Positions 1 to 64,000 of a DNA stretch of 64,000 nucleotides are shown in pieces. Positions within the stretch are counted from its first letter, which is position 1. Every line of letters starts with the position of its first letter. The notes beneath the pieces were generated by a model. That model had not been told where the DNA came from. It ran no database searches and saw only the letters and a list, made by a program, of their open reading frames with translations. Origin of the DNA: Bryobacterales bacterium (GTDB taxonomy: Bacteria > Acidobacteriota > Terriglobia > Bryobacterales > Bryobacteraceae); NCBI GenBank assembly GCA_003164035.1, contig PLRS01000050.1, positions 1-64,000 on the forward strand, read 5' to 3'. The position numbers and the translations under genes are program-made.

Positions 1-82
1 CCTCGCCACCCACCTGACCCGCCTCTCCGAGGCCAAAAAGCTCCTCCAGGCGACCCAAAGGCCCCTCCGGAAGGCCGCCTAA
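1..82 (+). CDS. 3' end of an unidentified gene (partial)
   Basis: The window opens inside an open frame that reads 26 codons from base 2 to a TAA at 80-82. The tail is rich in Lys, Arg, Leu and Ala and looks like the helical C-terminus of a small basic protein. Too little is present to name a family. The frame has no competing signal, but 26 codons is short enough that it could be open by chance. Confidence 0.3.
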   Translation, partial: LATHLTRLSEAKKLLQATQRPLRKAA

Positions 83-186
83 GGCCGCCGGATCGAAAAA
101 AAGTCACTCGTTAAGGCCGCCGTGGAGCGCACTCTGCCCTAAGTGTGCCTTGCCCTCTCTCGTGGCGCAGGCTGTCAAGCCTCCAG

Positions 187-206
187 CGTCGGCTTTCGAG
201 CCGACG
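187..206. repeat. Perfect hairpin with TTCG loop
   Basis: An 8-bp perfect stem (cgtcggct / agccgacg) encloses a TTCG tetraloop, a very stable RNA hairpin. It lies in the roughly 195-base gap between the partial first gene and the 3' end of the lipoprotein gene. The weak T-content after it (ttcttgt) makes it a possible terminator for the upstream partial gene, or a fragment of a repeat. Nothing else is recognisable in the gap. Confidence 0.4.
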
Positions 207-278
207 TTCTTGTATCCCGTAGCGCCGGTGTCCTGCGCGCCAGGTTGGGCTAAGCTGACACCCACCGGCGATTGGCGG

Positions 279-701
279 CTAGTCTTTCTTTGGCGCGGCA
301 TCGGCCACGCTCTTTTCCACCTCGCGCACGAACGCCTGCAGCGCGCCGCGCTCCGCGGCCTGCCATTTCACCACCACGAAATAAGGTCCACGGCTGAAAA
401 ACACGGTATCGGCCGAGGGTTTCCAGCGCTGGGAAAGCTCCACGCCCACCACGGCCGATCCCAGCACGTACAACCGGGCGTCCAGTTTGCCCGGACCTTC
501 GTAGCCGGCCGTCAACAGGGTTTCGATCTCGTTGCGCGGCACCGGGTCCGGCGCCTCCGACGCGCTCAACCGCCGGCGATCGGTGCGCCGCCATCCGCCG
601 GCGGCGTTTTCGGGAAAAATATCCCCCGGCAAGGCCGCCGCCTTGCGGCACGCCGCGATTGCGGCCCAGCCGGCCGCGCCCAACCAAGTCCGTCGTCTCA
701 T
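279..701 (-). CDS. Putative lipoprotein, 140 aa, unknown function
   Basis: The start chosen is the ATG at 701-699, preceded on its strand by an AAAGGAAAG ribosome-binding site; the frame stays open further upstream but without a good signal. The N-terminus has an RRR motif, a short hydrophobic stretch and a lipobox-like IAAC ending at Cys18, suggesting export and lipidation. A following FPENAAGGWRR segment resembles small Acidobacteriota secreted proteins of the DUF6599 kind, but that is a weak impression. The remainder predicts alternating beta strands. Function is unknown. It is convergent with the partial gene at the left edge and divergent from the rph cluster. Confidence 0.6.
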   Translation of the reverse strand: MRRRTWLGAAGWAAIAACRKAAALPGDIFPENAAGGWRRTDRRRLSASEAPDPVPRNEIETLLTAGYEGPGKLDARLYVLGSAVVGVELSQRWKPSADTVFFSRGPYFVVVKWQAAERGALQAFVREVEKSVADAAPKKD

Positions 702-755
702 CTTTCCTTTGATTCTGCCATGCGTCGCCAAATTACGGATGCTACCATCCGAGTT

Positions 756-899
756 ATGCCAAAATTCAAGCCGGCGCGCGGCAAGAAGAGAGCTTCGCCA
801 ACGCCGCCGGGCGGCTTGGCCTGCGTGGTCCTGGTGATCGCCGGCATCGCCTTGGTGATGCTGTTCCTGTACTTCGTACTGACCCATGCGAACGGATAA
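756..899 (+). CDS. Small single-pass membrane protein, 47 aa, upstream of rph
   Basis: A 47-residue frame starting at the ATG at 756 has a very basic N-terminal 18 residues, a Pro-Pro-Gly-Gly turn and one strongly hydrophobic segment (about residues 21-43) followed by a short polar tail. This is the layout of a small inner-membrane protein with the N-terminus in the cytoplasm. Its last 14 bases overlap the rph start codon, so the two are probably translationally coupled. No function can be assigned. It could be a chance frame, but the clean positive-inside membrane pattern argues against that. Confidence 0.6.
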   Translation: MPKFKPARGKKRASPTPPGGLACVVLVIAGIALVMLFLYFVLTHANG

Positions 900-1602
900 T
901 CGACTTCCCGCCCAGATGCGGCCGGTGGAAATCCAAACCGGTCCGCTCGCCACCGCCGAAGGCTCGGCGCTGATTCACGTGGGGCACACCCAGGTGCTGT
1001 GCGCCGCCAGCGTCGAAGACGGCGTGCCGGCGTTCCTGCGCAATAGCGGCAAAGGCTGGGTGACGGCCGAATACTCCATGCTGCCCCGCGCCACCGCCAA
1101 GCGCACGCCGCGAGAGGTGACCAAGGGCCGCGCGTCCGGCCGTACCCACGAAATTCAGCGCCTGATCGGCCGGTCGCTGCGCGCCGTCGTGGACATGTCC
1201 GCCCTCGGCGAGCGCACGGTGATCGTGGATTGCGACGTGCTTCAGGCCGACGGCGGTACGCGCACCGCGTCCATCACCGGCGGCTTCGTGGCCTTGGCCG
1301 TGGCCCTCCGCCGGCTGGTCGATTTCGGCATCATCAAGACCATGCCCGTGCGCGATTGCCTGGCCGCCATCAGCGTGGGCCTGGTGGGCGGCGTCCCCAT
1401 GCTCGACCTCTGTTATGAAGAAGATTCCCAGGCCGACGTGGACATGAACCTGGTCATGACCGGGGCGGGCCGCTTCGTGGAGATTCAGGCCACCGCCGAG
1501 CGCGGCTCGTTCGACGACGCGCAGATGGCCGAGTTTATCGCCCTAGGCCGGCGCGGTATCGCCGAACTGGTGGAGTTGCAGAAGAAAGCGGTGCGTATTT
1601 GA
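886..1602 (+). CDS. rph: Ribonuclease PH
   Basis: This 238-residue protein is RNase PH, the phosphate-dependent 3'-5' exoribonuclease that trims tRNA 3' ends. It shows the family's near-complete signature: an RPV start region, the GNTQVLCAA-like strand (GHTQVLCAAS), the RTHEIQRLIGRSLR segment, the DCDVLQADGGTRTASITG motif and the VDMNLVMTG phosphate-binding region. Length matches the family. The ATG at 886 lies inside the 3' end of a small membrane-protein gene, and the stop overlaps the start of the next gene by four bases, so rph sits in the middle of a translationally coupled three-gene cluster. Pairing of rph with a nucleotide-pool sanitising enzyme is common in bacteria. Confidence 0.97.
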   Translation: MRTDNRLPAQMRPVEIQTGPLATAEGSALIHVGHTQVLCAASVEDGVPAFLRNSGKGWVTAEYSMLPRATAKRTPREVTKGRASGRTHEIQRLIGRSLRAVVDMSALGERTVIVDCDVLQADGGTRTASITGGFVALAVALRRLVDFGIIKTMPVRDCLAAISVGLVGGVPMLDLCYEEDSQADVDMNLVMTGAGRFVEIQATAERGSFDDAQMAEFIALGRRGIAELVELQKKAVRI

Positions 1603-2198
1603 TCCGGCTTTACTGCGCCAGCTCGAACCCCGGCAAGCTGGCCGAATTCCGTCTCGCCGCCGAACAAATAGCCGACGCGCCGCCGCTGGCCATCGAACTG
1701 CTGCCCGGCTTCGCCGCCATTCCCGCTTGCGTCGAAGACGGCTCCACGTTTGAGGAAAACGCCCTCATCAAAGCGCGCCACTACGGCCGGCATACCGACG
1801 GACTGCTGTTCGCGGACGATTCCGGCCTGCTCGTAGACGCTCTCGATGGCGCGCCCGGAGTCCGCTCGGCGCGCTACTCCGGCCTGGGCGCGACCAACGA
1901 GTCCAACAACCGCCTGCTGCTCGAAAGACTCCGGGGTGTGAAGGATCGCAAGGCTGCTTTCGTCTGCGCCATCGCGCTGGTCAAAGGCGGCCAACCGGCC
2001 GGAGTCTTCACCGGCCGGGTCGAAGGCGTAATCCTCGACGAGCCGCGCGGGACCGGCGGCTTCGGTTACGACCCGCTGTTCTTCTACCCACCCTTCGGCT
2101 GCACTTTTGGCGAAGCCAGCGAAACCGTCAAATTCGCCGTCAGCCATCGCGGCCACGCGTTGCGCGAAATGCTGCGGCACCTGGCGAGCTTCGCGTAA
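1599..2198 (+). CDS. rdgB: Non-canonical purine NTP pyrophosphatase (XTP/dITP diphosphatase)
   Basis: The product hydrolyses dITP, XTP and related deaminated purine nucleotides to monophosphates, keeping them out of DNA and RNA. The 199-residue protein has the Ham1/RdgB hallmarks: SSNPGKLAEF near the N-terminus, EDGSTFEENALIKA, the DDSGL catalytic-metal motif, GVRSARYSG and the C-terminal GTGGFGYDPLF and SHRG segments. The start is TTG at 1599, overlapping the rph stop as TTGA; no ATG fits the conserved N-terminus. The unusual start and overlap point to translation coupled to rph. Confidence 0.95.
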   Translation: MIRLYCASSNPGKLAEFRLAAEQIADAPPLAIELLPGFAAIPACVEDGSTFEENALIKARHYGRHTDGLLFADDSGLLVDALDGAPGVRSARYSGLGATNESNNRLLLERLRGVKDRKAAFVCAIALVKGGQPAGVFTGRVEGVILDEPRGTGGFGYDPLFFYPPFGCTFGEASETVKFAVSHRGHALREMLRHLASFA

Positions 2199-2219
2199 AG
2201 ATATAACTGCTCGCCCGGC

Positions 2220-3311
2220 TTACCGCGGCGCGGGGCAGTCATGGTGCAGCGTCTTGCCGGCCGGCGGTACATTTCCAGTCTGGAGATTATCCGGACTGAT
2301 CGATTTGACATAATTGCAGTCGATGTAATGATATTCGTTCGAGTGCTTGCTCCAGGCGTAAGTCGGCGTCGCCGGTGCCGAAGCGGGGCCGCTGCCGATG
2401 CTATAGACATCGGTATTAGTGCCGTAGGCGACGGCGTACTGCATGGTGGCAAGATCGACAGTTACAACGGCGGTGCCGGCCACAGTGTCCCAACCTGGAA
2501 CGGGGGCGGCGCCGGCGCCCAGTTCGGTCCAGTAAGTTCGCGTGCCGGCGCTGTGCAGGCGTGCGAGACACTCAGCGGTGGGATGGCCGTAAGTGTTTCC
2601 GTCTCCGGCGCTGACAATGGCAATGGTGGGGCTGGTTAGGGTAAGCCAGGCGGTATTGCTGCTGGAGCTACTGCAATGGTGGTGCACCTTATAGACGTCC
2701 AGTTTCCCAATAGCTGCGGCGACACCACTTTCGACGTCGATGTAGCCATCCGAATTTTCGCCGGTCAGATCGCCGCCGATTTCGGCGCGGAAACCGCCGT
2801 AACCGATGCGGGCGGAGAGACTGACGGAATCCTCATCGGTCGTGCCCGCGCCGTTGGCGTTCACGGCAAAGACCTGGATCGTGACCGGGTTCGGCGACGA
2901 CGCGTCGAGCACGAATGTGTCGCCCACCAGAGGCGTGGCGCGTTTCCCCAGGGTAGCGGCCGCGTACGCGGTGTAGTAGGTGCTGTCGTACGACTGGCCG
3001 CGATCCTCCACCTGGGGCGGGCGAGCCCAGGAGAGTAGATTGGGGACGCAGCCAATATGATCTTCATGATAGTGGCTGACGAACAGGTAATCGAGCTGCC
3101 GGATTCCAAGGAGGTTGTAGTAGGCGAGCGGTTTGTCGCAATTCTGGCTGACCATGTCGCGGCCGATGTCGAAAGCGGCCACCTGGCCGCCAGGCGAGAT
3201 GAGGATGGCCGCATCGCCCTGGCCGGCGTCGATGAAGTGTAACTGTAGTTTGCCGTTTGCCTGGGCGCATAGGTCGGCGGCCAGCAACAGGGAAAGAAGG
3301 ATCGTCCTCAT
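2220..3311 (-). CDS. Secreted ComEC-like metallo-beta-lactamase-fold hydrolase
   Basis: A 363-residue protein with an N-terminal signal peptide (about residues 1-18) followed by a metallo-beta-lactamase fold of the ComEC C-terminal type. Metal-binding features seen are DAGQGDAAIL, the HYHEDHIG (HxHxDH) motif, and later DVYKVHHHCS. The substrate is probably a nucleic acid or another phosphodiester, by analogy. The last 40 residues (SKHSNEYHYIDCNYVKSISP and onward) resemble the Ada-like metal-binding tail found on secreted nucleases and related exoenzymes, which strengthens a nuclease-like reading. It is convergent with rdgB and upstream of the phosphopantetheinyl transferase gene, both on the minus strand but not overlapping. 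Confidence 0.85.
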   Translation of the reverse strand: MRTILLSLLLAADLCAQANGKLQLHFIDAGQGDAAILISPGGQVAAFDIGRDMVSQNCDKPLAYYNLLGIRQLDYLFVSHYHEDHIGCVPNLLSWARPPQVEDRGQSYDSTYYTAYAAATLGKRATPLVGDTFVLDASSPNPVTIQVFAVNANGAGTTDEDSVSLSARIGYGGFRAEIGGDLTGENSDGYIDVESGVAAAIGKLDVYKVHHHCSSSSSNTAWLTLTSPTIAIVSAGDGNTYGHPTAECLARLHSAGTRTYWTELGAGAAPVPGWDTVAGTAVVTVDLATMQYAVAYGTNTDVYSIGSGPASAPATPTYAWSKHSNEYHYIDCNYVKSISPDNLQTGNVPPAGKTLHHDCPAPR

Positions 3312-3374
3312 AACCGTCTTTTCGGCCGTTGGTGCGTTCGTAAGAGGGTAACAGACGAATAAATCGTTGCGGGA

Positions 3375-4142
3375 TTAGACCGGGCGCGACGTGGTTTCAG
3401 CCATCAGCGGCGCCGCGTCCCGAATGGCGACGGTGATCGCCTCGCCCTGCCGCCGGCGCACGCTCGTGGCGATGAGAAATTCGGGATCCACGCGGAACTG
3501 GCGGAAGTCCCATGCCGCCGGATTGTCGCCGAAGCCTGGCTCGAAAGCAATCGTCGCCCGGCCGACGCCAATCGTAAACGCAAAATTCGAAAGCCCCAGG
3601 CTCAAGCCGATACCGCGGGCTTTGATGTAGGACTCTTTCAATGTCCAGAATTCGAAGAAGCGCTCCCGCCGCTCGACTTCGGTAACTTCGCCCAAAGCCG
3701 CCACCTCGCGGGCCGCGAAAAATCGCCCGGCAATCTGGGCCATATCCGCCATCGGCCGCCGCGTAGTTTCCGTGTCCACACCCAACTCTTCCCGGTCTCC
3801 GACGAGGCAGGCCACCAGCCCGTCGGTATGCGACAGGTTGAAATGAAGACCCGCGGCCTGGGCCGGCTCGGCCACCCGCGGACGGCCCCAGCGGTTCGCC
3901 GCGAAATGCCAATCTTCGGGCCGCGCCGGCCAATAACGCGACAGCAGAGTCCGCAGCAGAATGCGCGAGGCCAGGAAAAGATGGGCCGCCGGCGCCACCC
4001 GAAAGCGCGCATACCGCTCCGCTTCGGCAGCGTCCAAAAACTGCCGTTCCAGTTCCCCCAGGGGACGGCCCAACTGCGCGGGAACGCGCCAATACCAGAG
4101 ATGGCAAGCTCCGGCTTCGAATTCGTTCAAACCCGTCGGCAT
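3375..4142 (-). CDS. 4'-phosphopantetheinyl transferase (Sfp type)
   Basis: This 255-residue protein should transfer phosphopantetheine from CoA to a carrier-protein serine in fatty acid, polyketide or peptide synthesis. It has the Sfp/AcpT signatures: WGRPRV, LHFNLSHTDGL, the magnesium-binding LGVDTE and the FFEFWTLKESYIKARGIGLSL core containing the W-x-x-KE-x-x-x-K motif. I placed the start at the ATG at 4142-4140 because it has GAGCGGAAA upstream and matches the family N-terminus; the frame extends about 107 codons upstream into the toxin-antitoxin promoter, which is not plausible coding. No carrier protein or synthase is nearby in the window. Confidence 0.92.
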   Translation of the reverse strand: MPTGLNEFEAGACHLWYWRVPAQLGRPLGELERQFLDAAEAERYARFRVAPAAHLFLASRILLRTLLSRYWPARPEDWHFAANRWGRPRVAEPAQAAGLHFNLSHTDGLVACLVGDREELGVDTETTRRPMADMAQIAGRFFAAREVAALGEVTEVERRERFFEFWTLKESYIKARGIGLSLGLSNFAFTIGVGRATIAFEPGFGDNPAAWDFRQFRVDPEFLIATSVRRRQGEAITVAIRDAAPLMAETTSRPV

Positions 4143-4235
4143 TTTCCGCTCAGCATAGCACCAGACAGCGGGACGGGTCGCCCGGATTGCGCCGGCAAAG
4201 ACCGGCGTTCGAAATATCGGTGAACCGGCGTAATC

Positions 4236-4258
4236 GGACCATGGTCTTGGACCATGGT
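4236..4258. promoter_or_regulatory. Probable antitoxin operator: tandem palindromes
   Basis: Two copies of the decamer ggaccatggt lie 13 bases apart, each containing the palindrome accatggt, about 12 bases upstream of the Phd-family antitoxin ATG. Phd/YefM antitoxins typically autorepress by binding paired palindromes at their own promoter, and the spacing of slightly more than one helical turn suits two dimers on one face. That this is the operator is an inference from position and symmetry. Confidence 0.65.
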
Positions 4259-4269
4259 ACAAATGAAAC

Positions 4270-4506
4270 ATGCGGGAGATTGCAATTTCCAAATTCAAGG
4301 CAACTTGCTTGGCCGTCCTGGAGGAGGTGCGCCGGACCGGCACGCCGGTACGCGTCACAAGGTTCGGACGACCGGTAGCGGACGTGCTGCCAGCCAGTCC
4401 GAAAACGCCGGCCTCCTGGCTGGGGTGTGCGAAGGATTCCATCGAGATGCTCGGCGACATCACCGCACCCGCCGGAGCCTTCAGCCGCTGGACTGCCCGG
4501 AAATGA
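4270..4506 (+). CDS. Phd/YefM-family antitoxin
   Basis: The 78-residue protein begins MREIAISKFKATCLAVLEEV, the beginning of the Phd/YefM DNA-binding fold, followed by TGTPVRVTRFGRPVADVLP, the conserved strand-turn-strand. Its C-terminal 35 residues should be the disordered toxin-binding part. It overlaps the downstream PIN toxin gene by ATGA and has a tandem palindrome immediately upstream, so it probably represses the pair and neutralises the toxin by direct binding. Confidence 0.9.
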   Translation: MREIAISKFKATCLAVLEEVRRTGTPVRVTRFGRPVADVLPASPKTPASWLGCAKDSIEMLGDITAPAGAFSRWTARK

Positions 4507-4898
4507 AGTTACTCCTTGACACGCACATCTGGATTTGGGCTCTTCATAGTCCCGAGAAGCTGGATCGAACGGTCCGGCGCGAGCTCGAGCGAGCCGGCAA
4601 CCAGCTGTACCTATCGCCGGTGTCGATTTGGGAAGCGCATCACCTGGTACGGCGGAAGCGCCTTCGCCTGCGGCAGGGCTTCGCGCAATGGCTCGACGAC
4701 GTGATGGCCCAGGTTCCGCTCCGGGAAGCGCCGTTCACTTTTGCGGTCGCCGCGGGGGCGTCGAAAATTGAACTTCCCCAATCGGACCTTGGGGATGTCT
4801 TTCTGGCCGCCACCGCCCTGGTCTTCGACCTTACGCTGGCGACCGCCGACTCCCAACTGCTGGCCTGCTCGTGGCTGAAGACGCTCCCCAACCACTGA
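4503..4898 (+). CDS. PIN-domain toxin (VapC-like)
   Basis: A 131-residue PIN ribonuclease whose start overlaps the antitoxin stop by ATGA. It begins MKLLLDTHIWIWAL with the first catalytic Asp at residue 6, has the Glu of the SIWEA strand, and retains the C-terminal acidic residues in LGDVFLAATA and LATADSQLL. Length and order are standard, so the module looks functional. Toxins of this group usually cleave tRNA or other structured RNA and are held in check by the cognate Phd-type antitoxin. This is one of three apparently intact toxin-antitoxin modules in the window. Confidence 0.92.
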   Translation: MKLLLDTHIWIWALHSPEKLDRTVRRELERAGNQLYLSPVSIWEAHHLVRRKRLRLRQGFAQWLDDVMAQVPLREAPFTFAVAAGASKIELPQSDLGDVFLAATALVFDLTLATADSQLLACSWLKTLPNH

Positions 4899-4954
4899 AG
4901 CGCTCACCCTCCGTCCTTGTCCTGGGCCCCCGCCTTTGACTAGAATGCAGGTGG

Positions 4955-6622
4955 ATGGGAAGACGGTTCGGCTCGCGCACACTTCTCGCGACCGGCGCCG
5001 TGCTGGCGGTTCTGCTGGCGGCGCTTGCCATCGTGCAATACCGGTGGTCGACGCGGGTGGCGGCCGCCGATGCCGAACGCGAGAGGGAACATCTGGATTC
5101 GGCGGCTTCGCTGTGGGCGAGCGAGTTCAACGACATCGTTCGACAAACCGCGAGCGATCTCGAGAACTACGCCCGGACCGCGCTGGAATCGGGCCAACGG
5201 CTGACCGTGGTCCCGAAGCCGATTGGCGAGCTGTACTATCTCAGCGTCCCACCGGAAGGTGCGCCGCAAGCGCGCCGGCTGTCGGCCGATGGCCTTTTCG
5301 AGCCCGCCGAGGTGCCCGCCTGGATCGCGCTGGCGCGTTGCGCCGGGTTCGCCACCGAACAGCCGCCGGCATTGATCGTTCCCCTTTACGACGTCGCCAG
5401 CGCGGAAAGGCACGGCGCGGCTGGCACCCGCATCATGAAAACGCTTCGATGGCGGCAGGACCGCTGTTTCGTGGCGCGAATGGATGAAACCTACCTGCGC
5501 AACACGCTTTTCCCTCAACTGATCCGCCGAAGTTTCGGCCCGGCCGCGGCGAACGAATACGATTTCGCGGTGGTCCCGCTCCACCGGCCGCACGACGCTT
5601 TGTATGGCTCACCGGGGCGCGCCGATCTGCGCAAGCCGTTCTTTTCGATGCCCGGCCCTCTGGAGCTGTCGAAGGTTCCGGCCAGCGGTCCGCCGCGGCG
5701 GCAAATGTTAGTCGTGCAACACGTGGAAGCGACGGCTACGGGTGGGGGCACGGCACTGGCGGACCTGTTCGGTCCAGGCATCTGGGAGTTGGACGTCGCC
5801 CACAAGGGCGTGCCATTGGCCGCGGCGTTCGAGGAAAGACGACGCCGCGATTTGCTGTTCAGCATGACGGTGGAGGCCTTGCTGCTGGCGGCCATCGCTT
5901 TCCTGGTGATTGCGGCGCGGCGCACTGAGCGGCTGGCGGACCGGAAAATGCGATTCGTGGCCGGCGTTTCGCACGAGTTGCGGACGCCGGTCTCGGCCAT
6001 CGCCATGCTTTCGCGCAACCAGGCGGATGGGCTGGTGGCCGGGGCGGAACGAGTCAAACAGTACGGCGAACTGATCCATCAGCAGAGCCGGCGGCTGAAT
6101 GAAATGGTGGAGCAGACGCTGCAATACGCCGGCATCCACTCCAGCCTGCGGCGGCCGGCGACCGGCGAGGTCGACCTGCGCCGCCTGATTCAGGAAGCGG
6201 TAGACGGGCAGCGCGAAGAGCTGGCGCGCGGCGGATTCGAAATCGAGGTTGCCCTGGCTGAGAATCTGCCGCCGGTTTCGGGCGATGCCGCGTTGCTGCG
6301 CACGGCGTTCGACAACCTGCTGAGCAACGCGCAAAAGCACGCCGATCGCGGGCACTGGATTCGCGTGACCGCCAGTTACTCCGCGCAACACAAAGAGGTG
6401 CGGATCGGGGTGGAAGACCGCGGCGCGGGAATCGACGCGGCCGATCAGGCGGAAATTTTCGAGCCGTTCTGCCGCGGGCGCGCCGCTATCGAGGCGCAGA
6501 TTCCGGGCTCGGGCCTGGGATTGAGCCTGGTGCGCAGCGCGGCCGAGGCCCATCGCGGCAACGTGACGCTCGAGAGCGAACCGGGCCGGGGCAGCACGTT
6601 CACCCTGCACCTGCCGGTATGA
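4955..6622 (+). CDS. Membrane sensor histidine kinase
   Basis: A 555-residue two-component sensor. Transmembrane segments at about residues 9-28 and 301-321 flank an extracytoplasmic sensor region of roughly 270 residues that I do not recognise. No clear HAMP domain follows; the dimerisation/phosphoacceptor helix comes almost directly after TM2 with FVAGVSHELRTPVSAIAML, His340 being the phosphorylated residue. The ATPase domain has the N-box FDNLLSNAQKH, the G1 box VEDRGAGID, the F-box EIFEPFCRG and the G2 box GSGLGLSLV. The stop overlaps the response-regulator ATG (ATGA at 6619), so the pair is co-translated. Note the sensor domain contains two Cys residues, at 129 and 171, that could form a disulphide. 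Confidence 0.93.
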   Translation: MGRRFGSRTLLATGAVLAVLLAALAIVQYRWSTRVAAADAEREREHLDSAASLWASEFNDIVRQTASDLENYARTALESGQRLTVVPKPIGELYYLSVPPEGAPQARRLSADGLFEPAEVPAWIALARCAGFATEQPPALIVPLYDVASAERHGAAGTRIMKTLRWRQDRCFVARMDETYLRNTLFPQLIRRSFGPAAANEYDFAVVPLHRPHDALYGSPGRADLRKPFFSMPGPLELSKVPASGPPRRQMLVVQHVEATATGGGTALADLFGPGIWELDVAHKGVPLAAAFEERRRRDLLFSMTVEALLLAAIAFLVIAARRTERLADRKMRFVAGVSHELRTPVSAIAMLSRNQADGLVAGAERVKQYGELIHQQSRRLNEMVEQTLQYAGIHSSLRRPATGEVDLRRLIQEAVDGQREELARGGFEIEVALAENLPPVSGDAALLRTAFDNLLSNAQKHADRGHWIRVTASYSAQHKEVRIGVEDRGAGIDAADQAEIFEPFCRGRAAIEAQIPGSGLGLSLVRSAAEAHRGNVTLESEPGRGSTFTLHLPV

Positions 6623-7302
6623 AACGCCGCATTCTGCTGGTGGAAGACGAAACCGCGTTCGCGGTGGGCACCATCGACCGGCTCGAATCGGAGGGCTATC
6701 AAGTCGAATGGGCCCAGACGGGACCGGCGGGATACGAAATGGCGCGGGCGCACGCCTTCGACCTGATCGTGCTCGACATCATGCTGCCGGGCCGAAACGG
6801 GTTCGATATCTGCCGCGACCTGCGGCGCGATGGCGTGAACACGCCCGTCATGATGCTGACCGCCAGGGGCGAGGTGGTGGACCGCGTGGTGGGGTTGAAG
6901 CTCGGCGCCGACGATTACGTGCAGAAGAACTGCGAGCCGATGGAGCTGATGGCGCGCGTCGAGGCGCTGTTGCGCCGGGGCGGCGGCGCGGCCATGAGCC
7001 CCGAACGCGCCGAGTTCGGCGGCGTGCGCGTAGACCTGCGCAGGCACGAAGCCACGCGCGAGGGAAGACCGTTGACGCTCTCGCCAGTGGAGTTCCGGCT
7101 GCTGGAGTATTTGATCGAGCGGCGTGGCGTGGTGGTCGCACGCGAGGAATTGCTGGAGAACGTCTGGAGTCTCCACGGCGATACGTTGAGCCGAACGGTC
7201 GACGTGCATATTGCCGGGCTGCGGAAGAAAATCGAAGCCGATTCCCGCTATCCGCGATACCTGTTGACCGTGAAGGGCACCGGTTACAAATTGGCCATCT
7301 AG
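6619..7302 (+). CDS. OmpR-family response regulator
   Basis: A 227-residue regulator with a receiver domain (residues 1-120) and a winged-helix DNA-binding domain (about 130-225). The acidic pocket is Glu9/Asp10, the phosphoacceptor is Asp53 in LIVLDIMLPG, the switch Thr is in MLTARG, and the conserved Lys is present in ADDYVQKNCEP, although the usual Lys-Pro-Phe is Lys-Asn-Cys. The effector domain ends with the standard RTVDVHIAGLRKKIE and TVKGTGYKL. Coupled to the histidine kinase upstream. The TIGR03435 gene follows 67 bases downstream and is a plausible target or operon member. Confidence 0.95.
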   Translation: MKRRILLVEDETAFAVGTIDRLESEGYQVEWAQTGPAGYEMARAHAFDLIVLDIMLPGRNGFDICRDLRRDGVNTPVMMLTARGEVVDRVVGLKLGADDYVQKNCEPMELMARVEALLRRGGGAAMSPERAEFGGVRVDLRRHEATREGRPLTLSPVEFRLLEYLIERRGVVVAREELLENVWSLHGDTLSRTVDVHIAGLRKKIEADSRYPRYLLTVKGTGYKLAI

Positions 7303-7369
7303 GCTGCGCCCTTACATTGTTTACACACATTTTGCGCGCGAAACATTCCCCCCGCTGCATGCTGGGAGC

Positions 7370-8173
7370 ATGAAACCGTGGAGTCCATCTGCACTTCTTC
7401 TTGCCTGCTGCGCCGCTTTCGGCCAGCAGCCGCCCGAAAAGATCGCCTTCGAAGTGGCGTCGATCAAAACCGCGCAGCCCTCGCCGATGGGCCAGATGCG
7501 GGTCGAAATGAGCGCCGACAACGGCATGCTGCGCTACAGCAACGTCACATTGAAGGATTGCATTCGCAACGCGTATCGCGTCAAAGAGTTTCAGGTGGAG
7601 GGGCCGGATTGGATCGAAAGCGCGCGCTTCGATATCGCGGCCAAGCTGCCTGCCGGATCCTCCAAGGCGAAGGTGCCGGAAATGCTCCAGACGCTGCTCG
7701 AGGACCGGTTCAAGCTGACCCTGCATCGCGAAACCAAGGATCATGCGGTCTATGCGCTGATGGCGGCGAAGGGCGGCGCGATGCTGAAACCGGCGGAAAC
7801 TGCAGTCGACGGTCGCGGAGGTAGGGGCGGCCAGATGCAGTCCATCCAGATGGATCCGGCCGGTGTCCACCTGAAGGCTTCCGCTACCACGCTGGCCGGG
7901 CTGGCGGAAATCATCTCCCGGTTCTCCGAGCGGCCCGTGGTCGATATGACCAGTATCCAGGGCCAGTACGATTTCGATCTGCTGTTCTCACCGGAATCCA
8001 CCGTCGGCATGATGCCACCTCCAGGCGGCGAACGCCCGTCCAGCGCCCCCAGTGAAGGCGCCCCCTCCATCTACGATTCGGTGCAGCGCTATGGCTTGAA
8101 GTTGGAACCGCGCAAGGCGCCCATGGAAATCCTGATTGTGGACCACATTGAGAAGACGCCGACGGAGAACTGA
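7370..8173 (+). CDS. TIGR03435 family secreted protein
   Basis: A 267-residue exported protein of the TIGR03435 family, which is strongly expanded in Solibacter-type Acidobacteriota and has no known biochemical role. Recognisable are a signal peptide (about 1-18, cleaved after AFG), the diagnostic FEVASIKTAQP strand, DNGMLRYSNVTLKDCIRNAY, the LLEDRFKLTLHRETKDHAVYAL core and the C-terminal GQYDFDLLFSPE and GLKLEPRKAPMEILIVDHIEK. It follows the two-component genes on the same strand. A palindromic repeat starts two bases after its stop. Confidence 0.9.
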   Translation: MKPWSPSALLLACCAAFGQQPPEKIAFEVASIKTAQPSPMGQMRVEMSADNGMLRYSNVTLKDCIRNAYRVKEFQVEGPDWIESARFDIAAKLPAGSSKAKVPEMLQTLLEDRFKLTLHRETKDHAVYALMAAKGGAMLKPAETAVDGRGGRGGQMQSIQMDPAGVHLKASATTLAGLAEIISRFSERPVVDMTSIQGQYDFDLLFSPESTVGMMPPPGGERPSSAPSEGAPSIYDSVQRYGLKLEPRKAPMEILIVDHIEKTPTEN

Positions 8174-8175
8174 CT

Positions 8176-8297
8176 GTGGGGCAGACCATCGTCTCGAGGG
8201 TGGTCCCGTGCGAGCGGCAGGGCGAAGGACGAGGGTAAGTGGACATGGTCGAGTGCCGGGTGTAGGGCAGACCACAAACGACGATGGTCTGCCCCAC
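8176..8297. repeat. MITE-like repeat, 122 bp, perfect 18-bp inverted ends
   Basis: The ends gtggggcagaccatcgtc and gacgatggtctgccccac are perfect inverted copies. The interior (from about 8224) is shared with the element at 32058-32321, including the segment around gtcgagtgccgggtgtagggc. A half copy of the left end is at 15162. It fills the whole gap between two convergent genes and contains no reading frame. Confidence 0.85.
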
Positions 8298-8302
8298 GGT
8301 AA

Positions 8303-9463
8303 TCATGGTTGGCGCCGGCGTTCCACAATCCGTTTGACTTCCGCCCGCAGGGGCGCGACCGCTTTGGCGAAGATCATTTTGTACGCGCGGCAGAAGTAAT
8401 CCAGGTCGGCAAACCGGCCGCGCTGGTCGTGGCGATGCTTGGGGCATCCGCCGTGGCAGATCGACTGGTATTCGCACACCTGGCATTCGGGGTGAGGGAT
8501 GGTTTTGGTGGCGGCGAACTTATACCGGCGCTGGCGGCGCGCAATCTCGCTCCAGGAATCCTCATTCACGTTGCCCAGCTTCCAGCCCTCTTCCACGAAA
8601 AAGTCGCACGGGTAGACGTCGCCGTTATATTCCACCACCACGTAGCTGTCGCAGGTTTCGTGCATGGTGCAGGTACCGGGTTTCTGGCCGGCCAGCGCCT
8701 CGGCGATGTTGTCGAAGTAGCGAATCCGCACGCGCTTTCGGTCCGGCCACCACAGCTCGAACGTCTCGCACAGAAACCTTCCATATTGTTCTGGAGTAAT
8801 GGTGAAGGGCAGCGGTTGGCCCAGGGCACCGAATTCCGAAAGCGGGATGTACTGAATGTAGTCGATCCCGAGCGACCGGAAAAAGCGGTAGAGTTCCCTG
8901 GGCTGGTGGACGTTCGCCTGGCTCAACACGCACAGCGCGTTGAATTCCACGCCGTTCTTCTTGAGGCACTCGATTCCCAGGATGACTTTGCGCCAGGTGC
9001 CCGTGCCTCCTTTATTTACGCGGTAGAGATCGTGCGCCTGTTCCGGGCCATCGATCGAAATGCCGATCAGCCAGTCAGTCGCCTTAAAAATCCGGCACCA
9101 GGCGTCGTCCAACAGGATGCCATTGGTCTGCATGGAGTTCGAAACCGACTGTCCGTTGCGCCCATGCCGCTTCTGAAATTCGACCAGCGATTCGAAAAAC
9201 GCCGGTCCGGCCAGCGTCGGTTCCCCGCCCTGAAACGCGAATGCGCTGGCCGGATAGGAATAGAAAAGGAAGCTGTCGACCAGGCGCTCCAGCGTTTCCA
9301 GGGTCATGCGGCGGCCGGGAAGCGCCTGGTAAGGATCAGCCTCCCGGTCGAGATAGAAACAGTAGGAGCAATCCAGGTTGCAGACCGCCGAGGCCGGCTT
9401 AATCAGCAGCGAGCCGATACGCGGCGTCACGCCGGTACCGTCGAGAATCGGAAACGCTCCCAT
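8303..9463 (-). CDS. SPASM-domain radical SAM enzyme (anaerobic sulfatase-maturase-like)
   Basis: A 386-residue radical S-adenosylmethionine enzyme. The N-terminal cluster motif CNLDCSYCF supplies Cys28, Cys32 and Cys35 for the SAM-binding 4Fe-4S cluster, followed by FAFQGGEPTLAG. The C-terminal SPASM region carries many Cys residues, including TCTMHETC, YPCDFF, CQVCEYQSICHGGCPKHRHD and DYFCRAYK, expected to hold auxiliary clusters. Sequence style matches anSME-type enzymes that oxidise Cys or Ser of sulfatases to formylglycine, but no sulfatase lies in the window, so the true substrate may be another protein or peptide. It is convergent with the TIGR03435 gene. Confidence 0.88.
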   Translation of the reverse strand: MGAFPILDGTGVTPRIGSLLIKPASAVCNLDCSYCFYLDREADPYQALPGRRMTLETLERLVDSFLFYSYPASAFAFQGGEPTLAGPAFFESLVEFQKRHGRNGQSVSNSMQTNGILLDDAWCRIFKATDWLIGISIDGPEQAHDLYRVNKGGTGTWRKVILGIECLKKNGVEFNALCVLSQANVHQPRELYRFFRSLGIDYIQYIPLSEFGALGQPLPFTITPEQYGRFLCETFELWWPDRKRVRIRYFDNIAEALAGQKPGTCTMHETCDSYVVVEYNGDVYPCDFFVEEGWKLGNVNEDSWSEIARRQRRYKFAATKTIPHPECQVCEYQSICHGGCPKHRHDQRGRFADLDYFCRAYKMIFAKAVAPLRAEVKRIVERRRQP

Positions 9464-9512
9464 GCGGTTAGTGTAACCGTGGAGGCGGTTTCACGGGGAT
9501 GCCGCACAATTG

Positions 9513-9554
9513 GCGTGGCGCACGCACTTGTGCACGCACGAGTGCGTGCGCCAC
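9513..9554. repeat. Palindromic repeat, cgtggcgcacgcac family
   Basis: Perfect 14-bp inverted arms (cgtggcgcacgcac and gtgcgtgcgccacg) with a 14-base spacer. The right half recurs at 18461-18491 and 25881-25914, so this is a dispersed family. It lies just upstream of the AbrB/PIN remnant. Confidence 0.75.
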
Positions 9555-9603
9555 GTCGCGTCCATGTTTGACGCGCTCGCAGGGCGGTGGGATAATCCCA
9601 CTT

Positions 9604-9831
9604 GTGATCGTTACGCTCGACGCGAAGCGGCGCCTCACAGTCCCGGCTGGTCTCGCCCCGGCCTCTCCCGGAGACTATTTCGATGCAAGCTTCGACGCCG
9701 AAGAAGATGCGCTGGTGTTTCGGCGGCTCCCGGGTAAGGAGAATTGGCTCGCGGTTCTCAAAGCCTGCCCGGTCAGCCCGGACGATGTGCCGCCGCGTCG
9801 CCGGGCGCCGGTCAGGCGCCGGAAGCTATGA
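9604..9831 (+). CDS. AbrB/SpoVT-domain antitoxin-like protein
   Basis: A 75-residue protein beginning at GTG 9604 with VIVTLDAKRRLTVPAGL, the swapped-hairpin AbrB DNA-binding motif, then a short acidic strand (YFDASFDAEEDALVFRRLP) and a basic Arg/Pro-rich tail. VapB/MazE-type antitoxins have this form. It overlaps by ATGA the start of a PIN toxin frame that is internally deleted (9828-9936), so it is probably an orphan antitoxin left from a degraded module. The exact start is uncertain because no strong ribosome-binding site precedes the GTG. Confidence 0.72.
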   Translation: MIVTLDAKRRLTVPAGLAPASPGDYFDASFDAEEDALVFRRLPGKENWLAVLKACPVSPDDVPPRRRAPVRRRKL

Positions 9832-9936
9832 GCTGGCTACTCGACACGGCATGGCCTGACCATCGCTACAGGCAATGATAGGGATTTCAGGCACCCTGGA
9901 CTCAAGGTAACTAGTCCATTCAAAGAGCTACCCTAA
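9828..9936 (+). pseudogene. PIN toxin remnant with its core deleted
   Basis: The ATG overlaps the antitoxin stop as in intact VapBC pairs and starts MSWLLDT, the first PIN strand with its catalytic Asp. The frame then breaks, and from 9850 in another frame the sequence reads HGLTIATGNDRDFRHPGLKV through TSPFKELP to a TAA at 9934-9936, the standard PIN C-terminus. About 90-100 residues between these ends, including the other catalytic residues, are missing. The toxin therefore cannot be active. Confidence 0.82.
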
Positions 9937-9977
9937 GCTGAGTACACCGTTTCGGAAGTTCGGTAACGTATTCGAGG

Positions 9978-10047
9978 GCAACCGCGCCCTTACGGTCGCG
10001 GCTCGGACTCGCGCATTTCCGAGCCGCGACCGTAAGGGAGCGGTTGC
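9978..10047. repeat. GCAACCGC hairpin repeat, copy 1
   Basis: Inverted arms of 29 bases (9978-10006 and 10019-10047) differ at one position and surround a 12-base loop. The arms contain ccttacggtcgcggctcgg and its complement. Four other copies are at 23929, 37703, 46912 and 63543. The outer flank to the right (10058-10083) is 23/26 identical to the flank of a different repeat at 28074. The rest of the 290-base gap up to the Ada-AlkA gene shows nothing recognisable. Confidence 0.9.
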
Positions 10048-10226
10048 GGGATGTGTGACCGTAATTGCGAAACCGAGCGCTAAGGAATCTCTGCACGCAA
10101 GCGAGATAGTGACCATTGGGCGCGAGCGGGCGTGGGCAAGCTATATCGGGCCGGCTTCCAATAGCGCTGACTCGCGACGAAATCATGTCCGAAAATTGCT
10201 AGCCAAGAACAACGGTCTGCCCTAAG

Positions 10227-11678
10227 ATGGAGCGTATGAATGTCCTTGCCGGGCAGGAGTACGGGAACGCCGACTTGGAGCCGGAGGTATGCTGGCAGGC
10301 TGCGTACAGCCGCGACGCACGCTTTGACGGACGATTCTTCGCTGGCGCGGTAACCACGGGCGTATATTGCCGCTCCATTTGCCCGGTGCCGTTCGCGAAG
10401 CCGGACAACATTAGATGGTTTGCGTCGGCAGCAGCCGCCGAGGCGGCGGGATTTCACCCTTGCCGGAGATGCCGGGCCGCGGCGTCCCCGGGCACGCCCG
10501 CCTGGGTGGGAACATCGGCGGTTGTTTCGCGGGCCTTGCGGCTGATTGTCGAAGGCGCGCTGGACAGCGGCAACGTCGAAGAGCTTGCCAACCGCGTGGG
10601 CATTGGTTCGCGACATCTGCGCCGCCTGTTTGTGGAGCATCTCGGCGCCTCTCCCATCCACATCGCGGTCACGCGGCGCGTGCACTTCGCGCGCAATCTC
10701 ATCGAAGAAACCGACGTGCCCATTACCCAGGTCGCGGCTTGTGCGGGATTCCGGAGCATCCGTCAATTCAATCACGCGATGCTTACCGCCGCCGGCGAGC
10801 CGCCCACCGAACTCCGCAGGATGCGCAGCGTGTCGCCGGTTCCCACTTCGCGGCCGGGCCTACTGATTCGGCTGGCGTACCGTCCGCCCTTCCACTGGCC
10901 AGGCTTGCTCGCCTTCCTGGCTCGGCGCGCCATCGTGGGGGTCGAGTCCATTCGATCCAACGCATATCGGAGAACCATCGAAATCGACGGCGTGGCGGGC
11001 GCGATCGAGGTCCGCCATGCCGCGCGGGAGCGCCAACTGCTGGTGAAAATCGAATTGCCGCGTTACGAGTCCCTGATGGGAGCGGTGGAGCGCGTCCGGC
11101 GCATCTTCGATCTGGATGCCGATCCTCTTCAGATTGCCGGCCGGCTCTCGCGCGACCGGAAGTTGAAGCCATCGTTGACCGCCAATCCAGGGCTTCGAGT
11201 CCCTGGAATTTGGGACGGCTTCGAAGCCGCGGTCAGGGCCGCACTGGGGGAGCGCTTCGCAGACCAGGCTCCGAGAGCTTCCCTGGCAAGACTCGCGCGG
11301 ACATTTGGCAGGCCGGTCACCACATCCATCCCAGGGCTCACGCACTCTTTCCCTTGCCCGGAAGACTTGGCCGAAGCGGACCTCGGGGCCGCGCGCATTC
11401 GCGGCGAACCGGCCTCCATGATTCGAGCGCTGGCCAGCGCGGCCGCGAACAGAGACCTGACGTTTGAAGCCTCGCTGAACCTGCACGATGCCATCGCACG
11501 AGTGCGCGCGGTGCCGGGGATCAGCGAGCAGATGGCCACCTATGTTGCGATGCGGGCGTTTGGCGAACCCGATGCGTTCCCGATTCCGCCGGCACGGGCT
11601 CCTCGCAGCGCCGAATGCTGGCGTCCCTGGCGCGCGTATGCGGCGATGCATTTATACAGCGCGGGCCCGGTGGCTTGA
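10227..11678 (+). CDS. Ada-AlkA fusion: DNA methylation repair regulator/glycosylase, catalytic Asp apparently lost
   Basis: A 483-residue fusion. Residues 20-85 are the Ada methyl-phosphotriester domain with all four zinc Cys (48, 52, 79, 82; TTGVYCRSIC and HPCRRC); Cys48 would be the methyl acceptor. Residues about 97-195 form an AraC-type helix-turn-helix pair. Residues about 208-483 are AlkA-like: an N-terminal domain, then the helix-hairpin-helix VPGISEQMATYVAMRAFGEPDAFP. In AlkA the catalytic Asp follows FLP/FP by two residues and a helix of about 23 residues precedes WRPWRAY. Here FP is followed by only 12 residues (IPPARAPRSAEC) with no Asp before WRPWRAY. Regulation and phosphotriester repair may persist while base excision is doubtful. 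Confidence 0.88.
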   Translation: MERMNVLAGQEYGNADLEPEVCWQAAYSRDARFDGRFFAGAVTTGVYCRSICPVPFAKPDNIRWFASAAAAEAAGFHPCRRCRAAASPGTPAWVGTSAVVSRALRLIVEGALDSGNVEELANRVGIGSRHLRRLFVEHLGASPIHIAVTRRVHFARNLIEETDVPITQVAACAGFRSIRQFNHAMLTAAGEPPTELRRMRSVSPVPTSRPGLLIRLAYRPPFHWPGLLAFLARRAIVGVESIRSNAYRRTIEIDGVAGAIEVRHAARERQLLVKIELPRYESLMGAVERVRRIFDLDADPLQIAGRLSRDRKLKPSLTANPGLRVPGIWDGFEAAVRAALGERFADQAPRASLARLARTFGRPVTTSIPGLTHSFPCPEDLAEADLGAARIRGEPASMIRALASAAANRDLTFEASLNLHDAIARVRAVPGISEQMATYVAMRAFGEPDAFPIPPARAPRSAECWRPWRAYAAMHLYSAGPVA

Positions 11679-11689
11679 AATGGATACGG

Positions 11690-12244
11690 CTACCAGCTTC
11701 GCGTGTATCCGATGCTGGCGGTTGTGTACCACGGAATCGTAACAATCTTGTTGAAGGTCTCTTGAATCCAGATGGAATTGCGATCGTTCAGGTGGACGAT
11801 CGCGCCCAGGGCCTCGCCGTCGTAGAACCGGTTCTGGACGAATGCGTTGCCCGTGATGCTGGTAATACCCCCCTGAATCCAGGTGTAGCCGGTGACCCGC
11901 TTGGTCCGGGGGATGGCAAAATTCTTCATCAGTCCGAGCGCCTCGGTGTGCGACCCAAAGTCCGTGTGAAGAAACCCATGAGAGCCGGCGTTTTCGTACG
12001 TATAGGCAAACGTGATCTCGTCGCCGATGGGGTCCTTGCTCAAGAATTTAAAGGTGTGGCCCAGGCCGATGTTGTAGTTCGCCTTGGGCAGGAGGCCGGG
12101 CCGCACGAGATCCGAACCGAACATCACGAACAGATCGTTGGATGTACCGGAACTCGCGGGTTCCGAAGGGGCCGGTTGGCTCTGGCCGAAGGCGATGGTC
12201 GCGGCGAGGAGCGCGAAGCCCGCAAAGCGGGTAGGGGTTGGCAT
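11690..12244 (-). CDS. Secreted/outer-membrane beta-barrel-like protein, 184 aa
   Basis: The start is set at the ATG at 12244-12242, giving a signal peptide (MPTPTRFAGFALLAATIAFG). After a short Pro/Ser linker the protein alternates short hydrophobic and polar residues (LLPKANYNIGLGHTFKFL, DEITFAYTYENAG) and ends in Trp (ASIGYTRSW), a pattern typical of outer-membrane barrels whose last aromatic residue is the assembly signal. At 184 residues it could form a small 8-stranded barrel. Function unknown. It is convergent with the Ada-AlkA gene. Confidence 0.68.
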   Translation of the reverse strand: MPTPTRFAGFALLAATIAFGQSQPAPSEPASSGTSNDLFVMFGSDLVRPGLLPKANYNIGLGHTFKFLSKDPIGDEITFAYTYENAGSHGFLHTDFGSHTEALGLMKNFAIPRTKRVTGYTWIQGGITSITGNAFVQNRFYDGEALGAIVHLNDRNSIWIQETFNKIVTIPWYTTASIGYTRSW

Positions 12245-12403
12245 GTCATCCACATTAGACCCGTCAGCCGCGTTTGACTGGCAAATAGCGGACATCATGG
12301 CGGCGCGTGGTCCGTGGGCCAGATTAGGTCAGACGGGAATCCGCTCTTGGATGGTCAGCCGGTCAGTCTCCGGTCGGCGTATTGGAAGACCCGGATAAGG
12401 CTG

Positions 12404-12562
12404 CTCAGCGCCCGAGTAATTGGTCGCGGCGCGCCAGCGCCAGGCCGGACTTCGCGTTGTATATTTTCGGGCTCAGGACCAACGCCGGGCGGCGCCCCGC
12501 CTGCTCGGGGGCCGGCTTGAGGGTCGAACGTCAACCAAGACGAAATCGCCGGCATCCGGCAC
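12404..12562 (-). pseudogene. MazF/PemK toxin remnant (two frameshifts)
   Basis: On the minus strand three frames carry successive pieces of the MazF N-terminal half: VPDAGDFVL from the GTG at 12562; then WLTFDPQAG in a second frame; then PEQAGRRPALVLSPKIYNAK followed by SGLALA in a third. Together they match the MazF order GD-x-V-W-x-DFDPxxGxEQAGRRPALVLSPxxYN. The third frame stops at 12405-12407. The C-terminal half is not recognisable beyond about 12420. It lies in the roughly 370-base gap before the small coiled-coil gene; no antitoxin partner is evident. Confidence 0.78.
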
Positions 12563-12618
12563 AAACTCCGCAGCCAAAACCCACACCGTGCCAAAATGGG
12601 AAAGAGGGACGCCGCCCC

Positions 12619-12855
12619 ATGAACATCGACGAAAGAATCGAAGCCCTCACGCAAAGCCTGGAGCTACTCTCATCGCTCCACACCGACCTGGAAAAGCAGA
12701 CGGCCACCCGATTCGCCGAGACCGCCGCCGCCACAGCCGAACTGCAGAAGCAGACCGCCGCCCGATTCGCGGAAACGCTCCGGATGATCAACCGCCGCGC
12801 TCACATCGCCGAGGTGCACGACCAGCGAATCGAGCGCCTGGAAGACACCCAGTAA
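12619..12855 (+). CDS. Small coiled-coil protein, 78 aa
   Basis: From ATG 12619 the frame encodes 78 residues with heptad-like spacing and a duplicated unit (KQTATRFAETAAATAELQ then KQTAARFAETLRMINRR), predicted almost entirely helical. An AAGAGGG ribosome-binding site lies about 10 bases upstream. Short coiled-coil proteins of this type are frequent in Acidobacteriota genomes. No function can be given. Confidence 0.6.
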   Translation: MNIDERIEALTQSLELLSSLHTDLEKQTATRFAETAAATAELQKQTAARFAETLRMINRRAHIAEVHDQRIERLEDTQ

Positions 12856-12873
12856 CCACCGAACGCCTCCCCG

Positions 12874-13809
12874 TTACCCCTTCGTCCAACTTACCTGCGC
12901 GCGCAGGTTCGCCACTCCGGCCGTATAGCGGGTGTCGCTCACCGAAAACGCCACGGCGTCTTCCAGCCAATCGTGCCAGACGCCGTCGGGGTCGTGCGAG
13001 GCTGCGGTGAGCGTGTATTCCTGCGGGCACAACTCGCAGCGGAAGGCGAAGACGACCTCCAGCGTGTCGCCGGCCTCCACCGGTCCGAGTTTCAGCCGTT
13101 CCAGCTCGGTGTTGGTGCCATATACGTTCAGGCCAATGCGCGTGCGGATGAGCATGCCGACGACCGGATCAGCGACGGCCTGGCTGAAGCGGACGCGAAC
13201 TTTGACGACGGCCAGTTCGCCGGAGCGCCAAACGGAGGTGGCCCGGCCGTCCTCGCCCAGGGTCGCTATCGAAAGCACCTCGGCGCGGCCGTCGCCGCGG
13301 CGCATGCGTGGCGCGAGCGGGGAGGAAACCGTACTGCCCCATGCGCGCAGCCGTTCGGCCAGGTGTTTGCGATAGGCGGCGAGGATCTCGGCCGGGTCGC
13401 CGCGGCCGGCCAGCTTGCCATTGTCGAGCCACCAGATTTCATCCGACAGGCGCAGCAGCAACGCTTCTTCATGCGACGATACCAGGATGGTCGCGCCGCC
13501 GCGCCGCCGCCGGTCGAGCGCCACCGCCGCGCGTTCGCGCACCAGGCCGTCCTGGCGGGCGAAGCTCTGATCGATGGCGATCACCGCGGCCGGCGCCAGC
13601 GCCAGCGCATCGTCCGGCCCCAGCCAACGCGCCTCGCCGGAGCGTTCCACCACGCCCGCCGACGGCTGCTCGACGCCCGCCGCCAGGCGCAGCAGCCGGC
13701 TTTTTCCAGCGCCGTTTTCCCCGATAATTCCGATCACGGCCCCATCCGGCGCGGCGGCCTCGAAACCGGCAAGTGGCGCGGCACTAACGCCGCGAAAGGC
13801 AACAGCCAT
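12874..13809 (-). CDS. Shortened ABC ATPase fused to a Wzt-like C-terminal domain
   Basis: A 311-residue protein. Residues 25-40 hold a good Walker A (GENGAGKSR) and residues 76-90 a Walker-B-like strand (VIAIDQSFARQD), but the two are only about 45 residues apart instead of the usual 110-120. The Q-loop and LSGGQ signature region are absent, and the catalytic Glu after the Walker B Asp is Gln81. The switch His (ILVSSHEE) is present. Residues about 176-305 form a beta-sandwich resembling the Wzt C-terminal domain that binds O-antigen termini. The start ATG at 13809 is 24 bases from the divergent methyltransferase ATG. No ABC permease is in the window. It may bind glycans without conventional ATPase cycling. 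Confidence 0.78.
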   Translation of the reverse strand: MAVAFRGVSAAPLAGFEAAAPDGAVIGIIGENGAGKSRLLRLAAGVEQPSAGVVERSGEARWLGPDDALALAPAAVIAIDQSFARQDGLVRERAAVALDRRRRGGATILVSSHEEALLLRLSDEIWWLDNGKLAGRGDPAEILAAYRKHLAERLRAWGSTVSSPLAPRMRRGDGRAEVLSIATLGEDGRATSVWRSGELAVVKVRVRFSQAVADPVVGMLIRTRIGLNVYGTNTELERLKLGPVEAGDTLEVVFAFRCELCPQEYTLTAASHDPDGVWHDWLEDAVAFSVSDTRYTAGVANLRAQVSWTKG

Positions 13810-13833
13810 AAACGTTAGAATAACAACTGCGCC

Positions 13834-15111
13834 ATGGACGACACCGAAGTAACCGCGCGAATGCGCGCCGATTGGAACCAGCGCGCCGGCGAGGACGCCA
13901 ATTACTACGTCGCCTTCGGGCGGCGCAGCCAGGATACCGAGGAGTTCTTTGCCAGCGGCGCCGGCGTGGTGCTGCACCTGGAGCGCGAGTTGCCGCGCCT
14001 TGCAGCGCGCGAGGCCGCGCTCGAAATCGGCTGCGGCCCAGGACGCCTCATGCGCCCCATGAGCCGGCATTTCACCGAAATTCACGGCATCGACGTTTCC
14101 GACGAAATGATCCGCCTGGCGCGGGAACGGCTGGCCGGCGTGGCCAACGCTTTTCCGCATCACGGCTCCGGCTCGGACTTGGGCGTGTTTCCCGACGCGC
14201 GCTTCGACTTCGTCTACTCCTACGCCGTGTTCCAGCACATTCCCAGCCGCGAAGTGGTATTCGGTTACCTGGACGAAGCCTGGCGCGTGCTCAAGCCGGG
14301 CGGTGTTCTGGCTGTCCACATCAACGGGCTGCCTGCCCACGCCCGCCAGTACGACACCTGGAGCGGGGTGCGCATCGCCCCCGACGAAATTCGCGAGATG
14401 GCCCGCGCGCGCGGCTGGCACCTTCTGGGGCTGGAGCAGATCTGGACCCAATATATGTGGGTTACCTGCCGCAAGCCCGGCGGCGCCGTCGCGCGCGCGT
14501 CGGGCGGCCGGTGCTCAATCCGCAACGTCAGCAATGCCTTTTCCGGTGAAGGCGTAGCGCCCGCCGCCGGCCCCCAGGCCGCGCTTTCGGTTTGGATCGA
14601 GAACCTGGCGCCGGAGGCCGACTTGAACAATCTCCGCGTGACCGCCGACGGCCGCGATTGTCGCCCCATCTACATCGGCGAGCCCGCCGCGGATGGCGTT
14701 TCGCAAGTGACTGCGTGGCTGCCGGAAGGCCTGCGCACCGGCTTGGTCCCGGTGGAAGCGATCCTGCGCGGCGTCCCGGCGGCGGCCCCGGCGTGGGTGC
14801 GGATCATGCCGGCGCCGCCCGCGGTGCCGCGAATCGCCGCCCTCACCGACGCCATCAACCTGATGAGCGGCAACCGCATCGTCACCCGCCGGGTGAAAGT
14901 GAGCCTGTCGGACGTGAGCGACGCCGCCGGTTTCGACGCCTCCGTGGACGGACGCGCGGCGCTCGAGATCGACAGTTTTTGCACCGACCCGGTGGAAGGC
15001 CGCTGGGAATTCAACTTCCTGCTGCCCGTCGAGATCGGCGCCGGCTGGCACCAGGTGGAACTGCGCCTGGGCCGGCGGAGGTTTCCGCCAGAGCCGATCG
15101 AGGTGGCGTAG
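13834..15111 (+). CDS. SAM-dependent methyltransferase with C-terminal beta-rich domain
   Basis: A 425-residue protein. Residues about 55-175 are a class I methyltransferase with motif I LEIGCGPGRL (63-72), an acidic second strand GIDVSDEM and the YAVFQHIPSREVV post-I region. From about residue 225 the chain becomes beta-rich, starting RNVSNAFSGEGVAPAAG and including LSVWIENLAPEADLNNLRVT, which resembles the Ig-like TIGR03437/IPT-type modules of Acidobacteriota. A cytosolic methyltransferase carrying such modules next to a Wzt-like ABC protein suggests a job in cell-surface polysaccharide modification. That role is an inference; the acceptor is unknown. Confidence 0.85.
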   Translation: MDDTEVTARMRADWNQRAGEDANYYVAFGRRSQDTEEFFASGAGVVLHLERELPRLAAREAALEIGCGPGRLMRPMSRHFTEIHGIDVSDEMIRLARERLAGVANAFPHHGSGSDLGVFPDARFDFVYSYAVFQHIPSREVVFGYLDEAWRVLKPGGVLAVHINGLPAHARQYDTWSGVRIAPDEIREMARARGWHLLGLEQIWTQYMWVTCRKPGGAVARASGGRCSIRNVSNAFSGEGVAPAAGPQAALSVWIENLAPEADLNNLRVTADGRDCRPIYIGEPAADGVSQVTAWLPEGLRTGLVPVEAILRGVPAAAPAWVRIMPAPPAVPRIAALTDAINLMSGNRIVTRRVKVSLSDVSDAAGFDASVDGRAALEIDSFCTDPVEGRWEFNFLLPVEIGAGWHQVELRLGRRRFPPEPIEVA

Positions 15112-15161
15112 CGGGTGAACCAAGTGGGGCGAGCGATTCGCCTGCCCTGTGCCGTGTCGGC

Positions 15162-15182
15162 GTGGGGCAGACCATCGTTTCA
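15162..15182. repeat. Half copy of the gtggggcag repeat end
   Basis: The 17-base end gtggggcagaccatcgt seen at 8176 and 32058 occurs here singly, running directly into the stop codon of the COG0523 gene. A related imperfect stem (gggcgagcgattcgcctgccc) lies at 15126-15146. No matching right end is evident. Confidence 0.65.
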
Positions 15183-16121
15183 AGCTCCCAACCGTTGATA
15201 CGGCACCGGTGGCGACGGGCGGAAACACTGCACCTTCCGCCAGGCGAGGCGAGCGGGTAGGGCGGCGAATTCACGCTCCACGATGGCGCGCAACGACTCG
15301 GGGTCGGCGAGCGCCCGCAGGTTCAATAGAATATCGTGCCGGCCGGATGGCGAGGCGTCGAGCGCGCCTTCTATGGCCGGGTCCCGGCCGTTGCCGGTGA
15401 GGGCGGCTTTCAGATAGCCCGCGTCCGATTCGGTGTATAGCTTCAGGTGTACGATCCGGATCCGCGCCTCCAGCCGATCCAGCAAGGGACCAACCAGCAT
15501 GGCGGCCGAAATGGGCGGCTCGGCTTCGGCAGTGACACGGGCGTTGAGCCACGCCAGCGCAGCTTCGGCCTCGGCGTAGCGGGCGTAATCGATGTCCAAA
15601 GTCCTGGCGCCGGCCGCGATGGAGCCGGACAGCAACCGGTCGAGCCAGGCCGCCACGCTGTGCCCGCGCTCGAAAAGAAGATCGGCCTCGGCCAGTTGAT
15701 TCCGGTATAGGAAATCGAGGTCGGGATCGTCGAAGGCCGGCTGCGGATGAAGGACGACGGTCAGCGGCGCAATGCGGAAGCGGTCCCCGTGGTCGCGCAG
15801 GAGCGGCCGAAGCGTAGTGGCCACGATATCGGTGCAACTTCCGACGGCTTCGGCGAAGATCACGTCGGGCCGGTATTCAGCGAGGCGTCCGGCCGCTTCC
15901 ACCAGGTCCGGAAAACGGCAGCAGAAGCAGCCGCCGGTCACCTGGTCGCAGGCCAAGCCCATCGCGCCGGCGTAGTGGGTGTCCACCAGGTCGTCGCCCT
16001 GGTCGTTGAGGATGGCCGCCACCCTCAGGCCGCGCTGGCCGAGCAGGCGCGCGGCGCTGAGGATGAGCGTGGTCTTGCCGGCGCCCAGAAAACCGCCGAC
16101 GATGGCGAGCATGGGCTTCAT
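15180..16121 (-). CDS. COG0523/CobW-family metal-handling GTPase
   Basis: The 313-residue protein starts at ATG 16121-16119 (MKPMLAIVGGFLGAGKTT), the G3E-family P-loop being residues 9-18. It carries the family-defining CxCC metal site in TGGCFCC (Cys65, Cys67, Cys68) and an Asn-Asp-Gln-Gly switch (LNDQGDDLVDT). COG0523 proteins deliver or regulate zinc, cobalt, iron or nickel. The C-terminal 150 residues do not show the usual His-rich CobW_C region, so the metal cannot be guessed. No metalloenzyme partner is adjacent. The stop codon abuts a repeat end. Confidence 0.85.
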   Translation of the reverse strand: MKPMLAIVGGFLGAGKTTLILSAARLLGQRGLRVAAILNDQGDDLVDTHYAGAMGLACDQVTGGCFCCRFPDLVEAAGRLAEYRPDVIFAEAVGSCTDIVATTLRPLLRDHGDRFRIAPLTVVLHPQPAFDDPDLDFLYRNQLAEADLLFERGHSVAAWLDRLLSGSIAAGARTLDIDYARYAEAEAALAWLNARVTAEAEPPISAAMLVGPLLDRLEARIRIVHLKLYTESDAGYLKAALTGNGRDPAIEGALDASPSGRHDILLNLRALADPESLRAIVEREFAALPARLAWRKVQCFRPSPPVPYQRLGA

Positions 16122-16507
16122 CGGGCCAACTCCCGGCCATAGGTGCACAATAATGCACAACGACCCCATCCGGCGGGCTTCCGACTGACCCTCCGGAACG
16201 CCGCCACTGCTATAACCTACCATATTCTCTGCAGTCACTTGCGGGCTTTTCAGACCATCTCCTCCGAACGCTCGGCCGCCAAGGGATCACGCCAGGCTGA
16301 ATGGGAAAAAGGCACGGACAGCTCCGACTCCCTTTTTCGGCGGGTTCGCCAATGTCGCTGGCTAATCGCTTGGCCGAGAGGAGGCTGGCGGTGACGATAT
16401 CAGTCGACCCCGTCCCCTTTTTCGGCTGATCGAGAAAGTATTACTTCAGACCGACCCGTCTTTTCCGTGAATTGCCGAAAGTCCGAATATTTGGCAGGCT
16501 GTGAAAT
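16122..16507. other. Intergenic region without a recognisable gene
   Basis: This 386-base gap separates the divergent COG0523 and DUF2971 genes. It contains an 8-bp inverted pair gaaaagg-type (gaaaaagg near 16311 and cctttttc near 16334) and two near-direct copies of tccctttttcggc (about 16329 and 16414). These may be ends of a lost insertion, but no transposase fragment is visible. Promoters for both flanking genes must lie here. Confidence 0.4.
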
Positions 16508-17284
16508 GTGAACATTTCGTTTGACGAAGCGCGTGACGAACTTGGGCAAGCCCAGACTGCGGCAATGTGGCCGTTCTTTTTGCCCGGTTTCGCCGCGCCC
16601 GAGACCCTTCACCATTACACCAACGCGGCTGGCTTACAGGGGATACTGAAAAGCAAGTCACTCTGGGCGTCCGATTGGAACTTTCTGAATGATCGCTCAG
16701 AACTAGTCTACAGCCATAATCTTATTAGAGACTACTTGCTGAGCCAAAGCGGACCTGTTGCAGCGGCGCTTCTTCACGGGTCGCCCCCGCTCGACGAGAA
16801 AGCACAGATTTACTTCACATCGTTCTGTGCGCAGAGCGATCTGCTAAGTCAGTGGCGCGGCTACTCTCGGCTGCAAGATGGGTACTCGATGGCTTTCCGA
16901 TTTTCCAGCCTGCGCGCGACCAAGAATGTGATTCTAACGCAAGTCCTTTACGAACCCCGGCATCAAGAAGAGACCCTGGGCAACCTGGTAGGCGCTATCG
17001 CCGACGTATTTTCACGGATCGACCTCCCTGAAGATCAGACTATGCAGTTGATCAAGCTTGCTGTGGATCTGGTTTGGGCTTTACCGTTCCGGCTCAAGGA
17101 CAGGTCCTTTGAAGGCGAACGGGAGTGGCGTCTCGTTGCGGGCCTCGGGTCCGGATATACAGAGGAGTTCAGAATCGTCGACGGACATTTTGTCCCCTAT
17201 GTCCAAATTCCGTTCAGCACGGAAAGTCTTGTGGGTATCCGGCAAGGTCCCGTGCATTCCGGGCGGCAAACACTGAGGCATTGA
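16508..17284 (+). CDS. DUF2971 family protein, probably frameshifted near its 3' end
   Basis: A 258-residue protein of the DUF2971 family, often found in mobile or defence-rich regions and of unknown activity. Visible family elements are LHHYTNAAGLQGILKSKSLW, ASDWNFLNDRSELVYS, IYFTSFCAQSDLLSQWRGYS, DGYSMAFRF and FEGEREWRLV. The frame ends HSGRQTLRH at 17284, but the adjacent frame continues with ANTEALRRLLVAEKF and VERSSVPL to a TAA at 17349, which matches the expected family C-terminus. A single-base change near 17260-17270 therefore seems to have cut off the last 25 or so residues. Confidence 0.8.
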   Translation: MNISFDEARDELGQAQTAAMWPFFLPGFAAPETLHHYTNAAGLQGILKSKSLWASDWNFLNDRSELVYSHNLIRDYLLSQSGPVAAALLHGSPPLDEKAQIYFTSFCAQSDLLSQWRGYSRLQDGYSMAFRFSSLRATKNVILTQVLYEPRHQEETLGNLVGAIADVFSRIDLPEDQTMQLIKLAVDLVWALPFRLKDRSFEGEREWRLVAGLGSGYTEEFRIVDGHFVPYVQIPFSTESLVGIRQGPVHSGRQTLRH

Positions 17285-17349
17285 GGCGACTCCTGGTGGC
17301 AGAGAAATTCGATAGTACGAAAGTTGAGAGATCGTCCGTTCCGCTGTAA

Positions 17350-17644
17350 CAGCGCCGCGTCCCGAGTTGAAGCGGCAACGCGGCCTTGACGGTGCGCCAA
17401 TACGGTGCGCCAATAAGGGAGCGCCTGGTTTCCTGTGGCGATGACGAAGCTAAGACCATCCTTCGGCGGTCATTGGCATGTTGCTGTTGTCAAAAGAGAT
17501 CGCTAACCGGACGACACAATGACGAGGATCGACTGCTCCGGAGAACACGCCGTAGACGACGGGACCCTGTGTTGGTTGCGTGCCGTTTCAACGGTCTCCC
17601 GCTCTACGTTCGTTGCCAATCACGCCAAGAACGAATCGTCGCGA
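17350..17644. other. Intergenic region, possible gene debris
   Basis: About 295 bases between the DUF2971 gene and hicA. In one plus-strand frame (17386-17673) the segment DPVLVACRFNGLPLYVRC followed by ERIVAIISSR vaguely resembles the end of DUF4258-type small proteins that are often toxin-antitoxin partners, but there is no intact start. I regard it as possible debris only. A near-direct duplication of acggtgcgccaata occurs at about 17390-17415. Confidence 0.25.
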
Positions 17645-17899
17645 TTATTTCTTCACGATCCCCAGCCGGATGAGATCCGCCTCAGTCCAGCGAGCCTGCA
17701 CCTCAATCATCGTTTTCAAGGTTTTGATGGTGAAGGTGTCCCCTCCCCCGTGCGGCGCCACGGTCACGCGGCGGCCGTCCGCGTTCCCATACCGTTGATG
17801 AGACCCTCTTTGGCGTATGAAATAGAAGCCGTCGCGGTTCAGGGCGGCGATGACTTCTCGGGCGGTGATCGACCGGATGCGGCTATAGTCGACGTCCAT
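17645..17899 (-). CDS. hicA: HicA-family toxin
   Basis: An 84-residue dsRBD-fold mRNA interferase. It shows the family core: REVIAALNRDGFYFIRQRGS then HQRYGNADGRRVTVAPHGGG, with the catalytic His in GSH, and TLKTMIEVQARWTEADLI at the C-terminus. It begins three bases after the stop of hicB on the same strand. HicA toxins cleave mRNA independent of the ribosome and are neutralised by HicB. All key residues appear intact. Confidence 0.92.
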   Translation of the reverse strand: MDVDYSRIRSITAREVIAALNRDGFYFIRQRGSHQRYGNADGRRVTVAPHGGGDTFTIKTLKTMIEVQARWTEADLIRLGIVKK

Positions 17900-17902
17900 G
17901 CT

Positions 17903-18175
17903 CTACACGGTGACGGCGATGCGGGGTTCCTGCTGGGAGACCTCGACGACCTCCACTGAGTCGTGCGGACCTTCGGGCAAGGGTTTGCCTTCCTCGATGA
18001 ATTCCTGGACGATCATGCGGACAACTTCATTGATGCGGCGGAGGGCTTCTTCTTTCGTGCGTCCCGAGGTCGCGCCCCCGGTGCTTTCGAGCGCCGGACA
18101 GTACGCGAACCACGCCGGATTGCCCTGGGCGTCCTCATCCGGTTCCACCACGACTTTGAAACTGTAGGTTTTCAT
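17903..18175 (-). CDS. hicB: HicB-family antitoxin
   Basis: A 90-residue antitoxin, first gene of the pair (hicB-hicA order). It has the partial RNase-H-like HicB fold: MKTYSFKVVVEPDEDAQGNP, WFAYCPALESTGGATSGRTK and EEALRRINEVVRMIVQEFIE. No C-terminal DNA-binding domain is evident; the protein stops after a beta strand rich in Val and Glu, so any autoregulation would need the complex. The start ATG is 18175-18173. Confidence 0.92.
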   Translation of the reverse strand: MKTYSFKVVVEPDEDAQGNPAWFAYCPALESTGGATSGRTKEEALRRINEVVRMIVQEFIEEGKPLPEGPHDSVEVVEVSQQEPRIAVTV

Positions 18176-18460
18176 GGCAGGTATTACGCTTTTATCTCCA
18201 CGTTTGTTAAACATTGTAGACCGCACGGTATGCGCGGTCAACGATGGCTCGCGGTGTGTCGCGGTGAAAACGGCCTCAACACACCCCTTGCCCGTGCGGC
18301 GGCAACAGGAAATACAAGCACTGCTGCCTCGGCAAACCCGCCGCGGGCGCCGCCTGACGGATAAGCCCTCCAACCGAGCCGCGGCCAAAGGAGCGGTTCC
18401 TTTTCGTCGCGCCGCGATCTCTCGGGCTATGAAGGCGGAACGCGGGCATGAGATAAGTCT

Positions 18461-18491
18461 CGACGCGGCACGCACGAGTGCGCGCGCCACG
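18461..18491. repeat. Dispersed repeat, cgtggcgcacgcac family, copy 2
   Basis: The sequence around ggcacgcacgagtgcgcgc matches the elements at 9513 and 25881; the left flank agtctcgac is shared with 25881. It sits nine bases before the GH116 stop in the roughly 320-base gap upstream of hicB. The remainder of that gap shows no gene. Confidence 0.65.
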
Positions 18492-18499
18492 AAAAATCG

Positions 18500-21058
18500 T
18501 CACAGCGCCAGTTCCCTGCCCTCGCCGATGGTGGCGTTGGGCGCGGATTTCCTGCCGTTGACGCTGGCGGTCGCAACCGGGAGCGTGCCGTGATCGACGC
18601 GCACGGTGGCGCCCGCAGCGCTCACGCGGAAGGTTCCCCACCCCGTGGCGGTGCTCCAGAAACAGCGCGAGCCGGGCGCGGCCACGATCGAGACGCGCCG
18701 CTCGCCGCCGTGATAGCGGAAGCCGCTGGCGGCTACGAGCGTGCTCCAGCTCGACATGGCGCGGGCGTAGTGATGGCCGCACTCGGGCTCGTCCCACGGG
18801 TTGCGGCGCTCACCATCGTAGCGGGCACGCACGTTGCCGACGGCTTCCACGCCCTCGCGCGTCATGCCGGCGTAAAGCAGCAGCGCGGCGGCCAGATACT
18901 CCAGCCCGGTCCAGGATTCGGCGTAGTAGGGAAAGGGCACGTGCGGGCGCTCGGCCTTGCCGTAGTCGCAAACCATGAGAGCCGGCTCGTCGTTGAGCAC
19001 GTAGGTGCGCTCCACGTTGTCGTGGCCGGCCAGCGTGCGTTTGTAGTTATAGCGCCAGATGGATTCGAGCGTCTTACGGATGTTGGCGCTCTCTACCAGC
19101 GGGCCGAGCCCGGCGACATCGGCCAGGTACTGGCCGATCAATTGATCGAGCAGACAGCCGCCGCCCACCTGGTATTCGGGGCTTTCGGTGTTGGCCGAGC
19201 CCATGTCGCCAACCAGATTCGGCGCGATCTCGTCCTTCGCCACGCCGCGGATTTTCTGGATGTAGAATTCGCCGTTGAACAGGTTGGCGTCGATCCATTT
19301 GCTGCCGCGCTCGAAGACGGCGCGATAGTCCGCCGCGCTGGCCGCGTCGCCGGTGGCGCGGGCCATCTCTTCGCCGGCGCGGAGCGCACCCAGATAGAAG
19401 ATGCCGCAGAGCGGGTTGGGACCGTAGAACTCCACGTCGTAGGTGTTGTGCTGCACGCCGTCGAGAACTCCGTCTTTATTGGCGTCCCAGCCTCCCGGGA
19501 CCCAGGCAAACTCAATGGCCTTTTTGATGCGCGGCCACATTTCCCGCAGCCAACCCGTATCGCCCGAAAGCAGCCAGTCGAGGTAAGCGTGCATGATCTG
19601 GCCCATCTGGCCATCGGCGGCGGCGTAGCCGAAGCTGTCGCCGCGGTGGGGAAGGCGCTCGCGGAAACGGATGGCGCCGGCGTGGTCCAGTTGGTAGCCG
19701 AAGGCGGAGGCGCGCAGCGAGCGGGCGAACGTCGGGAAGAGATGGGCAGTGGCGGTTTCGTAATTCCAGACGTGTGCGCAGCTTCCGTGGCAGCAGCCGG
19801 CGTGGTCGTTGGCGCCTTCGAAACCGTGAAATTCTCCGTCGGCGGTGCGGAAGGCAACCTGGGTGACCAGGGTCGAGAGGTTGGCGCTGGCGGCGTCCTT
19901 GATAACGGCCGGGACGGTGGACTCGCGCATGGCGGCGGCAAACCGGCGAGTCTTTTTCTCCAGCGCTTCCAGGTGCGCGGCGGCGTATTCGGCGGCGTCC
20001 CAGGCGTCGGCGAAGCGAGTGGTGTAGTAGTTGCCGAGAAGGGTATCTTCATCGCCGGCGGCGGCGCTCCAGCCACAGCGGCGCGGGGTGCGGTTGGGGA
20101 AATGCCAGGCCAGCAGAAAGGTGTAATCGGCGTGGGAGCCGGGCGGGATGGTGCGGCCGAGCGAGAGGGCGCCCACCGGTCCGGGATCGGCCGACTCGGG
20201 ACCGAGCTCGCCATCGGCGGAAAAATCGTCCCAGAAAAACATGGGCGAGTTCCACCAGCGGCCGCGTTCCCATCCGCGCAGGTGGGTGACCCGCGCATCG
20301 GCGGAATCGAGCACCGCCAGCACGAAGCCGCCCTTCAACGCGTCATCCGCGGGCAGTTCCGGACTGGTCATGAGAATGCCGGCCAGCCGTTCGGAGGTCT
20401 TGTATTCGTTGACGCGGGTATCGTTCGCCGCGGTGCGGCCGGTGGGGTTTTCGATGGACCAGGCGATGGATACCTTGGCCGGCGCCGCGTTGGGATTGGT
20501 GACGCGGTAACGCAGAATGGCGACCGGCAGTCCGCTCTCGTCCGGCTCGTGCGGGATGAAGGGCGAGAAGGCTTCGAGCGAGACCTTCACAGCCAGGCTG
20601 GGGTCGGCGAAATCGACCCGCGCCAGCGGAAATTCACCGGTAAAAGTGGCCGAAGCGAGACGCGTCAGGCCGGGCGCGTTGTGCGAGCCCAGCCCGCTGG
20701 AGCCTTCAAACGGCGGTTGAAGGCGCGCTTCGAGAACCCGTGCGATCGGTTTGCGATTGCCCGCCTGCGCCCAGATGGCCGGGAAGGCGTAGTCGGGCGC
20801 GTTGCCTTTGTCGGGGCGGTTGAAGATTTCCCAATCGCGAAGCTGCCCGCGTCCTCCCAGGCTTACCGATCCGGCGCAGACGCCACCCAGGGGAAAAGCG
20901 ATGGCGGTAAGGTGCCGTCCGCTGAAAACACGGGGAAACGCGATTTCCCCGGCGGGAACCGATGCGGGCGCGGGCGGAGCCGGGGTTTGCGCGCCAGCCT
21001 CGGTGACGGCGCTGGCAAGAGCGATCCCTTCTAGAAAGGTGCGGCGCTTGATGGACAT
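18500..21058 (-). CDS. GH116-family glycosidase (GBA2-like, DUF608)
   Basis: An 852-residue Tat-exported enzyme (MSIKRRTFLEGIALASAV signal). It has the two-domain build of GH116 beta-glucosidase/glucosylceramidase proteins: an N-terminal beta-sandwich with LTAIAFPLGGVCAGSVSLGG, GRGQLRDWEIFNRPDKGNAP and FSPFIPHEPDESGLPVAILR, and a C-terminal alpha/alpha-barrel with GCCHGSCAHVWNYETATAHL, GWDANKDGVLDGVQHNTYDV, EFYGPNPL and a late YYAESWTGLEYL. Bacterial members hydrolyse beta-glucosides, beta-xylosides or beta-N-acetylglucosaminides, so the substrate is open. It starts the carbohydrate-utilisation stretch. Confidence 0.9.
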   Translation of the reverse strand: MSIKRRTFLEGIALASAVTEAGAQTPAPPAPASVPAGEIAFPRVFSGRHLTAIAFPLGGVCAGSVSLGGRGQLRDWEIFNRPDKGNAPDYAFPAIWAQAGNRKPIARVLEARLQPPFEGSSGLGSHNAPGLTRLASATFTGEFPLARVDFADPSLAVKVSLEAFSPFIPHEPDESGLPVAILRYRVTNPNAAPAKVSIAWSIENPTGRTAANDTRVNEYKTSERLAGILMTSPELPADDALKGGFVLAVLDSADARVTHLRGWERGRWWNSPMFFWDDFSADGELGPESADPGPVGALSLGRTIPPGSHADYTFLLAWHFPNRTPRRCGWSAAAGDEDTLLGNYYTTRFADAWDAAEYAAAHLEALEKKTRRFAAAMRESTVPAVIKDAASANLSTLVTQVAFRTADGEFHGFEGANDHAGCCHGSCAHVWNYETATAHLFPTFARSLRASAFGYQLDHAGAIRFRERLPHRGDSFGYAAADGQMGQIMHAYLDWLLSGDTGWLREMWPRIKKAIEFAWVPGGWDANKDGVLDGVQHNTYDVEFYGPNPLCGIFYLGALRAGEEMARATGDAASAADYRAVFERGSKWIDANLFNGEFYIQKIRGVAKDEIAPNLVGDMGSANTESPEYQVGGGCLLDQLIGQYLADVAGLGPLVESANIRKTLESIWRYNYKRTLAGHDNVERTYVLNDEPALMVCDYGKAERPHVPFPYYAESWTGLEYLAAALLLYAGMTREGVEAVGNVRARYDGERRNPWDEPECGHHYARAMSSWSTLVAASGFRYHGGERRVSIVAAPGSRCFWSTATGWGTFRVSAAGATVRVDHGTLPVATASVNGRKSAPNATIGEGRELAL

Positions 21059-21196
21059 CAGGTATAGAGTAGTCCCTGGCGAGCCGGCGCGGGAAGACGG
21101 GCGCCGGCGAATGCGGCGCTTTCAAGAGTCCGGCCTCTCGAGACAGCCCGCACCAATGCCTGCGCCTCGGCGGCTTGCAACCGGTAGAAATGCGGG

Positions 21197-22537
<1,341 letters not shown>

Positions 22538-22633
22538 CTACGGCTCGATTCTAGTTCACTTCACTGGGCGCCGCACCGGTCGCCGCTTACGCGCCACCAC
22601 CGATGAACGCGGCCGGATAGCCGGTGCTTCGCT

Positions 22634-22834
22634 CTGCCACACACTTTTCAACCCGGCGCCATTTTCGACAAATCGTGGGGCAGCCCATTCTGGCTGCAGC
22701 CGGCTTTAAGCCGGCATTCGCCAGACGGGAAGACCACCTATGCTCCGAAATAGCCGCCTAAAAAGGCGGCTGCGGGCAAAATTGCCCGCCCCACGATCTA
22801 CCGAGGCCGGCGCTGGCCGGAAAAGCATGCGGCA
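22634..22834. repeat. MITE-like repeat, 201 bp, copy 1
   Basis: Outer ends tgccacacacttttc and gaaaagcatgcggca are imperfect inverted copies. The interior (22677-22795) starts gtggggcagcccattctggc and ends gcccgccccac, with strong internal stems (ccggctttaagccgg, gccgcctaaaaaggcggc). A second copy is at 34870-35054, nearly identical inside. It accounts for most of the 480-base gap between the esterase and PfkB kinase genes. Confidence 0.85.
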
Positions 22835-22943
22835 TTGGGCGCCCAGTGTTCGGCGGCATCCAAAACGGCGGCTGGAGGCGGAGTACAATTAGCCGCAGAG
22901 AGGCTCGGAATCGCACTGTGCGCATTTTTCGAAGAAATCGCCG

Positions 22944-23900
22944 ATGGCCATCGTAGGTTCTCGCCCGCCCGGTTCCCCCGCGGCCGTTCTTTCGATGGGC
23001 TGCGCCACCATGGACTACATTTTCGGCATGCGGGAGATTCCACGCCAGCCTTTGAAGTATCGCGCGCGCGATTTCAAGGCCGTGGGTGGAGGAAATGCGG
23101 CCACCGCGTCCGTTGCCATTGCGCGTCTGGGCGGCCGCGCGCACCTGATCGCCCGGCTCGGCGACGACCTCATCGGCGACGCCATCGTCGGCGCCCTCAA
23201 TGGATATGGGGTCGACAGCAGTCTGGTGCATCGTTTCCCGGGCTGCGCCTCGTCGCTTTCCTCGATCATGATCGACGAGAAGGGCGAACGGCTGATCGTG
23301 AATTACTTCGACCCGAAAATCTCCCGTACTCCCGACTGGCTGCCGCCAATTCCGGCGGACGTTGGCGCCGTGCTGGCCGACGCCCACTGGCTGGAGGGCG
23401 ACCTGGAGCTATTTCGCCGCGCCGCGGCGGCCGGCATCCCCACTATTCTCGATGCCGACTCGCCCACCTGCGCTCCGGAGTTGATTCGAGCCGCCGGTGT
23501 GGCTGCCTTTTCCGCGCCCGGCCTGGCGGCGGCCACCGGAGAACGGAGCATCGCCGCGGGATTGCGGGCAGCCGCGCGCATCGGCGCCGGAATCATGCTG
23601 GCGACCGATGGCGCCGAGGGCGTTTATTGGCTGCAAGCGGGCAAATTGCGGCATCACCCGTCTTTTCGAGTGGAAGCGGTGGATACACTGGGCGCGGGAG
23701 ATGTGTTTCATGGCGCTTTTGCCCTGGCCCTCGCCGAAGGCCAGGCGATGGAAGCCGCGGTCGCATTCGCCAGCGCCGCCGCGGCGATCAAAGTAACGCG
23801 GTTCGGAGGGAGCGCGGGCGCTCCCACGCGGGCCGAAGTGGAACACTTGCTCCGGACGGCGGAAACGCGCGCGCCGCACCTTTGTCCGGAGGGTGCTTAA
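22944..23900 (+). CDS. PfkB-family sugar kinase
   Basis: A 318-residue ribokinase-fold enzyme. It carries the N-terminal GGGNAATASVAIARLGG signature and the C-terminal VDTLGAGDVFHGAFALAL motif with the catalytic Asp. The opening VLSMGCATMDYIFGM and the general size resemble the YihV (sulfofructose kinase) branch, but the sugar cannot be fixed from sequence. The next gene on the strand is an ACS-type sugar/acid transporter, separated by a hairpin repeat. The stop codon and the preceding bases belong to the edge of that repeat, so the extreme C-terminus may have been altered by insertion. Confidence 0.88.
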   Translation: MAIVGSRPPGSPAAVLSMGCATMDYIFGMREIPRQPLKYRARDFKAVGGGNAATASVAIARLGGRAHLIARLGDDLIGDAIVGALNGYGVDSSLVHRFPGCASSLSSIMIDEKGERLIVNYFDPKISRTPDWLPPIPADVGAVLADAHWLEGDLELFRRAAAAGIPTILDADSPTCAPELIRAAGVAAFSAPGLAAATGERSIAAGLRAAARIGAGIMLATDGAEGVYWLQAGKLRHHPSFRVEAVDTLGAGDVFHGAFALALAEGQAMEAAVAFASAAAAIKVTRFGGSAGAPTRAEVEHLLRTAETRAPHLCPEGA

Positions 23901-23928
23901 CCGATCCGGGGATCTCACAGCTTAGGCG

Positions 23929-24020
23929 CGGCAACCGCTCCCTTACGGTCGCGGCTCGGTTACGAACACCGCGTGTTTGCAGTCACTTACCGAGCCGCGA
24001 CCGTAAGGGAGCGGTTGCCG
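23929..24020. repeat. GCAACCGC hairpin repeat, copy 2
   Basis: Perfect 31-base inverted arms (23929-23959 and 23990-24020) enclose a 30-base loop that is the reverse complement of the loop at 37703 and 63543, so this copy is inserted in the opposite orientation. Outer flank gggtgcttaaccgat (23891) matches the outer ends of the 37671-37833 element. It fills the gap between the PfkB kinase and MFS genes. Confidence 0.92.
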
Positions 24021-24071
24021 GGAGCTAACTAACTTCCCAAGTCAGTTAAACCCTCCATCGCACGGCCGCCA

Positions 24072-25355
24072 GTGTGTTACGGTGGCTCGGTGGCTACGCC
24101 GCTTGCCGTGCGGGCTGCCTGGTCCGCCAGGGAATGGCGTATCCTGGCCCTGCTCGTCACTTGCAGCTTCGTCTGTTTGCTGGACCGCACCAACCTTTCG
24201 GTGGGCGCCACCGATATTCAGCGCGACTTGCGCCTGACCAACTATCAGCTTGGGTGGCTGCTGTCGGCATTCTTCCTCAGCTACGCATCGTTTCAGCTTC
24301 TATCCATCGCCGGTTGGCTGGCGGACCGGTTCAACGTGTGCTGGGTACTGGGCGCCGGCCTGCTGCTGTGGTCCGCGGCGACGCTCGGGACCGGAGGGGC
24401 CCGGACCTTCGCCGCCATTTTCGGACTCCGCCTGCTGCTGGGCATCGGCGAATCGGTGGCCTATCCGGCCTACTCCCGCATTCTGGTGAACCATTTTCCC
24501 GAGCACCACCGGGGCTTCGCCAACGCCCTCATCGATGCCGCCACCAAGGCCGGTCCCGCCCTGGGCACGCTGCTTGGCGGCCTGCTGATGTTGCGCTACG
24601 GGTGGCGCCCTTTCTTCATCGTGCTGGGTGCGGCCGGCATGATCTGGCTGCTGCCGTGGTATCGGTGGATGCCGCGCGGCGAGAGCGTCGCGGCGCGGAA
24701 AGATCCCGCCGAAGTGCCCAGCGTCGCCGACATCCTTCGCCAGCGCTCTGCCTGGTGTACCGCCCTGGGGCAGTTCTGTTCGAATTATTTCTGGTACTTC
24801 CTGATTACCTGGCTGCCCGGATACCTGGAAAAGGAACGCCATTTTCCCAAGGACAAGATGGCCTTTTTCGGATCGTTCGCTTTCTTCCTGATTGGGGTTG
24901 TCTCCGTCACTTGCGGCTGGCTGTCGGACCGGTGGATTCTGCATGGGGCCACGCCGACCCTGGTGCGCAAGACCTTCGCCGGTACCGGGCTGGCACTTTC
25001 GACCGTCATCCTGCCGGTGGCGATGGTGCATGACGAGCGGACCGCCATGGCCCTGCTTTTCCTCGCCTCGGTGGCATTCGGCATCTATACGCCCACCATG
25101 TTCGCCATCACCCAGACGCTGGCCGGACCGCTGGCCGCGGGAAAATGGACCGGCCTCCAGAACGGCTTTGCCAACCTGGCCGGCGTGGCCGCTCCGCTGG
25201 TGACCGGCTGGGTAGTCGAGAGCACCGGCCGGTTCTACCTGGCCTTCCTGGTCGCCGCCGTCATCGCCCTCGCGGGGGCCGGCTTCCTGGTGCTGGGAGT
25301 CGGACGCATCGAGCAAGTGAAATTCAGGCTACACGCCAGTGTGCCGACCGAATGA
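24072..25355 (+). CDS. MFS transporter, ACS (anion:cation symporter) type
   Basis: A 427-residue twelve-helix transporter. The first helix carries CLLDRTNLSVGATDI, equivalent to the NYLDR motif of the ACS family, followed by LRLTNYQLGWLLSAFFLSYA and GWLADRF. ACS members import hexuronates, galactonate, or other organic acids with protons. The annotated start is GTG 24072; a second in-frame GTG at 24090 removes six residues and is equally plausible, since neither has a strong ribosome-binding site. Together with the kinase upstream it suggests uptake and phosphorylation of a sugar or sugar acid. Confidence 0.9.
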   Translation: MCYGGSVATPLAVRAAWSAREWRILALLVTCSFVCLLDRTNLSVGATDIQRDLRLTNYQLGWLLSAFFLSYASFQLLSIAGWLADRFNVCWVLGAGLLLWSAATLGTGGARTFAAIFGLRLLLGIGESVAYPAYSRILVNHFPEHHRGFANALIDAATKAGPALGTLLGGLLMLRYGWRPFFIVLGAAGMIWLLPWYRWMPRGESVAARKDPAEVPSVADILRQRSAWCTALGQFCSNYFWYFLITWLPGYLEKERHFPKDKMAFFGSFAFFLIGVVSVTCGWLSDRWILHGATPTLVRKTFAGTGLALSTVILPVAMVHDERTAMALLFLASVAFGIYTPTMFAITQTLAGPLAAGKWTGLQNGFANLAGVAAPLVTGWVVESTGRFYLAFLVAAVIALAGAGFLVLGVGRIEQVKFRLHASVPTE

Positions 25356-25396
25356 GAGCGAGCCTCGCCGCGTCCGCTGCAGCGGAACGCGGAAGA

Positions 25397-25418
25397 GGGC
25401 AGGCGAAATCGCCTGCCC
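25397..25418. repeat. Perfect GC-rich hairpin after the MFS gene
   Basis: Ten-base perfect arms gggcaggcga and tcgcctgccc flank two bases, 42 bases after the MFS stop. No T-tract follows, so it is less likely a classical terminator than a minimal member of the gtggggcag-ended palindromes seen elsewhere in the window. Confidence 0.55.
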
Positions 25419-25518
25419 CACCTCAGACACCTCCAGCCGTAGCCCCGGCATCCCCGGCATTAACCGCGTTGACATCTTCCCGGATTAGGCGCATAGTGTA
25501 ATTGTTAGTGGCATGGAG

Positions 25519-25540
25519 AGACATCTTCAGATGTCTTTTC
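25519..25540. terminator. Possible terminator hairpin
   Basis: An 8-bp perfect stem (agacatct / agatgtct) with a two-base loop is followed by tttc. The gap from 25356 to 25963 (608 bases) otherwise shows no gene; it holds this hairpin, the one at 25397, and the repeat at 25881. Confidence 0.35.
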
Positions 25541-25880
25541 CCGAAAGACGTTGTCAGGCAATCCCCGGCATACGGGGAAATACTGAGAAGGAGGAAGTTA
25601 CATAGAACCAGTCCACACGACGGGCGGCTTTTGGCTTCCTCGGCTGATGGGTCGCGAGTCTTGACGCGCTCTTGCAGTACTTGATTTGGCGCCGCGGTCT
25701 TGGCACCGCTGTCCCATGGCTCGCGGGCACGTAAATGACAGGAGGGGTCGACGGCCGCCCTTTTCTTGTTTCTCCCTACCTTTTCACTCCCCACCCGCTT
25801 CTATCCAAAGCTCTTGTAATATTCGCCACGCTTGGGCCTGTCAGGGAAATAACCATGCCGTCCCAGGTGTCGAGAAAGTC

Positions 25881-25914
25881 TCGACACGGCACGCATGAGT
25901 GCGTGCGCCACGTT
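25881..25914. repeat. Dispersed repeat, cgtggcgcacgcac family, copy 3
   Basis: The stretch gcacgcatgagtgcgtgcgc is nearly palindromic and matches 9513-9554 and 18461-18491, with the left flank agtctcgac also shared with the latter. It is about 50 bases upstream of the TPR protein start. Confidence 0.65.
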
Positions 25915-25963
25915 CTGTTTCTTCACGATGCCTTCGCGGCGCGCGACGGGGTATGGTGAAAGC

Positions 25964-26527
25964 ATGCCAGACCGGCGGCATGACGAGGATACGGCGCGGC
26001 CCGACGAGTGGGCTCCACGGGCTCGCCAATGGAGTCGGGCCGCACTGGCGCTGGCGTTTCTGTTCGGCAGCCTGCCACTGACGGCACGGCTGTTTCTGGG
26101 CAGTTGGGGGTTCGACGGCGCGTCCGGCATCGCGTGCCTGTTCCTGGTCGCGGCCGGGTATCTCTACGTTGCCGGGCGGGAGCGCCGGCCCCCGATCCCC
26201 GATTCGGCCGCGATTCTGGACGCGGCCATCCAACTGGCGGCGTCGGGGGAAACCGGCGGGGCGCTCGCCCTTCTGGATGAAGCGCTCCGGCTGAGCCCGC
26301 GTCTCTGGCAGGCGCGCGAGTACCGCGGCCAGGTGCGCCTGGGAGAACCGAACGCGGCCGAGTTCGCGCTCCAGGATTTCACCGAGGCAATTCGCCTGGC
26401 GCCCGACGAACCGCACCTCTATATCCTCCGTAGCCACGTCTTGAACTTGCTCGGGCGCGATTCGTCCGCGCGCGCCGATTTGGAGACCGCCGCCCGGCTG
26501 GGCGGAGACACCGGGACGCCGCCGTAG
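25964..26527 (+). CDS. Membrane-anchored TPR-repeat protein, 187 aa
   Basis: From ATG 25964 the protein has a charged N-terminus, two predicted membrane helices (about residues 27-46 and 53-70) and a C-terminal region of two to three tetratricopeptide-like helical pairs (GETGGALALLDEALRLSPRL; FALQDFTEAIRLAPDEPHLY; LGRDSSARADLETAARLGG). TPR modules mediate protein-protein contacts. Partners are unknown. It directly precedes a Gfo/Idh/MocA gene on the same strand, 54 bases away. Confidence 0.8.
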   Translation: MPDRRHDEDTARPDEWAPRARQWSRAALALAFLFGSLPLTARLFLGSWGFDGASGIACLFLVAAGYLYVAGRERRPPIPDSAAILDAAIQLAASGETGGALALLDEALRLSPRLWQAREYRGQVRLGEPNAAEFALQDFTEAIRLAPDEPHLYILRSHVLNLLGRDSSARADLETAARLGGDTGTPP

Positions 26528-26581
26528 CCGCGTTCGTTCCAGGTTGGTGCAAAATGGAGATTCCGGGCGAGAGGATTCGAA

Positions 26582-27940
26582 ATGAAAAAACAGCAGCCCA
26601 AACAAGACGCTATCGAAACATCGCGGCGCGACCTGCTACGTTTCGCGTCGCTCACCTCCTTAGGCGTCGGACTGTCGCAGGCCGGCGGGCAGGCGCGGCC
26701 AACGGCCGAACCCCCGGCCGCCACCATGGCCGGGGTGAAATTCGAGCCCAAAGACAAGGTTCGTCTGGGCTTTGTCGGAGTGGGCGGCCGGGGAAGTTCG
26801 CTGCTCACGAATTTTTGCGCCGTGGAAAACGTCGAAGTGGTGGCGCTCTGCGACATCGTCCGGGAGAAATGCACCCGCGGCCAGGCGGCCGTGGCCAAGG
26901 GTCAGACCCGCCCCGTCGAGATCTACGCCGGCAGCGACCACGCGTTCGAGGGGTTGGCCAACCGCGGCGATATCGACCTGGCGATCGTGGCGACCTCCTG
27001 GGATTTCCACGTCCCGATATCGACTTTTTGCATGAAGCAGGGCAAGCACGTGGGAGTGGAGGTGCCGGCCGCGCGAACTTTGGCCGATTGCTGGGACCTG
27101 GTCGATACCTCCGAGAAGACCCGCCGCCACTGCGTGCAGCTCGAGAACTGCTGTTACGGGTATAACGAGATGCTGATCAACCGGATGGTGCATGCCGGCG
27201 TCTTCGGCGAGTTGCTCCATGGCGGGGCGGCCTACCTGCACGATCTGCGCAGCCTGCTGTTCTCCGGCCAGGGAGAGGGCCTCTGGCGCCGTTGGGAGCA
27301 TCTCGACCGCAATGGAAACCTCTACCCGACTCACGGTCTGGGCCCGGTTGCGTTTTACATGGACATCCACCGCGGCGACCGGTTCGAGTACATGGTCTCG
27401 ATGAGTTCCATGTCCACTTCGCTGGCTTTTTACCGCGACACGCACCTTCCCGCCGGCGATCCGCGCCGCGGAGAAACCTATGCGTGCGGCGATCAGAATA
27501 CCAGCCTGATCAAGACCTCGAGGGGCCGCATGATCCGGCTGGAGCACAACGTCACCAGCCCATCGCCCTACGACCGCATCAACCTGATTGCGGGCACCAA
27601 AGGAATCTTCAAGGATTATCCTCCCCGCATCTACATCGACGGGCGCGGAAATGAAGACTGGAGCCCCATCGATTCGTACAAACAGGAGTTCGAACCGCCG
27701 ATTTGGGCGAAGATGGGAGAGATTGCGGCGAAGCTCGGCGGCCACGGCGGCATGGACTTCATCGAGTGCTACCGCCTGGTGCAGTCGATGCGCGAAGGGA
27801 CGGCGCCGGACATCGATGTCTATGACGCGGCCGCCTGGAGCGCCCCGGGGCCGCTGAGCGAAATGTCGATCTCGAAAGGCAGCGCCCCGGTCCCGTTCCC
27901 CGACTTCACGCGTGGACGCTGGAACCAGGCGCGGGCTTAG
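26582..27940 (+). CDS. Gfo/Idh/MocA oxidoreductase, GH109-like, Tat-exported
   Basis: A 452-residue NAD(P)-dependent enzyme. The Tat signal is SRRDLLRFASLTSLGVGL; the Rossmann loop is LGFVGVGGRG (62-71). The signatures LENCCYGYNEMLINRMVHAG and YPTHGLGPVAFYMDIHRGDR match GH109 enzymes, which open alpha-N-acetylgalactosaminides by an NAD-dependent oxidation-elimination cycle. True substrate is not proven by sequence. The usual EKP-type Lys in the cofactor domain is replaced in GVEVPAARTL, as is common in this branch. A downstream hypothetical hydrolase and URO-D-like gene follow on the same strand. Confidence 0.9.
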   Translation: MKKQQPKQDAIETSRRDLLRFASLTSLGVGLSQAGGQARPTAEPPAATMAGVKFEPKDKVRLGFVGVGGRGSSLLTNFCAVENVEVVALCDIVREKCTRGQAAVAKGQTRPVEIYAGSDHAFEGLANRGDIDLAIVATSWDFHVPISTFCMKQGKHVGVEVPAARTLADCWDLVDTSEKTRRHCVQLENCCYGYNEMLINRMVHAGVFGELLHGGAAYLHDLRSLLFSGQGEGLWRRWEHLDRNGNLYPTHGLGPVAFYMDIHRGDRFEYMVSMSSMSTSLAFYRDTHLPAGDPRRGETYACGDQNTSLIKTSRGRMIRLEHNVTSPSPYDRINLIAGTKGIFKDYPPRIYIDGRGNEDWSPIDSYKQEFEPPIWAKMGEIAAKLGGHGGMDFIECYRLVQSMREGTAPDIDVYDAAAWSAPGPLSEMSISKGSAPVPFPDFTRGRWNQARA

Positions 27941-27984
27941 GCGCGGGGCGGGTGCCTGATACGTGCGACGTATTCCGCTGCTGA

Positions 27985-28062
27985 GTGGGACAGGCCTCCT
28001 GGCCTGTCGACGGTCCGGAAGAGCCGCTTCGCGGCTACGACAGGCCCGGAGGCCTGTCCCAC
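27985..28062. repeat. GTGGGACAGG inverted repeat
   Basis: Inverted 25-base arms (27985-28009 and 28038-28062; gtgggacaggcctcc and ggaggcctgtcccac at the tips) surround a short stem gccgcttcgcggc. The right outer flank, 28074-28099, is 23/26 identical to the flank of the unrelated-core hairpin at 9978. The gap 27941-28117 contains nothing else. Confidence 0.8.
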
Positions 28063-28117
28063 CAAATACGTCGCCGTAATTCCGAACGCGAGCGCTAAGC
28101 CACTTATACTGGAGCAC

Positions 28118-29572
28118 ATGCTGACCCGCCGAACCCTGCTGCAGGCACTGGCCGCGCCGGCGGCGCTTCCAGCCGCCACGCCGCCGCGCTTCGTGGGCAT
28201 CACGGTGATGCCCGAAGACTACCAGGTGGAGGGGATTGAGCAGGTCCTGCGCAACGTGAAAACGCGGGCCCGCGCCACCGCCGTGGCTACCTCGCCGTAC
28301 GTGATGGAGCCTTCCGACCGGCAGCACGGGCAGCGCCAACCACCGATCGACGCCGGCGCCGGCGGAGTGCGTCTGCTCGACCGGCCTTTGTGGGGCCGGC
28401 GGGAGCTTTACACCGCGTCCTCGCCCAGCTTCGTACCCAACCTCGAGCTCTACCAGGGGCTGCGCTACCAGCCCGCGCCACCCGACGACCTCACCCGCGC
28501 CCAGGGCCGGATCGTGCACGATTTCCTGGTTGCCGCGCGCGCCGCCGGGCTTCGGACTTACTTCCAGATCCAGGCCGCCATCCCGCCCGATTACATCGTC
28601 ACCTCCGGCGGCCCCACCGACCAGGACCAGCCGCGCCTCCCCGATGGCAGCCGGCCCGCCCGCCGTGTCGGCAACACCGGCAGCCTTGCGTCTCTCGATA
28701 TCCGCCGGTACACCCAGGCGCTGATCGCGGATTTGTGCCGGCAGTATCCGGAAATCGACGGCATCCGCGTCGATTGGCCCGAGTATCCGCAATACCTGCT
28801 GGACGACGCTTTCCTCGATTTCGGCGCCCCCGCCGAGGCCGCCGCCAAGCGCCTGGGCTTCGACTTCGAGCGGATGCGGCGCGCCGCCGCCGATCTGTAC
28901 CGGCATCTGCACGGCGGGCTGACGGACGGGGAACTCGAATCGGCCAGCTTCGTGTTGCTTCCGTTCATGAGCCGGAACGAAGGCCTGGCCGATCTGGGAC
29001 GCTTCAAGGCGACTCTCGTCAAAGAACTGCTCCAGGGCTTCCGCCACGCGCTGACCGAAGCCGGCGGCACCGCCCGGCAACTGGTCCCCAACGCGTTCCC
29101 GCCGCCGTTTTCCTTCTCCTCCGGGATGGATTACCGTCTGGCCGCTCCGCACTGCGATGGATTCAGCGTGAAGCTCTACACCATGCACTGGCCCATGATC
29201 GTGCGCTTCTACGGCGACGTGTTGAAACCAGCCAATCCCGCCATCTCCGATGCCGTGCTGGTGCGCAAGCTGGTGCGGACGCTGGATATCGCCGACGACA
29301 ACGGCCTGCCGCGCCTCGCCGATTACAACTATCCCGGCCCGGACACCCCGCACGGCGCCGGCCCCTCCGCCCAGCGCCGCAAGATTGAAGCGGCGCAGCA
29401 GGCGGCCGGAGACACGCCGGTGTACGCGCTGGCTCACGGTTACGGCCCGCTCGAAGATTTCCGCCAGCGTCTCCAGGTCGCCTGGCGGGCATCCCGGCGC
29501 CGCGTCTGGATTAACCGCTACGGTTACCTGACCGAAGAAAAGATCGACGCCATTGGAAGCGTTTGTGAATGA
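28118..29572 (+). CDS. Putative secreted TIM-barrel glycoside-hydrolase-like protein
   Basis: A 484-residue protein with a twin-arginine-like start (MLTRRTLLQALAAPAALPAA). The body suggests a TIM barrel: strands such as LRTYFQIQAAIP, IDGIRVDWPEYPQYLLDD (with acidic residues after the strand, as in glycosidase active sites) and YALAHGYGPLEDFRQR. I do not recognise a CAZy family. Position within the carbohydrate cluster and the DWPE strand support a glycoside-acting role, but this is inference. The URO-D-like gene begins five bases after its stop. Confidence 0.75.
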   Translation: MLTRRTLLQALAAPAALPAATPPRFVGITVMPEDYQVEGIEQVLRNVKTRARATAVATSPYVMEPSDRQHGQRQPPIDAGAGGVRLLDRPLWGRRELYTASSPSFVPNLELYQGLRYQPAPPDDLTRAQGRIVHDFLVAARAAGLRTYFQIQAAIPPDYIVTSGGPTDQDQPRLPDGSRPARRVGNTGSLASLDIRRYTQALIADLCRQYPEIDGIRVDWPEYPQYLLDDAFLDFGAPAEAAAKRLGFDFERMRRAAADLYRHLHGGLTDGELESASFVLLPFMSRNEGLADLGRFKATLVKELLQGFRHALTEAGGTARQLVPNAFPPPFSFSSGMDYRLAAPHCDGFSVKLYTMHWPMIVRFYGDVLKPANPAISDAVLVRKLVRTLDIADDNGLPRLADYNYPGPDTPHGAGPSAQRRKIEAAQQAAGDTPVYALAHGYGPLEDFRQRLQVAWRASRRRVWINRYGYLTEEKIDAIGSVCE

Positions 29573-29576
29573 CCTT

Positions 29577-30650
29577 ATGAAAACGGACTCACAACTCGAA
29601 GCCAGTATCGAACGGTTTCAGCGAGGTTTCTGGAACAGGCAGACCGTGGACCGGCCTCCCATCGGGGTGGTCCCCGACCGGGTCTGGTCGCCGATCGGCT
29701 TTCGGCGCGAACCGCTTCAGAAGCCCTATCTGGAGCCCGCCGGCGTCAACCGCGCTGAAGTGCGGACCGAGTACGAGGATTGCGGCGCGGGCCGCCGCGT
29801 GATCTCCGACGATTGGATACCCTTCGTCGCCGCCTGGCGCGCCGTCCCATGGCTGGAGGCTATGTGCGGCTGCCGCGTTCACTGTGCCAGCGGCTCGTTC
29901 GCTCCCGAACGCTACATCTCGGAGCCGGCCGAACTGGTTACGGCCCCCATCCCGGCCAACGAAGAATGGTTCGAACGCCTGCGGACCGAGACTGCCGCGC
30001 TGGCGGCCGATCTTCCCGCCGATTGCTGGGTCAGTACCACCATTCTGCGCGGCTGCTCCGACGTGCTGGCCGCCATGCGCGGGTTGAGCGAGTTCTGTCT
30101 CGACATGAGCGACGCCCCCGCGATGCTGGAGGCTGCCGCCGCCCGCGTCAACGAACTGCACTGGCGTGTGCTGCGGATGCATTTCGAAACGATCCAACCG
30201 AAACTGGGCGGTTATGGGCATATTTTCGGTTTTTGGGCGCCTGGCCCGGCCACCGTGCTGCAGGAAGACGTGATGGGCCTGTGCGCGCCCGGGCGGTACC
30301 GCGACCTGTTCCAGCGCTACAACGCGGAGCTGGTAGCGCGTCTGGGCCCGTACACGCTCTTTCACCTGCACTCCACCGGGTACCGCCATTACCGGCACGT
30401 GCTGGAGATTCCGGGCATCGCCGGTTTGCAGCTCACCGTGGAAGAGAGCGGGCCTCCGCTGGCCGAACTGGTCCCGGCGCTGCGCGCGATTCTCGAGCGG
30501 AGCCGGCTGATTTTGCAGGTGGACGGCCATTTCGGGGAGGTGCCCGCGGCTCTCCGCGCCCTGCCCACCGAAGGCCTCTACCTGTTGCTTTCGGACAAGT
30601 TCGTTCCGGACGAAAAGGCTTACCTGAACTTTGTGAGAGACAATTTCTAA
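29577..30650 (+). CDS. Uroporphyrinogen decarboxylase-like (URO-D superfamily) protein
   Basis: A 357-residue protein from ATG 29577, four bases after the previous stop. It has the URO-D superfamily barrel pattern: RFWNRQTVDRPP-like start, LDMSDAPAMLEAAAARVNEL, GGYGHIFGFWAPGPATVLQE and DVMGLCAPGRY, and FHLHSTGYRHYRHVLEIPGI. This branch is distinct from heme-pathway HemE and includes corrinoid methyltransferases such as MtaA/MtbA. Members encoded beside sugar transporters are common in Acidobacteriota and Planctomycetes but uncharacterised. A TTG eight codons upstream is an alternative start overlapping the previous gene. Confidence 0.78.
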   Translation: MKTDSQLEASIERFQRGFWNRQTVDRPPIGVVPDRVWSPIGFRREPLQKPYLEPAGVNRAEVRTEYEDCGAGRRVISDDWIPFVAAWRAVPWLEAMCGCRVHCASGSFAPERYISEPAELVTAPIPANEEWFERLRTETAALAADLPADCWVSTTILRGCSDVLAAMRGLSEFCLDMSDAPAMLEAAAARVNELHWRVLRMHFETIQPKLGGYGHIFGFWAPGPATVLQEDVMGLCAPGRYRDLFQRYNAELVARLGPYTLFHLHSTGYRHYRHVLEIPGIAGLQLTVEESGPPLAELVPALRAILERSRLILQVDGHFGEVPAALRALPTEGLYLLLSDKFVPDEKAYLNFVRDNF

Positions 30651-30677
30651 GATTCGCCACGAGGCGGCCATCGAGCC

Positions 30678-30693
30678 AAGGAGCACCCACATC
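30678..30693 (+). promoter_or_regulatory. Ribosome-binding site pointing to a non-ATG start (ATC) of the MFS gene
   Basis: AAGGAG at 30678-30683 stands seven bases before ATC at 30691, in frame with the MFS gene. Reading from ATC adds 20 residues (xTPQKITAAAERPTRTRFVI) that provide the basic N-terminus expected before helix 1. The first ATG, 30751, has no ribosome-binding site and would start inside helix 1. No ATG, GTG or TTG lies between. Confidence 0.6.
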
Positions 30694-30750
30694 ACACCGC
30701 AAAAGATAACCGCCGCGGCCGAGCGGCCCACCCGGACCCGCTTCGTCATC

Positions 30751-32025
30751 ATGGCCCTGCTGTTCGGCTCCGTCGTCATCAACTACCTGGACCGCGCCAA
30801 CCTGTCCATTGCCGCGCCGCTGCTGGCGAAGGACCTGGCCATCGATTCCGTCAGGATGGGGCTGGTATTCTCGGCCTTCGGCTGGAGCTATGTGTTCTGT
30901 CAGGTTCCGGGCGGCTGGCTGGTGGACCGGGTGCATCCGCGCAAGCTATACGCCATTCTGATCGCGCTCTGGTCGGTGGCCACCGCGCTGCTGGGATTCT
31001 CGGGCAGCCTGGCCATGCTGTTCGCGCTCCGGCTGGCCATTGGGGCGTTCGAGGCACCGTCGTTTCCGATCAACAACCGGGTAGTGACAACCTGGTTCCC
31101 CGAAAGCGAGCGCGCCACGGCGATCGGCTTCTACACCTCCGGACAGTTTGTCGGCCTGGCCTTCCTGACACCGGCCCTGATGTCCCTCCAGGTCCATTTC
31201 GGCTGGCGCGGCGTTTTCATTTCCGTGGGGCTGCTGGGCATGGTTTGGGCCGCGGCCTGGTACGCGGTTTATCGCGGGCCGCTGAGTTATAAAGGCGCCA
31301 ATAAGGCCGAGATCGAGACCATCCGCCGCGGCGGCGGCCTGGTGGACCTGGGCGAGCGAACCGCGGCCAGTGCCGGCCGGGGGATCAGTGCCGCCGATCT
31401 GGGCCGGGTGCTGAGCCACTCCAAACTCTGGGGGCTGTATATAGGCCAGTTTGCGCTGACCTCGACGCTGTGGTTCTTCCTGACCTGGTTCCCGACCTAC
31501 CTGGTCCAGTATCGCGGCATGAGCTTCCGCCAAGCCGGCCTGCTGGCGTCGCTGCCGTTCCTGGCGGCGTTCTGCGGGGTTGTTTGTTCCGGCCTGGTTT
31601 CGGATTTTCTGGTGCGGCGCGGCTTTTCGCTCGGCGTCGCGCGCAAGACGCCGATCGTGACCGGACTGCTGCTGTCGACGAGCATCGTCGGCGCCAACTA
31701 CGTGCGCACGCCGCACTGGATTGTCGCCTTCATGGCTTTGGCGTTTTTCGGAAACGGGCTGGCATCGATCGCCTGGTCGCTGGTATCGGCGGTGGCGCCG
31801 AAGCGTCTGATCGGGCTCACAGGCGGAGTATTCAACTTCATCGGGAACATGTCTTCCGTCACCGTGCCGGTGGTGATTGGAGCTCTGGTGCGGGGAGGCG
31901 ATTTCGCGCCGGCCCTCGCCTATATTTCGGCGATGGCGCTGATCGGAGCCCTTTCCTACATCCTGGTGGTGGGCCGGATCGAAAGGCTTCCGGACGGCCC
32001 GGACGAGACGTCTCCGACCTGCTGA
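30751..32025 (+). CDS. MFS transporter, ACS type
   Basis: A twelve-helix symporter of the anion:cation symporter family, with the first-helix signature INYLDRANLSIAAPLLAKDL and GWSYVFCQVPGGWLVDRVHP typical of D-galactonate, glucarate and hexuronate permeases. Coordinates use the first ATG (424 residues), but the true start is probably 20 codons upstream at a rare ATC codon with a strong ribosome-binding site (see 30678). It follows the URO-D-like gene on the same strand. A repeat fills the gap to the next Gfo/Idh/MocA gene. Confidence 0.92.
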   Translation: MALLFGSVVINYLDRANLSIAAPLLAKDLAIDSVRMGLVFSAFGWSYVFCQVPGGWLVDRVHPRKLYAILIALWSVATALLGFSGSLAMLFALRLAIGAFEAPSFPINNRVVTTWFPESERATAIGFYTSGQFVGLAFLTPALMSLQVHFGWRGVFISVGLLGMVWAAAWYAVYRGPLSYKGANKAEIETIRRGGGLVDLGERTAASAGRGISAADLGRVLSHSKLWGLYIGQFALTSTLWFFLTWFPTYLVQYRGMSFRQAGLLASLPFLAAFCGVVCSGLVSDFLVRRGFSLGVARKTPIVTGLLLSTSIVGANYVRTPHWIVAFMALAFFGNGLASIAWSLVSAVAPKRLIGLTGGVFNFIGNMSSVTVPVVIGALVRGGDFAPALAYISAMALIGALSYILVVGRIERLPDGPDETSPTC

Positions 32026-32057
32026 GGCTGTGCAGTTTTTTCGTTGGCCAAGCTGCC

Positions 32058-32321
32058 GTGGGGCAGACCATCGTTGTCCGTGGTCTGCCATCCGGCCAAT
32101 GCATCGGGGGTGGCTCGGTACCGGCGGTGCGGCGAAAGACGAGGACGAGTGAGCATGATCGAGTGCCGTGTGTAGGGCAGGGTCGAAAACGCGCCGGGAC
32201 GAGTCCCGGCGTGGCAGACTGAGAGTCCGCTCCACAATTTTCATGAGCTTGCGAGGGCCGAAGGCCCCCACGGCCGAAGGCCCCGAGACGACAGACCACA
32301 AGAAACGACGGTCTGCCCCAC
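32058..32321. repeat. MITE-like repeat, 264 bp, gtggggcag family
   Basis: The ends gtggggcagaccatcgt (32058-32074) and acgacggtctgccccac (32305-32321) are inverted with one mismatch. The interior shares gagtgccgtgtgtagggc with the 122-bp element at 8176 but carries about 110 additional bases including the palindromic run gccgaaggcccccacggcc. It occupies most of the 363-base gap before the oxidoreductase start. Confidence 0.82.
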
Positions 32322-32388
32322 GGTGATGGGCCGCCGGCTGGTTTCGATGGACATCGGCTCCCTCTCCGCGTTACAACTTGTAGCAGCT

Positions 32389-33762
32389 ATGTCCGACGAA
32401 AAGACCGGCTTGACCCGCCGCGGATTTCTGCCCGCCACGGCGGCCGCTTTCACCATCGTTCCGCGCCACGTGCTGGGGGCCGGATACACCGCACCCAGCG
32501 ACAAGCTGAACATCGCCGCCGTGGGCGTGGGCGGAATGGGAAAGAACTATGTGAAGGGGTGCGCCAGCGAGAATATCGTGGCCATTGCCGACGTGGACCA
32601 CGTCTTCGCGGCGCCCGTCTTCAAAACCTATCCCGGCGCCAAAGTCTACAAGGACTATCGCGTGATGCTCGAAAAGGAAAAGGGCATCGACGCGGTGATC
32701 GTGGGTACGCCCGATCACAGCCACGCGGTAGTGGCCTCCGCCGCCATCGCGCTGAAGAAGGGCGTCTACGTGGCCAAGCCCATGACGCGCACGGTGTTCG
32801 AGGCGCGCGAGCTGGCCAGGGCGGCCCGGGAGCGGAAGGTGGCCACGCAAATGAGCGTGCAATCCACCTCCACGGACCCGGCCGTGACCACCGAGGAATG
32901 GGTGAAATCGGGCGTGATCGGAAAGGTGCGCGAGGTGCACGTGTGGACCGACCGTCCCGTTTGGCCGCAGGGCCTGGTGCGGCCCGTCGACAAGGCGGCG
33001 GCGCCTGCCTCGCTCGATTGGGATATCTGGCTGGGGCCCGCGCCGGTGCGGCCCTATCACCCGCTGTATCATCCGTTCAACTTCCGCGGCTGGTACGATT
33101 TCGGCACCGGCGCCCTGGGCGACATGGCCTGCCACACGTTCCACATCATCGTGAAAGCGCTCGGGCTGGGTGCGCCGCTCAGCGTGAGCGCGGAAAGGAC
33201 GGTGATCCGCGAGCCGCTCCATAGAGGCGAAAAACCCGATCCCGACTGGACCCGATCGAAGCGCGGGAGCTATCCCGAAACGTTTCCGAGTTCCTCGGTC
33301 GTCACCTGGGACTTCCCCGCGCGAGAGGAGCAGCCAGCGGTCCGAATGAGCTGGTACGACGGCGGCCTGCGCCCACCGCGCCCGCCGGAATTGGCGCCGG
33401 ACCGCGACCTGGGCGCCGATGGCCTGCTGTTCGTGGGCGAGAAAGGGACGCTATGGAGCGAGTTCTCGGGCGGCATCCGCTTTCTCTCCGACCGGCAGCA
33501 ACAATCGCTCGCCGCGCCTCCCAAATCCCTGCCGCGCACCGCGGGCCATTACATGGAATGGGTGAACGCCTGCAAAGGCGGCGCGCCGGCCAACTGCAAT
33601 TTCGAGTTCGCCGCGCCGCTTACTGAGATCGCCCTGCTCGGCGTGGTGGCGCAGCGCACCGGCAAGTTTTTGCTGTGGGACGCCGAAGGAATGCGCTTCC
33701 CCAACCATGCGGCGGCCACCGAACTGCTCAAACCGGAGTACCGCCAGGGATGGTCGTTATGA
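32389..33762 (+). CDS. Gfo/Idh/MocA oxidoreductase, Tat-exported
   Basis: A 457-residue NAD(P)-dependent oxidoreductase starting at ATG 32389; the frame remains open upstream into the repeat, so an earlier start is unlikely. It has a Tat signal (LTRRGFLPATAAAFTIV), the Rossmann loop AAVGVGGMGKNYVKG, and GTPDHSHAVVASAAI with VAKPMTRTVFEAREL, the conserved Lys-Pro. The C-terminal part (NFRGWYDFGTGALGDMACHT) is typical of the large periplasmic branch in Acidobacteriota. Its stop overlaps the ATG of a DUF1080 hydrolase, so the two act together, likely on 3-keto-glycosides. Confidence 0.92.
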   Translation: MSDEKTGLTRRGFLPATAAAFTIVPRHVLGAGYTAPSDKLNIAAVGVGGMGKNYVKGCASENIVAIADVDHVFAAPVFKTYPGAKVYKDYRVMLEKEKGIDAVIVGTPDHSHAVVASAAIALKKGVYVAKPMTRTVFEARELARAARERKVATQMSVQSTSTDPAVTTEEWVKSGVIGKVREVHVWTDRPVWPQGLVRPVDKAAAPASLDWDIWLGPAPVRPYHPLYHPFNFRGWYDFGTGALGDMACHTFHIIVKALGLGAPLSVSAERTVIREPLHRGEKPDPDWTRSKRGSYPETFPSSSVVTWDFPAREEQPAVRMSWYDGGLRPPRPPELAPDRDLGADGLLFVGEKGTLWSEFSGGIRFLSDRQQQSLAAPPKSLPRTAGHYMEWVNACKGGAPANCNFEFAAPLTEIALLGVVAQRTGKFLLWDAEGMRFPNHAAATELLKPEYRQGWSL

Positions 33763-34409
33763 AAAGGTGGCTTGCAATTCTCGCGCTGGCGGCGGCTCCC
33801 TCGTGGGCGGCCGAGAAGAAGCTCTTCGACGGAACCGACATCGCCGGCTGGGTGCGTATGCCACGCCACGAAGGACTACCGGCCGATCAGAAACCCGGCT
33901 TCGTGCTGCGGAACGGCCTGCTGGAGACCGTGCCCGACGCCCCGGAGGACGACCTTTGGTACACCGCCGGGAAAATCGGCAACGCCACCCTGCGGGTGGT
34001 CTACAAGTTCTCCGCGCCGGACGCGAATTCGGGTGTGTTCATTCGCATCCCCTACGAGCCCAAGTCCGAGGACGACGCTATCAACAAGGGCATCGAGGTG
34101 CAGATCCAGGACTCCGCCGACGATTACCACTGCACCGGAGTCTTATACTCGATGACCGAGGCCAAGGCGCGGCCTTATAAGCCGGCGGGAGAGTGGAACA
34201 CGCTCGAGATCGAACTGCGTGGACCGCGCACCGTCGTCAAGCTGAACGGCGTGGTGGTGACGGATTACGACGGCGTGGCGCCGGTGCCGCCCAAGAAGGG
34301 ACAGTACGAGCCCGACCGGGGGCCGCGGCCGGACGAAGGCTACATCGCCATTCAGCACCACGGTGGCGCACCGACGCTCTGGTTCAAGGAAATCACCCTG
34401 ATTCAGTAG
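33759..34409 (+). CDS. DUF1080 / 3-keto-disaccharide hydrolase
   Basis: A 216-residue secreted protein with signal peptide (MKRWLAILALAAAPSWA) and the concanavalin-like DUF1080 fold: KKLFDGTDIAGWV, LRVVYKFSAPDANSGVFIRI, GIEVQIQDSADDYHCTGVLY, GEWNTLEIELRG and IAIQHHGGAPTLWFKEITLI. This family is now known to include hydrolases that cleave 3-keto-disaccharides or glycosides. It starts by ATGA overlap with the Gfo/Idh/MocA gene, which could generate the 3-keto substrate. That pathway pairing is an inference consistent with known systems. Confidence 0.9.
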   Translation: MKRWLAILALAAAPSWAAEKKLFDGTDIAGWVRMPRHEGLPADQKPGFVLRNGLLETVPDAPEDDLWYTAGKIGNATLRVVYKFSAPDANSGVFIRIPYEPKSEDDAINKGIEVQIQDSADDYHCTGVLYSMTEAKARPYKPAGEWNTLEIELRGPRTVVKLNGVVVTDYDGVAPVPPKKGQYEPDRGPRPDEGYIAIQHHGGAPTLWFKEITLIQ

Positions 34410-34453
34410 GCGCGCACGGCTAATACGCGGAACATGGCCGGGGAGCGATCCGT

Positions 34454-34798
34454 ATGTCAACATGGAGAGCCCAAATGTACTGCACCAAATGCGGCCTCGA
34501 ATTGCGACAGGTCGACCACTTCTGTTCGCGCTGCGGCCATAGAACGGCCCTGGAGGCGCCGATCGGCGGACCGCAACCGTTGATGCTCGACAAAAGTAAC
34601 AAGAAGATTGCCGGTGTCTGCGCCGGATTTGCGAGGTATTGCGAAGTCGATGTCACTCTGGTAAGGGTGCTCTGGCTTGCGCTTGCGTTCAGCACGGGAG
34701 TCGGTTTCATAGCCTATCTCGTAGCGTGGATCGCCATGCCCAGCGACGCCGGAGTTCGGGCCCGCCCGGTGATAGCCCGAGAACCGCAGACAAGTTAG
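34454..34798 (+). CDS. Zinc-ribbon and PspC-domain membrane protein, 114 aa
   Basis: The N-terminus is a zinc ribbon with two CxxC pairs (YCTKCG and FCSRCG), followed by a PspC domain: LDKSNKKIAGVCAGFARYCE, then VDVTLVRVLWLALAFSTGVG and a membrane helix ending FIAYLVAWIAMP. PspC proteins sense or transmit envelope stress; here the regulatory partner is not visible. ATG 34454 has GGGAG upstream; ATG 34475 (starting MYCTKC, also with GGAG upstream) matches the more usual family start, so the true N-terminus may be seven residues shorter. Confidence 0.88.
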   Translation: MSTWRAQMYCTKCGLELRQVDHFCSRCGHRTALEAPIGGPQPLMLDKSNKKIAGVCAGFARYCEVDVTLVRVLWLALAFSTGVGFIAYLVAWIAMPSDAGVRARPVIAREPQTS

Positions 34799-34869
34799 CG
34801 GTTTAGGCCAGCCGTTTTCCCCAACGACGCGATCCTGCCCAAATGGTGGGGCGGAGCCCCCTGGTCTGA

Positions 34870-35054
34870 TGCCGCATGCTTTTCACTCCGGCTGCGGGGC
34901 AGCCAATTCTGGCTGCAGCCGGCTTTTGAGCCGGCATTCGCCTGGCAGGAGGACTCGCTACACCTCGAAAGAGCCGCCTAAAAAGGCGGCTGCGGGCAAA
35001 ATTGCCCGCCCCACTGTTTACGCAGGCGGGCATTGGTTAGAAAAGTGTGCGGCA
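34870..35054. repeat. MITE-like repeat, 185 bp, copy 2
   Basis: Outer ends tgccgcatgcttttca and gaaaagtgtgcggca form imperfect inverted repeats, and the interior closely matches 22677-22795 in the same orientation, including gccgcctaaaaaggcggc and gcgggcaaaattgcccgc. Two further small GC hairpins follow at 35101-35120 and 35134-35151. The gap from 34799 to 35198 otherwise lacks a gene. Confidence 0.85.
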
Positions 35055-35198
35055 TGACCCGCTCCTCACCTGAAGAATCAAGCCCTCGGCGCCTCGGACA
35101 AGCCGGCCAGGGGGCCGGCTGCGGACCAGGGAAGCGGACCAGGGGGTCCGCCCCACCATGGATGGTGGGAAGAAGCCGCCGGCTGCTGATAATCTGAG

Positions 35199-36311
35199 AT
35201 GGTGAGTGCGGGTTTGGCTAGGCCGGGCTTCTGGTTCAGCGCGCTTTTCGCGGCCGCTGGGCTGTGGGCGCAAAGCGGGGAGAACGTGCTCCTGGTGGTG
35301 AACCGCCGCGACGCCGGCTCGCGGGAGATCGGCAATTACTACCGGCCGCGCCGCTCGGTCCCGGTGAAGAACGTCTGTTACCTGGATACAACCTCGGACG
35401 AGGAGATCGAGTGGGGGACCTATGTGCGCGAGGTGGAGCAGCCGATTACGCGCTGCCTCGAACAGGGCGGGCTGAAGGAGAGCATCCTGTACATCGTGCT
35501 GACCAAAGGTGTGCCGTTGAAGGTGGATGGCAGCGGCGGCTCGATTCGCGCGGCCGAGCACGCCTCGGTGGATTCCGAGCTGACGGTGCTCTACGGCAAG
35601 CTGCACGGGGCCGAAGTGATCCGCGCGGGAGGGATCCCGAACCCGTACTTTATGAAGCGCGATATGCCGTTTCGCCATCCCGCGGTGCCGATCTACATGG
35701 TGACACGGCTGGCGGCGTTCTCGGTGACGGACGTCAAAGCGATGATCGACCGGGCGCTGGCGGCGAGCAACCGGGGCAAGTTCGTGATCGACCTGAACGG
35801 CCCCAATAATGGCGAGGGAAACAACTGGCTGCGCAACGCCGCCATGCTGCTGCCGCCGGACCGGGTGCTGCTGGATGAAACCGCCGGCCAGCCGCTGCAC
35901 GTGAAAGACGTCATCGCCTACGCCAGTTGGGGATCGAACGACGGGCGGATCGCGCGCCTGCTTGGCTACTCGTGGCTGCCGGGCGCGGTCGCCACCGAAT
36001 TTGTCTCGACCAACGCGCGCACCTTCCAGCGCCCGCCGGCCGGATGGCTGCCCACCACCTGGGAGGACCGGGCGCACTTTTTCGCCGGAACGCCCCAGGG
36101 CCTCAGTGCGGATTACCTGTTCGAAGGCGCCACCGCCGTTACCGGCAATACCTATGAGCCGTACCTGGTGGGCTGCGCGCGCCCCGATTACCTGCTGCCG
36201 GCCTATTACCAGGGGCGAAACCTGGCCGAGAGCTACTATATGTCGATCGCGTTGTTGAGCTGGCAGGGAGTGGTGCTGGGAGATCCGCTCTGCTCGCTCG
36301 GAAAACCATGA
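35199..36311 (+). CDS. TIGR03790 family protein
   Basis: A 370-residue exported protein of the TIGR03790 family, whose function is unknown. A signal peptide spans about residues 10-25. Family hallmarks are ENVLLVVNRRDAGSREIGNY, YRPRRSVPVKNVCYL, ILYIVLTKGVPLKV and the late YASWGSNDG and NTYEPYLVGCARPDYLLPAY. The general pattern (a central SWGSNDG strand and a final GDPL) resembles a caspase-like or hydrolase fold, but the sequence alone does not settle this. Its stop overlaps the heptose kinase start by ATGA, implying co-translation. Confidence 0.88.
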   Translation: MVSAGLARPGFWFSALFAAAGLWAQSGENVLLVVNRRDAGSREIGNYYRPRRSVPVKNVCYLDTTSDEEIEWGTYVREVEQPITRCLEQGGLKESILYIVLTKGVPLKVDGSGGSIRAAEHASVDSELTVLYGKLHGAEVIRAGGIPNPYFMKRDMPFRHPAVPIYMVTRLAAFSVTDVKAMIDRALAASNRGKFVIDLNGPNNGEGNNWLRNAAMLLPPDRVLLDETAGQPLHVKDVIAYASWGSNDGRIARLLGYSWLPGAVATEFVSTNARTFQRPPAGWLPTTWEDRAHFFAGTPQGLSADYLFEGATAVTGNTYEPYLVGCARPDYLLPAYYQGRNLAESYYMSIALLSWQGVVLGDPLCSLGKP

Positions 36312-37309
36312 GCATGGACAAGAAACGATGGGCCGAAATCGCGGCGCGATTCGCCGGCCTCCGCCTGCTGGTGGTGGGCGACCTGATGCTGGACGAGTTC
36401 ATCTGGGGGAAAGTGTCGCGAATCTCGCCGGAGGCTCCCGTGCCGGTGGTGGACGTGACTTCGGAATCCTACTATCCGGGAGGAGCGGCCAACGTGGCGC
36501 GCAACCTGCGCGAATTCACCAGCCACGTGGCCGTGCTGGGGGCGGCCGGCCAGGATGCGGCCGGCGCCAGGCTGGTCTCGCTGCTCGCCGAATCCGGCAT
36601 GGATACGGCCGGGGTGATGCGGCACCAGGGCTATTCCACTATCGTCAAGACGCGCATCATCGCCCGCCATCAGCAGGTAGTGCGGGTGGATCGCGATTGC
36701 CGCATCCCGACTGAAGGGCCGCGGCTGGAGCGCGCCATCGAGTTTGTGGATCGCGCCGCCGGCGAGGTGGATGGGATCGTGGTGTCGGATTACAACAAGG
36801 GTTTCGTGACCCAAGCCCTGGCGGATCGGGTTCTGGCGGCGGCACGGCGTCACGGCAAGGTTCTGACGGTCGACCCGCATCCGCGGACGGCTGTCGAATG
36901 GAAAGGCGCCACGGCGATAAAACCGAACCGGAGCGAGGCGTTCCACGCCGCCGGCCTGCCGCCGTCCGAGCCGGTCGAGCCGGCCGAGCGCGACCTGGCC
37001 TTGCTCGAAGCCGGTAATCGCCTGCTGGAACGCTGGCAGCCGCAAAACCTGGTGGTGACGCTGGGAGAACAGGGCATGATGCTGTTTCGCGCCGGCGAGC
37101 CGTGCTACCACGTGCCCGCGTGCGCGCAGGATGTATTCGACGTCTCCGGGGCCGGCGATACGGCGATTGCCCTGTTCACGCTGGGTTTGTGCGCCGGCGC
37201 CGACGCGCATGAAACGGCCGAGCTGGCCAACCTGGCGAGCGGAATCGTGGTAGGAAAGCTCGGTACGGCGACGGTGAACCGAGCAGAGCTGGAAGCAGCG
37301 CTGGGGTAG
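36308..37309 (+). CDS. rfaE1: D-glycero-beta-D-manno-heptose-7-phosphate kinase (RfaE1 domain)
   Basis: A 333-residue PfkB-type kinase equivalent to the N-terminal half of HldE. It shows LRLLVVGDLMLDEFIWGKVS, RISPEAPVPVVDV, YYPGGAANVARNL and the C-terminal FDVSGAGDTAIALFTLGLCA with the catalytic Asp. It phosphorylates heptose-7-phosphate at C1 for ADP-heptose and LPS core synthesis. The adenylyltransferase half is not fused and not in the window. It overlaps the TIGR03790 gene, an arrangement that says little about function. Confidence 0.93.
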   Translation: MSMDKKRWAEIAARFAGLRLLVVGDLMLDEFIWGKVSRISPEAPVPVVDVTSESYYPGGAANVARNLREFTSHVAVLGAAGQDAAGARLVSLLAESGMDTAGVMRHQGYSTIVKTRIIARHQQVVRVDRDCRIPTEGPRLERAIEFVDRAAGEVDGIVVSDYNKGFVTQALADRVLAAARRHGKVLTVDPHPRTAVEWKGATAIKPNRSEAFHAAGLPPSEPVEPAERDLALLEAGNRLLERWQPQNLVVTLGEQGMMLFRAGEPCYHVPACAQDVFDVSGAGDTAIALFTLGLCAGADAHETAELANLASGIVVGKLGTATVNRAELEAALG

Positions 37310-37318
37310 AGGGCTGGG

Positions 37319-37413
37319 GCTTGCGGCACTGCGTGGTGTTCGTGCCGGTCCGATACGGCAGCGATCCAGACGTTGACGTCGGGAAGGCAGACGGCGTCAG
37401 CCGAGGATGTCAT
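37319..37413 (-). pseudogene. VapC-type PIN toxin, 5' fragment
   Basis: The ATG at 37413-37411 overlaps the stop of the ribbon-helix-helix antitoxin, and the frame reads VCLPDVNVWIAAVSDRHEHH, the first PIN strand and following helix with the first catalytic Asp. Similarity ends after about 32 residues, ten bases before the heptose kinase stop codon on the opposite strand; further reading runs antisense to that gene. The toxin has lost all downstream catalytic residues. Confidence 0.8.
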
Positions 37414-37630
37414 CTATCTGAGCGTTCGTTAGCGAATGCAACGACCCTGGGCGGCTCGACCGGATGAGCGGCAATGACACACGCCCCTTGACCTCAGCGG
37501 GCGTTGGTCCGTGTTCGATCTCCTTGTTGATTGCCTCGAGGATTACAGCTTGTATGCTCAAGCTCCGCTGCTCGGCACGGGCCTGCAGGATTTGGAATAC
37601 CGGCTCGGGTAGCTTGATCGTTGCCCTCAT
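37397..37630 (-). CDS. Ribbon-helix-helix antitoxin (VapB-like)
   Basis: A 77-residue protein from ATG 37630-37628. It begins MRATIKLPEPVFQILQARAE, a beta strand plus helix of the CopG/Arc class, continues QRSLSIQAVILEAINKEIEH and ends in a Leu/Arg/Ser-rich toxin-binding tail (SLHSLTNAQIDDILG). The antitoxin looks intact while its PIN partner is truncated, so it is now probably an orphan. A 163-bp palindromic element lies 40 bases upstream of its start, on the side where its promoter should be. Confidence 0.85.
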   Translation of the reverse strand: MRATIKLPEPVFQILQARAEQRSLSIQAVILEAINKEIEHGPTPAEVKGRVSLPLIRSSRPGSLHSLTNAQIDDILG

Positions 37631-37670
37631 GTCCAATAGTGTCGCATGGCCGATCTGGCTTCGGGGACTG

Positions 37671-37833
37671 GGGTGCTTAACCGATTTGGGGGAGTTAGTT
37701 CCCGGCAACCGCTCCCTGACGGTCGCGGCTCGGTAAGTGACTGCAAACACGCCGTGTCCGTAACCGAGCCGCGACCGTGAGGGAGCGGTTGCCGCGCCTG
37801 AACTGCGAAATCCCTAGATCGGTTAGGCACCCC
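37671..37833. repeat. GCAACCGC hairpin repeat, copy 3, with outer inverted ends
   Basis: A complete composite element. Outer ends gggtgcttaaccgat (37671) and atcggttaggcaccc (to 37833) are inverted with one mismatch. The inner hairpin arms (37703-37734 and 37763-37794) carry the ctccctgacggtcgcggctc core with a G-G mismatch. The asymmetric loop (taagtgactgcaaacacgcc) is shared with 63543. The remaining sequence to 38056 shows no gene. Confidence 0.9.
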
Positions 37834-38056
37834 GGGGACTGGCGCGGCGGATCGTCACCGACTCCTCCATAGCTCCTATTCGATTCGGGTCCCGAGGGCG
37901 CCATCTCTTGGTTAGAACAGTCAGAGTGCGAAACGACACGCTGGCGGCGCGGGAGCTTGTCACACCTCACACGTTTCCGCGGCCGCGAAGCCCCGACCGG
38001 CCGGGAGTTATCCGTTATCCTGAAAGCGGAGTAAGCTCAAATAGGGATTTTGAATC

Positions 38057-39490
38057 ATGCCTCAGCAGCCAACCGCGGGCGCGCAATTCAAGACCTGGCT
38101 GTTAATCCACTCGGGTCCGCTGGCAGGGACGCGCATTCCGATTTCCGAGGGCACTACGCGGGTGGGCCGCGGACCGGAAAACGACGTGGTCATCAGTGGC
38201 GCCGATACCGCGATGGTGTCGCTGAACCACCTGGAGATCCATAAAGACGGCGCGTCGTTTCGTCTGCGCGATATGGGTAGCACCAACGGAACCCTGCTGA
38301 ACGGCGAGCTCGTCGAAGAAGCCGAAGTCGCTCTACCGGCGACCCTCCAACTCGGCAACCTGGGACCGGAGCTGGCGCTGGTGCTGGAGGAGGCGCCGGT
38401 GTCGGAGCTGGACCGCACCATCGAGATCCTGGCCGATGCCGTGCCGCGGTCACGACCGCCGTCCACGGCTGCCACCGCGCATCAGGGGTTGTTCGCGGCC
38501 GTCACTCGCGCGCGCCGGTTGCGGAGACACGGAATCGGCGGCGAGACCCTCACCATCATGCGGGACGTCATCGATAAGGCGCTCGATCGCAATCATCGGC
38601 GGCTGCGCGTCGTCAGCTATGTTCTGACAGCAGCGCTGGTTACAGTGACCGGACTCGGCATCTGGAGGATTACCGCGCTCAACCGGCAGAAGCACGAGAT
38701 CGACAGTCACATCCAACAGTTGGAAGCGGACTTGCAAAAAGCCGACAGCGGCGCCGACGTCGACAACTTATTGTCCCGGCTGGACAATTACCAGAATCTC
38801 GGCGAGGCACTGCAGCAGAGCCTGCTCTACCGGATCGGACCGCACGAGGAGGGCGCCTTCGTCACCCGGGAGATGCGGGCCGTTATGACGGATCTCGGGG
38901 CCGAGGTCTATAGCATTCCGCCGGAGTTCATGGACCGGGTGAAACACTATATCGCCGACGACGAGGGGCCGAATCGCGCCCTCATCGAACGGGCTTTCCG
39001 GGACGGTGGCGCGCAACTCCAGACCATGCGCCGCATCCTGACGGAAGAAAACCTGCCGCCAGATCTGGCATATGTTCCGATCGTCGAATCGGCGCTCGAA
39101 AAGCGGCAGACCAGTGCGGCGGGCGCGGCAGGGCCGTGGCAGATGACCGTCGTCACCGCCCGCGCCTATGGGCTGCGCGTGGATAGCCAAGCGGATGAAC
39201 GCGAAGACCGGGTCAAATCGACGGTTGCCGCCGCGAAATATCTGCGTGACCTGATCTTGGATTTCGGCACCGGAAGCTCGGTCATGCTGGCGCTAGCGGC
39301 CTACAACAGCGGCGCGGCCGCGGTGAAACAGGCCGTTGTGCGCAACGTAAGCGACCCCATCAAACAGCGCAATTTCTGGTATCTGTATCGGAGGAAGGCG
39401 CTCCCGCTGGAGACCCGGGAATACGTGCCGAAAGTATTCGCCGCCATCCTGATCGGACGGGCGCCCGAGCAGTTCGGATTCTCCCAGTAG
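38057..39490 (+). CDS. FHA-transmembrane-lytic transglycosylase fusion
   Basis: A 477-residue protein. Residues about 12-112 form an FHA domain (RVGRGPENDVVIS with Arg36, NHLEIHKDG, DMGSTNGTLLNGE), the phosphothreonine-peptide reader, although the usual SxxH Ser is replaced by Leu-Asn before His58. A membrane helix spans about 184-204, a short coiled coil 206-245, and an SLT-type transglycosylase domain 285-470 with the catalytic Glu344 (YVPIVESALEKR), AAGAAGPWQMT and LALAAYNSGAAAVKQAV. The FHA part should be cytosolic and the transglycosylase periplasmic, linking phosphorylation to peptidoglycan cleavage. No Ser/Thr kinase is adjacent. Confidence 0.9.
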   Translation: MPQQPTAGAQFKTWLLIHSGPLAGTRIPISEGTTRVGRGPENDVVISGADTAMVSLNHLEIHKDGASFRLRDMGSTNGTLLNGELVEEAEVALPATLQLGNLGPELALVLEEAPVSELDRTIEILADAVPRSRPPSTAATAHQGLFAAVTRARRLRRHGIGGETLTIMRDVIDKALDRNHRRLRVVSYVLTAALVTVTGLGIWRITALNRQKHEIDSHIQQLEADLQKADSGADVDNLLSRLDNYQNLGEALQQSLLYRIGPHEEGAFVTREMRAVMTDLGAEVYSIPPEFMDRVKHYIADDEGPNRALIERAFRDGGAQLQTMRRILTEENLPPDLAYVPIVESALEKRQTSAAGAAGPWQMTVVTARAYGLRVDSQADEREDRVKSTVAAAKYLRDLILDFGTGSSVMLALAAYNSGAAAVKQAVVRNVSDPIKQRNFWYLYRRKALPLETREYVPKVFAAILIGRAPEQFGFSQ

Positions 39491-39691
39491 CGGTTCTGCT
39501 TCGGCATCGGCACGTCGTTTTCGGGAAACGCGGAAACGTGTAAGTCGCATTCAGAATAGCCGGGCGGCGCGTCACTCGTCCTGAGAGCGCCGATTCGGCG
39601 TGCCGCGCTAGAACTCAGTGAGTCGGCTATCGTCGTACCATGTTCCTAGCGACGATTTGGTTATGAAGCGATGGAGTTGAGAGGAGCGACG

Positions 39692-40603
39692 ATGCGTGTC
39701 TTTGTGGCGGGGGCGAGCGGAGCGATCGGCGAACCGTTGATTGTGGAGCTGTTGGAGCGGGGACACTCCGTGGTGGGGATGACAACCAGCGAGGCGCGGG
39801 CGAAGTATCTGGAGGGCCAGGGTGCCGAGGCGGCGATCGTGAACGCGTTCGATGCGCCGGCGGTGGAGGCTGCGCTGCGGCGGTCGAAGGCGGAGGTGGT
39901 AATCGACGAATTGACGTCGCTGCCGAAGTCGCCGAGTGACATGCCGAAATACGCCGCGGGCGACAGAAAGCTAAGGATCGAGGGTGGAGGGAATCTGTTT
40001 CGCGCGGCGCTTGCGAGCGGTGTGCGGCGGTATCTACAGCAATCGAGCGGATTCTTCTTGAAGGCAGTGGCAGGGACACTGGCGGACGAGTCGTCCCCGT
40101 TGGATGTAAATGCGAGCCCGAGTGTGGCGGCAAGTGCGCGGACGTATACGGAACTGGAGGCGCGGCTGTTCAGTTCCAATGCAATTGAGGGTGTGGCATT
40201 GCGATACGGATTCTTCTATGGGCCGAAGACGTGGTATTACCCCGGCGAGGCGTCCGCGGACATGGTAATGCGGCAGCAGAATGCGGTGGTGGGCGAGGGC
40301 CAAGGCGTGTCGTCGTTTGTGCATATCCAGGATGCGGCGATCGCAACGGTGGCGCTGCTGGCGGCGCAGCCGGGAGTGTACAACCTGGTGGATGACGACC
40401 CTTCGCCGCAGACCGTGTGGCTGCCGGCGTTTGCTAAGTTTGTGGGTGCTCCAGCGCCCCCGCACATGAGCGAGGCGGAAGTGACGGCAATTGCAGGGGA
40501 AGACGCTGTGTACTACGCGACGAAGCTGAGTGGGGCCTCGAATGCGAAGGCGAAGCGGATTCTCGGGTGGAAACCGCGGCGATTGGAGTGGCTGGAGGGG
40601 TAG
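39692..40603 (+). CDS. NAD(P)-dependent epimerase/reductase (extended SDR fold)
   Basis: A 303-residue Rossmann protein; the start at ATG 39692 is preceded by GAGGAG and begins MRVFVAGASGAIGEPLIVEL, the dinucleotide-binding motif. The active-site Tyr is likely in ARTYTELEARL rather than YxxxK, an atypical layout; LRYGFFYGP and FVHIQDAAIATVALL follow, as in nucleotide-sugar epimerases. The substrate is not predictable. The MFS gene follows 40 bases later on the same strand. Confidence 0.85.
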   Translation: MRVFVAGASGAIGEPLIVELLERGHSVVGMTTSEARAKYLEGQGAEAAIVNAFDAPAVEAALRRSKAEVVIDELTSLPKSPSDMPKYAAGDRKLRIEGGGNLFRAALASGVRRYLQQSSGFFLKAVAGTLADESSPLDVNASPSVAASARTYTELEARLFSSNAIEGVALRYGFFYGPKTWYYPGEASADMVMRQQNAVVGEGQGVSSFVHIQDAAIATVALLAAQPGVYNLVDDDPSPQTVWLPAFAKFVGAPAPPHMSEAEVTAIAGEDAVYYATKLSGASNAKAKRILGWKPRRLEWLEG

Positions 40604-40643
40604 GCCGTGGCGGCTGGCCCGAATTCGCAATAATAAGAGCTAC

Positions 40644-41948
40644 ATGGGCAACGGCGCGCCAGTTGGGCTGCCGCACCCGCTGGCAGCGGCGCGGAAGCAA
40701 TCGAGAACACGGACGGCATCGGTGGTATTCGCCGGGTTCTGCGCGTTTGTGACGCTCTATGCGCCGCAGCCGCTGCTGCCGCTGCTGGCGCGGGAGTTCG
40801 GCTCGTCGGCGGCGGCGGTAAGCTTGATCGTCACGGCGTCGACCCTGGCGGTAGCACTGGCGGCGCCGTTCGCGGGCGCGGCCGCCGACCGGTTCGGGCG
40901 AAAGCCGGTGATCGTGTGGTCGGCGTGCCTGCTGGTGCTGCCGATTTTGCTGGCCGGCACGGCGGGAAGTCTGCGCCAGCTCCTGTTCTGGCGTTTCTGG
41001 CAGGGCGTATTCACGCCGGGCATCTTCGCCGTGACCATCGCCTATATCAACGAGGAGTGGAAGGAGGGGGTGGGCGCGGCCATGTCGGCATACGTGGCCG
41101 GAACCGTGATCGGCGGATTTAGCGGCCGGATGGTGGCGGCCCTGGTGGCGGCGCACTTTCCGTGGCAATGGGCTTTCGTGGTGCTGGCCATTTTGGATGC
41201 GGCCTGCGCGCTGGTGATGGCGCGGTGGATGCCGCCCGACAGCCGCCGAAACACGCGGCCGGCCTCGGCGCGGGAAGTGGCGCAGGCGACCATCCGCGGG
41301 ATGGCGGCGCACCTGGCCAATCCCCGGCTGCTGGCGACCTATGCGGTGGGATTCGGGGTATTGTTTACCCTGATTGCCACCTTCACCTATGTCAATTTCT
41401 ACCTGGCGGCGCCTCCGTTCGGGCTCGGAACCACGGCGTTGGGCCTGCTGTTCACGGTGTACCTGGTGGGCGCCGCGATCACCCCGGTGGGTGGGCGGGC
41501 GATCGACAGGCTGGGCCATCGCTGGACCCTGCTGGCGGCGTTCGGCGGGGGGATGATCGGTATGGCGCTGACGCTGATCCATCGCCTGCCGGCGGTGCTG
41601 GCGGGACTGGCGCTATGCTGCTCCGGGGTCTTCATCGCCCATTCGGCGGCTTCGAGCTACGTGGGCACGGTGGCGCGGGAAGCGCGCGCGGCGGCGGTGG
41701 GGCTCTACGCCATGTTCTACTACGCGGGCGGAAGCCTGGGCGCGGCGTTGCCCGGCTATTTCTGGGCTCGCGGCGGCTGGCTCGGGTGCGTGCTGAACGT
41801 GGTCGCGATACAGGCAGCTACCATTGCCCTGGCCCTGGGCTTCTGGGAGGCGCAGCCGCGGCTTGTTGAGCCGGGAAATTCGGCCGGTGAGCCCGATCGG
41901 CGGATGAAACGCAGGGCCGGGTTTCGCGTTTTTTTGCACAAAGGCTAA
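40644..41948 (+). CDS. MFS transporter (drug/metabolite efflux, YnfM-like)
   Basis: A 434-residue twelve-helix transporter starting at ATG 40644. Family features are LYAPQPLLPLLAREFG, the loop AGAAADRFGRKPVIVWSACL (DRxGRK motif A) in the second-to-third helix, and YVGTVAREARAAAVGLYAMF. This pattern fits MFS exporters such as YnfM or arabinose/chloramphenicol-type efflux proteins rather than ACS sugar-acid importers. The downstream secreted-protein gene follows by 21 bases. Confidence 0.88.
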   Translation: MGNGAPVGLPHPLAAARKQSRTRTASVVFAGFCAFVTLYAPQPLLPLLAREFGSSAAAVSLIVTASTLAVALAAPFAGAAADRFGRKPVIVWSACLLVLPILLAGTAGSLRQLLFWRFWQGVFTPGIFAVTIAYINEEWKEGVGAAMSAYVAGTVIGGFSGRMVAALVAAHFPWQWAFVVLAILDAACALVMARWMPPDSRRNTRPASAREVAQATIRGMAAHLANPRLLATYAVGFGVLFTLIATFTYVNFYLAAPPFGLGTTALGLLFTVYLVGAAITPVGGRAIDRLGHRWTLLAAFGGGMIGMALTLIHRLPAVLAGLALCCSGVFIAHSAASSYVGTVAREARAAAVGLYAMFYYAGGSLGAALPGYFWARGGWLGCVLNVVAIQAATIALALGFWEAQPRLVEPGNSAGEPDRRMKRRAGFRVFLHKG

Positions 41949-41969
41949 CGGCGTGCCACAAAACCGCCG

Positions 41970-42569
41970 ATGGATCTTCTTGGCCGGGGATACGTTTTCG
42001 GAGTCATCCTGTGGGTCGGTTGCGCGGGGCCCGGTTGCGCCCAGCCGGCGGCGGTAACGCCGGAGGAATTGCGTCCGCGCCTGCATCGGTTGTTGCTCAG
42101 CATCGTAGGACCGGTGCCGCTCGCCGCCGAAGCGCTGTCGGCGGGCATCGGCCAATCCCTGAACAGCCCGCGCGAATGGGGCCAGGGGGCTTCCGGCTTC
42201 GCCGACCGGTTCGGCAACGATCTGGGATATAACGCCGTCCGCCAGAGCCTGACTTTCGGCCTGGCGACGGGATTGCATGAAGACACGCGATATGTTCGTT
42301 CCAACAAACACGGACTGATGCCCCGGGCGGCGCACGCAGTGGCATCGGTGTTCAATACGCGCAACGAGGAGGGCGACAACGTATTTTACGCGGCCAATTT
42401 TTTCGGGATCGTCGGGGCCAGCGCAATTTCCCAATCGTGGGCGCCGCCCAGTTGGCGCGACCCAGCCACAGTGAGCCGAAAAATCACTTTCAGCCTGCTG
42501 GGGTCGATGGGATTGAATCTGGCGCGGGAGTTCCTGCCGGACGTCCTTGGGCACCGGCGCCAGCCATAG
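41970..42569 (+). CDS. Secreted Acidobacteriota-type protein, unknown function
   Basis: A 199-residue protein with signal peptide (MDLLGRGYVFGVILWVGCAG) followed by helices and the conserved-looking segments NSPREWGQGASGFADRFGND, LGYNAVRQSLTFGLATGLHE and DTRYVRSNKHGLMPRAAHAV. I recognise this as a type of protein often seen in Acidobacteriota near surface and transporter genes. It may be a small barrel or periplasmic helical protein. No function is known to me. Confidence 0.72.
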   Translation: MDLLGRGYVFGVILWVGCAGPGCAQPAAVTPEELRPRLHRLLLSIVGPVPLAAEALSAGIGQSLNSPREWGQGASGFADRFGNDLGYNAVRQSLTFGLATGLHEDTRYVRSNKHGLMPRAAHAVASVFNTRNEEGDNVFYAANFFGIVGASAISQSWAPPSWRDPATVSRKITFSLLGSMGLNLAREFLPDVLGHRRQP

Positions 42570-42587
42570 GCACCGGCCGCGGCTGGG

Positions 42588-43292
42588 CTAGGTTTTGACG
42601 ATGACTTCGCGCAACTGCTCGCGGGTGAGGAAGAATTTCACCGAGTCGAACCGGCCAAAAAGCTTTTCCAGGTTGCGATTGTTGAACAACTGCGGGGGAC
42701 GGTGCATGCCCTGCCGCACCAGCTCGAGAGTGTTGACGCTTTGGATGCGGAAGGTATAGAGCGGCACGGCTTCCTGCTTGTCGTCGGAATGAAAGAACGC
42801 CAGCATGTAACCGTCGGGGCGGACGATTTTGCGCAATCGGTCGGTGACGGCGGCCAGTAACGGAGGCGTCAGATATTCGAGCGAATCCCAGATCAGCACG
42901 CCGTCAAAGTGCCCCTCCGGGTAATCCAGCGCCTGCTGCAAAAAGTACTCGATGCGGCCCGGATTGGACTGGTCCACGTTGTTGTCGAGCCCGAAAGTTT
43001 CCTCCATGATATGGAGGAAGTCTTCCGAATAGAGACGATGGCCGAGATTAGTGATAAAACTCACGTTCTCCTGGCTGGCGCCGCCTAAATCGAGGATCGT
43101 CAGGCCGCTTTGTTCGCGAATGTGGTGGAAGAACTCCTCCAGGCCGCGGCTGGTGCGCAACCTGCTTTCCTTCTGAGACGGCTGTGTGCGCGCGGGGGGC
43201 CGCGCGCCGCCCAGCGGCGCAGGCTGAGGGAGGGGACCGGTTGGACTTCGCGTCCCCCCGCCGAAAAAGCTTTTCAACCTGTCGGAAAGCAC
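42588..43292 (-). CDS. SAM-dependent methyltransferase-like protein, 234 aa
   Basis: A 234-residue protein with a Pro/Arg-rich N-terminal 45 residues and a methyltransferase core: LTILDLGGASQENVSFITNL as motif I, GHFDGVLIWDSLEYLTPPLL as the motif II region and IVRPDGYMLAFFHSDDKQE as motif III. The acceptor is unknown. It lies immediately downstream of the bactofilin gene on the same strand (19 bases apart), so it may be linked to cell-shape or surface functions. Confidence 0.8.
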   Translation of the reverse strand: MLSDRLKSFFGGGTRSPTGPLPQPAPLGGARPPARTQPSQKESRLRTSRGLEEFFHHIREQSGLTILDLGGASQENVSFITNLGHRLYSEDFLHIMEETFGLDNNVDQSNPGRIEYFLQQALDYPEGHFDGVLIWDSLEYLTPPLLAAVTDRLRKIVRPDGYMLAFFHSDDKQEAVPLYTFRIQSVNTLELVRQGMHRPPQLFNNRNLEKLFGRFDSVKFFLTREQLREVIVKT

Positions 43293-43311
43293 GGCGCCAC
43301 CCTCACCAGTC

Positions 43312-43872
43312 CTATCGCTTGGTATCGGCCCCGGCAGCTACCGGAGTGGGAGCAGCCGCGGCGGCCTGGGCCTGGGGTTTGGGTGCGGACTTTGCAATCT
43401 CGGGCTTCACGATGTCGATGCTGCCCTTAAAATAGGCGCCATCTTCGATGACGATGCGCGCGGTGCGAATATCGCCCACCAGGCGGGCGTCTTTGCGAAT
43501 CTCCATCTTGTCGGCGGCCTCGACATTGCCCTGAATCGTACCCAGGACGACCACCTCGCGGGCTTTCACGGTGGCGTGCAAGGTGCCATTTGGCCCGATG
43601 GTCAGCTTATGTTCCAGCGCCTCCACCGTGCCTTCCAGGTCGCCATCCACGAACAAGTCCTCCTTGCTGTGGATCTGGCCGACGATCTTGACGGCTTTTC
43701 CAATGGTGGCGGTGCCACCGACTTTGCTATCCATTTCCATGCGTCCCACTGGTATTCCGGACACGGCTGTCGCCTCCTTTTTGGGTTGGGTTGGGGCCTG
43801 CGCCTGCGGCGCGGGCGTCACCGGAGGAGAGAAGGACTGCGGTTGCTCCTCGTCCCGGCGCTTGTTCCACAT
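43312..43872 (-). CDS. Bactofilin (polymer-forming cytoskeletal protein)
   Basis: A 186-residue protein with an unstructured Pro/Gln/Ala N-terminus (about 1-50), the right-handed beta-helical bactofilin core starting at TIGKAVKIVGQIHSKEDLFV and including DGDLEGTVEALEHKLTIGPN and VEAADKMEIRKDARLVGDIR, and a C-terminal Ala/Pro tail. Bactofilins polymerise without nucleotides into membrane-associated filaments for shape, stalk or motility functions. It is transcribed with the downstream methyltransferase-like gene. Confidence 0.95.
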   Translation of the reverse strand: MWNKRRDEEQPQSFSPPVTPAPQAQAPTQPKKEATAVSGIPVGRMEMDSKVGGTATIGKAVKIVGQIHSKEDLFVDGDLEGTVEALEHKLTIGPNGTLHATVKAREVVVLGTIQGNVEAADKMEIRKDARLVGDIRTARIVIEDGAYFKGSIDIVKPEIAKSAPKPQAQAAAAAPTPVAAGADTKR

Positions 43873-43982
43873 CAGGCTGCCCTCCTTAGGTCAATGATCA
43901 TTAACGATTACCTTCTGTCACCGCACTCCTAGTCTACGGTTACCGCTCGGGAAAAGGCAATTCCCAATTTCGGGCAATGGCA

Positions 43983-45278
43983 TCAACGTTTGGCCTTAGC
44001 CCGCGTCTTCAGCACGATGGGCGTGCCGCGGAATCCGAAGCGGCGGCGGATCTGGTTGAGCAGGTGCCGCTCGTGGGAAAAATGCAAATCGCCGTGCCCA
44101 TCGGTGAATACCACGAACGACGGCGGCCGGATCGAAGCCTGGGTAATGTAGTATATCTTGCGCTCTTCAAAGTGCAACCGCTCCACGAAACGGTTCAACT
44201 CGCCCGTGGTAATGCGCAGGGAAGCCTGTTCGTACACTTCGCGAATCAGGGGAAATAATCGATCCACTCCCGCGCCCGTCTTAGCCGAGAGGAACAGGAT
44301 GGGGGCGTAGTCCAGGAACTTACACTCGTCGCGTATCTGCTCCTCCATGTCCTTCTTGGTACGGTCTCCGCGCGCGTCCCATTTGTTGACGCAGAGGATC
44401 AGGGCGCGTCCGCCCTCGTGGGCATAACCCGCGATGGTGGCTTCCAGGCCGACCACCCCCTCGGTGGCATCGATCACGAGCAGCACCACGTGGGCCATCC
44501 GAATCTGGCGGCGGGCCATGACCACGCTGAGCTTCTCCGCCATCATCTTGGTTTTGCCCTTGCGGCGGATGCCGGCGGTATCGATGAAAACGAATTCCAC
44601 GCCGTCGCGCATGACGCTCTCATCCACGGCGTCTCGGGTGGTTCCGGCGACCGGGGAAACGATCGCCCGGTCTTCGCCTACCAGGGCATTGAGCAAGGTG
44701 GACTTGCCCACGTTGGGGCGGCCGATGATGGCCACCTTGATTCTTTGCCTCGGCGCGGTAGCTTCGGCCGGCTCCACGGGAAAACCTTCGGTGACGTGGT
44801 CCAGCAGGTCGTCGACGCCGGTACCGTGTTCGGCCGAGACCGGAAGCACGTCCGCGATACCCAACTCGTAGAATTCGTGAGCCAGGTCCGAGCGCGCGGC
44901 GGTATCGGCTTTGTTGACTGCCAGGACGACGGGCTTTCCCAGGCGGCGGACGAATGCCGCCAGATCGCGGTCGGCCGCGGTGATGCCGTCCCGGCCATCG
45001 GTCAAAAGGATGATTTTGGAGGCGGTATGAAGAACCGTCTCCGCCTGGCGCAGGATCTGGCTGGGAATATATTCGCGGTCGTCGACGACGATGCCGCCGG
45101 TGTCGATCACTTCGAAGCGGCGGCCCAAATGGTCGGCAAATCCATGCATGCGGTCGCGCGTAATTCCGGGCTCGTCGCCCACGATCGCGCGCCGCCCACC
45201 GGTAATGCGGTTGAAGAGAGTGGATTTCCCTACATTGGGCCGTCCCACGATCACGACCGTGGGTAAGACCTGGGACAT
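43983..45278 (-). CDS. der: Ribosome-assembly GTPase Der (EngA)
   Basis: A 431-residue tandem GTPase required for 50S subunit assembly. Both G-domains are complete: the first with VGRPNVGKSTLFNRITGGRR, DTGGI and NKAD; the second with IGRPNVGKSTLLNALVGEDR, DTAGI and NKWD; then the KH-like C-terminus from YEQASLRITTGELNRFVE. Length is typical. It stands alone on the minus strand, about 110 bases upstream of the bactofilin gene and divergent from a decayed M61 peptidase. Confidence 0.98.
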   Translation of the reverse strand: MSQVLPTVVIVGRPNVGKSTLFNRITGGRRAIVGDEPGITRDRMHGFADHLGRRFEVIDTGGIVVDDREYIPSQILRQAETVLHTASKIILLTDGRDGITAADRDLAAFVRRLGKPVVLAVNKADTAARSDLAHEFYELGIADVLPVSAEHGTGVDDLLDHVTEGFPVEPAEATAPRQRIKVAIIGRPNVGKSTLLNALVGEDRAIVSPVAGTTRDAVDESVMRDGVEFVFIDTAGIRRKGKTKMMAEKLSVVMARRQIRMAHVVLLVIDATEGVVGLEATIAGYAHEGGRALILCVNKWDARGDRTKKDMEEQIRDECKFLDYAPILFLSAKTGAGVDRLFPLIREVYEQASLRITTGELNRFVERLHFEERKIYYITQASIRPPSFVVFTDGHGDLHFSHERHLLNQIRRRFGFRGTPIVLKTRAKAKR

Positions 45279-45424
45279 GATGCCTTAGCATAGCACGGCG
45301 CGGCGCGGCCAGAACCTCGAGGACCGCCTGCCGGGATTCGAATAAATGGTTTCATGTCAGTTACTTCTGCGCCAAGAATGGGTTCGTTCGGTAACGCCGG
45401 TTTGGGTTTGCGCCGGCACACCGA

Positions 45425-46586
45425 ATGAGGCCAGGTCCTGTTGTCGTGCCCTCGGGAGTCAAGGAGCTGAATCTGGAGTTCCAATATCTCTCGCCTCCTG
45501 TCTCTCGGGCGGGAGCGATGCTCATGACGCCGGACATCGTCAAGATTCCCTGGCAGAATATGGTGATCTATCCGGCCGGCTGGTACGCACGCGACATTAC
45601 GGTACAAGCCTCGCTGCGGCTGCCGGCCAATTTTCAGCTCGCTTCGGCTCTGGAATTGGCCGGTCCGGATGGCGGGCGGCCGGCTGTGTTTATGCCAACC
45701 TCGCTTGAAACGCTGGTGGATTCTCCGGTGTACGCGGGCCGCTACCTTCAGCGGTGCGATCTGGCTCCCGGCGCCTCGATTCCAATTCGCCTCAGCGTCT
45801 TCGCCGATAGCGCGGAAGACCTGGCGGTTTCGCCCGAAGAACTTGTCCGGATGCGCGCCATGGTGGACGAAACCGAACGACTCTTCGAGTCGAGCCATTA
45901 CAAACATTACGATCTTTTGATTTCCTTCCCGCGCATGAGTACGTTCATTCGTGGAATGGCCTCTCCCGGCAACCGGCGGACCTGTGGACTCCGGATCTGA
46001 ATACACCCATGCGCGACAGCCTTCTCTGGGTGTACGAGGGGCAGACCGAGTTTTGGGCTTTGGCGCTTGCCGCCCGTGCCGGCCAGCTCTCTTCTTCGCA
46101 AGCCCTCGACATCCTGGCTCTCGACGCCGCGGCGGCTCAGTCCCGTCCGGGACGCACCTGCTCGACGGTCTGACTCGTGCCGGTTACCGGCTCGTCTTCT
46201 CCGATCGGCCGAGTGAAGTATTCCGGCAGAGTGAAGTTGAAGATGGAGCGATCGATCTCTCCTATTCCGTTGGCATGAAAGTTGCTAGCTCGGGAGTTGT
46301 CAAAGCGGTGTCCTGGGAAGGGCCCGCGTTTCGCGCCGGCATCGGTATTGGTTCGCGGATCGATACGGTAAATGGCCAATCCTTTACACCGCAGGCTCTC
46401 ATGGCGGCCATCGAAGGTGCAAACACAAGGCCATTGAAGCTTGGCGTCGTTCAGGATGGCAAAGCCGCAATCGTTCCCATCGCGTATCAAGGAAGATTGG
46501 CCTGCCCTCATCTCCAACCCATCGCGGCAGCTCCCGACAGACTGTTGCCCTGGCTCGCCAAGACGCGAGGCGTTGGCGCCAACTAA
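45425..46586 (+). pseudogene. M61-family (glycyl aminopeptidase) remnant
   Basis: Three pieces in changing frames together match an M61 peptidase with PDZ domain. Piece 1 (45425 to about 45945) gives VPSGVKELNLEFQYLSPPVS and VDSPVYAGRYLQRCDLAPGA through SSHYKHYDLLISFPRMSTF. Piece 2 (45955-46173) gives RQPADLWTPDLNTPMRDSLL and WVYEGQTEFWALALAARAG. Piece 3 (about 46174-46586) gives GYRLVFSDRPSEVFRQSEVE and the PDZ segment FRAGIGIGSRIDTVNGQSFT to PHLQPIAAAPDRLLPWLA. The stretch between pieces 1 and 2, which should hold the HExxH zinc site, is deleted, and the N-terminus is missing too. No function can remain. Confidence 0.88.
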
Positions 46587-46911
46587 TGGAAGAGTGCGAT
46601 TGCGTACTCTCGGTTCGGCGTTTCCGCCGTCGAGGACTGCTCCGATGCGAATAAAGTCCTTGATGTTACCGCAACTCCAGCGCGGCCTTGGGGCTAGATA
46701 TGGATGACATCCGCGCCTTGACCAGTCGGCAGATTCTGCATTTTCAAGCGCGGGTTTTGCATCCTGGCCCCGGTGGACTTCCGCGGCCCCGCGCTGGCCG
46801 GTGGGCATTAGCGTTCGAGGGGGCGAGAATTCTGTTTTGGGCCATCTCTTGCAGAGGGCCATAGGCGATACTACGGACTAAGTACCTGATTTCGGAATTA
46901 CGGCCACGTAT
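46587..46911. other. Intergenic region, nothing recognised
   Basis: About 325 bases between the M61 remnant and a hairpin repeat. It contains a short run of flank sequence (from about 46870) shared in part with the outer flank at 28074, including ttcggaattacgg in the opposite orientation. No coding signal is convincing. Confidence 0.35.
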
Positions 46912-46987
46912 CAGGCAACCGCTCTCTAACGGTCGCGGCTCGGTTCCACTCGTTTCCGAGCCGCGACCGTTAGGGAGTGGTTGCCTG
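46912..46987. repeat. GCAACCGC hairpin repeat, copy 4
   Basis: Inverted arms of about 32 bases (caggcaaccgctctctaacg to 46943; right arm 46956-46987) differ at two positions and enclose a 12-base loop. The core base pair at the variable position is A-T (ctaacgg/ccgttag) where the copies at 9978 and 23929 have T-A. It lies about 35 bases upstream of the DUF1800 gene. Confidence 0.9.
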
Positions 46988-47020
46988 GAAATACGTTCGC
47001 CCGATTGACGGGGGTGCGAT

Positions 47021-49810
47021 GTGAAACGAGCGTGTTTCGGCGGATTGTTGTTCCTGGCGGTTGGGCTCGCCCTGTTCGGTCAGGCGTCGGGTGGAAAACC
47101 GGCGATCACCGGTGTATCGAACAACGCCAGCGGCGCGCTTGCCATTGCAAGCGGCTCGTGGGTTTCGATCTACGGCACCGGCCTGTCCGCCACCACGCGG
47201 TCCTGGCAGGCGTCCGATTTCTCCGGCAATAACCTTCCCACCACGCTCGATGGCGTGAGCGTCCAGATCGACGGCAAAAAGGCCGCGATCTCCTACATCA
47301 GCCCCGGAATGCTGAACGTTCAGGCGCCCACCGACACCACGGTCGGGCAGGTTCCGGTCGTGGTCGGCAACTCTTCGGGCAGCGCCACCGGCACGGCAAC
47401 TCTTCAAAGCTACTCGCCCGCGTTTTTCACTTATCAGGCGAAGTACGCCTCCGCCCTGCACAACAGCGATGGCGCTTACGTCGCGCCGGCCGGATATTTC
47501 GGCAGCGCGGCCGCGTCGCTGCCGGCCCAGCCGGGCGAAGCGCTACAGATTTACGCTACTGGCCTGGGCCCCACCACACCCGCCGTGGCCGCCGGCCAGG
47601 CGGTTGGCAGTCCCGCGCCGCTGTCGAACCTCACCCAACTGCAGGTGACGATCGGCGGCGTGGCCGCAACCGTGCAGTATGCCGGCATCACCGACCCGGG
47701 CGTGTACCAGGTCAACGTGATCGTGCCGCAACTGGCCAACGGCGATCAGCCGATTGTGGCCACCATCGGCGGTGTGAGTTCCCAGCCGGGAGTCTTTATT
47801 CCGATTTTGAACTGGGTGGGGCCGGCCGTCACGGTGACGCTCACGCCCGCCGGCCGCACCATTCGCTGCGGCGCCACTCTGCCTCTTACGGCCAAGCTCG
47901 CCAACACCACCAACCCCGCGGTGGTCTGGCTGGTCGACGGACAGGCGGGAGGCAGCGCCGCGGTGGGTACGATTTCGGGCACCGGCGTCTACACCGCGCC
48001 CGCCGATCTGCCGAGCTCCGGGGCCGTCACGGTGACCGCCGTCAGCCAGGCCGATCCCGCCGCCGAGGCCAGCGTGACCGTGAACCTGCAGAACCCTCTG
48101 CCGGTGGTCGCGTCGGTGAGTCCGAACCCGGTGAATCCGGGCAATGCGACCATCACGGTCACCGGCACCGGGTTCGCCAATGGATCGGTGGTCTATTTTG
48201 CGGGCGCCGCGCTGCCCACCACTTTCGTGTCCGACACCCAGCTAACGGCTACCGGAACGGTCGCGATGCCGGTAGGGCGGCTGGCCGCGGTCAAGGTCAC
48301 CAATCCGAACCCCGGCACGGCCACCTCAACCCCGATCGCCGTGCCCGTCCGCCTGGCGGTTGAGAATGTGCCGTACGCCGCCGCCGTACGCTTCCTCGAA
48401 ATGACAACCTGGGGGCCCACGCCGCAAAACGTTGTGGACCTTCAGACCATGGGGACGAACGCCTGGCTCGCCGCGCAGTTTGCCTCGCCGGCCAGCGCAT
48501 GGCCCGATCCGGATAGCTCCACCGAAGGGGTGGCGCGCCTGCAGACGGCCTTCTTCAACGTCGCCATCAACGGCAGCGATCAACTTCGCCAGCGCGCATC
48601 CTTCGCCCTGGCCCAGATCATGGTGGCTTCGGCAGTCAAGAACACGCTGTTCGAGCAGATGGTGGGGTACCAGCGGTTGATGGCCGGCGACGCCTTCGGC
48701 ACCTACCCGGACCTGCTGGCGGCCATTACCCTGGATCCCTCCATGGGCTACTTCCTGGACATGGTGAACAACGCCAAGGCCAACGCCACCGCCGGTACCG
48801 CGGCGAACGAGAACTACGCCCGCGAGTCGATGCAACTGTTCGGCCTGGGGCTGGTGCAGCTCGATTCCACGGGCGTTCCGATCCTGTCCGGCGGCTCCAC
48901 GGTTCCCGAATACGGGCAGGCCGACGTCTCGCAAATGGCCAAGGTGATGACCGGCTGGACCTACGGCGAGACCCCCGGCTTCGCCTCGCTGTGGACCAAC
49001 ATGCCGTACTATTTCGCGCCCATGGTGCCGTTCGAGAATTATCACGACACCACGGCCAAGACCATCAACCTGCCGGTGCCTTGCACGATCCCCGCCGGAG
49101 GAACGGCCGAGAGCGACCTGAGCGCGGCCATCGCCTGTATCTGCCAGCAGTCCAACGTGGCGCCATTCGTTTCCTACCGGCTGATTCAGCGGTTGGTGCT
49201 GAGCAACCCTTCGCCGGCTTACGTGGGCCGGGTGGCGGCCGCATTCCAGTCTTCGCAGGGCAACCTGCAGACGGTGATTACCGCCTTGCTCACCGATCCC
49301 GAAGCGCAGGCCGAAGGCACCGGCAAGCTGGCCGAACCGATCCTTTATGCCACCGGGCTGTTGCGGGCCCTGAATGCCACCGTAACCAACCCCGCCGCGC
49401 TCACCAGCCAGGCTACGCTCATGGGCCAGACTCCGCTCACACCCGGCAGCGTGTTCAGCTACTTCTCGCCGTTCTATACCGTGCCCAACATGACGCCGGC
49501 ACCGGTGGCGCCCGAATTCCAGGCCATGAACGCGGCCACCGCCCTGGCGCGCGCCAATTTCGCCTATTTGGTGGCCAGCAACGGCATCTCCAGCGGCATC
49601 GCCGTGAACCTGGCCAATCTGCAGGATCTGGCCAATAATCCGTCCAACCTGGTGGAGGCGCTCAACCAGGCGCTCTTTCGGGGCGAAATGGATGCCAATG
49701 TGCGCGCCCTTCTAACCACTGCCGCCAGTGCGTCCAGCAGCCTGGCGTCGCGGGTGCGAAGCGCGCTCTACGCCGCCGCGGCGTCGCCGCAATACGAGAT
49801 CGAACGGTAA
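47021..49810 (+). CDS. DUF1800 protein with N-terminal TIGR03437 and IPT/Ig domains
   Basis: A 929-residue exported protein. After a signal peptide (1-22) it has a TIGR03437-type beta domain (about 25-265; ISYISPGMLNVQAPTDTTVG, GEALQIYATGLGPTTPAVAA), a BIG2/Ig-like stretch (about 268-355), an IPT/TIG domain (about 357-450; PNPVNPGNATITVTGTGFAN) and a C-terminal DUF1800 domain (from about 452; AAAVRFLEMTTWGPTPQNV, NENYARESMQLFGLGLVQLD, SYRLIQRLVLSNPSPAYVGR). DUF1800 proteins are nearly always paired with a DUF1501 protein, as here. Function is unknown but a link to outer-surface protein export or display is suspected. Confidence 0.92.
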   Translation: MKRACFGGLLFLAVGLALFGQASGGKPAITGVSNNASGALAIASGSWVSIYGTGLSATTRSWQASDFSGNNLPTTLDGVSVQIDGKKAAISYISPGMLNVQAPTDTTVGQVPVVVGNSSGSATGTATLQSYSPAFFTYQAKYASALHNSDGAYVAPAGYFGSAAASLPAQPGEALQIYATGLGPTTPAVAAGQAVGSPAPLSNLTQLQVTIGGVAATVQYAGITDPGVYQVNVIVPQLANGDQPIVATIGGVSSQPGVFIPILNWVGPAVTVTLTPAGRTIRCGATLPLTAKLANTTNPAVVWLVDGQAGGSAAVGTISGTGVYTAPADLPSSGAVTVTAVSQADPAAEASVTVNLQNPLPVVASVSPNPVNPGNATITVTGTGFANGSVVYFAGAALPTTFVSDTQLTATGTVAMPVGRLAAVKVTNPNPGTATSTPIAVPVRLAVENVPYAAAVRFLEMTTWGPTPQNVVDLQTMGTNAWLAAQFASPASAWPDPDSSTEGVARLQTAFFNVAINGSDQLRQRASFALAQIMVASAVKNTLFEQMVGYQRLMAGDAFGTYPDLLAAITLDPSMGYFLDMVNNAKANATAGTAANENYARESMQLFGLGLVQLDSTGVPILSGGSTVPEYGQADVSQMAKVMTGWTYGETPGFASLWTNMPYYFAPMVPFENYHDTTAKTINLPVPCTIPAGGTAESDLSAAIACICQQSNVAPFVSYRLIQRLVLSNPSPAYVGRVAAAFQSSQGNLQTVITALLTDPEAQAEGTGKLAEPILYATGLLRALNATVTNPAALTSQATLMGQTPLTPGSVFSYFSPFYTVPNMTPAPVAPEFQAMNAATALARANFAYLVASNGISSGIAVNLANLQDLANNPSNLVEALNQALFRGEMDANVRALLTTAASASSSLASRVRSALYAAAASPQYEIER

Positions 49811-49826
49811 GAGGAGAACAACGGCC

Positions 49827-51188
49827 ATGACATTCCAAAATCTTCGATCGCGCCGCGACTTTCTGCGCCTCGGCTACCGCACGCTTTCCACCGTGGGGGC
49901 GGCGGCTGCCTTCGGAAAGGCCGGGCTGATGACCGCGCGGGCGCAATCGTCCAGCGATTACAAGGCCCTGGTGTGCATCTTCCTGTTCGGCGGCAACGAT
50001 GCCAACAACATGCTGGTTCCCAACGACGCGGCCGGTTACGCCAACTACCAGAAGATTCGCCAAAACCTGGCACTCCCGCAGAGTTCGCTGGTGGCCATTC
50101 AGGACCCGGTCACCAATGCCAGCTACGGTTTGCACCCCAGCTTCGCGCCCATCGCTCCGCTGTATAATTCTTCCAAGCGGCTGGCGGTGCTGGCCAACGT
50201 GGGCACGCTGGTGCAGTCGGTGCCGCGGGGTTCAAACGGCATGCCGGAGCTCAGCTCCGTGCCGTTGCCGGTGAATCTCTATTCGCATTCCGACCAGCAG
50301 AACGAGTGGCAGAACGCCGTGCCGCAGGGCGGCGCCACTACCGGCTGGTCAGGCCGTCTGGCGGACAGGCTGGCAAGCAATTCCGGCACCCTGGTACCGC
50401 CCTGCATCAGCATCAGCGGCAACGCCCTTCAGTTGATCGGCGAGAACACCCAGCCCTCTACCGTCAACACCAGCAATTTCGGACTGGTGGCGCCCGCCAC
50501 CGATCCGGGATCCACCGCCTTGCTGAACATGCTCAGCCTTTCGAGCGGGGTGACTCTCATCCAGGCGGCGCAGAGTTCCCTGAAAGACGCCATCGCCGTG
50601 GCTCAGGCCGTGAATACCGCCGTGGCCGGCAGCAGCAGCCTGGGCGTCACGTTTGCCAACACCGATATCGGCACGCAATTGGCCCAGGTGGCCAAGCTCA
50701 TCCAGGTGCGCGCCGCGCTCGGCGCCACCCGCCAGATCTTCTTTTGCAGCCAGGGCGGCTACGACACCCATTCCAATCAACTGCCGCAGCAGGTTACGCT
50801 CTACTCCAATCTTGCCGCCGCGCTGGCGGCTTTCGACCAGGCCATGGGCCAGCTCACCGTGCAAAGTAACGTGACCGCGTTTACCGAGTCCGACTTCGGC
50901 CGCACCTTCCAGCCCAACGGCAATGCCGGCACCGATCACGGATGGGGCAGCCATGCGCTGATTATGGGCGGCGCGGTGAATGGCGGCAACCTGTACGGCA
51001 CCTTCCCCAGCCTCGCGCTGTCCGGTCCCGACGATTCCGGGACCCGCGGCACGTGGGTCTCCAGCACCTCCGAGGACCAGTATATCGGCGCTCTGGCCAA
51101 ATGGTTCGGCCTTTCGGCCCAAGCCGACCTGGACTACGTCTTCCCGAACCTGAACAACTTCGGGTACCAGACGCCGGCCTTCATTTGA
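49827..51188 (+). CDS. DUF1501 protein, Tat-exported
   Basis: A 453-residue protein of the DUF1501 family, which belongs to the alkaline-phosphatase-like superfamily but usually lacks a proven activity. Tat signal: SRRDFLRLGYRTLSTVGAAA. Family motifs: YKALVCIFLFGGNDANNMLV, YGLHPSFAPIAPLYNSSKRL and, near the C-terminus, FTESDFGRTFQPNGNAGTDH with GWGSHALIMGGAV. It follows the DUF1800 gene by 16 bases with AGAGGAG as ribosome-binding site, forming the usual pair. Confidence 0.95.
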   Translation: MTFQNLRSRRDFLRLGYRTLSTVGAAAAFGKAGLMTARAQSSSDYKALVCIFLFGGNDANNMLVPNDAAGYANYQKIRQNLALPQSSLVAIQDPVTNASYGLHPSFAPIAPLYNSSKRLAVLANVGTLVQSVPRGSNGMPELSSVPLPVNLYSHSDQQNEWQNAVPQGGATTGWSGRLADRLASNSGTLVPPCISISGNALQLIGENTQPSTVNTSNFGLVAPATDPGSTALLNMLSLSSGVTLIQAAQSSLKDAIAVAQAVNTAVAGSSSLGVTFANTDIGTQLAQVAKLIQVRAALGATRQIFFCSQGGYDTHSNQLPQQVTLYSNLAAALAAFDQAMGQLTVQSNVTAFTESDFGRTFQPNGNAGTDHGWGSHALIMGGAVNGGNLYGTFPSLALSGPDDSGTRGTWVSSTSEDQYIGALAKWFGLSAQADLDYVFPNLNNFGYQTPAFI

Positions 51189-51212
51189 GCCGGAATGCTA
51201 CACTGAATTTAA

Positions 51213-51623
51213 ATGAGGATCTGTTTGGTCCTGTTAGCGCTGGCCGGATTGGCGCTGGCGGATGCCCTACCCAAAACTGAAACCTTGCGCGGCACTCTTC
51301 AGGTGCATGGGAGCGGGCCGGCAACCGTCATTACCGACGACCATCGCACTATCGCGCTCGATGGCGATGAGCCGACAAGCAAGGTACTGGCCGATCCCCG
51401 GCTGAACGGTTTTTCGATTGAAGCCAGAGGCCATTTCACCTCCGCCGGCCGGTTCCTGCTGGACCCCTCCCACCTGCGCAGCCTGATGGTGCGCCAGGAC
51501 GGCAAACTCAAATTGGTCACCTACTTTTGCGGCGTTTGCAATATCCGCGCCTATATTCCGGGGCCGTGCGCCTGCTGCCAGCGGGAAACCGTGCTCGAAC
51601 TGCGCGACCCGGACGAAAAATGA
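51213..51623 (+). CDS. Small secreted Cys-rich protein, 136 aa
   Basis: A signal peptide (MRICLVLLALAGLALADA) precedes a beta-rich OB-like stretch (LRGTLQVHGSGPATVITDDH) and a Cys cluster CGVCNIRAYIPGPCACCQRE, which would suit a metal or disulphide site. I recognise the general type from Acidobacteriota genomes but no function. It overlaps the aldose epimerase start by ATGA. Confidence 0.8.
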   Translation: MRICLVLLALAGLALADALPKTETLRGTLQVHGSGPATVITDDHRTIALDGDEPTSKVLADPRLNGFSIEARGHFTSAGRFLLDPSHLRSLMVRQDGKLKLVTYFCGVCNIRAYIPGPCACCQRETVLELRDPDEK

Positions 51624-52615
51624 ACCCGCCGAATCCGTATGCCGCAAACCGCCTGACGGTGGATGGGATGGAGGTGTTCTCGCTGGAGGATGCCGCCCAC
51701 GCCATGGAAGTCCGCGTGGTCCCTACCATCGGCAACATGGCGTACCGGATCGAGGTGCGCGGCCGGAACATTCTGTGGTTCCCATACGCCAGCCCGGCGG
51801 AATTGCGGGAAAAACCGGTACTGTGCGGTATACCGTTGCTGGCGCCATGGGCCAACCGCATCGATGGCGACTCCTACTGGGCCGACGGAAGACGCTACAC
51901 GCTGAACCCGGGGCTCGACAACATTCGCCGCGACGGCGACGGCAAGCCCATCCACGGCCTGCTGAATTTCTCGCCGCTTTGGAGCGTCGTGGCTCTCGAG
52001 GCGGATCGGGATTCAGCCTCGCTCACCAGTCAATTGGAGTTCTGGAAGCACCCGGCGCTGATGGCACAATTCCCCTTCGCGCACACCATCCGGATGACGT
52101 ACCGGGTGGCGGCGGGCTCGGTCGAAGTGGAAACCGCGATCCGGAATCACGCTCTGGAAGCCATGCCGGTGGCGATCGGTTTTCACCCTTTCTTCCGCCT
52201 GGGTGACGCCGCGCGCGACCAATGGCGCGTGCACGTGGCGGCACGCGAGCGCCTGCTGCTCAATGCCGCCCTGATTCCCACCGGCCTGACCGAAGCCAAC
52301 CCGTTCGCCGATTCCCAGCCGCTGGCCGGTATCCAGTTGGACGATGTGTTCGGCAGCCTGGTACGCGACGCCGACGGCATCGCCCGTTTCTGGTTCGAAG
52401 GCGTTCGCGAGCGGGTGACGGTGGCCTACGGCCCGCGCTACTCGACGGCCGTGGTGTTCGCTCCCAGCGGCCGCGATTTCCTGTGTTTCGAACCCATGTC
52501 GGCCGTCACCAACGCTTTTAACCTGGCGCACGCTGGTGTGTTTCCCAACCTGCAAACAATCCCGCCCGGCGGCCAGTGGCGGGAGAGCTTTCGCATCGTG
52601 CCCAGCGGATTCTAG
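51620..52615 (+). CDS. Aldose 1-epimerase family protein
   Basis: A 331-residue galactose-mutarotase-fold enzyme from ATG 51620. Catalytic His is in AIGFHPFF and the general base Glu in LCFEPMSAVTNAFNL; an Arg of the substrate site is in LAPWANRIDGDSYW. Such enzymes interconvert alpha and beta anomers or hexose-6-phosphate epimers. It is translated with the small secreted protein upstream and has no signal peptide. Confidence 0.92.
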   Translation: MNPPNPYAANRLTVDGMEVFSLEDAAHAMEVRVVPTIGNMAYRIEVRGRNILWFPYASPAELREKPVLCGIPLLAPWANRIDGDSYWADGRRYTLNPGLDNIRRDGDGKPIHGLLNFSPLWSVVALEADRDSASLTSQLEFWKHPALMAQFPFAHTIRMTYRVAAGSVEVETAIRNHALEAMPVAIGFHPFFRLGDAARDQWRVHVAARERLLLNAALIPTGLTEANPFADSQPLAGIQLDDVFGSLVRDADGIARFWFEGVRERVTVAYGPRYSTAVVFAPSGRDFLCFEPMSAVTNAFNLAHAGVFPNLQTIPPGGQWRESFRIVPSGF

Positions 52616-52719
52616 ATCCGCATGGGACCACGGTTCTATCGGTTCCAGTACGGCGATAAACGCGTAGCACTGTTCCGGACCGGCGTCAGGTGAGATAACA
52701 GATTTGTACAGAAGACGCC

Positions 52720-52959
52720 ATGAGCTACCGTCACTTCTCATTCTCTTGCCGTTGCGGGCAGCAGCCCTCCCGAATCGATGAGGTCGGCGTGACCGCCGAA
52801 CACGAGTTAGTAGTCCACTGGTGGTGCGAAGATTGCCGTAAGCTGGTGTGGGCTTCGAAGCCACTCAGCGACTGCTGGCGCGAATGCCCGAAGGTGGACG
52901 ACAGCCCGAATTTCGACGCCGAATTCCTGCACAGCATCGGCGTCCGCCTGGCGGAGTAG
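52720..52959 (+). CDS. Small zinc-ribbon-like protein, 79 aa
   Basis: A 79-residue protein with two CxC/CxxC pairs (SCRCG and WCEDCR) separated by about 24 residues, consistent with a single zinc ribbon, followed by a Trp- and acidic-rich tail. The stop is nine bases from the convergent proS stop. Function unknown. Confidence 0.7.
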   Translation: MSYRHFSFSCRCGQQPSRIDEVGVTAEHELVVHWWCEDCRKLVWASKPLSDCWRECPKVDDSPNFDAEFLHSIGVRLAE

Positions 52960-52967
52960 CGGTCGCT

Positions 52968-54410
52968 TCAGTAGGCCTTGGCGATCACCGCGCGCCGTTC
53001 CACCGGCACGCCGGTCACGATGCACTTGCCCGGTCCATCGAACTCGTCCGCCAGCGGATGGTTGCGGACGCTGGCCTTGAATTCCTTGACGCGCGCGTCG
53101 CAGGCGGGGTCGTCAGCCAGGTGCGCCATCACGAACTTGCCGCCGCCCTTTTCCGCGCTGGCATCCTTTAAGATACTCTCCACCTCTTCGATGGAATTGG
53201 CGGTCACCGTGTTGGCCTTCAGGCGCTCGCGGGCGGCGGCGAAGAGGCTCTTCTGCATGGCATCGAGCGTGGCCGAAACTGTGCCGGCCAGAGCCTCCTG
53301 CGAGACGGGCTGTTTCGTGCCGGTGTCGCGGCGCTTGACCACGGCTTTACCGGCCGCCAGGTCGCGCGGCCCCAGCTCCAAAACCACCGGAACGCCCAGC
53401 CGTTCCCAGTGGAAGAACTTGGCCCCCGGCGATTGGCCGTCGCGGTCGTCGACTTTGGCGCCGATATCGGCGGCGATCTTGTGGCTGGCTTCGAGCACCG
53501 CGCCCTTCTCTTCGTCCTTGCGATAGATGGGCACCAGCACGGTCTTCACCGGCGCCAGCCGCGGCGGCAATACCAGGCCCTTGTCGTCGGAATGGGTCAT
53601 GATCAGGCCGCCGATGAGCCGTGTGGAAACGCCCCAACTGGTCTGCCAAGCGTATTCGAGCTGGCCTTCCTTATTTTGAAACTGCACGTCGAAGGCCTTG
53701 CCGAAATTCTGTCCCAGATCGTGGCTGGTGCCGGCCTGCAGCGCCAGGCCGTTCTGCATCATGGCTTCAATCGAGTAGCTTTTCAGCGCCCCGGCGAACT
53801 TCTCGGCGTGAGACTTTACACCCTTGACGACCGGCATGGCCATGACGTCTTCGGCCACCTCGCGGTAGATGTCGAGGATGCGCAGCACTTCCTCCATCGC
53901 TTCCTGGTGCGAGGAATGCGCCGTGTGGCCCTCCTGCCAGAGGAATTCGGTAGTGCGCAGAAACATGCGCGTGCGCAGCTCCCACCGCACCACGTTGGCC
54001 CACTGGTTGAGCAGCATGGGCAGGTCGCGCCAGCTATGAATCCATTTGGCGAAGAAGTGGCCGATGATGGTTTCCGAAGTCGGCCGGATGACGTAGGGCT
54101 CCTCCAGCTCCTTGCCGCCGGCCACCGTCACCACCGCCAGCTCCGGCGCGAAACCCTCCACGTGCTCGGCTTCCTTGCGCAGAAAACTCTGCGGGATGAG
54201 CAGCGGGAAGTAGGCGTTCTGATGGCCGGTGGCTTTGAAGCGGGTGTCCAGCTCGCGCTGCAAACCCTCCCACACAGCGTAGCCGTTAGGCTTGATGACC
54301 ATGCAACCCTTGACGATTTCGGCGGGTTCGGCCATGTCGCCTTGAAGGACGACGTCCTGGTACCACTGGGCAAAATCCCGGTTGCGGGGAGTAATCGGTG
54401 ATTCGGGCAT
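52968..54410 (-). CDS. proS: Prolyl-tRNA synthetase (archaeal/eukaryal-type, short form)
   Basis: A 480-residue class II synthetase of the ProRS type lacking the bacterial editing insertion. Motif 1 region [20 protein letters not shown], motif 2 with [20 protein letters not shown] and [14 protein letters not shown], and motif 3 with [16 protein letters not shown] are clear; it ends in the characteristic AKAY. It charges tRNA-Pro. It is the last gene of a four-gene minus-strand operon (gltX-glnS-carbamoyltransferase-proS), six bases after the carbamoyltransferase stop. Confidence 0.97.
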
Positions 54411-54416
54411 GTATGT

Positions 54417-55994
54417 TTATTTTTGCAGAAAGAAGTTGCCGACCAGCATGGAATCGATGCCGGAAGAATAGAAGCTGCGCAAGGCGTCGCGCGGGGTGCA
54501 TACCAGCGGCTCGCCGAACAGGTTGAACGAAGTGTTATACACCACCGGCAGTCCGGTGGATTCGCCGGCGGCTTGGAGCAGCCGCCAGTAGAGCGGATGC
54601 TCGTCGCGATCCACCGTATGGACGCGCACCAGGCCGTCGCCCATCAGCGCGGCGGCGAACTTTTCCTTCCATTCCGGGCGTACCCTCCCCACCGTGGCCA
54701 GCCAGCGGGCATTGGGGCCCACTTCGAAATAGCGCGACGCCAGCTCGGCCGGCACCGAAGCGGCAAACTTGCGGAACGGCTCGCGGTGCTTGATGTACGC
54801 GTTCAGGTTTTCGGTGGAATACGGGTCGAGCGGCGACGCCAGAATGCTGCGATTACCCAGCGCGCGCGCACCCAGCTCCATCCGCCCGTGCATCCAGGCT
54901 ACGATTTTGTGCTCGTTCAACTGGGCGACGGCGGTGCTGACCACTTCGTCGACGGTCAGCAGGTAGTGGTAGCGCAGCTTGCAGTTTTCGATGGCGTGCT
55001 TGATATCTTCGGCGGCGAAGGACGGGCCCAGGCAGAGGGTCGCGAGCGCCACGCGTTTTTCCTGGCGGTACGCGCCGTGCCAGGTTTCGAGCACCGCGCC
55101 GATGGCCGTACCCGAATTGCCGCCATCCGGCTGCACGAACACGTTTTCGAATTTAGCCGAAGTCTCGAGCGCCCGCACCACCAGCGCATTCAGCGCCAGC
55201 CCGCCGGCCACGCACAGATTGCGTCCGCTGCCGGCCATGCGCACGGCCGCTTCTTCCACGGCCCGTTGAACGCCGGCCGCCAGGTGCGCCCGCAACGGCT
55301 CCGCAATGCCGGCGCCGGAGTCGATCCCCAGGCGCTCGTAAAAGCGCGGGCCGAAGCCGCCATGGTCCAGCCGCTCGGTGCCGAAAAAACCGCGGTCGAT
55401 ACGCGGCCCGGCTTCGGTGACGTTCAGGATTTCTCCGAACAGCTCCTTGTAGCGATCGTCGCCGGCGGTGGAAAGCCACTGCACTTTGTGCTCGTCCTCG
55501 TTGGCCGCAAAGCCGAGTAGCTCGGTGACGCGGCCGTAGAGTTCGCACAGCGAATCGGGCGCGTATTGTTCCTGATCGAGGGTCATGCGCGCGCCGGTAG
55601 CCTGCCAGCGCGAGCCGCAACAGAAGCTGCCGCCGCGGTCGAGCGTCAGCACAGTCGCTTCGTCGAAGGGCGAGGGGTAATAGGCGGAAGCGGCGTGCGC
55701 CTGGTGATGGTCCACCACCGCGATGCGGCTGGAAGGAAACAGGGCGCGCAGCTCCAGGTAGAAGTCCGCTCCGGGCAAGGGCCGCGCCACGGCCACGGCA
55801 TCCACTTGTTCGGGTTTGGCGCCGGCCAACTCCAGACAGGTGGCGATGGATTTTCCGGGCAGCCGGCCGCGATGGTCCCAGTTCTTGCCCCGCCGGACGA
55901 GCTTCGATTCCTCCACCGCGGCGATCAGCTCGCCATCCCGCAACACAGCGGCGGCGGAGTCGCTGAGAATCCCTCCGATGCCGAGAATGATCAC
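54417..55994 (-). CDS. Carbamoyltransferase (NodU/CmcH/TobZ type)
   Basis: A 525-residue enzyme that should transfer carbamoyl from carbamoyl phosphate via carbamoyladenylate. N-terminal Kae1-like domain: [55 protein letters not shown] and [19 protein letters not shown]-terminal YrdC-like part: [20 protein letters not shown] and [20 protein letters not shown]. Start is GTG 55994, overlapping the glnS stop as GTGA with GGGGGAAGG upstream; an ATG 36 bases earlier is possible but within glnS. Placement among three aminoacyl-tRNA synthetases is notable. The acceptor (glycan, antibiotic or other) is unknown. Confidence 0.93.
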
Positions 55995-57691
55995 TTGCCG
56001 GCCTTCCCCCGTTTTTCGATCTTGGCCCATGTATCGCGCAGCGGCGCGGTGCGGTTGAAGACCGGCTTTTCTGGCGTTGTGTCCGGGTCCACCGAGAAAT
56101 AGCCCAGGCGCTCGAACTGGAAGAACTGCATCGGCTCCGCGCCGGCGAGCGAGGGTTCAAGTTTCGCGCCGGTCACGGCCTCAAGCGAATGGGGATTCAG
56201 GTTGACAGTGAAATCCTGGCCCTCGGGCACGTCGTTGGGATCCTCTTTAGTGAAGAGGCTGTCGTACAGCCGCACCTCGGCATCCACGGCGTGCACGGCG
56301 GAAACCCAATGGATGGTCGATTTCACCTTGCGGCCGTCGGGCGCGTTGCCGCCGCGCGTGGCGGGGTCGTAGGTGCAATGGATCTCGGTGACGCGGCCGG
56401 CGGCGTCTTTCACCGCGTTCCGGCAGGTGACGAAATACCCGTAGCGCAGGCGCACTTCGCGGCCGGGCGCGAGGCGGAAATACTGCTTGGGCGGATCTTC
56501 GCGGAAATCCTCCTGCTCGATGTAAAGTACTTTGGAAAATGGCACCTGGCGGGTGCCGGCGGAGGCGTCCTCGGGATTGTTCACCGCTTCCATGTACTCC
56601 ACCTGGCCCTCGGGATAGTTGTCGATCACGACGCGCAGCGGCCGCAGCACGGCCATGACGCGCGCGGCGCGCTTGTTGAGATCCTCGCGCACGTGATGTT
56701 CCAGCAGGGCGAATTCCAGCGTGCCGTTGGTTTTCGAGACGCCGATGGCGCCGCAGAAATTGCGGATCGCTTCCGGCGTGTAGCCACGGCGGCGAATGCC
56801 GGCCAGGGTCGGCATTCGGGGATCGTCCCAGCCACGCACATGATGGTCGCGCACAAGCTGCAGGAACTTGCGCTTGCTCATCATGGTGTAGGTCAAGTTG
56901 AGGCGGTCGAATTCGATCTGCTGCGGATGATAGATGCCGAGCGCGTCGCAGAACCAGTCGTACAACGGGCGATGGTCTTCGAATTCCAGCGTGCAGATGG
57001 AATGAGTGATGCGCTCGATAGAATCCGACTGGCCGTGGGCGTAATCGTAAGTGGGATAGAGGCACCATGCATCTCCGGTGCGGTGGTGCTCGGCGTGGAG
57101 GATGCGGTACATGATGGGGTCCCGCATATTCAGATTGGGCGACGCCATGTCGATTTTGGCCCGCAGGGTGCGCGCGCCGTCGGGGAATTCGCCGGCCTTC
57201 ATGCGCTCGAACAAATCCAGGTTTTCTTCCACCGGGCGATTGCGGAAGGGGCTCTCCTTACCGGGCTCGGTGAGCGTGCCGCGATATTGCCGCACTGCCT
57301 CGGCGTTCAGATCGCACACATAGGCTTGGCCGCCGCGAATGAGTTGCACGGCCCAGTCGTACAACTGCTGGAAATAGTCGGAGGCGTAGAAGCAGCGGTC
57401 TTCCCAATCGAATCCCAGCCAGTGCACCATTTCCTTGATGGATTCGACGTATTCGACTTCTTCCTTTTCGGGATTGGTATCGTCGAAGCGGAGATTGGTT
57501 TTACCCCCGAACTCCGCCGCCAGGCCGAAATTGAGACAGATCGACTTGGCGTGGCCGATGTGCAGATACCCGTTTGGCTCGGGCGGGAACCGGGTGTGCA
57601 CCCGGCCTCCGAATTTGTTGGTCTTCAAATCATCCAGCATGATGTCGCGGATGAAATTCGAAGGACCGCTAGGGGGATTGGACGGGTTCAT
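55991..57691 (-). CDS. glnS: Glutaminyl-tRNA synthetase
   Basis: A 566-residue class I synthetase. HIGH motif is in [25 protein letters not shown]-equivalent is [10 protein letters not shown]; typical GlnRS segments include [11 protein letters not shown]-like [39 protein letters not shown] and the two beta-barrel anticodon-binding domains near the C-terminus. The start at ATG 57691 gives the normal GlnRS length; the frame extends further upstream into gltX. It overlaps the carbamoyltransferase by GTGA and follows gltX by seven bases. Confidence 0.97.
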
Positions 57692-57698
57692 AGGCTTC

Positions 57699-59144
57699 TC
57701 AAACCGGTGAATGCAACTTGTCGATAGCTTGCCGGATGCGGCGCAGGCTGGTGGACTGCCCCAGAACTTCCAGGGTGGAAAACAGCGGCGGGGCGGTCTT
57801 GCGGCCGCACACGGCCACGCGGATGGGCTCGAACATCTGGCCGGCCTTGATTCCCAGGCTCTGGGACGCCCCGCGCAGGGACGCTTCCAGGGCGTCGTGC
57901 GAAAACTCGGTGGCGGCGAGCGTTTCGCCGGCCTTTTCCAGGACGCGCCCGGCCAGCGCCAGGTCGCCCTTCTTGGGAACCAATTCGGCGACATCGTAGA
58001 GCGCCAGTTCGTCGCGGAAAAAGAAATCGCCCACGGTGAGCACGTCGTTCAGCAGGCGGATCCGTTCGCGCACCAGCGGGGTGATCCGCGCCATGTAATC
58101 GGGCTCGATCGGGAAACCGGCGCCGCGCACGACGGGCAGCAGCAGCACGCTCAGCTCGGCCGGATCGAGCGCGCGAATGGCTTCGGCGTTGAGCCAGACC
58201 GCTTTGGGATCGAACGGATCGGCTTCGCTGAAATTGACGACGGCGTTGCTGCGATGGACGCCGTCGAAGGAGAACAGCTCGATCAACTCCTGGCGGCTAA
58301 GCTGTTCGCGATCGTTCTTGGGCGACCAGCCGACCAGGCACAGAAAATTGACGAAGGCGTGGGGCAGGAAGCCCGAATCGCGATAGGTAGTGACGCTGAC
58401 CACCGGCCCATGGCGGCGCTTCGAGAGCTTGGTATTGTCCGGCGCAACCAGCAGGGGCAGGTGGGCGAATTCGGGAAGGTCGGCGCCGGCGGCCTCGAAA
58501 ATCAGAACGTGCTTGAAGGTGTTGGTGATGTGATCCTGGCCGCGCACGATGTGGCTGATGCGCAAATCGACGTCGTCGGCGCAGGACGCCAGGTGATAGG
58601 TCGGCATACCATCGGAACGGAGCAGGGCGAAATCCTCGATATCGGCGGTGGATTTCGCCTGCGGGCCATAGACCAGGTCGGTGAAGCGAATCTCGCGTTC
58701 GGGATCGCGCGGCACACGGAAGCGCAAGGCGAACGGCTCACCCGCGGCGGCGCGCCGGTCGCTTTCCTCGCGCGGCAGCTCGCGCATGTCGGGGTTAAAA
58801 AGCCAGGTGCCCTGGGCGCCGGATTTTTCGCTGTCGCCACCCGCGGCAGGAGTAAAATCGCGATACGCCAGTCCTTTTCGAAAGATGGCGTCAGCCATGG
58901 CGCGGTGAAACGCAAGTCGTTCGGACTGGCGGTATTGCTCGTCCCAGCCGAGATCGAGCCACCGCAGCCCCTCGAAAATCGATTCGAGCGACTGCGCCGT
59001 ATTGCGCTCGACATCGGTATCGTCGATACGCAAAATCATGGCGCCGCCATGACGGCGGGCATAGAGCCAATTGAAGATGAAAGTGCGCGCGCTCCCAATA
59101 TGCAGAAACCCTGTAGGAGACGGCGCGAAACGCACCCTGAGCAT
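57699..59144 (-). CDS. gltX: Glutamyl-tRNA synthetase
   Basis: A 481-residue class I synthetase beginning [20 protein letters not shown] at ATG 59144; the HIGH-like motif is HIGS, and the KMSKS-like motif is NTKLSKRHG. The catalytic Rossmann fold, the stem-contact region ([20 protein letters not shown]) and the helical anticodon-binding domain are all present. The order gltX-glnS-carbamoyltransferase-proS is a probable operon with promoter in the short gap before 59179. Confidence 0.97.
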
Positions 59145-59178
59145 GAACAGCTCAGTATAACAGCCGGCGGCCTTCGAG

Positions 59179-59541
59179 CTAGCTCCGTTCGCTGCCACCT
59201 CTTGACGTGCTGATCGCGGTGTCCCGTACGACGACAAGCAGATTCGCCCATTCGGTTTCAGGGAAGCGATCAATCGCCTGCATCACCGAGTGGTGGATTT
59301 TCTGCCGATTAGGCTGCCGGAGGCGCACGATCAGGATGCCGCGGTGCGGCACCGAGCGGTACTCGGTGAAGCCTTTGTCCGTCGTGATGAGCGCGCGGGA
59401 CTCCGCCGCCGACAACGCCCAGAGATCGGGGTCTCGGATTCCCTGGCAGGAGGTCCCACGAACATCCTTCACATCATGCCCAAGCGCCCGAAGGGCGTCC
59501 ACGGTCATTCTTGGGATATTCTCATCGACAAGGACACGCAT
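59179..59541 (-). CDS. DUF5615 PIN-like toxin
   Basis: A 120-residue protein of the DUF5615 PIN-like class. It begins [20 protein letters not shown], with the acidic Asp-Glu-Asn of the first strand, and has the later [20 protein letters not shown] acidic motif and [12 protein letters not shown]. Such proteins are predicted nuclease toxins working with DUF433 antitoxins. It starts three bases after the DUF433 stop. Key residues look intact. Confidence 0.9.
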
Positions 59542-59544
59542 CCG

Positions 59545-59799
59545 TCAGAGGCTGGCAACCTCGATCGGGGTCACCTGCTCCTCCGCCAAGGCGGCCGCAT
59601 AGTCGAGCGATGCCATAACGTCAGCGCGCGACAGAAACGGGTATTCGGCCAGCAGGTCCTCGACCGTATCGCCGTTCGCCAGCATGCGAACGATCTGGTG
59701 GACCGGCATACGAGTCCCTTTCACGCACGCCTGCCCATGGCAGACGTTTGGGTCTATCGAGATCCTGCCGAACTGCAACTCGGTGCCCTCCACTTTCAA
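59545..59799 (-). CDS. DUF433 antitoxin
   Basis: An 84-residue DUF433 protein with the diagnostic RISIDPNVCHGQACVKGTRM and PVHQIVRMLANGDTVEDLLA, then YPFLSRADVMASLDYAAALA, a winged-helix-like DNA-binding unit. It is expected to neutralise the adjacent DUF5615 protein and repress the operon. It is eight bases downstream of a broken ribbon-helix-helix gene. Confidence 0.93.
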   Translation of the reverse strand: MKVEGTELQFGRISIDPNVCHGQACVKGTRMPVHQIVRMLANGDTVEDLLAEYPFLSRADVMASLDYAAALAEEQVTPIEVASL

Positions 59800-59806
59800 T
59801 TCTACC

Positions 59807-60073
59807 CTAGCGAATCGAGGCTCTCTTGAACCGGCGCTCGCTTTCTTGCCGCAATTTCCGGACCCAGGCAGCCGAGCCGTCCTTCAATTCGGGATGGTCC
59901 TTGTCTTTCCAGGCTCCAGCGGCGCCCTTAAGGGCTTCAATCTGGCGGCGCCGCCGGAGCTCCTTTTGTGCCGCCTCGGCCAGAAAGCTGCTGCGCTGGC
60001 GCGGTCCGACCAACCTGTCGATGTCCTTGACGAGCTACTCCTCAAGAACGACGTGGGTGCGTTTGGTAGTCAT
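59807..60073 (-). pseudogene. Ribbon-helix-helix antitoxin-like gene with in-frame amber stop
   Basis: From ATG 60073-60071 the frame reads MTTKRTHVVLEE then TAG (60037-60035), then in the same frame LVKDIDRLVGPRQRSSFLAE and AAQKELRRRRQIEALK on to a stop at 59807. The whole is a typical 88-residue ribbon-helix-helix protein of the Arc/CopG type, where the stop replaces what is probably CAG (Gln). Reinitiation at TTG (60013) would give a protein lacking its DNA-binding strand. It lies immediately upstream of the DUF433/DUF5615 pair and may be a lost regulator. Confidence 0.75.
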
Positions 60074-60478
60074 GGGAGAAGGCCCACTAGAAGTTTAACA
60101 TCCGTGGGACTTCCACGGCGTGGCTTTGGGTAGGTCCCAGGCGTTGTACAACCGGCTGGTGCCGTTGTCGTTTAGCGCATGAGGTCGAGTCAAATATCGA
60201 TCTTTGATTTCCTCATAACATGCACGCGTGTAAATGAACCCAAATGAGCCGTTCTTGCATGCGCTCCCATGCGGCATTAAGATTCGCGGCGCCGCGGGAT
60301 AGCAGGAGCCATCCACCTAAGGCAGGGCTGGCCGGGTGGAACATTACCGATAGTCGAGCGCCGGTGAACCAGCGAGGCGTGCCGCGGCGAGACTCCGAGC
60401 CTCCTGAGGTCGCCCCGGAGGATCTCTGGTGATGAGGAAAATGGCCTGACCCATCTTGGCGCGGGTGGTGCACTGCTT
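60074..60478. other. Intergenic region, no supported gene
   Basis: About 400 bases between the broken antitoxin gene and a palindromic element. Minus-strand frames such as 60095-60240 (reading YEEIKDRYLTRPHALNDNGT) are open but lack a start signal, and I do not recognise the family. Possible gene debris. Confidence 0.25.
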
Positions 60479-60642
60479 GTGGGGCAGGCCCGCGGCCTGC
60501 GGCGGCCCCCCAGGCCGCCCGGTCGCGGCCAAGCAGCTCCGGCAGGCCGGGGGTCCGGGAAGGGGTTATTCGGGATCACGTTTGGATAGTGTGACGCGGC
60601 GGGCGGCCTGGGAGGCCGCCGCAGGCCGAGGGCCTGCCCCAC
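60479..60642. repeat. GTGGGGCAGG inverted repeat, 164 bp
   Basis: Long inverted arms, gtggggcaggcccgcggcct at 60479 and its near-complement ending ggcctgccccac at 60642, contain nested stems such as cggcctgcggcgg and ccgccgcaggcc. The end sequences resemble the GTGGGACAGG element at 27985 and other gtggggcag-ended repeats. The central part is unique. The gap continues to 60843 with no gene. Confidence 0.78.
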
Positions 60643-60843
60643 AAACTCCAGGACCTGGCTCAACCCAATTTCCACGACGTCAGGAGCGGGGGACGGTCCT
60701 TGGCGAGATCGTCTCTGGCGTCAGAAACCTCGCGTCACCCGACTCTTTGTTTACAATGGCTTGCGCAGAGGTTCCTGGAGAGTTCGGAGACTAGTCTCGG
60801 CGCTGGAGACTAAGAGTCCGCGCCACATCGGGCTTGCGCCCGC

Positions 60844-63471
60844 TCACTGAATCAAGTTATTAAAAAGCAGCTTGTAAGTGCCGTGGGTTTGGGCGCGGTG
60901 CTGGGCGGGGAAGCCGATTAGCACTACTTTACCTTGTCCCAGTTTGGCGGCAACCACGGCGGCGCGTTTGGCCAGGTTCTGTTCGCCGACGAGCCAGCCG
61001 CTTTCGAGCAGTTCGCGGTCGGCGTAGCGGACCACGACCTGGTAACTCTCCGAATTCTGGGCGGTAACTTCGAAGGCGGGGCTATCCAGGTATAGCGCCA
61101 GAGCCTGCGCGGGCATGCCGTAGGCGATGGGGTTGGTGTTATCGACGTTCACTTTGAGGGTGGAACCGGGGCACCAGAATTCCTTGGTGGATTTGCCGGT
61201 GAGAACGTTGCGGACGCCGATGCCAAGTCGGTCGACGGGGAAGGCCGTGGCGGCGTTGAGAGTGACCAGCGTGCCGCCTTTCTGGACGAAGTCGCGGATG
61301 GCGTCGACGCCTTCGGTGGCAAGACCGGTGCGGTATTCGGGCGGGATGTTGCCCCGGCCGCCGCGCCCACCCCGGCCGCCGCGCCCACCCCGGCCTCCGC
61401 GTCCGCCGGCGGCGCCGGCCGGCGGAGCTTCACCGGTGATGGTGGCGGTGGAATCGCTGGGGACGATCAGGACGTCGTACTTTTCGTTGAGGCCGCCCTT
61501 CTTGATTTCGGGGTCGAAGAGGGGCGTGGAGTGAAAGTCGAACTGCTCCAGCATCAAGCGGGTCCAGCCTTCGTCGATGTTGCCGCCGCCGTAGCGCTGG
61601 TACATGGCGACGCGCAGGCGCTTGGTGTCGTGTACGCCGGCGGAGACCGGAGCGGGCAGCGGAGTGAAATCGACGCCGGTTTCGCGCGCGATGGTTTCAA
61701 GCGCCGATTCGGAACCCGCGGGAACCAGGAAATCGCCGGGACGCAGACCGGCGGAAGGCTTATCGACGCGGCGCACGGGAATGTTTCGGTCGAAGAGGAG
61801 ATTGACGGCGCGGAAGCTATCGTTGAGGCGGCCGTCGAGGGAGTAGCCATTGGCGCCGCGGGTCAGTTTGCCGGCGGGCGCGATAGGCGCGGAGACCTTG
61901 GCCAGCGCGGCGTTTTGTATCTCGGCGCCATCGTCGAGCGTATCGACGCGCACGCCCATGAACTCGAACATGGTGTCGGTGGCCATGTCATAAGGGGGCG
62001 TGGGGGAGCCGTCGCGGTTGCGCGTCCACTCGTTATCGGGATAGAAAGTGCGGCCCAGCAGAAACCGGATCAGCCCCATTTTGGGCTGGGCCAGAGAGAC
62101 CACGAACGAGCCCTCGGGATACGTCATGCCACTGGCAATGGTAAAGGGCTTGGCGGCGCGCTGAACCTCGATGCCCTGGCCGAGCAGCTTGTTCACCATC
62201 TTGATCGAAGTGAGCGGGTCGTGCTGGAGAGTGGAGATGAGATAGGCGGCGGGCTTGCCCGCGGCGCCGCGCTCGGTCTGGCGCTTGGCCTTGAGATAGG
62301 CGTTCCACAAAACGGTTTCGCGGTTGCGCGCGGCCAGATCGAGAGCGGCCCAGGCGGCGACTTTCTGGCGGTCGACGATATCGCGCAAGTGCCACCAGCC
62401 GCCCGGCCATGGGTTGGGGAAGATGGTTTCGGGCTCATAGACGGGAAGGTTGCGGGTATCGCCGCGCAACTCGTCGGGGTGGACGAACTGAGGCGTGGCC
62501 AGGCGCGCGCTGGCCGATTCGGTCAGCATACCGGCGATGTTGTGGAAGGGCGTGATCCAGTGGAATCCGAAGTGGCCCCAGCCGGAATAGATGGCGTCGT
62601 TGATGACGCCGGAGAGACCGTTCTCTTCCTCTTTATATGCCATGTGGGCGCCGTACCAGCTCAGCTCGCGCCAGAGGATGGGGTCGGCGAAGGGGCGAAT
62701 GGGCTCGGCGTACGGCGGCAGGAAGATGCGCGCGCCGTCGCCGCCCATGTGGTGGTGATCGACGTAGGCTTCCGGCTTCCACTCGGTGAATAGGATGCGG
62801 GCCATGTACTGCGAGTCGGGAATGTTGGTCATGAAGGCATCGCGGTTGTTGTCGTGGCCGGCGTATTTCTGGTAGAGCCAGGGGGGATTGGTGCCTTCGT
62901 ATTCAGTGCCGAGCTGCTTGTTATACCAGTCGGTGACCATGATCTGGCCATCGGGATTGAAGCAGGGGACTTCGATGAAGATGACGTTGTCGAGGATACG
63001 GCGCGTCTCTTCGTCCTTGCGGGAGAGCAGATCGAAGGCCAGCTCCGGCGCCATTTGCGTGCCGCCGATTTCGGTGGCGTGCATGCTCATGGATTGGACA
63101 ATGATGGCCTTGCCTTCGTCGGCCAGCGCGTGAGCCTGGGCTTCGGTGAGGCCGCGGGGATCGGAGATACGGGCGTTGATTTCGCGATAGTGGTCGAGTT
63201 TGGCCAGGTTGGCGGGCGAGGTGATGAAGACCTCGAGGAAGGGATTGCCCTCCGAAGTGGGGCCCATGTTGACGACCTTCATGCGGCCGCCGCTTTGCTT
63301 TTCGAGCAACCTGAAGTACTCGACGATCTTGTCCCAGCGGGCAATCTTCCGATCGGCTCCGAGCTGGAAGCCGAAGAATTTTTCGGGAGTGGTGATGTCC
63401 TGGGCCGCGGCCAGCGCGAGGTAGACAAGGCCCGTAAACGAAAGGCGAATAGCGAGAGAGTACCGGCGCAT
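60844..63471 (-). CDS. Secreted M14-family zinc carboxypeptidase with Gly/Arg tract
   Basis: An 875-residue exported metallopeptidase. After a signal peptide (1-23) the M14 domain has the zinc ligands in SMSMHATEIGGTQMAPELAF (HxxE) and the third His in AYVDHHHMGGDG, with substrate-binding DNNRDAFM. The C-terminal half (after about residue 350) is a glutamine-amidotransferase-like/GATase1-like region of the kind seen in large bacterial M14 proteins. Between about 690 and 710 there is a run of GGR repeats from an 18-base tandem repeat. It probably degrades extracellular peptides or cell-wall material. Confidence 0.9.
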   Translation of the reverse strand: MRRYSLAIRLSFTGLVYLALAAAQDITTPEKFFGFQLGADRKIARWDKIVEYFRLLEKQSGGRMKVVNMGPTSEGNPFLEVFITSPANLAKLDHYREINARISDPRGLTEAQAHALADEGKAIIVQSMSMHATEIGGTQMAPELAFDLLSRKDEETRRILDNVIFIEVPCFNPDGQIMVTDWYNKQLGTEYEGTNPPWLYQKYAGHDNNRDAFMTNIPDSQYMARILFTEWKPEAYVDHHHMGGDGARIFLPPYAEPIRPFADPILWRELSWYGAHMAYKEEENGLSGVINDAIYSGWGHFGFHWITPFHNIAGMLTESASARLATPQFVHPDELRGDTRNLPVYEPETIFPNPWPGGWWHLRDIVDRQKVAAWAALDLAARNRETVLWNAYLKAKRQTERGAAGKPAAYLISTLQHDPLTSIKMVNKLLGQGIEVQRAAKPFTIASGMTYPEGSFVVSLAQPKMGLIRFLLGRTFYPDNEWTRNRDGSPTPPYDMATDTMFEFMGVRVDTLDDGAEIQNAALAKVSAPIAPAGKLTRGANGYSLDGRLNDSFRAVNLLFDRNIPVRRVDKPSAGLRPGDFLVPAGSESALETIARETGVDFTPLPAPVSAGVHDTKRLRVAMYQRYGGGNIDEGWTRLMLEQFDFHSTPLFDPEIKKGGLNEKYDVLIVPSDSTATITGEAPPAGAAGGRGGRGGRGGRGGRGGRGNIPPEYRTGLATEGVDAIRDFVQKGGTLVTLNAATAFPVDRLGIGVRNVLTGKSTKEFWCPGSTLKVNVDNTNPIAYGMPAQALALYLDSPAFEVTAQNSESYQVVVRYADRELLESGWLVGEQNLAKRAAVVAAKLGQGKVVLIGFPAQHRAQTHGTYKLLFNNLIQ
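61352..61412. repeat. 18-base tandem repeat encoding Gly-Gly-Arg units
   Basis: About three copies of ccccggccgccgcgccca, the last diverged, inside the M14 peptidase gene. They encode consecutive GGR units. Copy number may vary between strains by slippage; the repeat keeps the frame. Confidence 0.85.
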
Positions 63472-63542
63472 ATATTTTGACTATTCTATACGAGAAGGTC
63501 GGGCAGACAGGGCGGCCGGGAACTTGGGGGAGTTAGTTTCCC

Positions 63543-63630
63543 GCAACCGCTCCCTAACGGTCGCGGCTCGGTAAGTGACTGCAAACGCGCGGTGTCCGTA
63601 ACCGAGCCGCGACCGTTAGGGAGCGGTTGC
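63543..63630. repeat. GCAACCGC hairpin repeat, copy 5
   Basis: Perfect arms of 30 bases (63543-63572 and 63601-63630) enclose the asymmetric loop taagtgactgcaaacgcgcg seen also at 37735. The variable pair is A-T. Left flank ggggagttagttt (63528) and right flank ending gcggttaagcaccc (about 63671) match the outer ends of the 37671-37833 element. It fills the gap between the two last genes. Confidence 0.92.
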
Positions 63631-63683
63631 CGCGCCTAAACTGCGAGATTTTCAGAGCGGTTAAGCACCCGGAACCGCGGGCG

Positions 63684-64000
63684 CTACTGGGCCTGGCGCT
63701 GGAACTGGATGGTGAAGGTCGAGCCGGTTTCTTCCACCACGCTGTAATCGGCAGGGGGCTGGAACAGGCTAGGTTCCGGTTCGTTGCGGCTGAGATTGAT
63801 CAGACGCATGGTGGTTTCGCCATAGCGCGGATCGACAGTCTTGGCCATTATCGTCAACCCCAGATCGGGCGAGATCCAGCTTTCGGTGTATGACGAGAAC
63901 TCCCGGTCGTTGCCGACGGAGCCCACCGGGAAGGTTGTGGTCATTCGCGCACCAGTGACCAAAATGCCTTCGATGGTCTCGGTTCCCAGCGATTCCCAAT
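63684..64000 (-). CDS. Secreted Acidobacteriota protein, 3' part (partial)
   Basis: The frame enters from beyond the right edge and reads WESLGTETIEGILVTGARMT, then TTFPVGSVGNDREFSSYTES, WISPDLGLTIMAKTVDPRYG and ETTMRLINLSRNEPEPSLFQ to a stop at 63684. This C-terminal pattern (GTxTIEG, WxSPxLxxxxxxxxxDPRxGE, LFQxPADY) is common in uncharacterised secreted proteins of Acidobacteriota. The N-terminus and any signal peptide are outside the window. Confidence 0.85.
   Translation of the reverse strand, partial: WESLGTETIEGILVTGARMTTTFPVGSVGNDREFSSYTESWISPDLGLTIMAKTVDPRYGETTMRLINLSRNEPEPSLFQPPADYSVVEETGSTFTIQFQRQAQ

Follow-up and report, generated by a model that had tools for sequence, protein, structure and literature searches.

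How lytic transglycosylases, which are potentially lethal to the cell, are controlled from the inside is a largely open question, and few kinase outputs have been described in the Acidobacteriota, a phylum with many Hanks kinases. A gene in the window, the stretch of 64,000 nucleotides analysed here from the genome of a soil bacterium of the Bryobacterales, brings both matters together, since it was originally predicted to join an FHA domain, a membrane helix, a coiled coil and an SLT domain in one chain. It raises the question of whether such a protein is real, whether its FHA domain can read phosphothreonine, and whether that reading could reach an enzyme on the other side of the membrane.

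Domain Order and Predicted Topology

Profile searches, the AlphaFold model and fold comparison agree on the single-chain order that had been proposed (Table 1). The model, built on 33 sequences with a mean pLDDT of 83.8, comprises an FHA beta-sandwich (residues 11-112), a long helix (163-228), a further helix (232-253) and a helical domain (267-473). The FHA domain and the membrane helix are connected by a flexible linker, whose pLDDT falls below 50 at residues 116-124 and 128-140, indicating a floppy segment. Hydropathy along the 477 residues contains only one peak as high as 1.82 (185-203), and five Lys/Arg residues lie just N-terminal of the membrane helix, in an Arg-rich flank, against two on its C-terminal side. 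The positive-inside rule is a common basis for assigning membrane topology, and because the basic residues are concentrated N-terminally, an N-inside, C-outside orientation is predicted. The FHA domain should accordingly be cytosolic and the transglycosylase periplasmic, making this a bitopic inner-membrane protein. The single hydrophobic segment and its Arg-rich N-terminal flank agree with the topology of the original prediction.

Table 1. Features of the FHA-lytic transglycosylase gene, with positions in the window
Feature	Coordinates	Strand	Basis
Whole gene, FHA-TM-lytic transglycosylase, 477 aa	38057..39490, stop included	+	ORF, Pfam, PDB search, AlphaFold, fold comparison
FHA domain (predicted cytosolic), residues 11-112	38087..38392	+	PF00498; GarA 6i2r Z 17.3, DgcB 6hbz Z 16.4
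R38 of GR motif, FHA phosphothreonine pocket	38168..38170	+	nearly invariant
S55-L-N-H58, SxxH motif	38219..38230	+	aligns with VSRRH of GarA
S75-T-N77-G-T79 loop, NG motif of FHA pocket	38279..38293	+	family alignment
L118-D-R-T121-I-E-I124 linker motif; T121, candidate kinase site	38408..38428	+	23/23 FHA-intact subfamily A; pLDDT <50 at 116-124
E163-T164-L-T-I-M-R169, second conserved Thr before membrane helix	38543..38563	+	T164, R169 23/23 in FHA-intact subfamily A
Single transmembrane helix (predicted), about residues 185-205	38609..38671	+	hydropathy peak 1.82 at 185-203
Helical/coiled-coil stalk (predicted periplasmic), about residues 206-253	38672..38815	+	model helices 163-228 and 232-253
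MltD-like lytic transglycosylase domain, residues 267-475	38855..39481	+	Pfam, NCBIfam, PDB search, fold comparison
Catalytic Glu344 (VES)	39086..39088	+	aligned with IES of P. aeruginosa MltD; invariant 33/33

The FHA Domain and Its Phosphothreonine Pocket

The identity of the N-terminal domain is well founded. Pfam assigns FHA (PF00498, E 4.9e-13, residues 34-91) well above the curated cut-off, the related model PF16697 (Yop-YscD_cpl) also matches the protein (E 9.3e-13), and a PDB sequence search with the N-terminal part returns GarA (6i2q, E 7.5e-11). Residues 12-110 of the AlphaFold model superpose on GarA (6i2r) in VIA-align with Z 17.3 over 94 residues at 1.2 Å. The NCBIfam models for OdhI and FhaB match in part, with 50.1 of 200 and 49.6 of 125 bits, short of the full models.

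The phosphothreonine pocket of FHA domains carries the signature GR, SxxH and NG (PMC1262709), and this signature is complete in the protein (G37-R38, S55xxH58, N77-G78). Across 33 members from both subfamilies described below, G37 and H58 are invariant, and R38, S55, S75, N77 and G78 are each present in at least 90%. As R38, the Ser of SxxH and N77 are all in place, canonical phosphothreonine binding is expected. The conserved Arg had been recognised before, placed at residue 36 instead of 38; the supposed absence of the Ser of SxxH was a misreading, since V54-S55-L-N-H58 aligns with VSRRH of GarA, and the concern that phosphopeptide binding might be altered falls away with all three motifs present and the pocket conserved across the family.

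The Lytic Transglycosylase Domain

The C-terminal part matches SLT (PF01464, E 3.4e-18, residues 331-432) well above the curated cut-off and finds P. aeruginosa MltD in the PDB sequence search (8rhe, E 7e-21). In the AlphaFold model, residues 275-477 superpose on MltD (8rhi) with Z 19.0 over 187 residues at 2.6 Å (VIA-align), and the MltD active-site motifs are, like the catalytic Glu, invariant across the aligned family members. The fold, E344 and the predicted topology together sustain the claim of a periplasmic SLT domain with its catalytic Glu. By every feature computable here, the protein combines a true FHA domain with a true MltD-type SLT domain. It is neither MltD proper nor OdhI/GarA: the MltD equivalog NF008050 of NCBIfam matches in part (E 1.4e-26, 92.9 bits against a cut-off of 508), and a Pfam search of the protein up to E = 1 returned no LysM and nothing beyond FHA, Yop-YscD_cpl and SLT.

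Distribution of the Family

Dozens of genomes share the FHA-TM-SLT order, conserved at 23-61% identity, and every one of the 33 aligned family members matches both FHA and SLT. A chance or mis-assembled fusion was rejected, because the domain order recurs in many genomes and in two subfamilies. The search across genomes proposed with the original prediction shows the architecture recurring sporadically across Acidobacteriota, in two separate subfamilies that a fully supported branch divides in the tree of transglycosylase domains. Of 200 genomes sampled from the family of the window's genome, about 18 encode subfamily A (37-61% identity), to which the window's protein belongs; it also turns up outside that family, both within the order (f89) and in a small number of other families of the phylum (f10, f68, f29). 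Subfamily B is 23-31% identical to the window's protein and shares its domain order and intact FHA pocket; 23 of 200 family genomes encode it, as do four further genomes sampled in the phylum (f59, f47, f28). The window's genome contains no second copy, its next relative (L002, a 594-aa ORF) matching over the transglycosylase part only. In a peptide-pattern scan of genome contigs, which diverged forms would escape, full-length matches all came from Acidobacteriota.

Two homologous loci depart from the common layout. At L035:4396-5859 (the same gene as L053), the FHA and transglycosylase halves lie in one frame with one stop codon near residue 251, which is either a metagenome sequencing error or the mark of a broken or split gene. 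In genome G125, from a different family of the phylum, one gene (L125:847-2466, plus strand, identical with L179:6347-7966) encodes a subfamily B relative with a Trans_reg_C winged-helix DNA-binding head (PF00486, 1.8e-16) on a TM-stalk-SLT unit of the subfamily B kind (SLT 1.8e-12), with the ES motif kept.

Neither a description of an FHA-lytic transglycosylase fusion nor a paper treating 'FHA domain' and 'SLT domain' together was found in the searched literature, which covered few subscription papers; within that coverage, the earlier statement that direct FHA-SLT coupling is not a described system stands. FHA-TM-LT is a real, conserved and apparently undescribed architecture in Acidobacteriota, with known parts in a combination not found in that literature.

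Gene Neighbourhood and the Link to Kinases

No conserved gene neighbourhood or partner gene emerged, either from the first 12 loci or from 54 loci covered over up to 7 kb to either side, and the neighbours common to L155-L166 stem from one group of close relatives. A promoter and terminator scan stayed at chance level. In the window, a gene for a bactofilin, a kind of protein able to organise wall hydrolases, is located 3.8 kb away from FHA-LT (43312-43872, minus strand; PF04519, 7.7e-26). Two short overlapping ORFs (37105-37750, minus strand) separate the FHA-LT gene from a PfkB-family (RfaE-like) kinase gene; they look toxin-antitoxin-like by eye and have no Pfam match. Assignment as a YscD/PrgH ring protein of a type III secretion system (T3SS) was rejected, given that the C-terminal part is a lytic transglycosylase and that ten neighbouring ORFs yielded no T3SS match.

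The most direct kinase association occurs at L126 (genome G008), where 3 bases separate the TGA stop of the FHA-LT gene from the GTG (6 bases from an ATG) of a gene for a 704-residue protein (L126:8501-10615, plus strand) with a Pkinase match of 1.3e-56 and one membrane helix by eye. The two are probably a translationally coupled pair of an FHA-LT protein and a transmembrane Hanks kinase, the only such pair among the 54 loci. At L153 (1575-2549 and 2574-4091, plus strand), a CsgG-family gene and then a Hanks kinase gene come shortly after a subfamily B gene in the same orientation, so that the kinase is the second gene downstream, and at L167 a close kinase gene lies upstream. A kinase is nearby in 7 of the 54 loci, which by our estimate is about chance in kinase-rich genomes, and enrichment beside the gene was rejected; the L126 operon hints directly at a kinase link, but for a single lineage and not as a rule.

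The window's genome has 30 Pkinase matches, 29 of them above the cut-off and some representing pieces of one ORF, together with nine FHA matches; the C60 ORF alone appears in both its SLT and its FHA lists. In nine other genomes, Hanks-kinase matches number 20-115. Since every examined genome has many such kinases, their co-occurrence with FHA-LT says little: of the association that the original prediction had put up for checking, the presence of kinases holds throughout, and enrichment near the gene does not. The idea that FHA loss accompanies kinase loss was likewise rejected, because genomes with decayed FHA domains have 31-86 kinase matches.

A Candidate Phosphorylation Site in the Linker

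About eight residues behind the FHA sandwich, in a linker otherwise variable in length and sequence, T121 is present in all 23 subfamily A members with an intact FHA pocket and in none of the five distinct members whose FHA domain is decayed or missing. Its best-conserved linker neighbour, L118, reaches 16/23, and the motif varies widely around the Thr (LNQTILA, LDKTVVF, PERTVIL, PEQTIHL). Position +3 is occupied in 22 of the 23 motifs by a hydrophobic residue no smaller than Ala; in DgcB, the FHA domain accommodates a Val at +3 of the protein's own phosphorylated tail (PMC6733907).

The five exceptions fall on two branches of the LT-domain tree, where FHA and Thr were lost together. In f68, L005 and L006 have GR changed to GS or GT and NG lost; they keep the frame of the motif (IADHVEL, VAEAVVI) with the Thr replaced by H or A, while their FHA-intact relatives L117 and L118 retain the equivalent Thr. 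In f29, L009 has a decayed FHA remnant, and L044 and L007 have no recognisable FHA domain. A frameshift hiding the domain in L007/L043 and L044 was rejected, since tblastn of the upstream sequence found no FHA remnant there. In all five, the TM-stalk-transglycosylase part is intact where the FHA head has decayed or gone.

Loss of T121 along with the FHA domain is the pattern expected if the domain reads this residue. It is suggestive only, because two losses underlie it: the co-loss test comprises 1-2 phylogenetically independent pairs, far below significance, and as the whole FHA-linker region has decayed in the f29 members, specific loss of the Thr is seen in f68 alone. Immediately after its FHA domain, subfamily B lacks a fixed Thr, so the T121 model applies there only if the invariant Thr of HTMM[IV]R substitutes. 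This motif (HTMMIR in the B reference, with T162 and R166 invariant) is the counterpart of the T164 segment of subfamily A. In both subfamilies, all FHA-intact members carry the T164-type Thr, but it persists in the FHA-decayed L005-L007, for which reason it is more likely structural, or a separate site of its own.

Proposed Mechanism and Alternative Explanations

Domain order, both folds, the intact pocket, the catalytic Glu, the conservation of the unit, the T121 pattern and one kinase operon are the observations on which a mechanism can be built; by analogy, they suggest a switch of the GarA/OdhI/DgcB kind. Among the cell's numerous Hanks-type Ser/Thr kinases, one would phosphorylate T121 in the flexible linker, and the FHA pocket (R38, S55, N77) would then bind pT121, whether on its own chain or on a partner's, as happens in GarA, OdhI and DgcB. 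Such binding could make the long helix, which starts at residue 163 and crosses the membrane into the stalk, pair or pack differently, so that the MltD-like domain may be turned on or off, in either direction, or placed near other phosphorylated proteins. We give this kinase-driven switch, acting through the membrane helix on the transglycosylase or positioning it, a probability of roughly 0.5. The narrower form, in which phosphorylated T121 is captured by the FHA domain of the same protein and the helix gates the enzyme, with the TM-stalk-LT part serving as a modular platform on which Acidobacteriota mount varied cytosolic heads, FHA in two subfamilies and a winged-helix DNA-binding domain in another, is more tentative and falls clearly short of even odds.

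A canonical FHA pocket would also suit a localisation tether, in which the domain binds phosphothreonine on another protein of the cytosol or membrane, such as a kinase or a component of the divisome or elongasome, and recruits an otherwise unregulated transglycosylase. FHA recruitment in wall synthesis is known from FhaA and the intracellular domain of Rv3910 (3oun, matched in the fold search), and tethering fits both subfamily B, with no linker Thr, and the retention of the transglycosylase after FHA loss (L005-L007, L009, L044). It gives no account, however, of why the linker of the protein itself has an invariant Thr that vanishes with the FHA pocket, and no conserved partner gene lies nearby in either set of loci; we hold it to be the main rival, though rather unlikely. 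Signalling might instead run from the outside in, with the periplasmic LT-like domain binding or cutting peptidoglycan as a sensor and altering what the FHA domain presents to kinases. This gains weight from L125/L179, where a winged-helix head replaces FHA on the TM-stalk-LT unit, because that layout is the one of ToxR/CadC-type receptors, whose outer domain is the sensor. Nevertheless, neither the catalytic Glu nor the MltD active-site motifs vary, as in a working enzyme, and members without FHA retain the enzyme, which makes outside-in sensing improbable.

The remaining reading would deny phospho-control altogether and take the FHA domain as vestigial, or as a mere folding or dimerisation element like the cytoplasmic domains of YscD and PrgH. 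The match to PF16697 and the members with degenerate or no FHA point that way. YscD-type domains, however, are known to lack the phosphothreonine-binding residues, whereas GR, SxxH and NG are conserved here in most members of both subfamilies over a large divergence, and we regard this reading as highly improbable. Under the kinase-driven switch, control of wall cutting by intracellular kinases through FHA-LT is plausible, and with a reader inside, T121 as candidate phosphosite and an enzyme outside in one protein, it is directly testable.

Comparison with Known Systems

The catalytic domain resembles that of P. aeruginosa MltD (8rhe/8rhf/8rhi), with 35% identity over 187 aligned residues and the same catalytic Glu. 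MltD is a LysM-bearing enzyme and, in E. coli, a lipoprotein; its C-terminal LysM domains and lack of a cytosolic domain set it apart from FHA-LT, in which no LysM was found and which carries a TM anchor and an FHA domain. The FHA fold and pocket are those of the actinobacterial switches GarA and OdhI (Z 16-17, 30-34% identity), which likewise have a Thr of their own nearby as ligand, a role only proposed for FHA-LT. These are, however, small and soluble, carry the Thr ahead of the FHA domain and control 2-oxoglutarate metabolism, whereas in FHA-LT the Thr lies behind it and the enzyme acts on the wall. In M. tuberculosis, MviN (Rv3910) and FhaA (3oun) also connect Hanks-kinase phosphorylation to the cell-wall machinery through an FHA domain, unlike FHA-LT as two proteins, with a flippase-like partner and no lytic enzyme.

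Functionally closest are DgcB and MltG of E. faecalis. In DgcB of Bdellovibrio (FHA-GGDEF), the FHA domain reads the protein's own phosphorylated tail and so gates the enzyme (PMC6733907); FHA-LT shares the fusion of FHA to an enzyme, the FHA fold (Z 16.4) and the hydrophobic +3 residue, the read-out of its own Thr being a proposal. DgcB differs in being a diguanylate cyclase with an N-terminal tail, all of its parts cytosolic and no membrane crossing. MltG is, like FHA-LT, a transmembrane lytic transglycosylase with a cytosolic part, in which a kinase-substrate Thr has been demonstrated: IreK phosphorylates it on cytosolic T20 (PMC12369325). Its catalytic domain is of the YceG type and its cytosolic segment is disordered; that report (PMC12369325) makes no mention of an FHA domain. 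The MltG precedent establishes that kinases do act on lytic transglycosylases, there without FHA.
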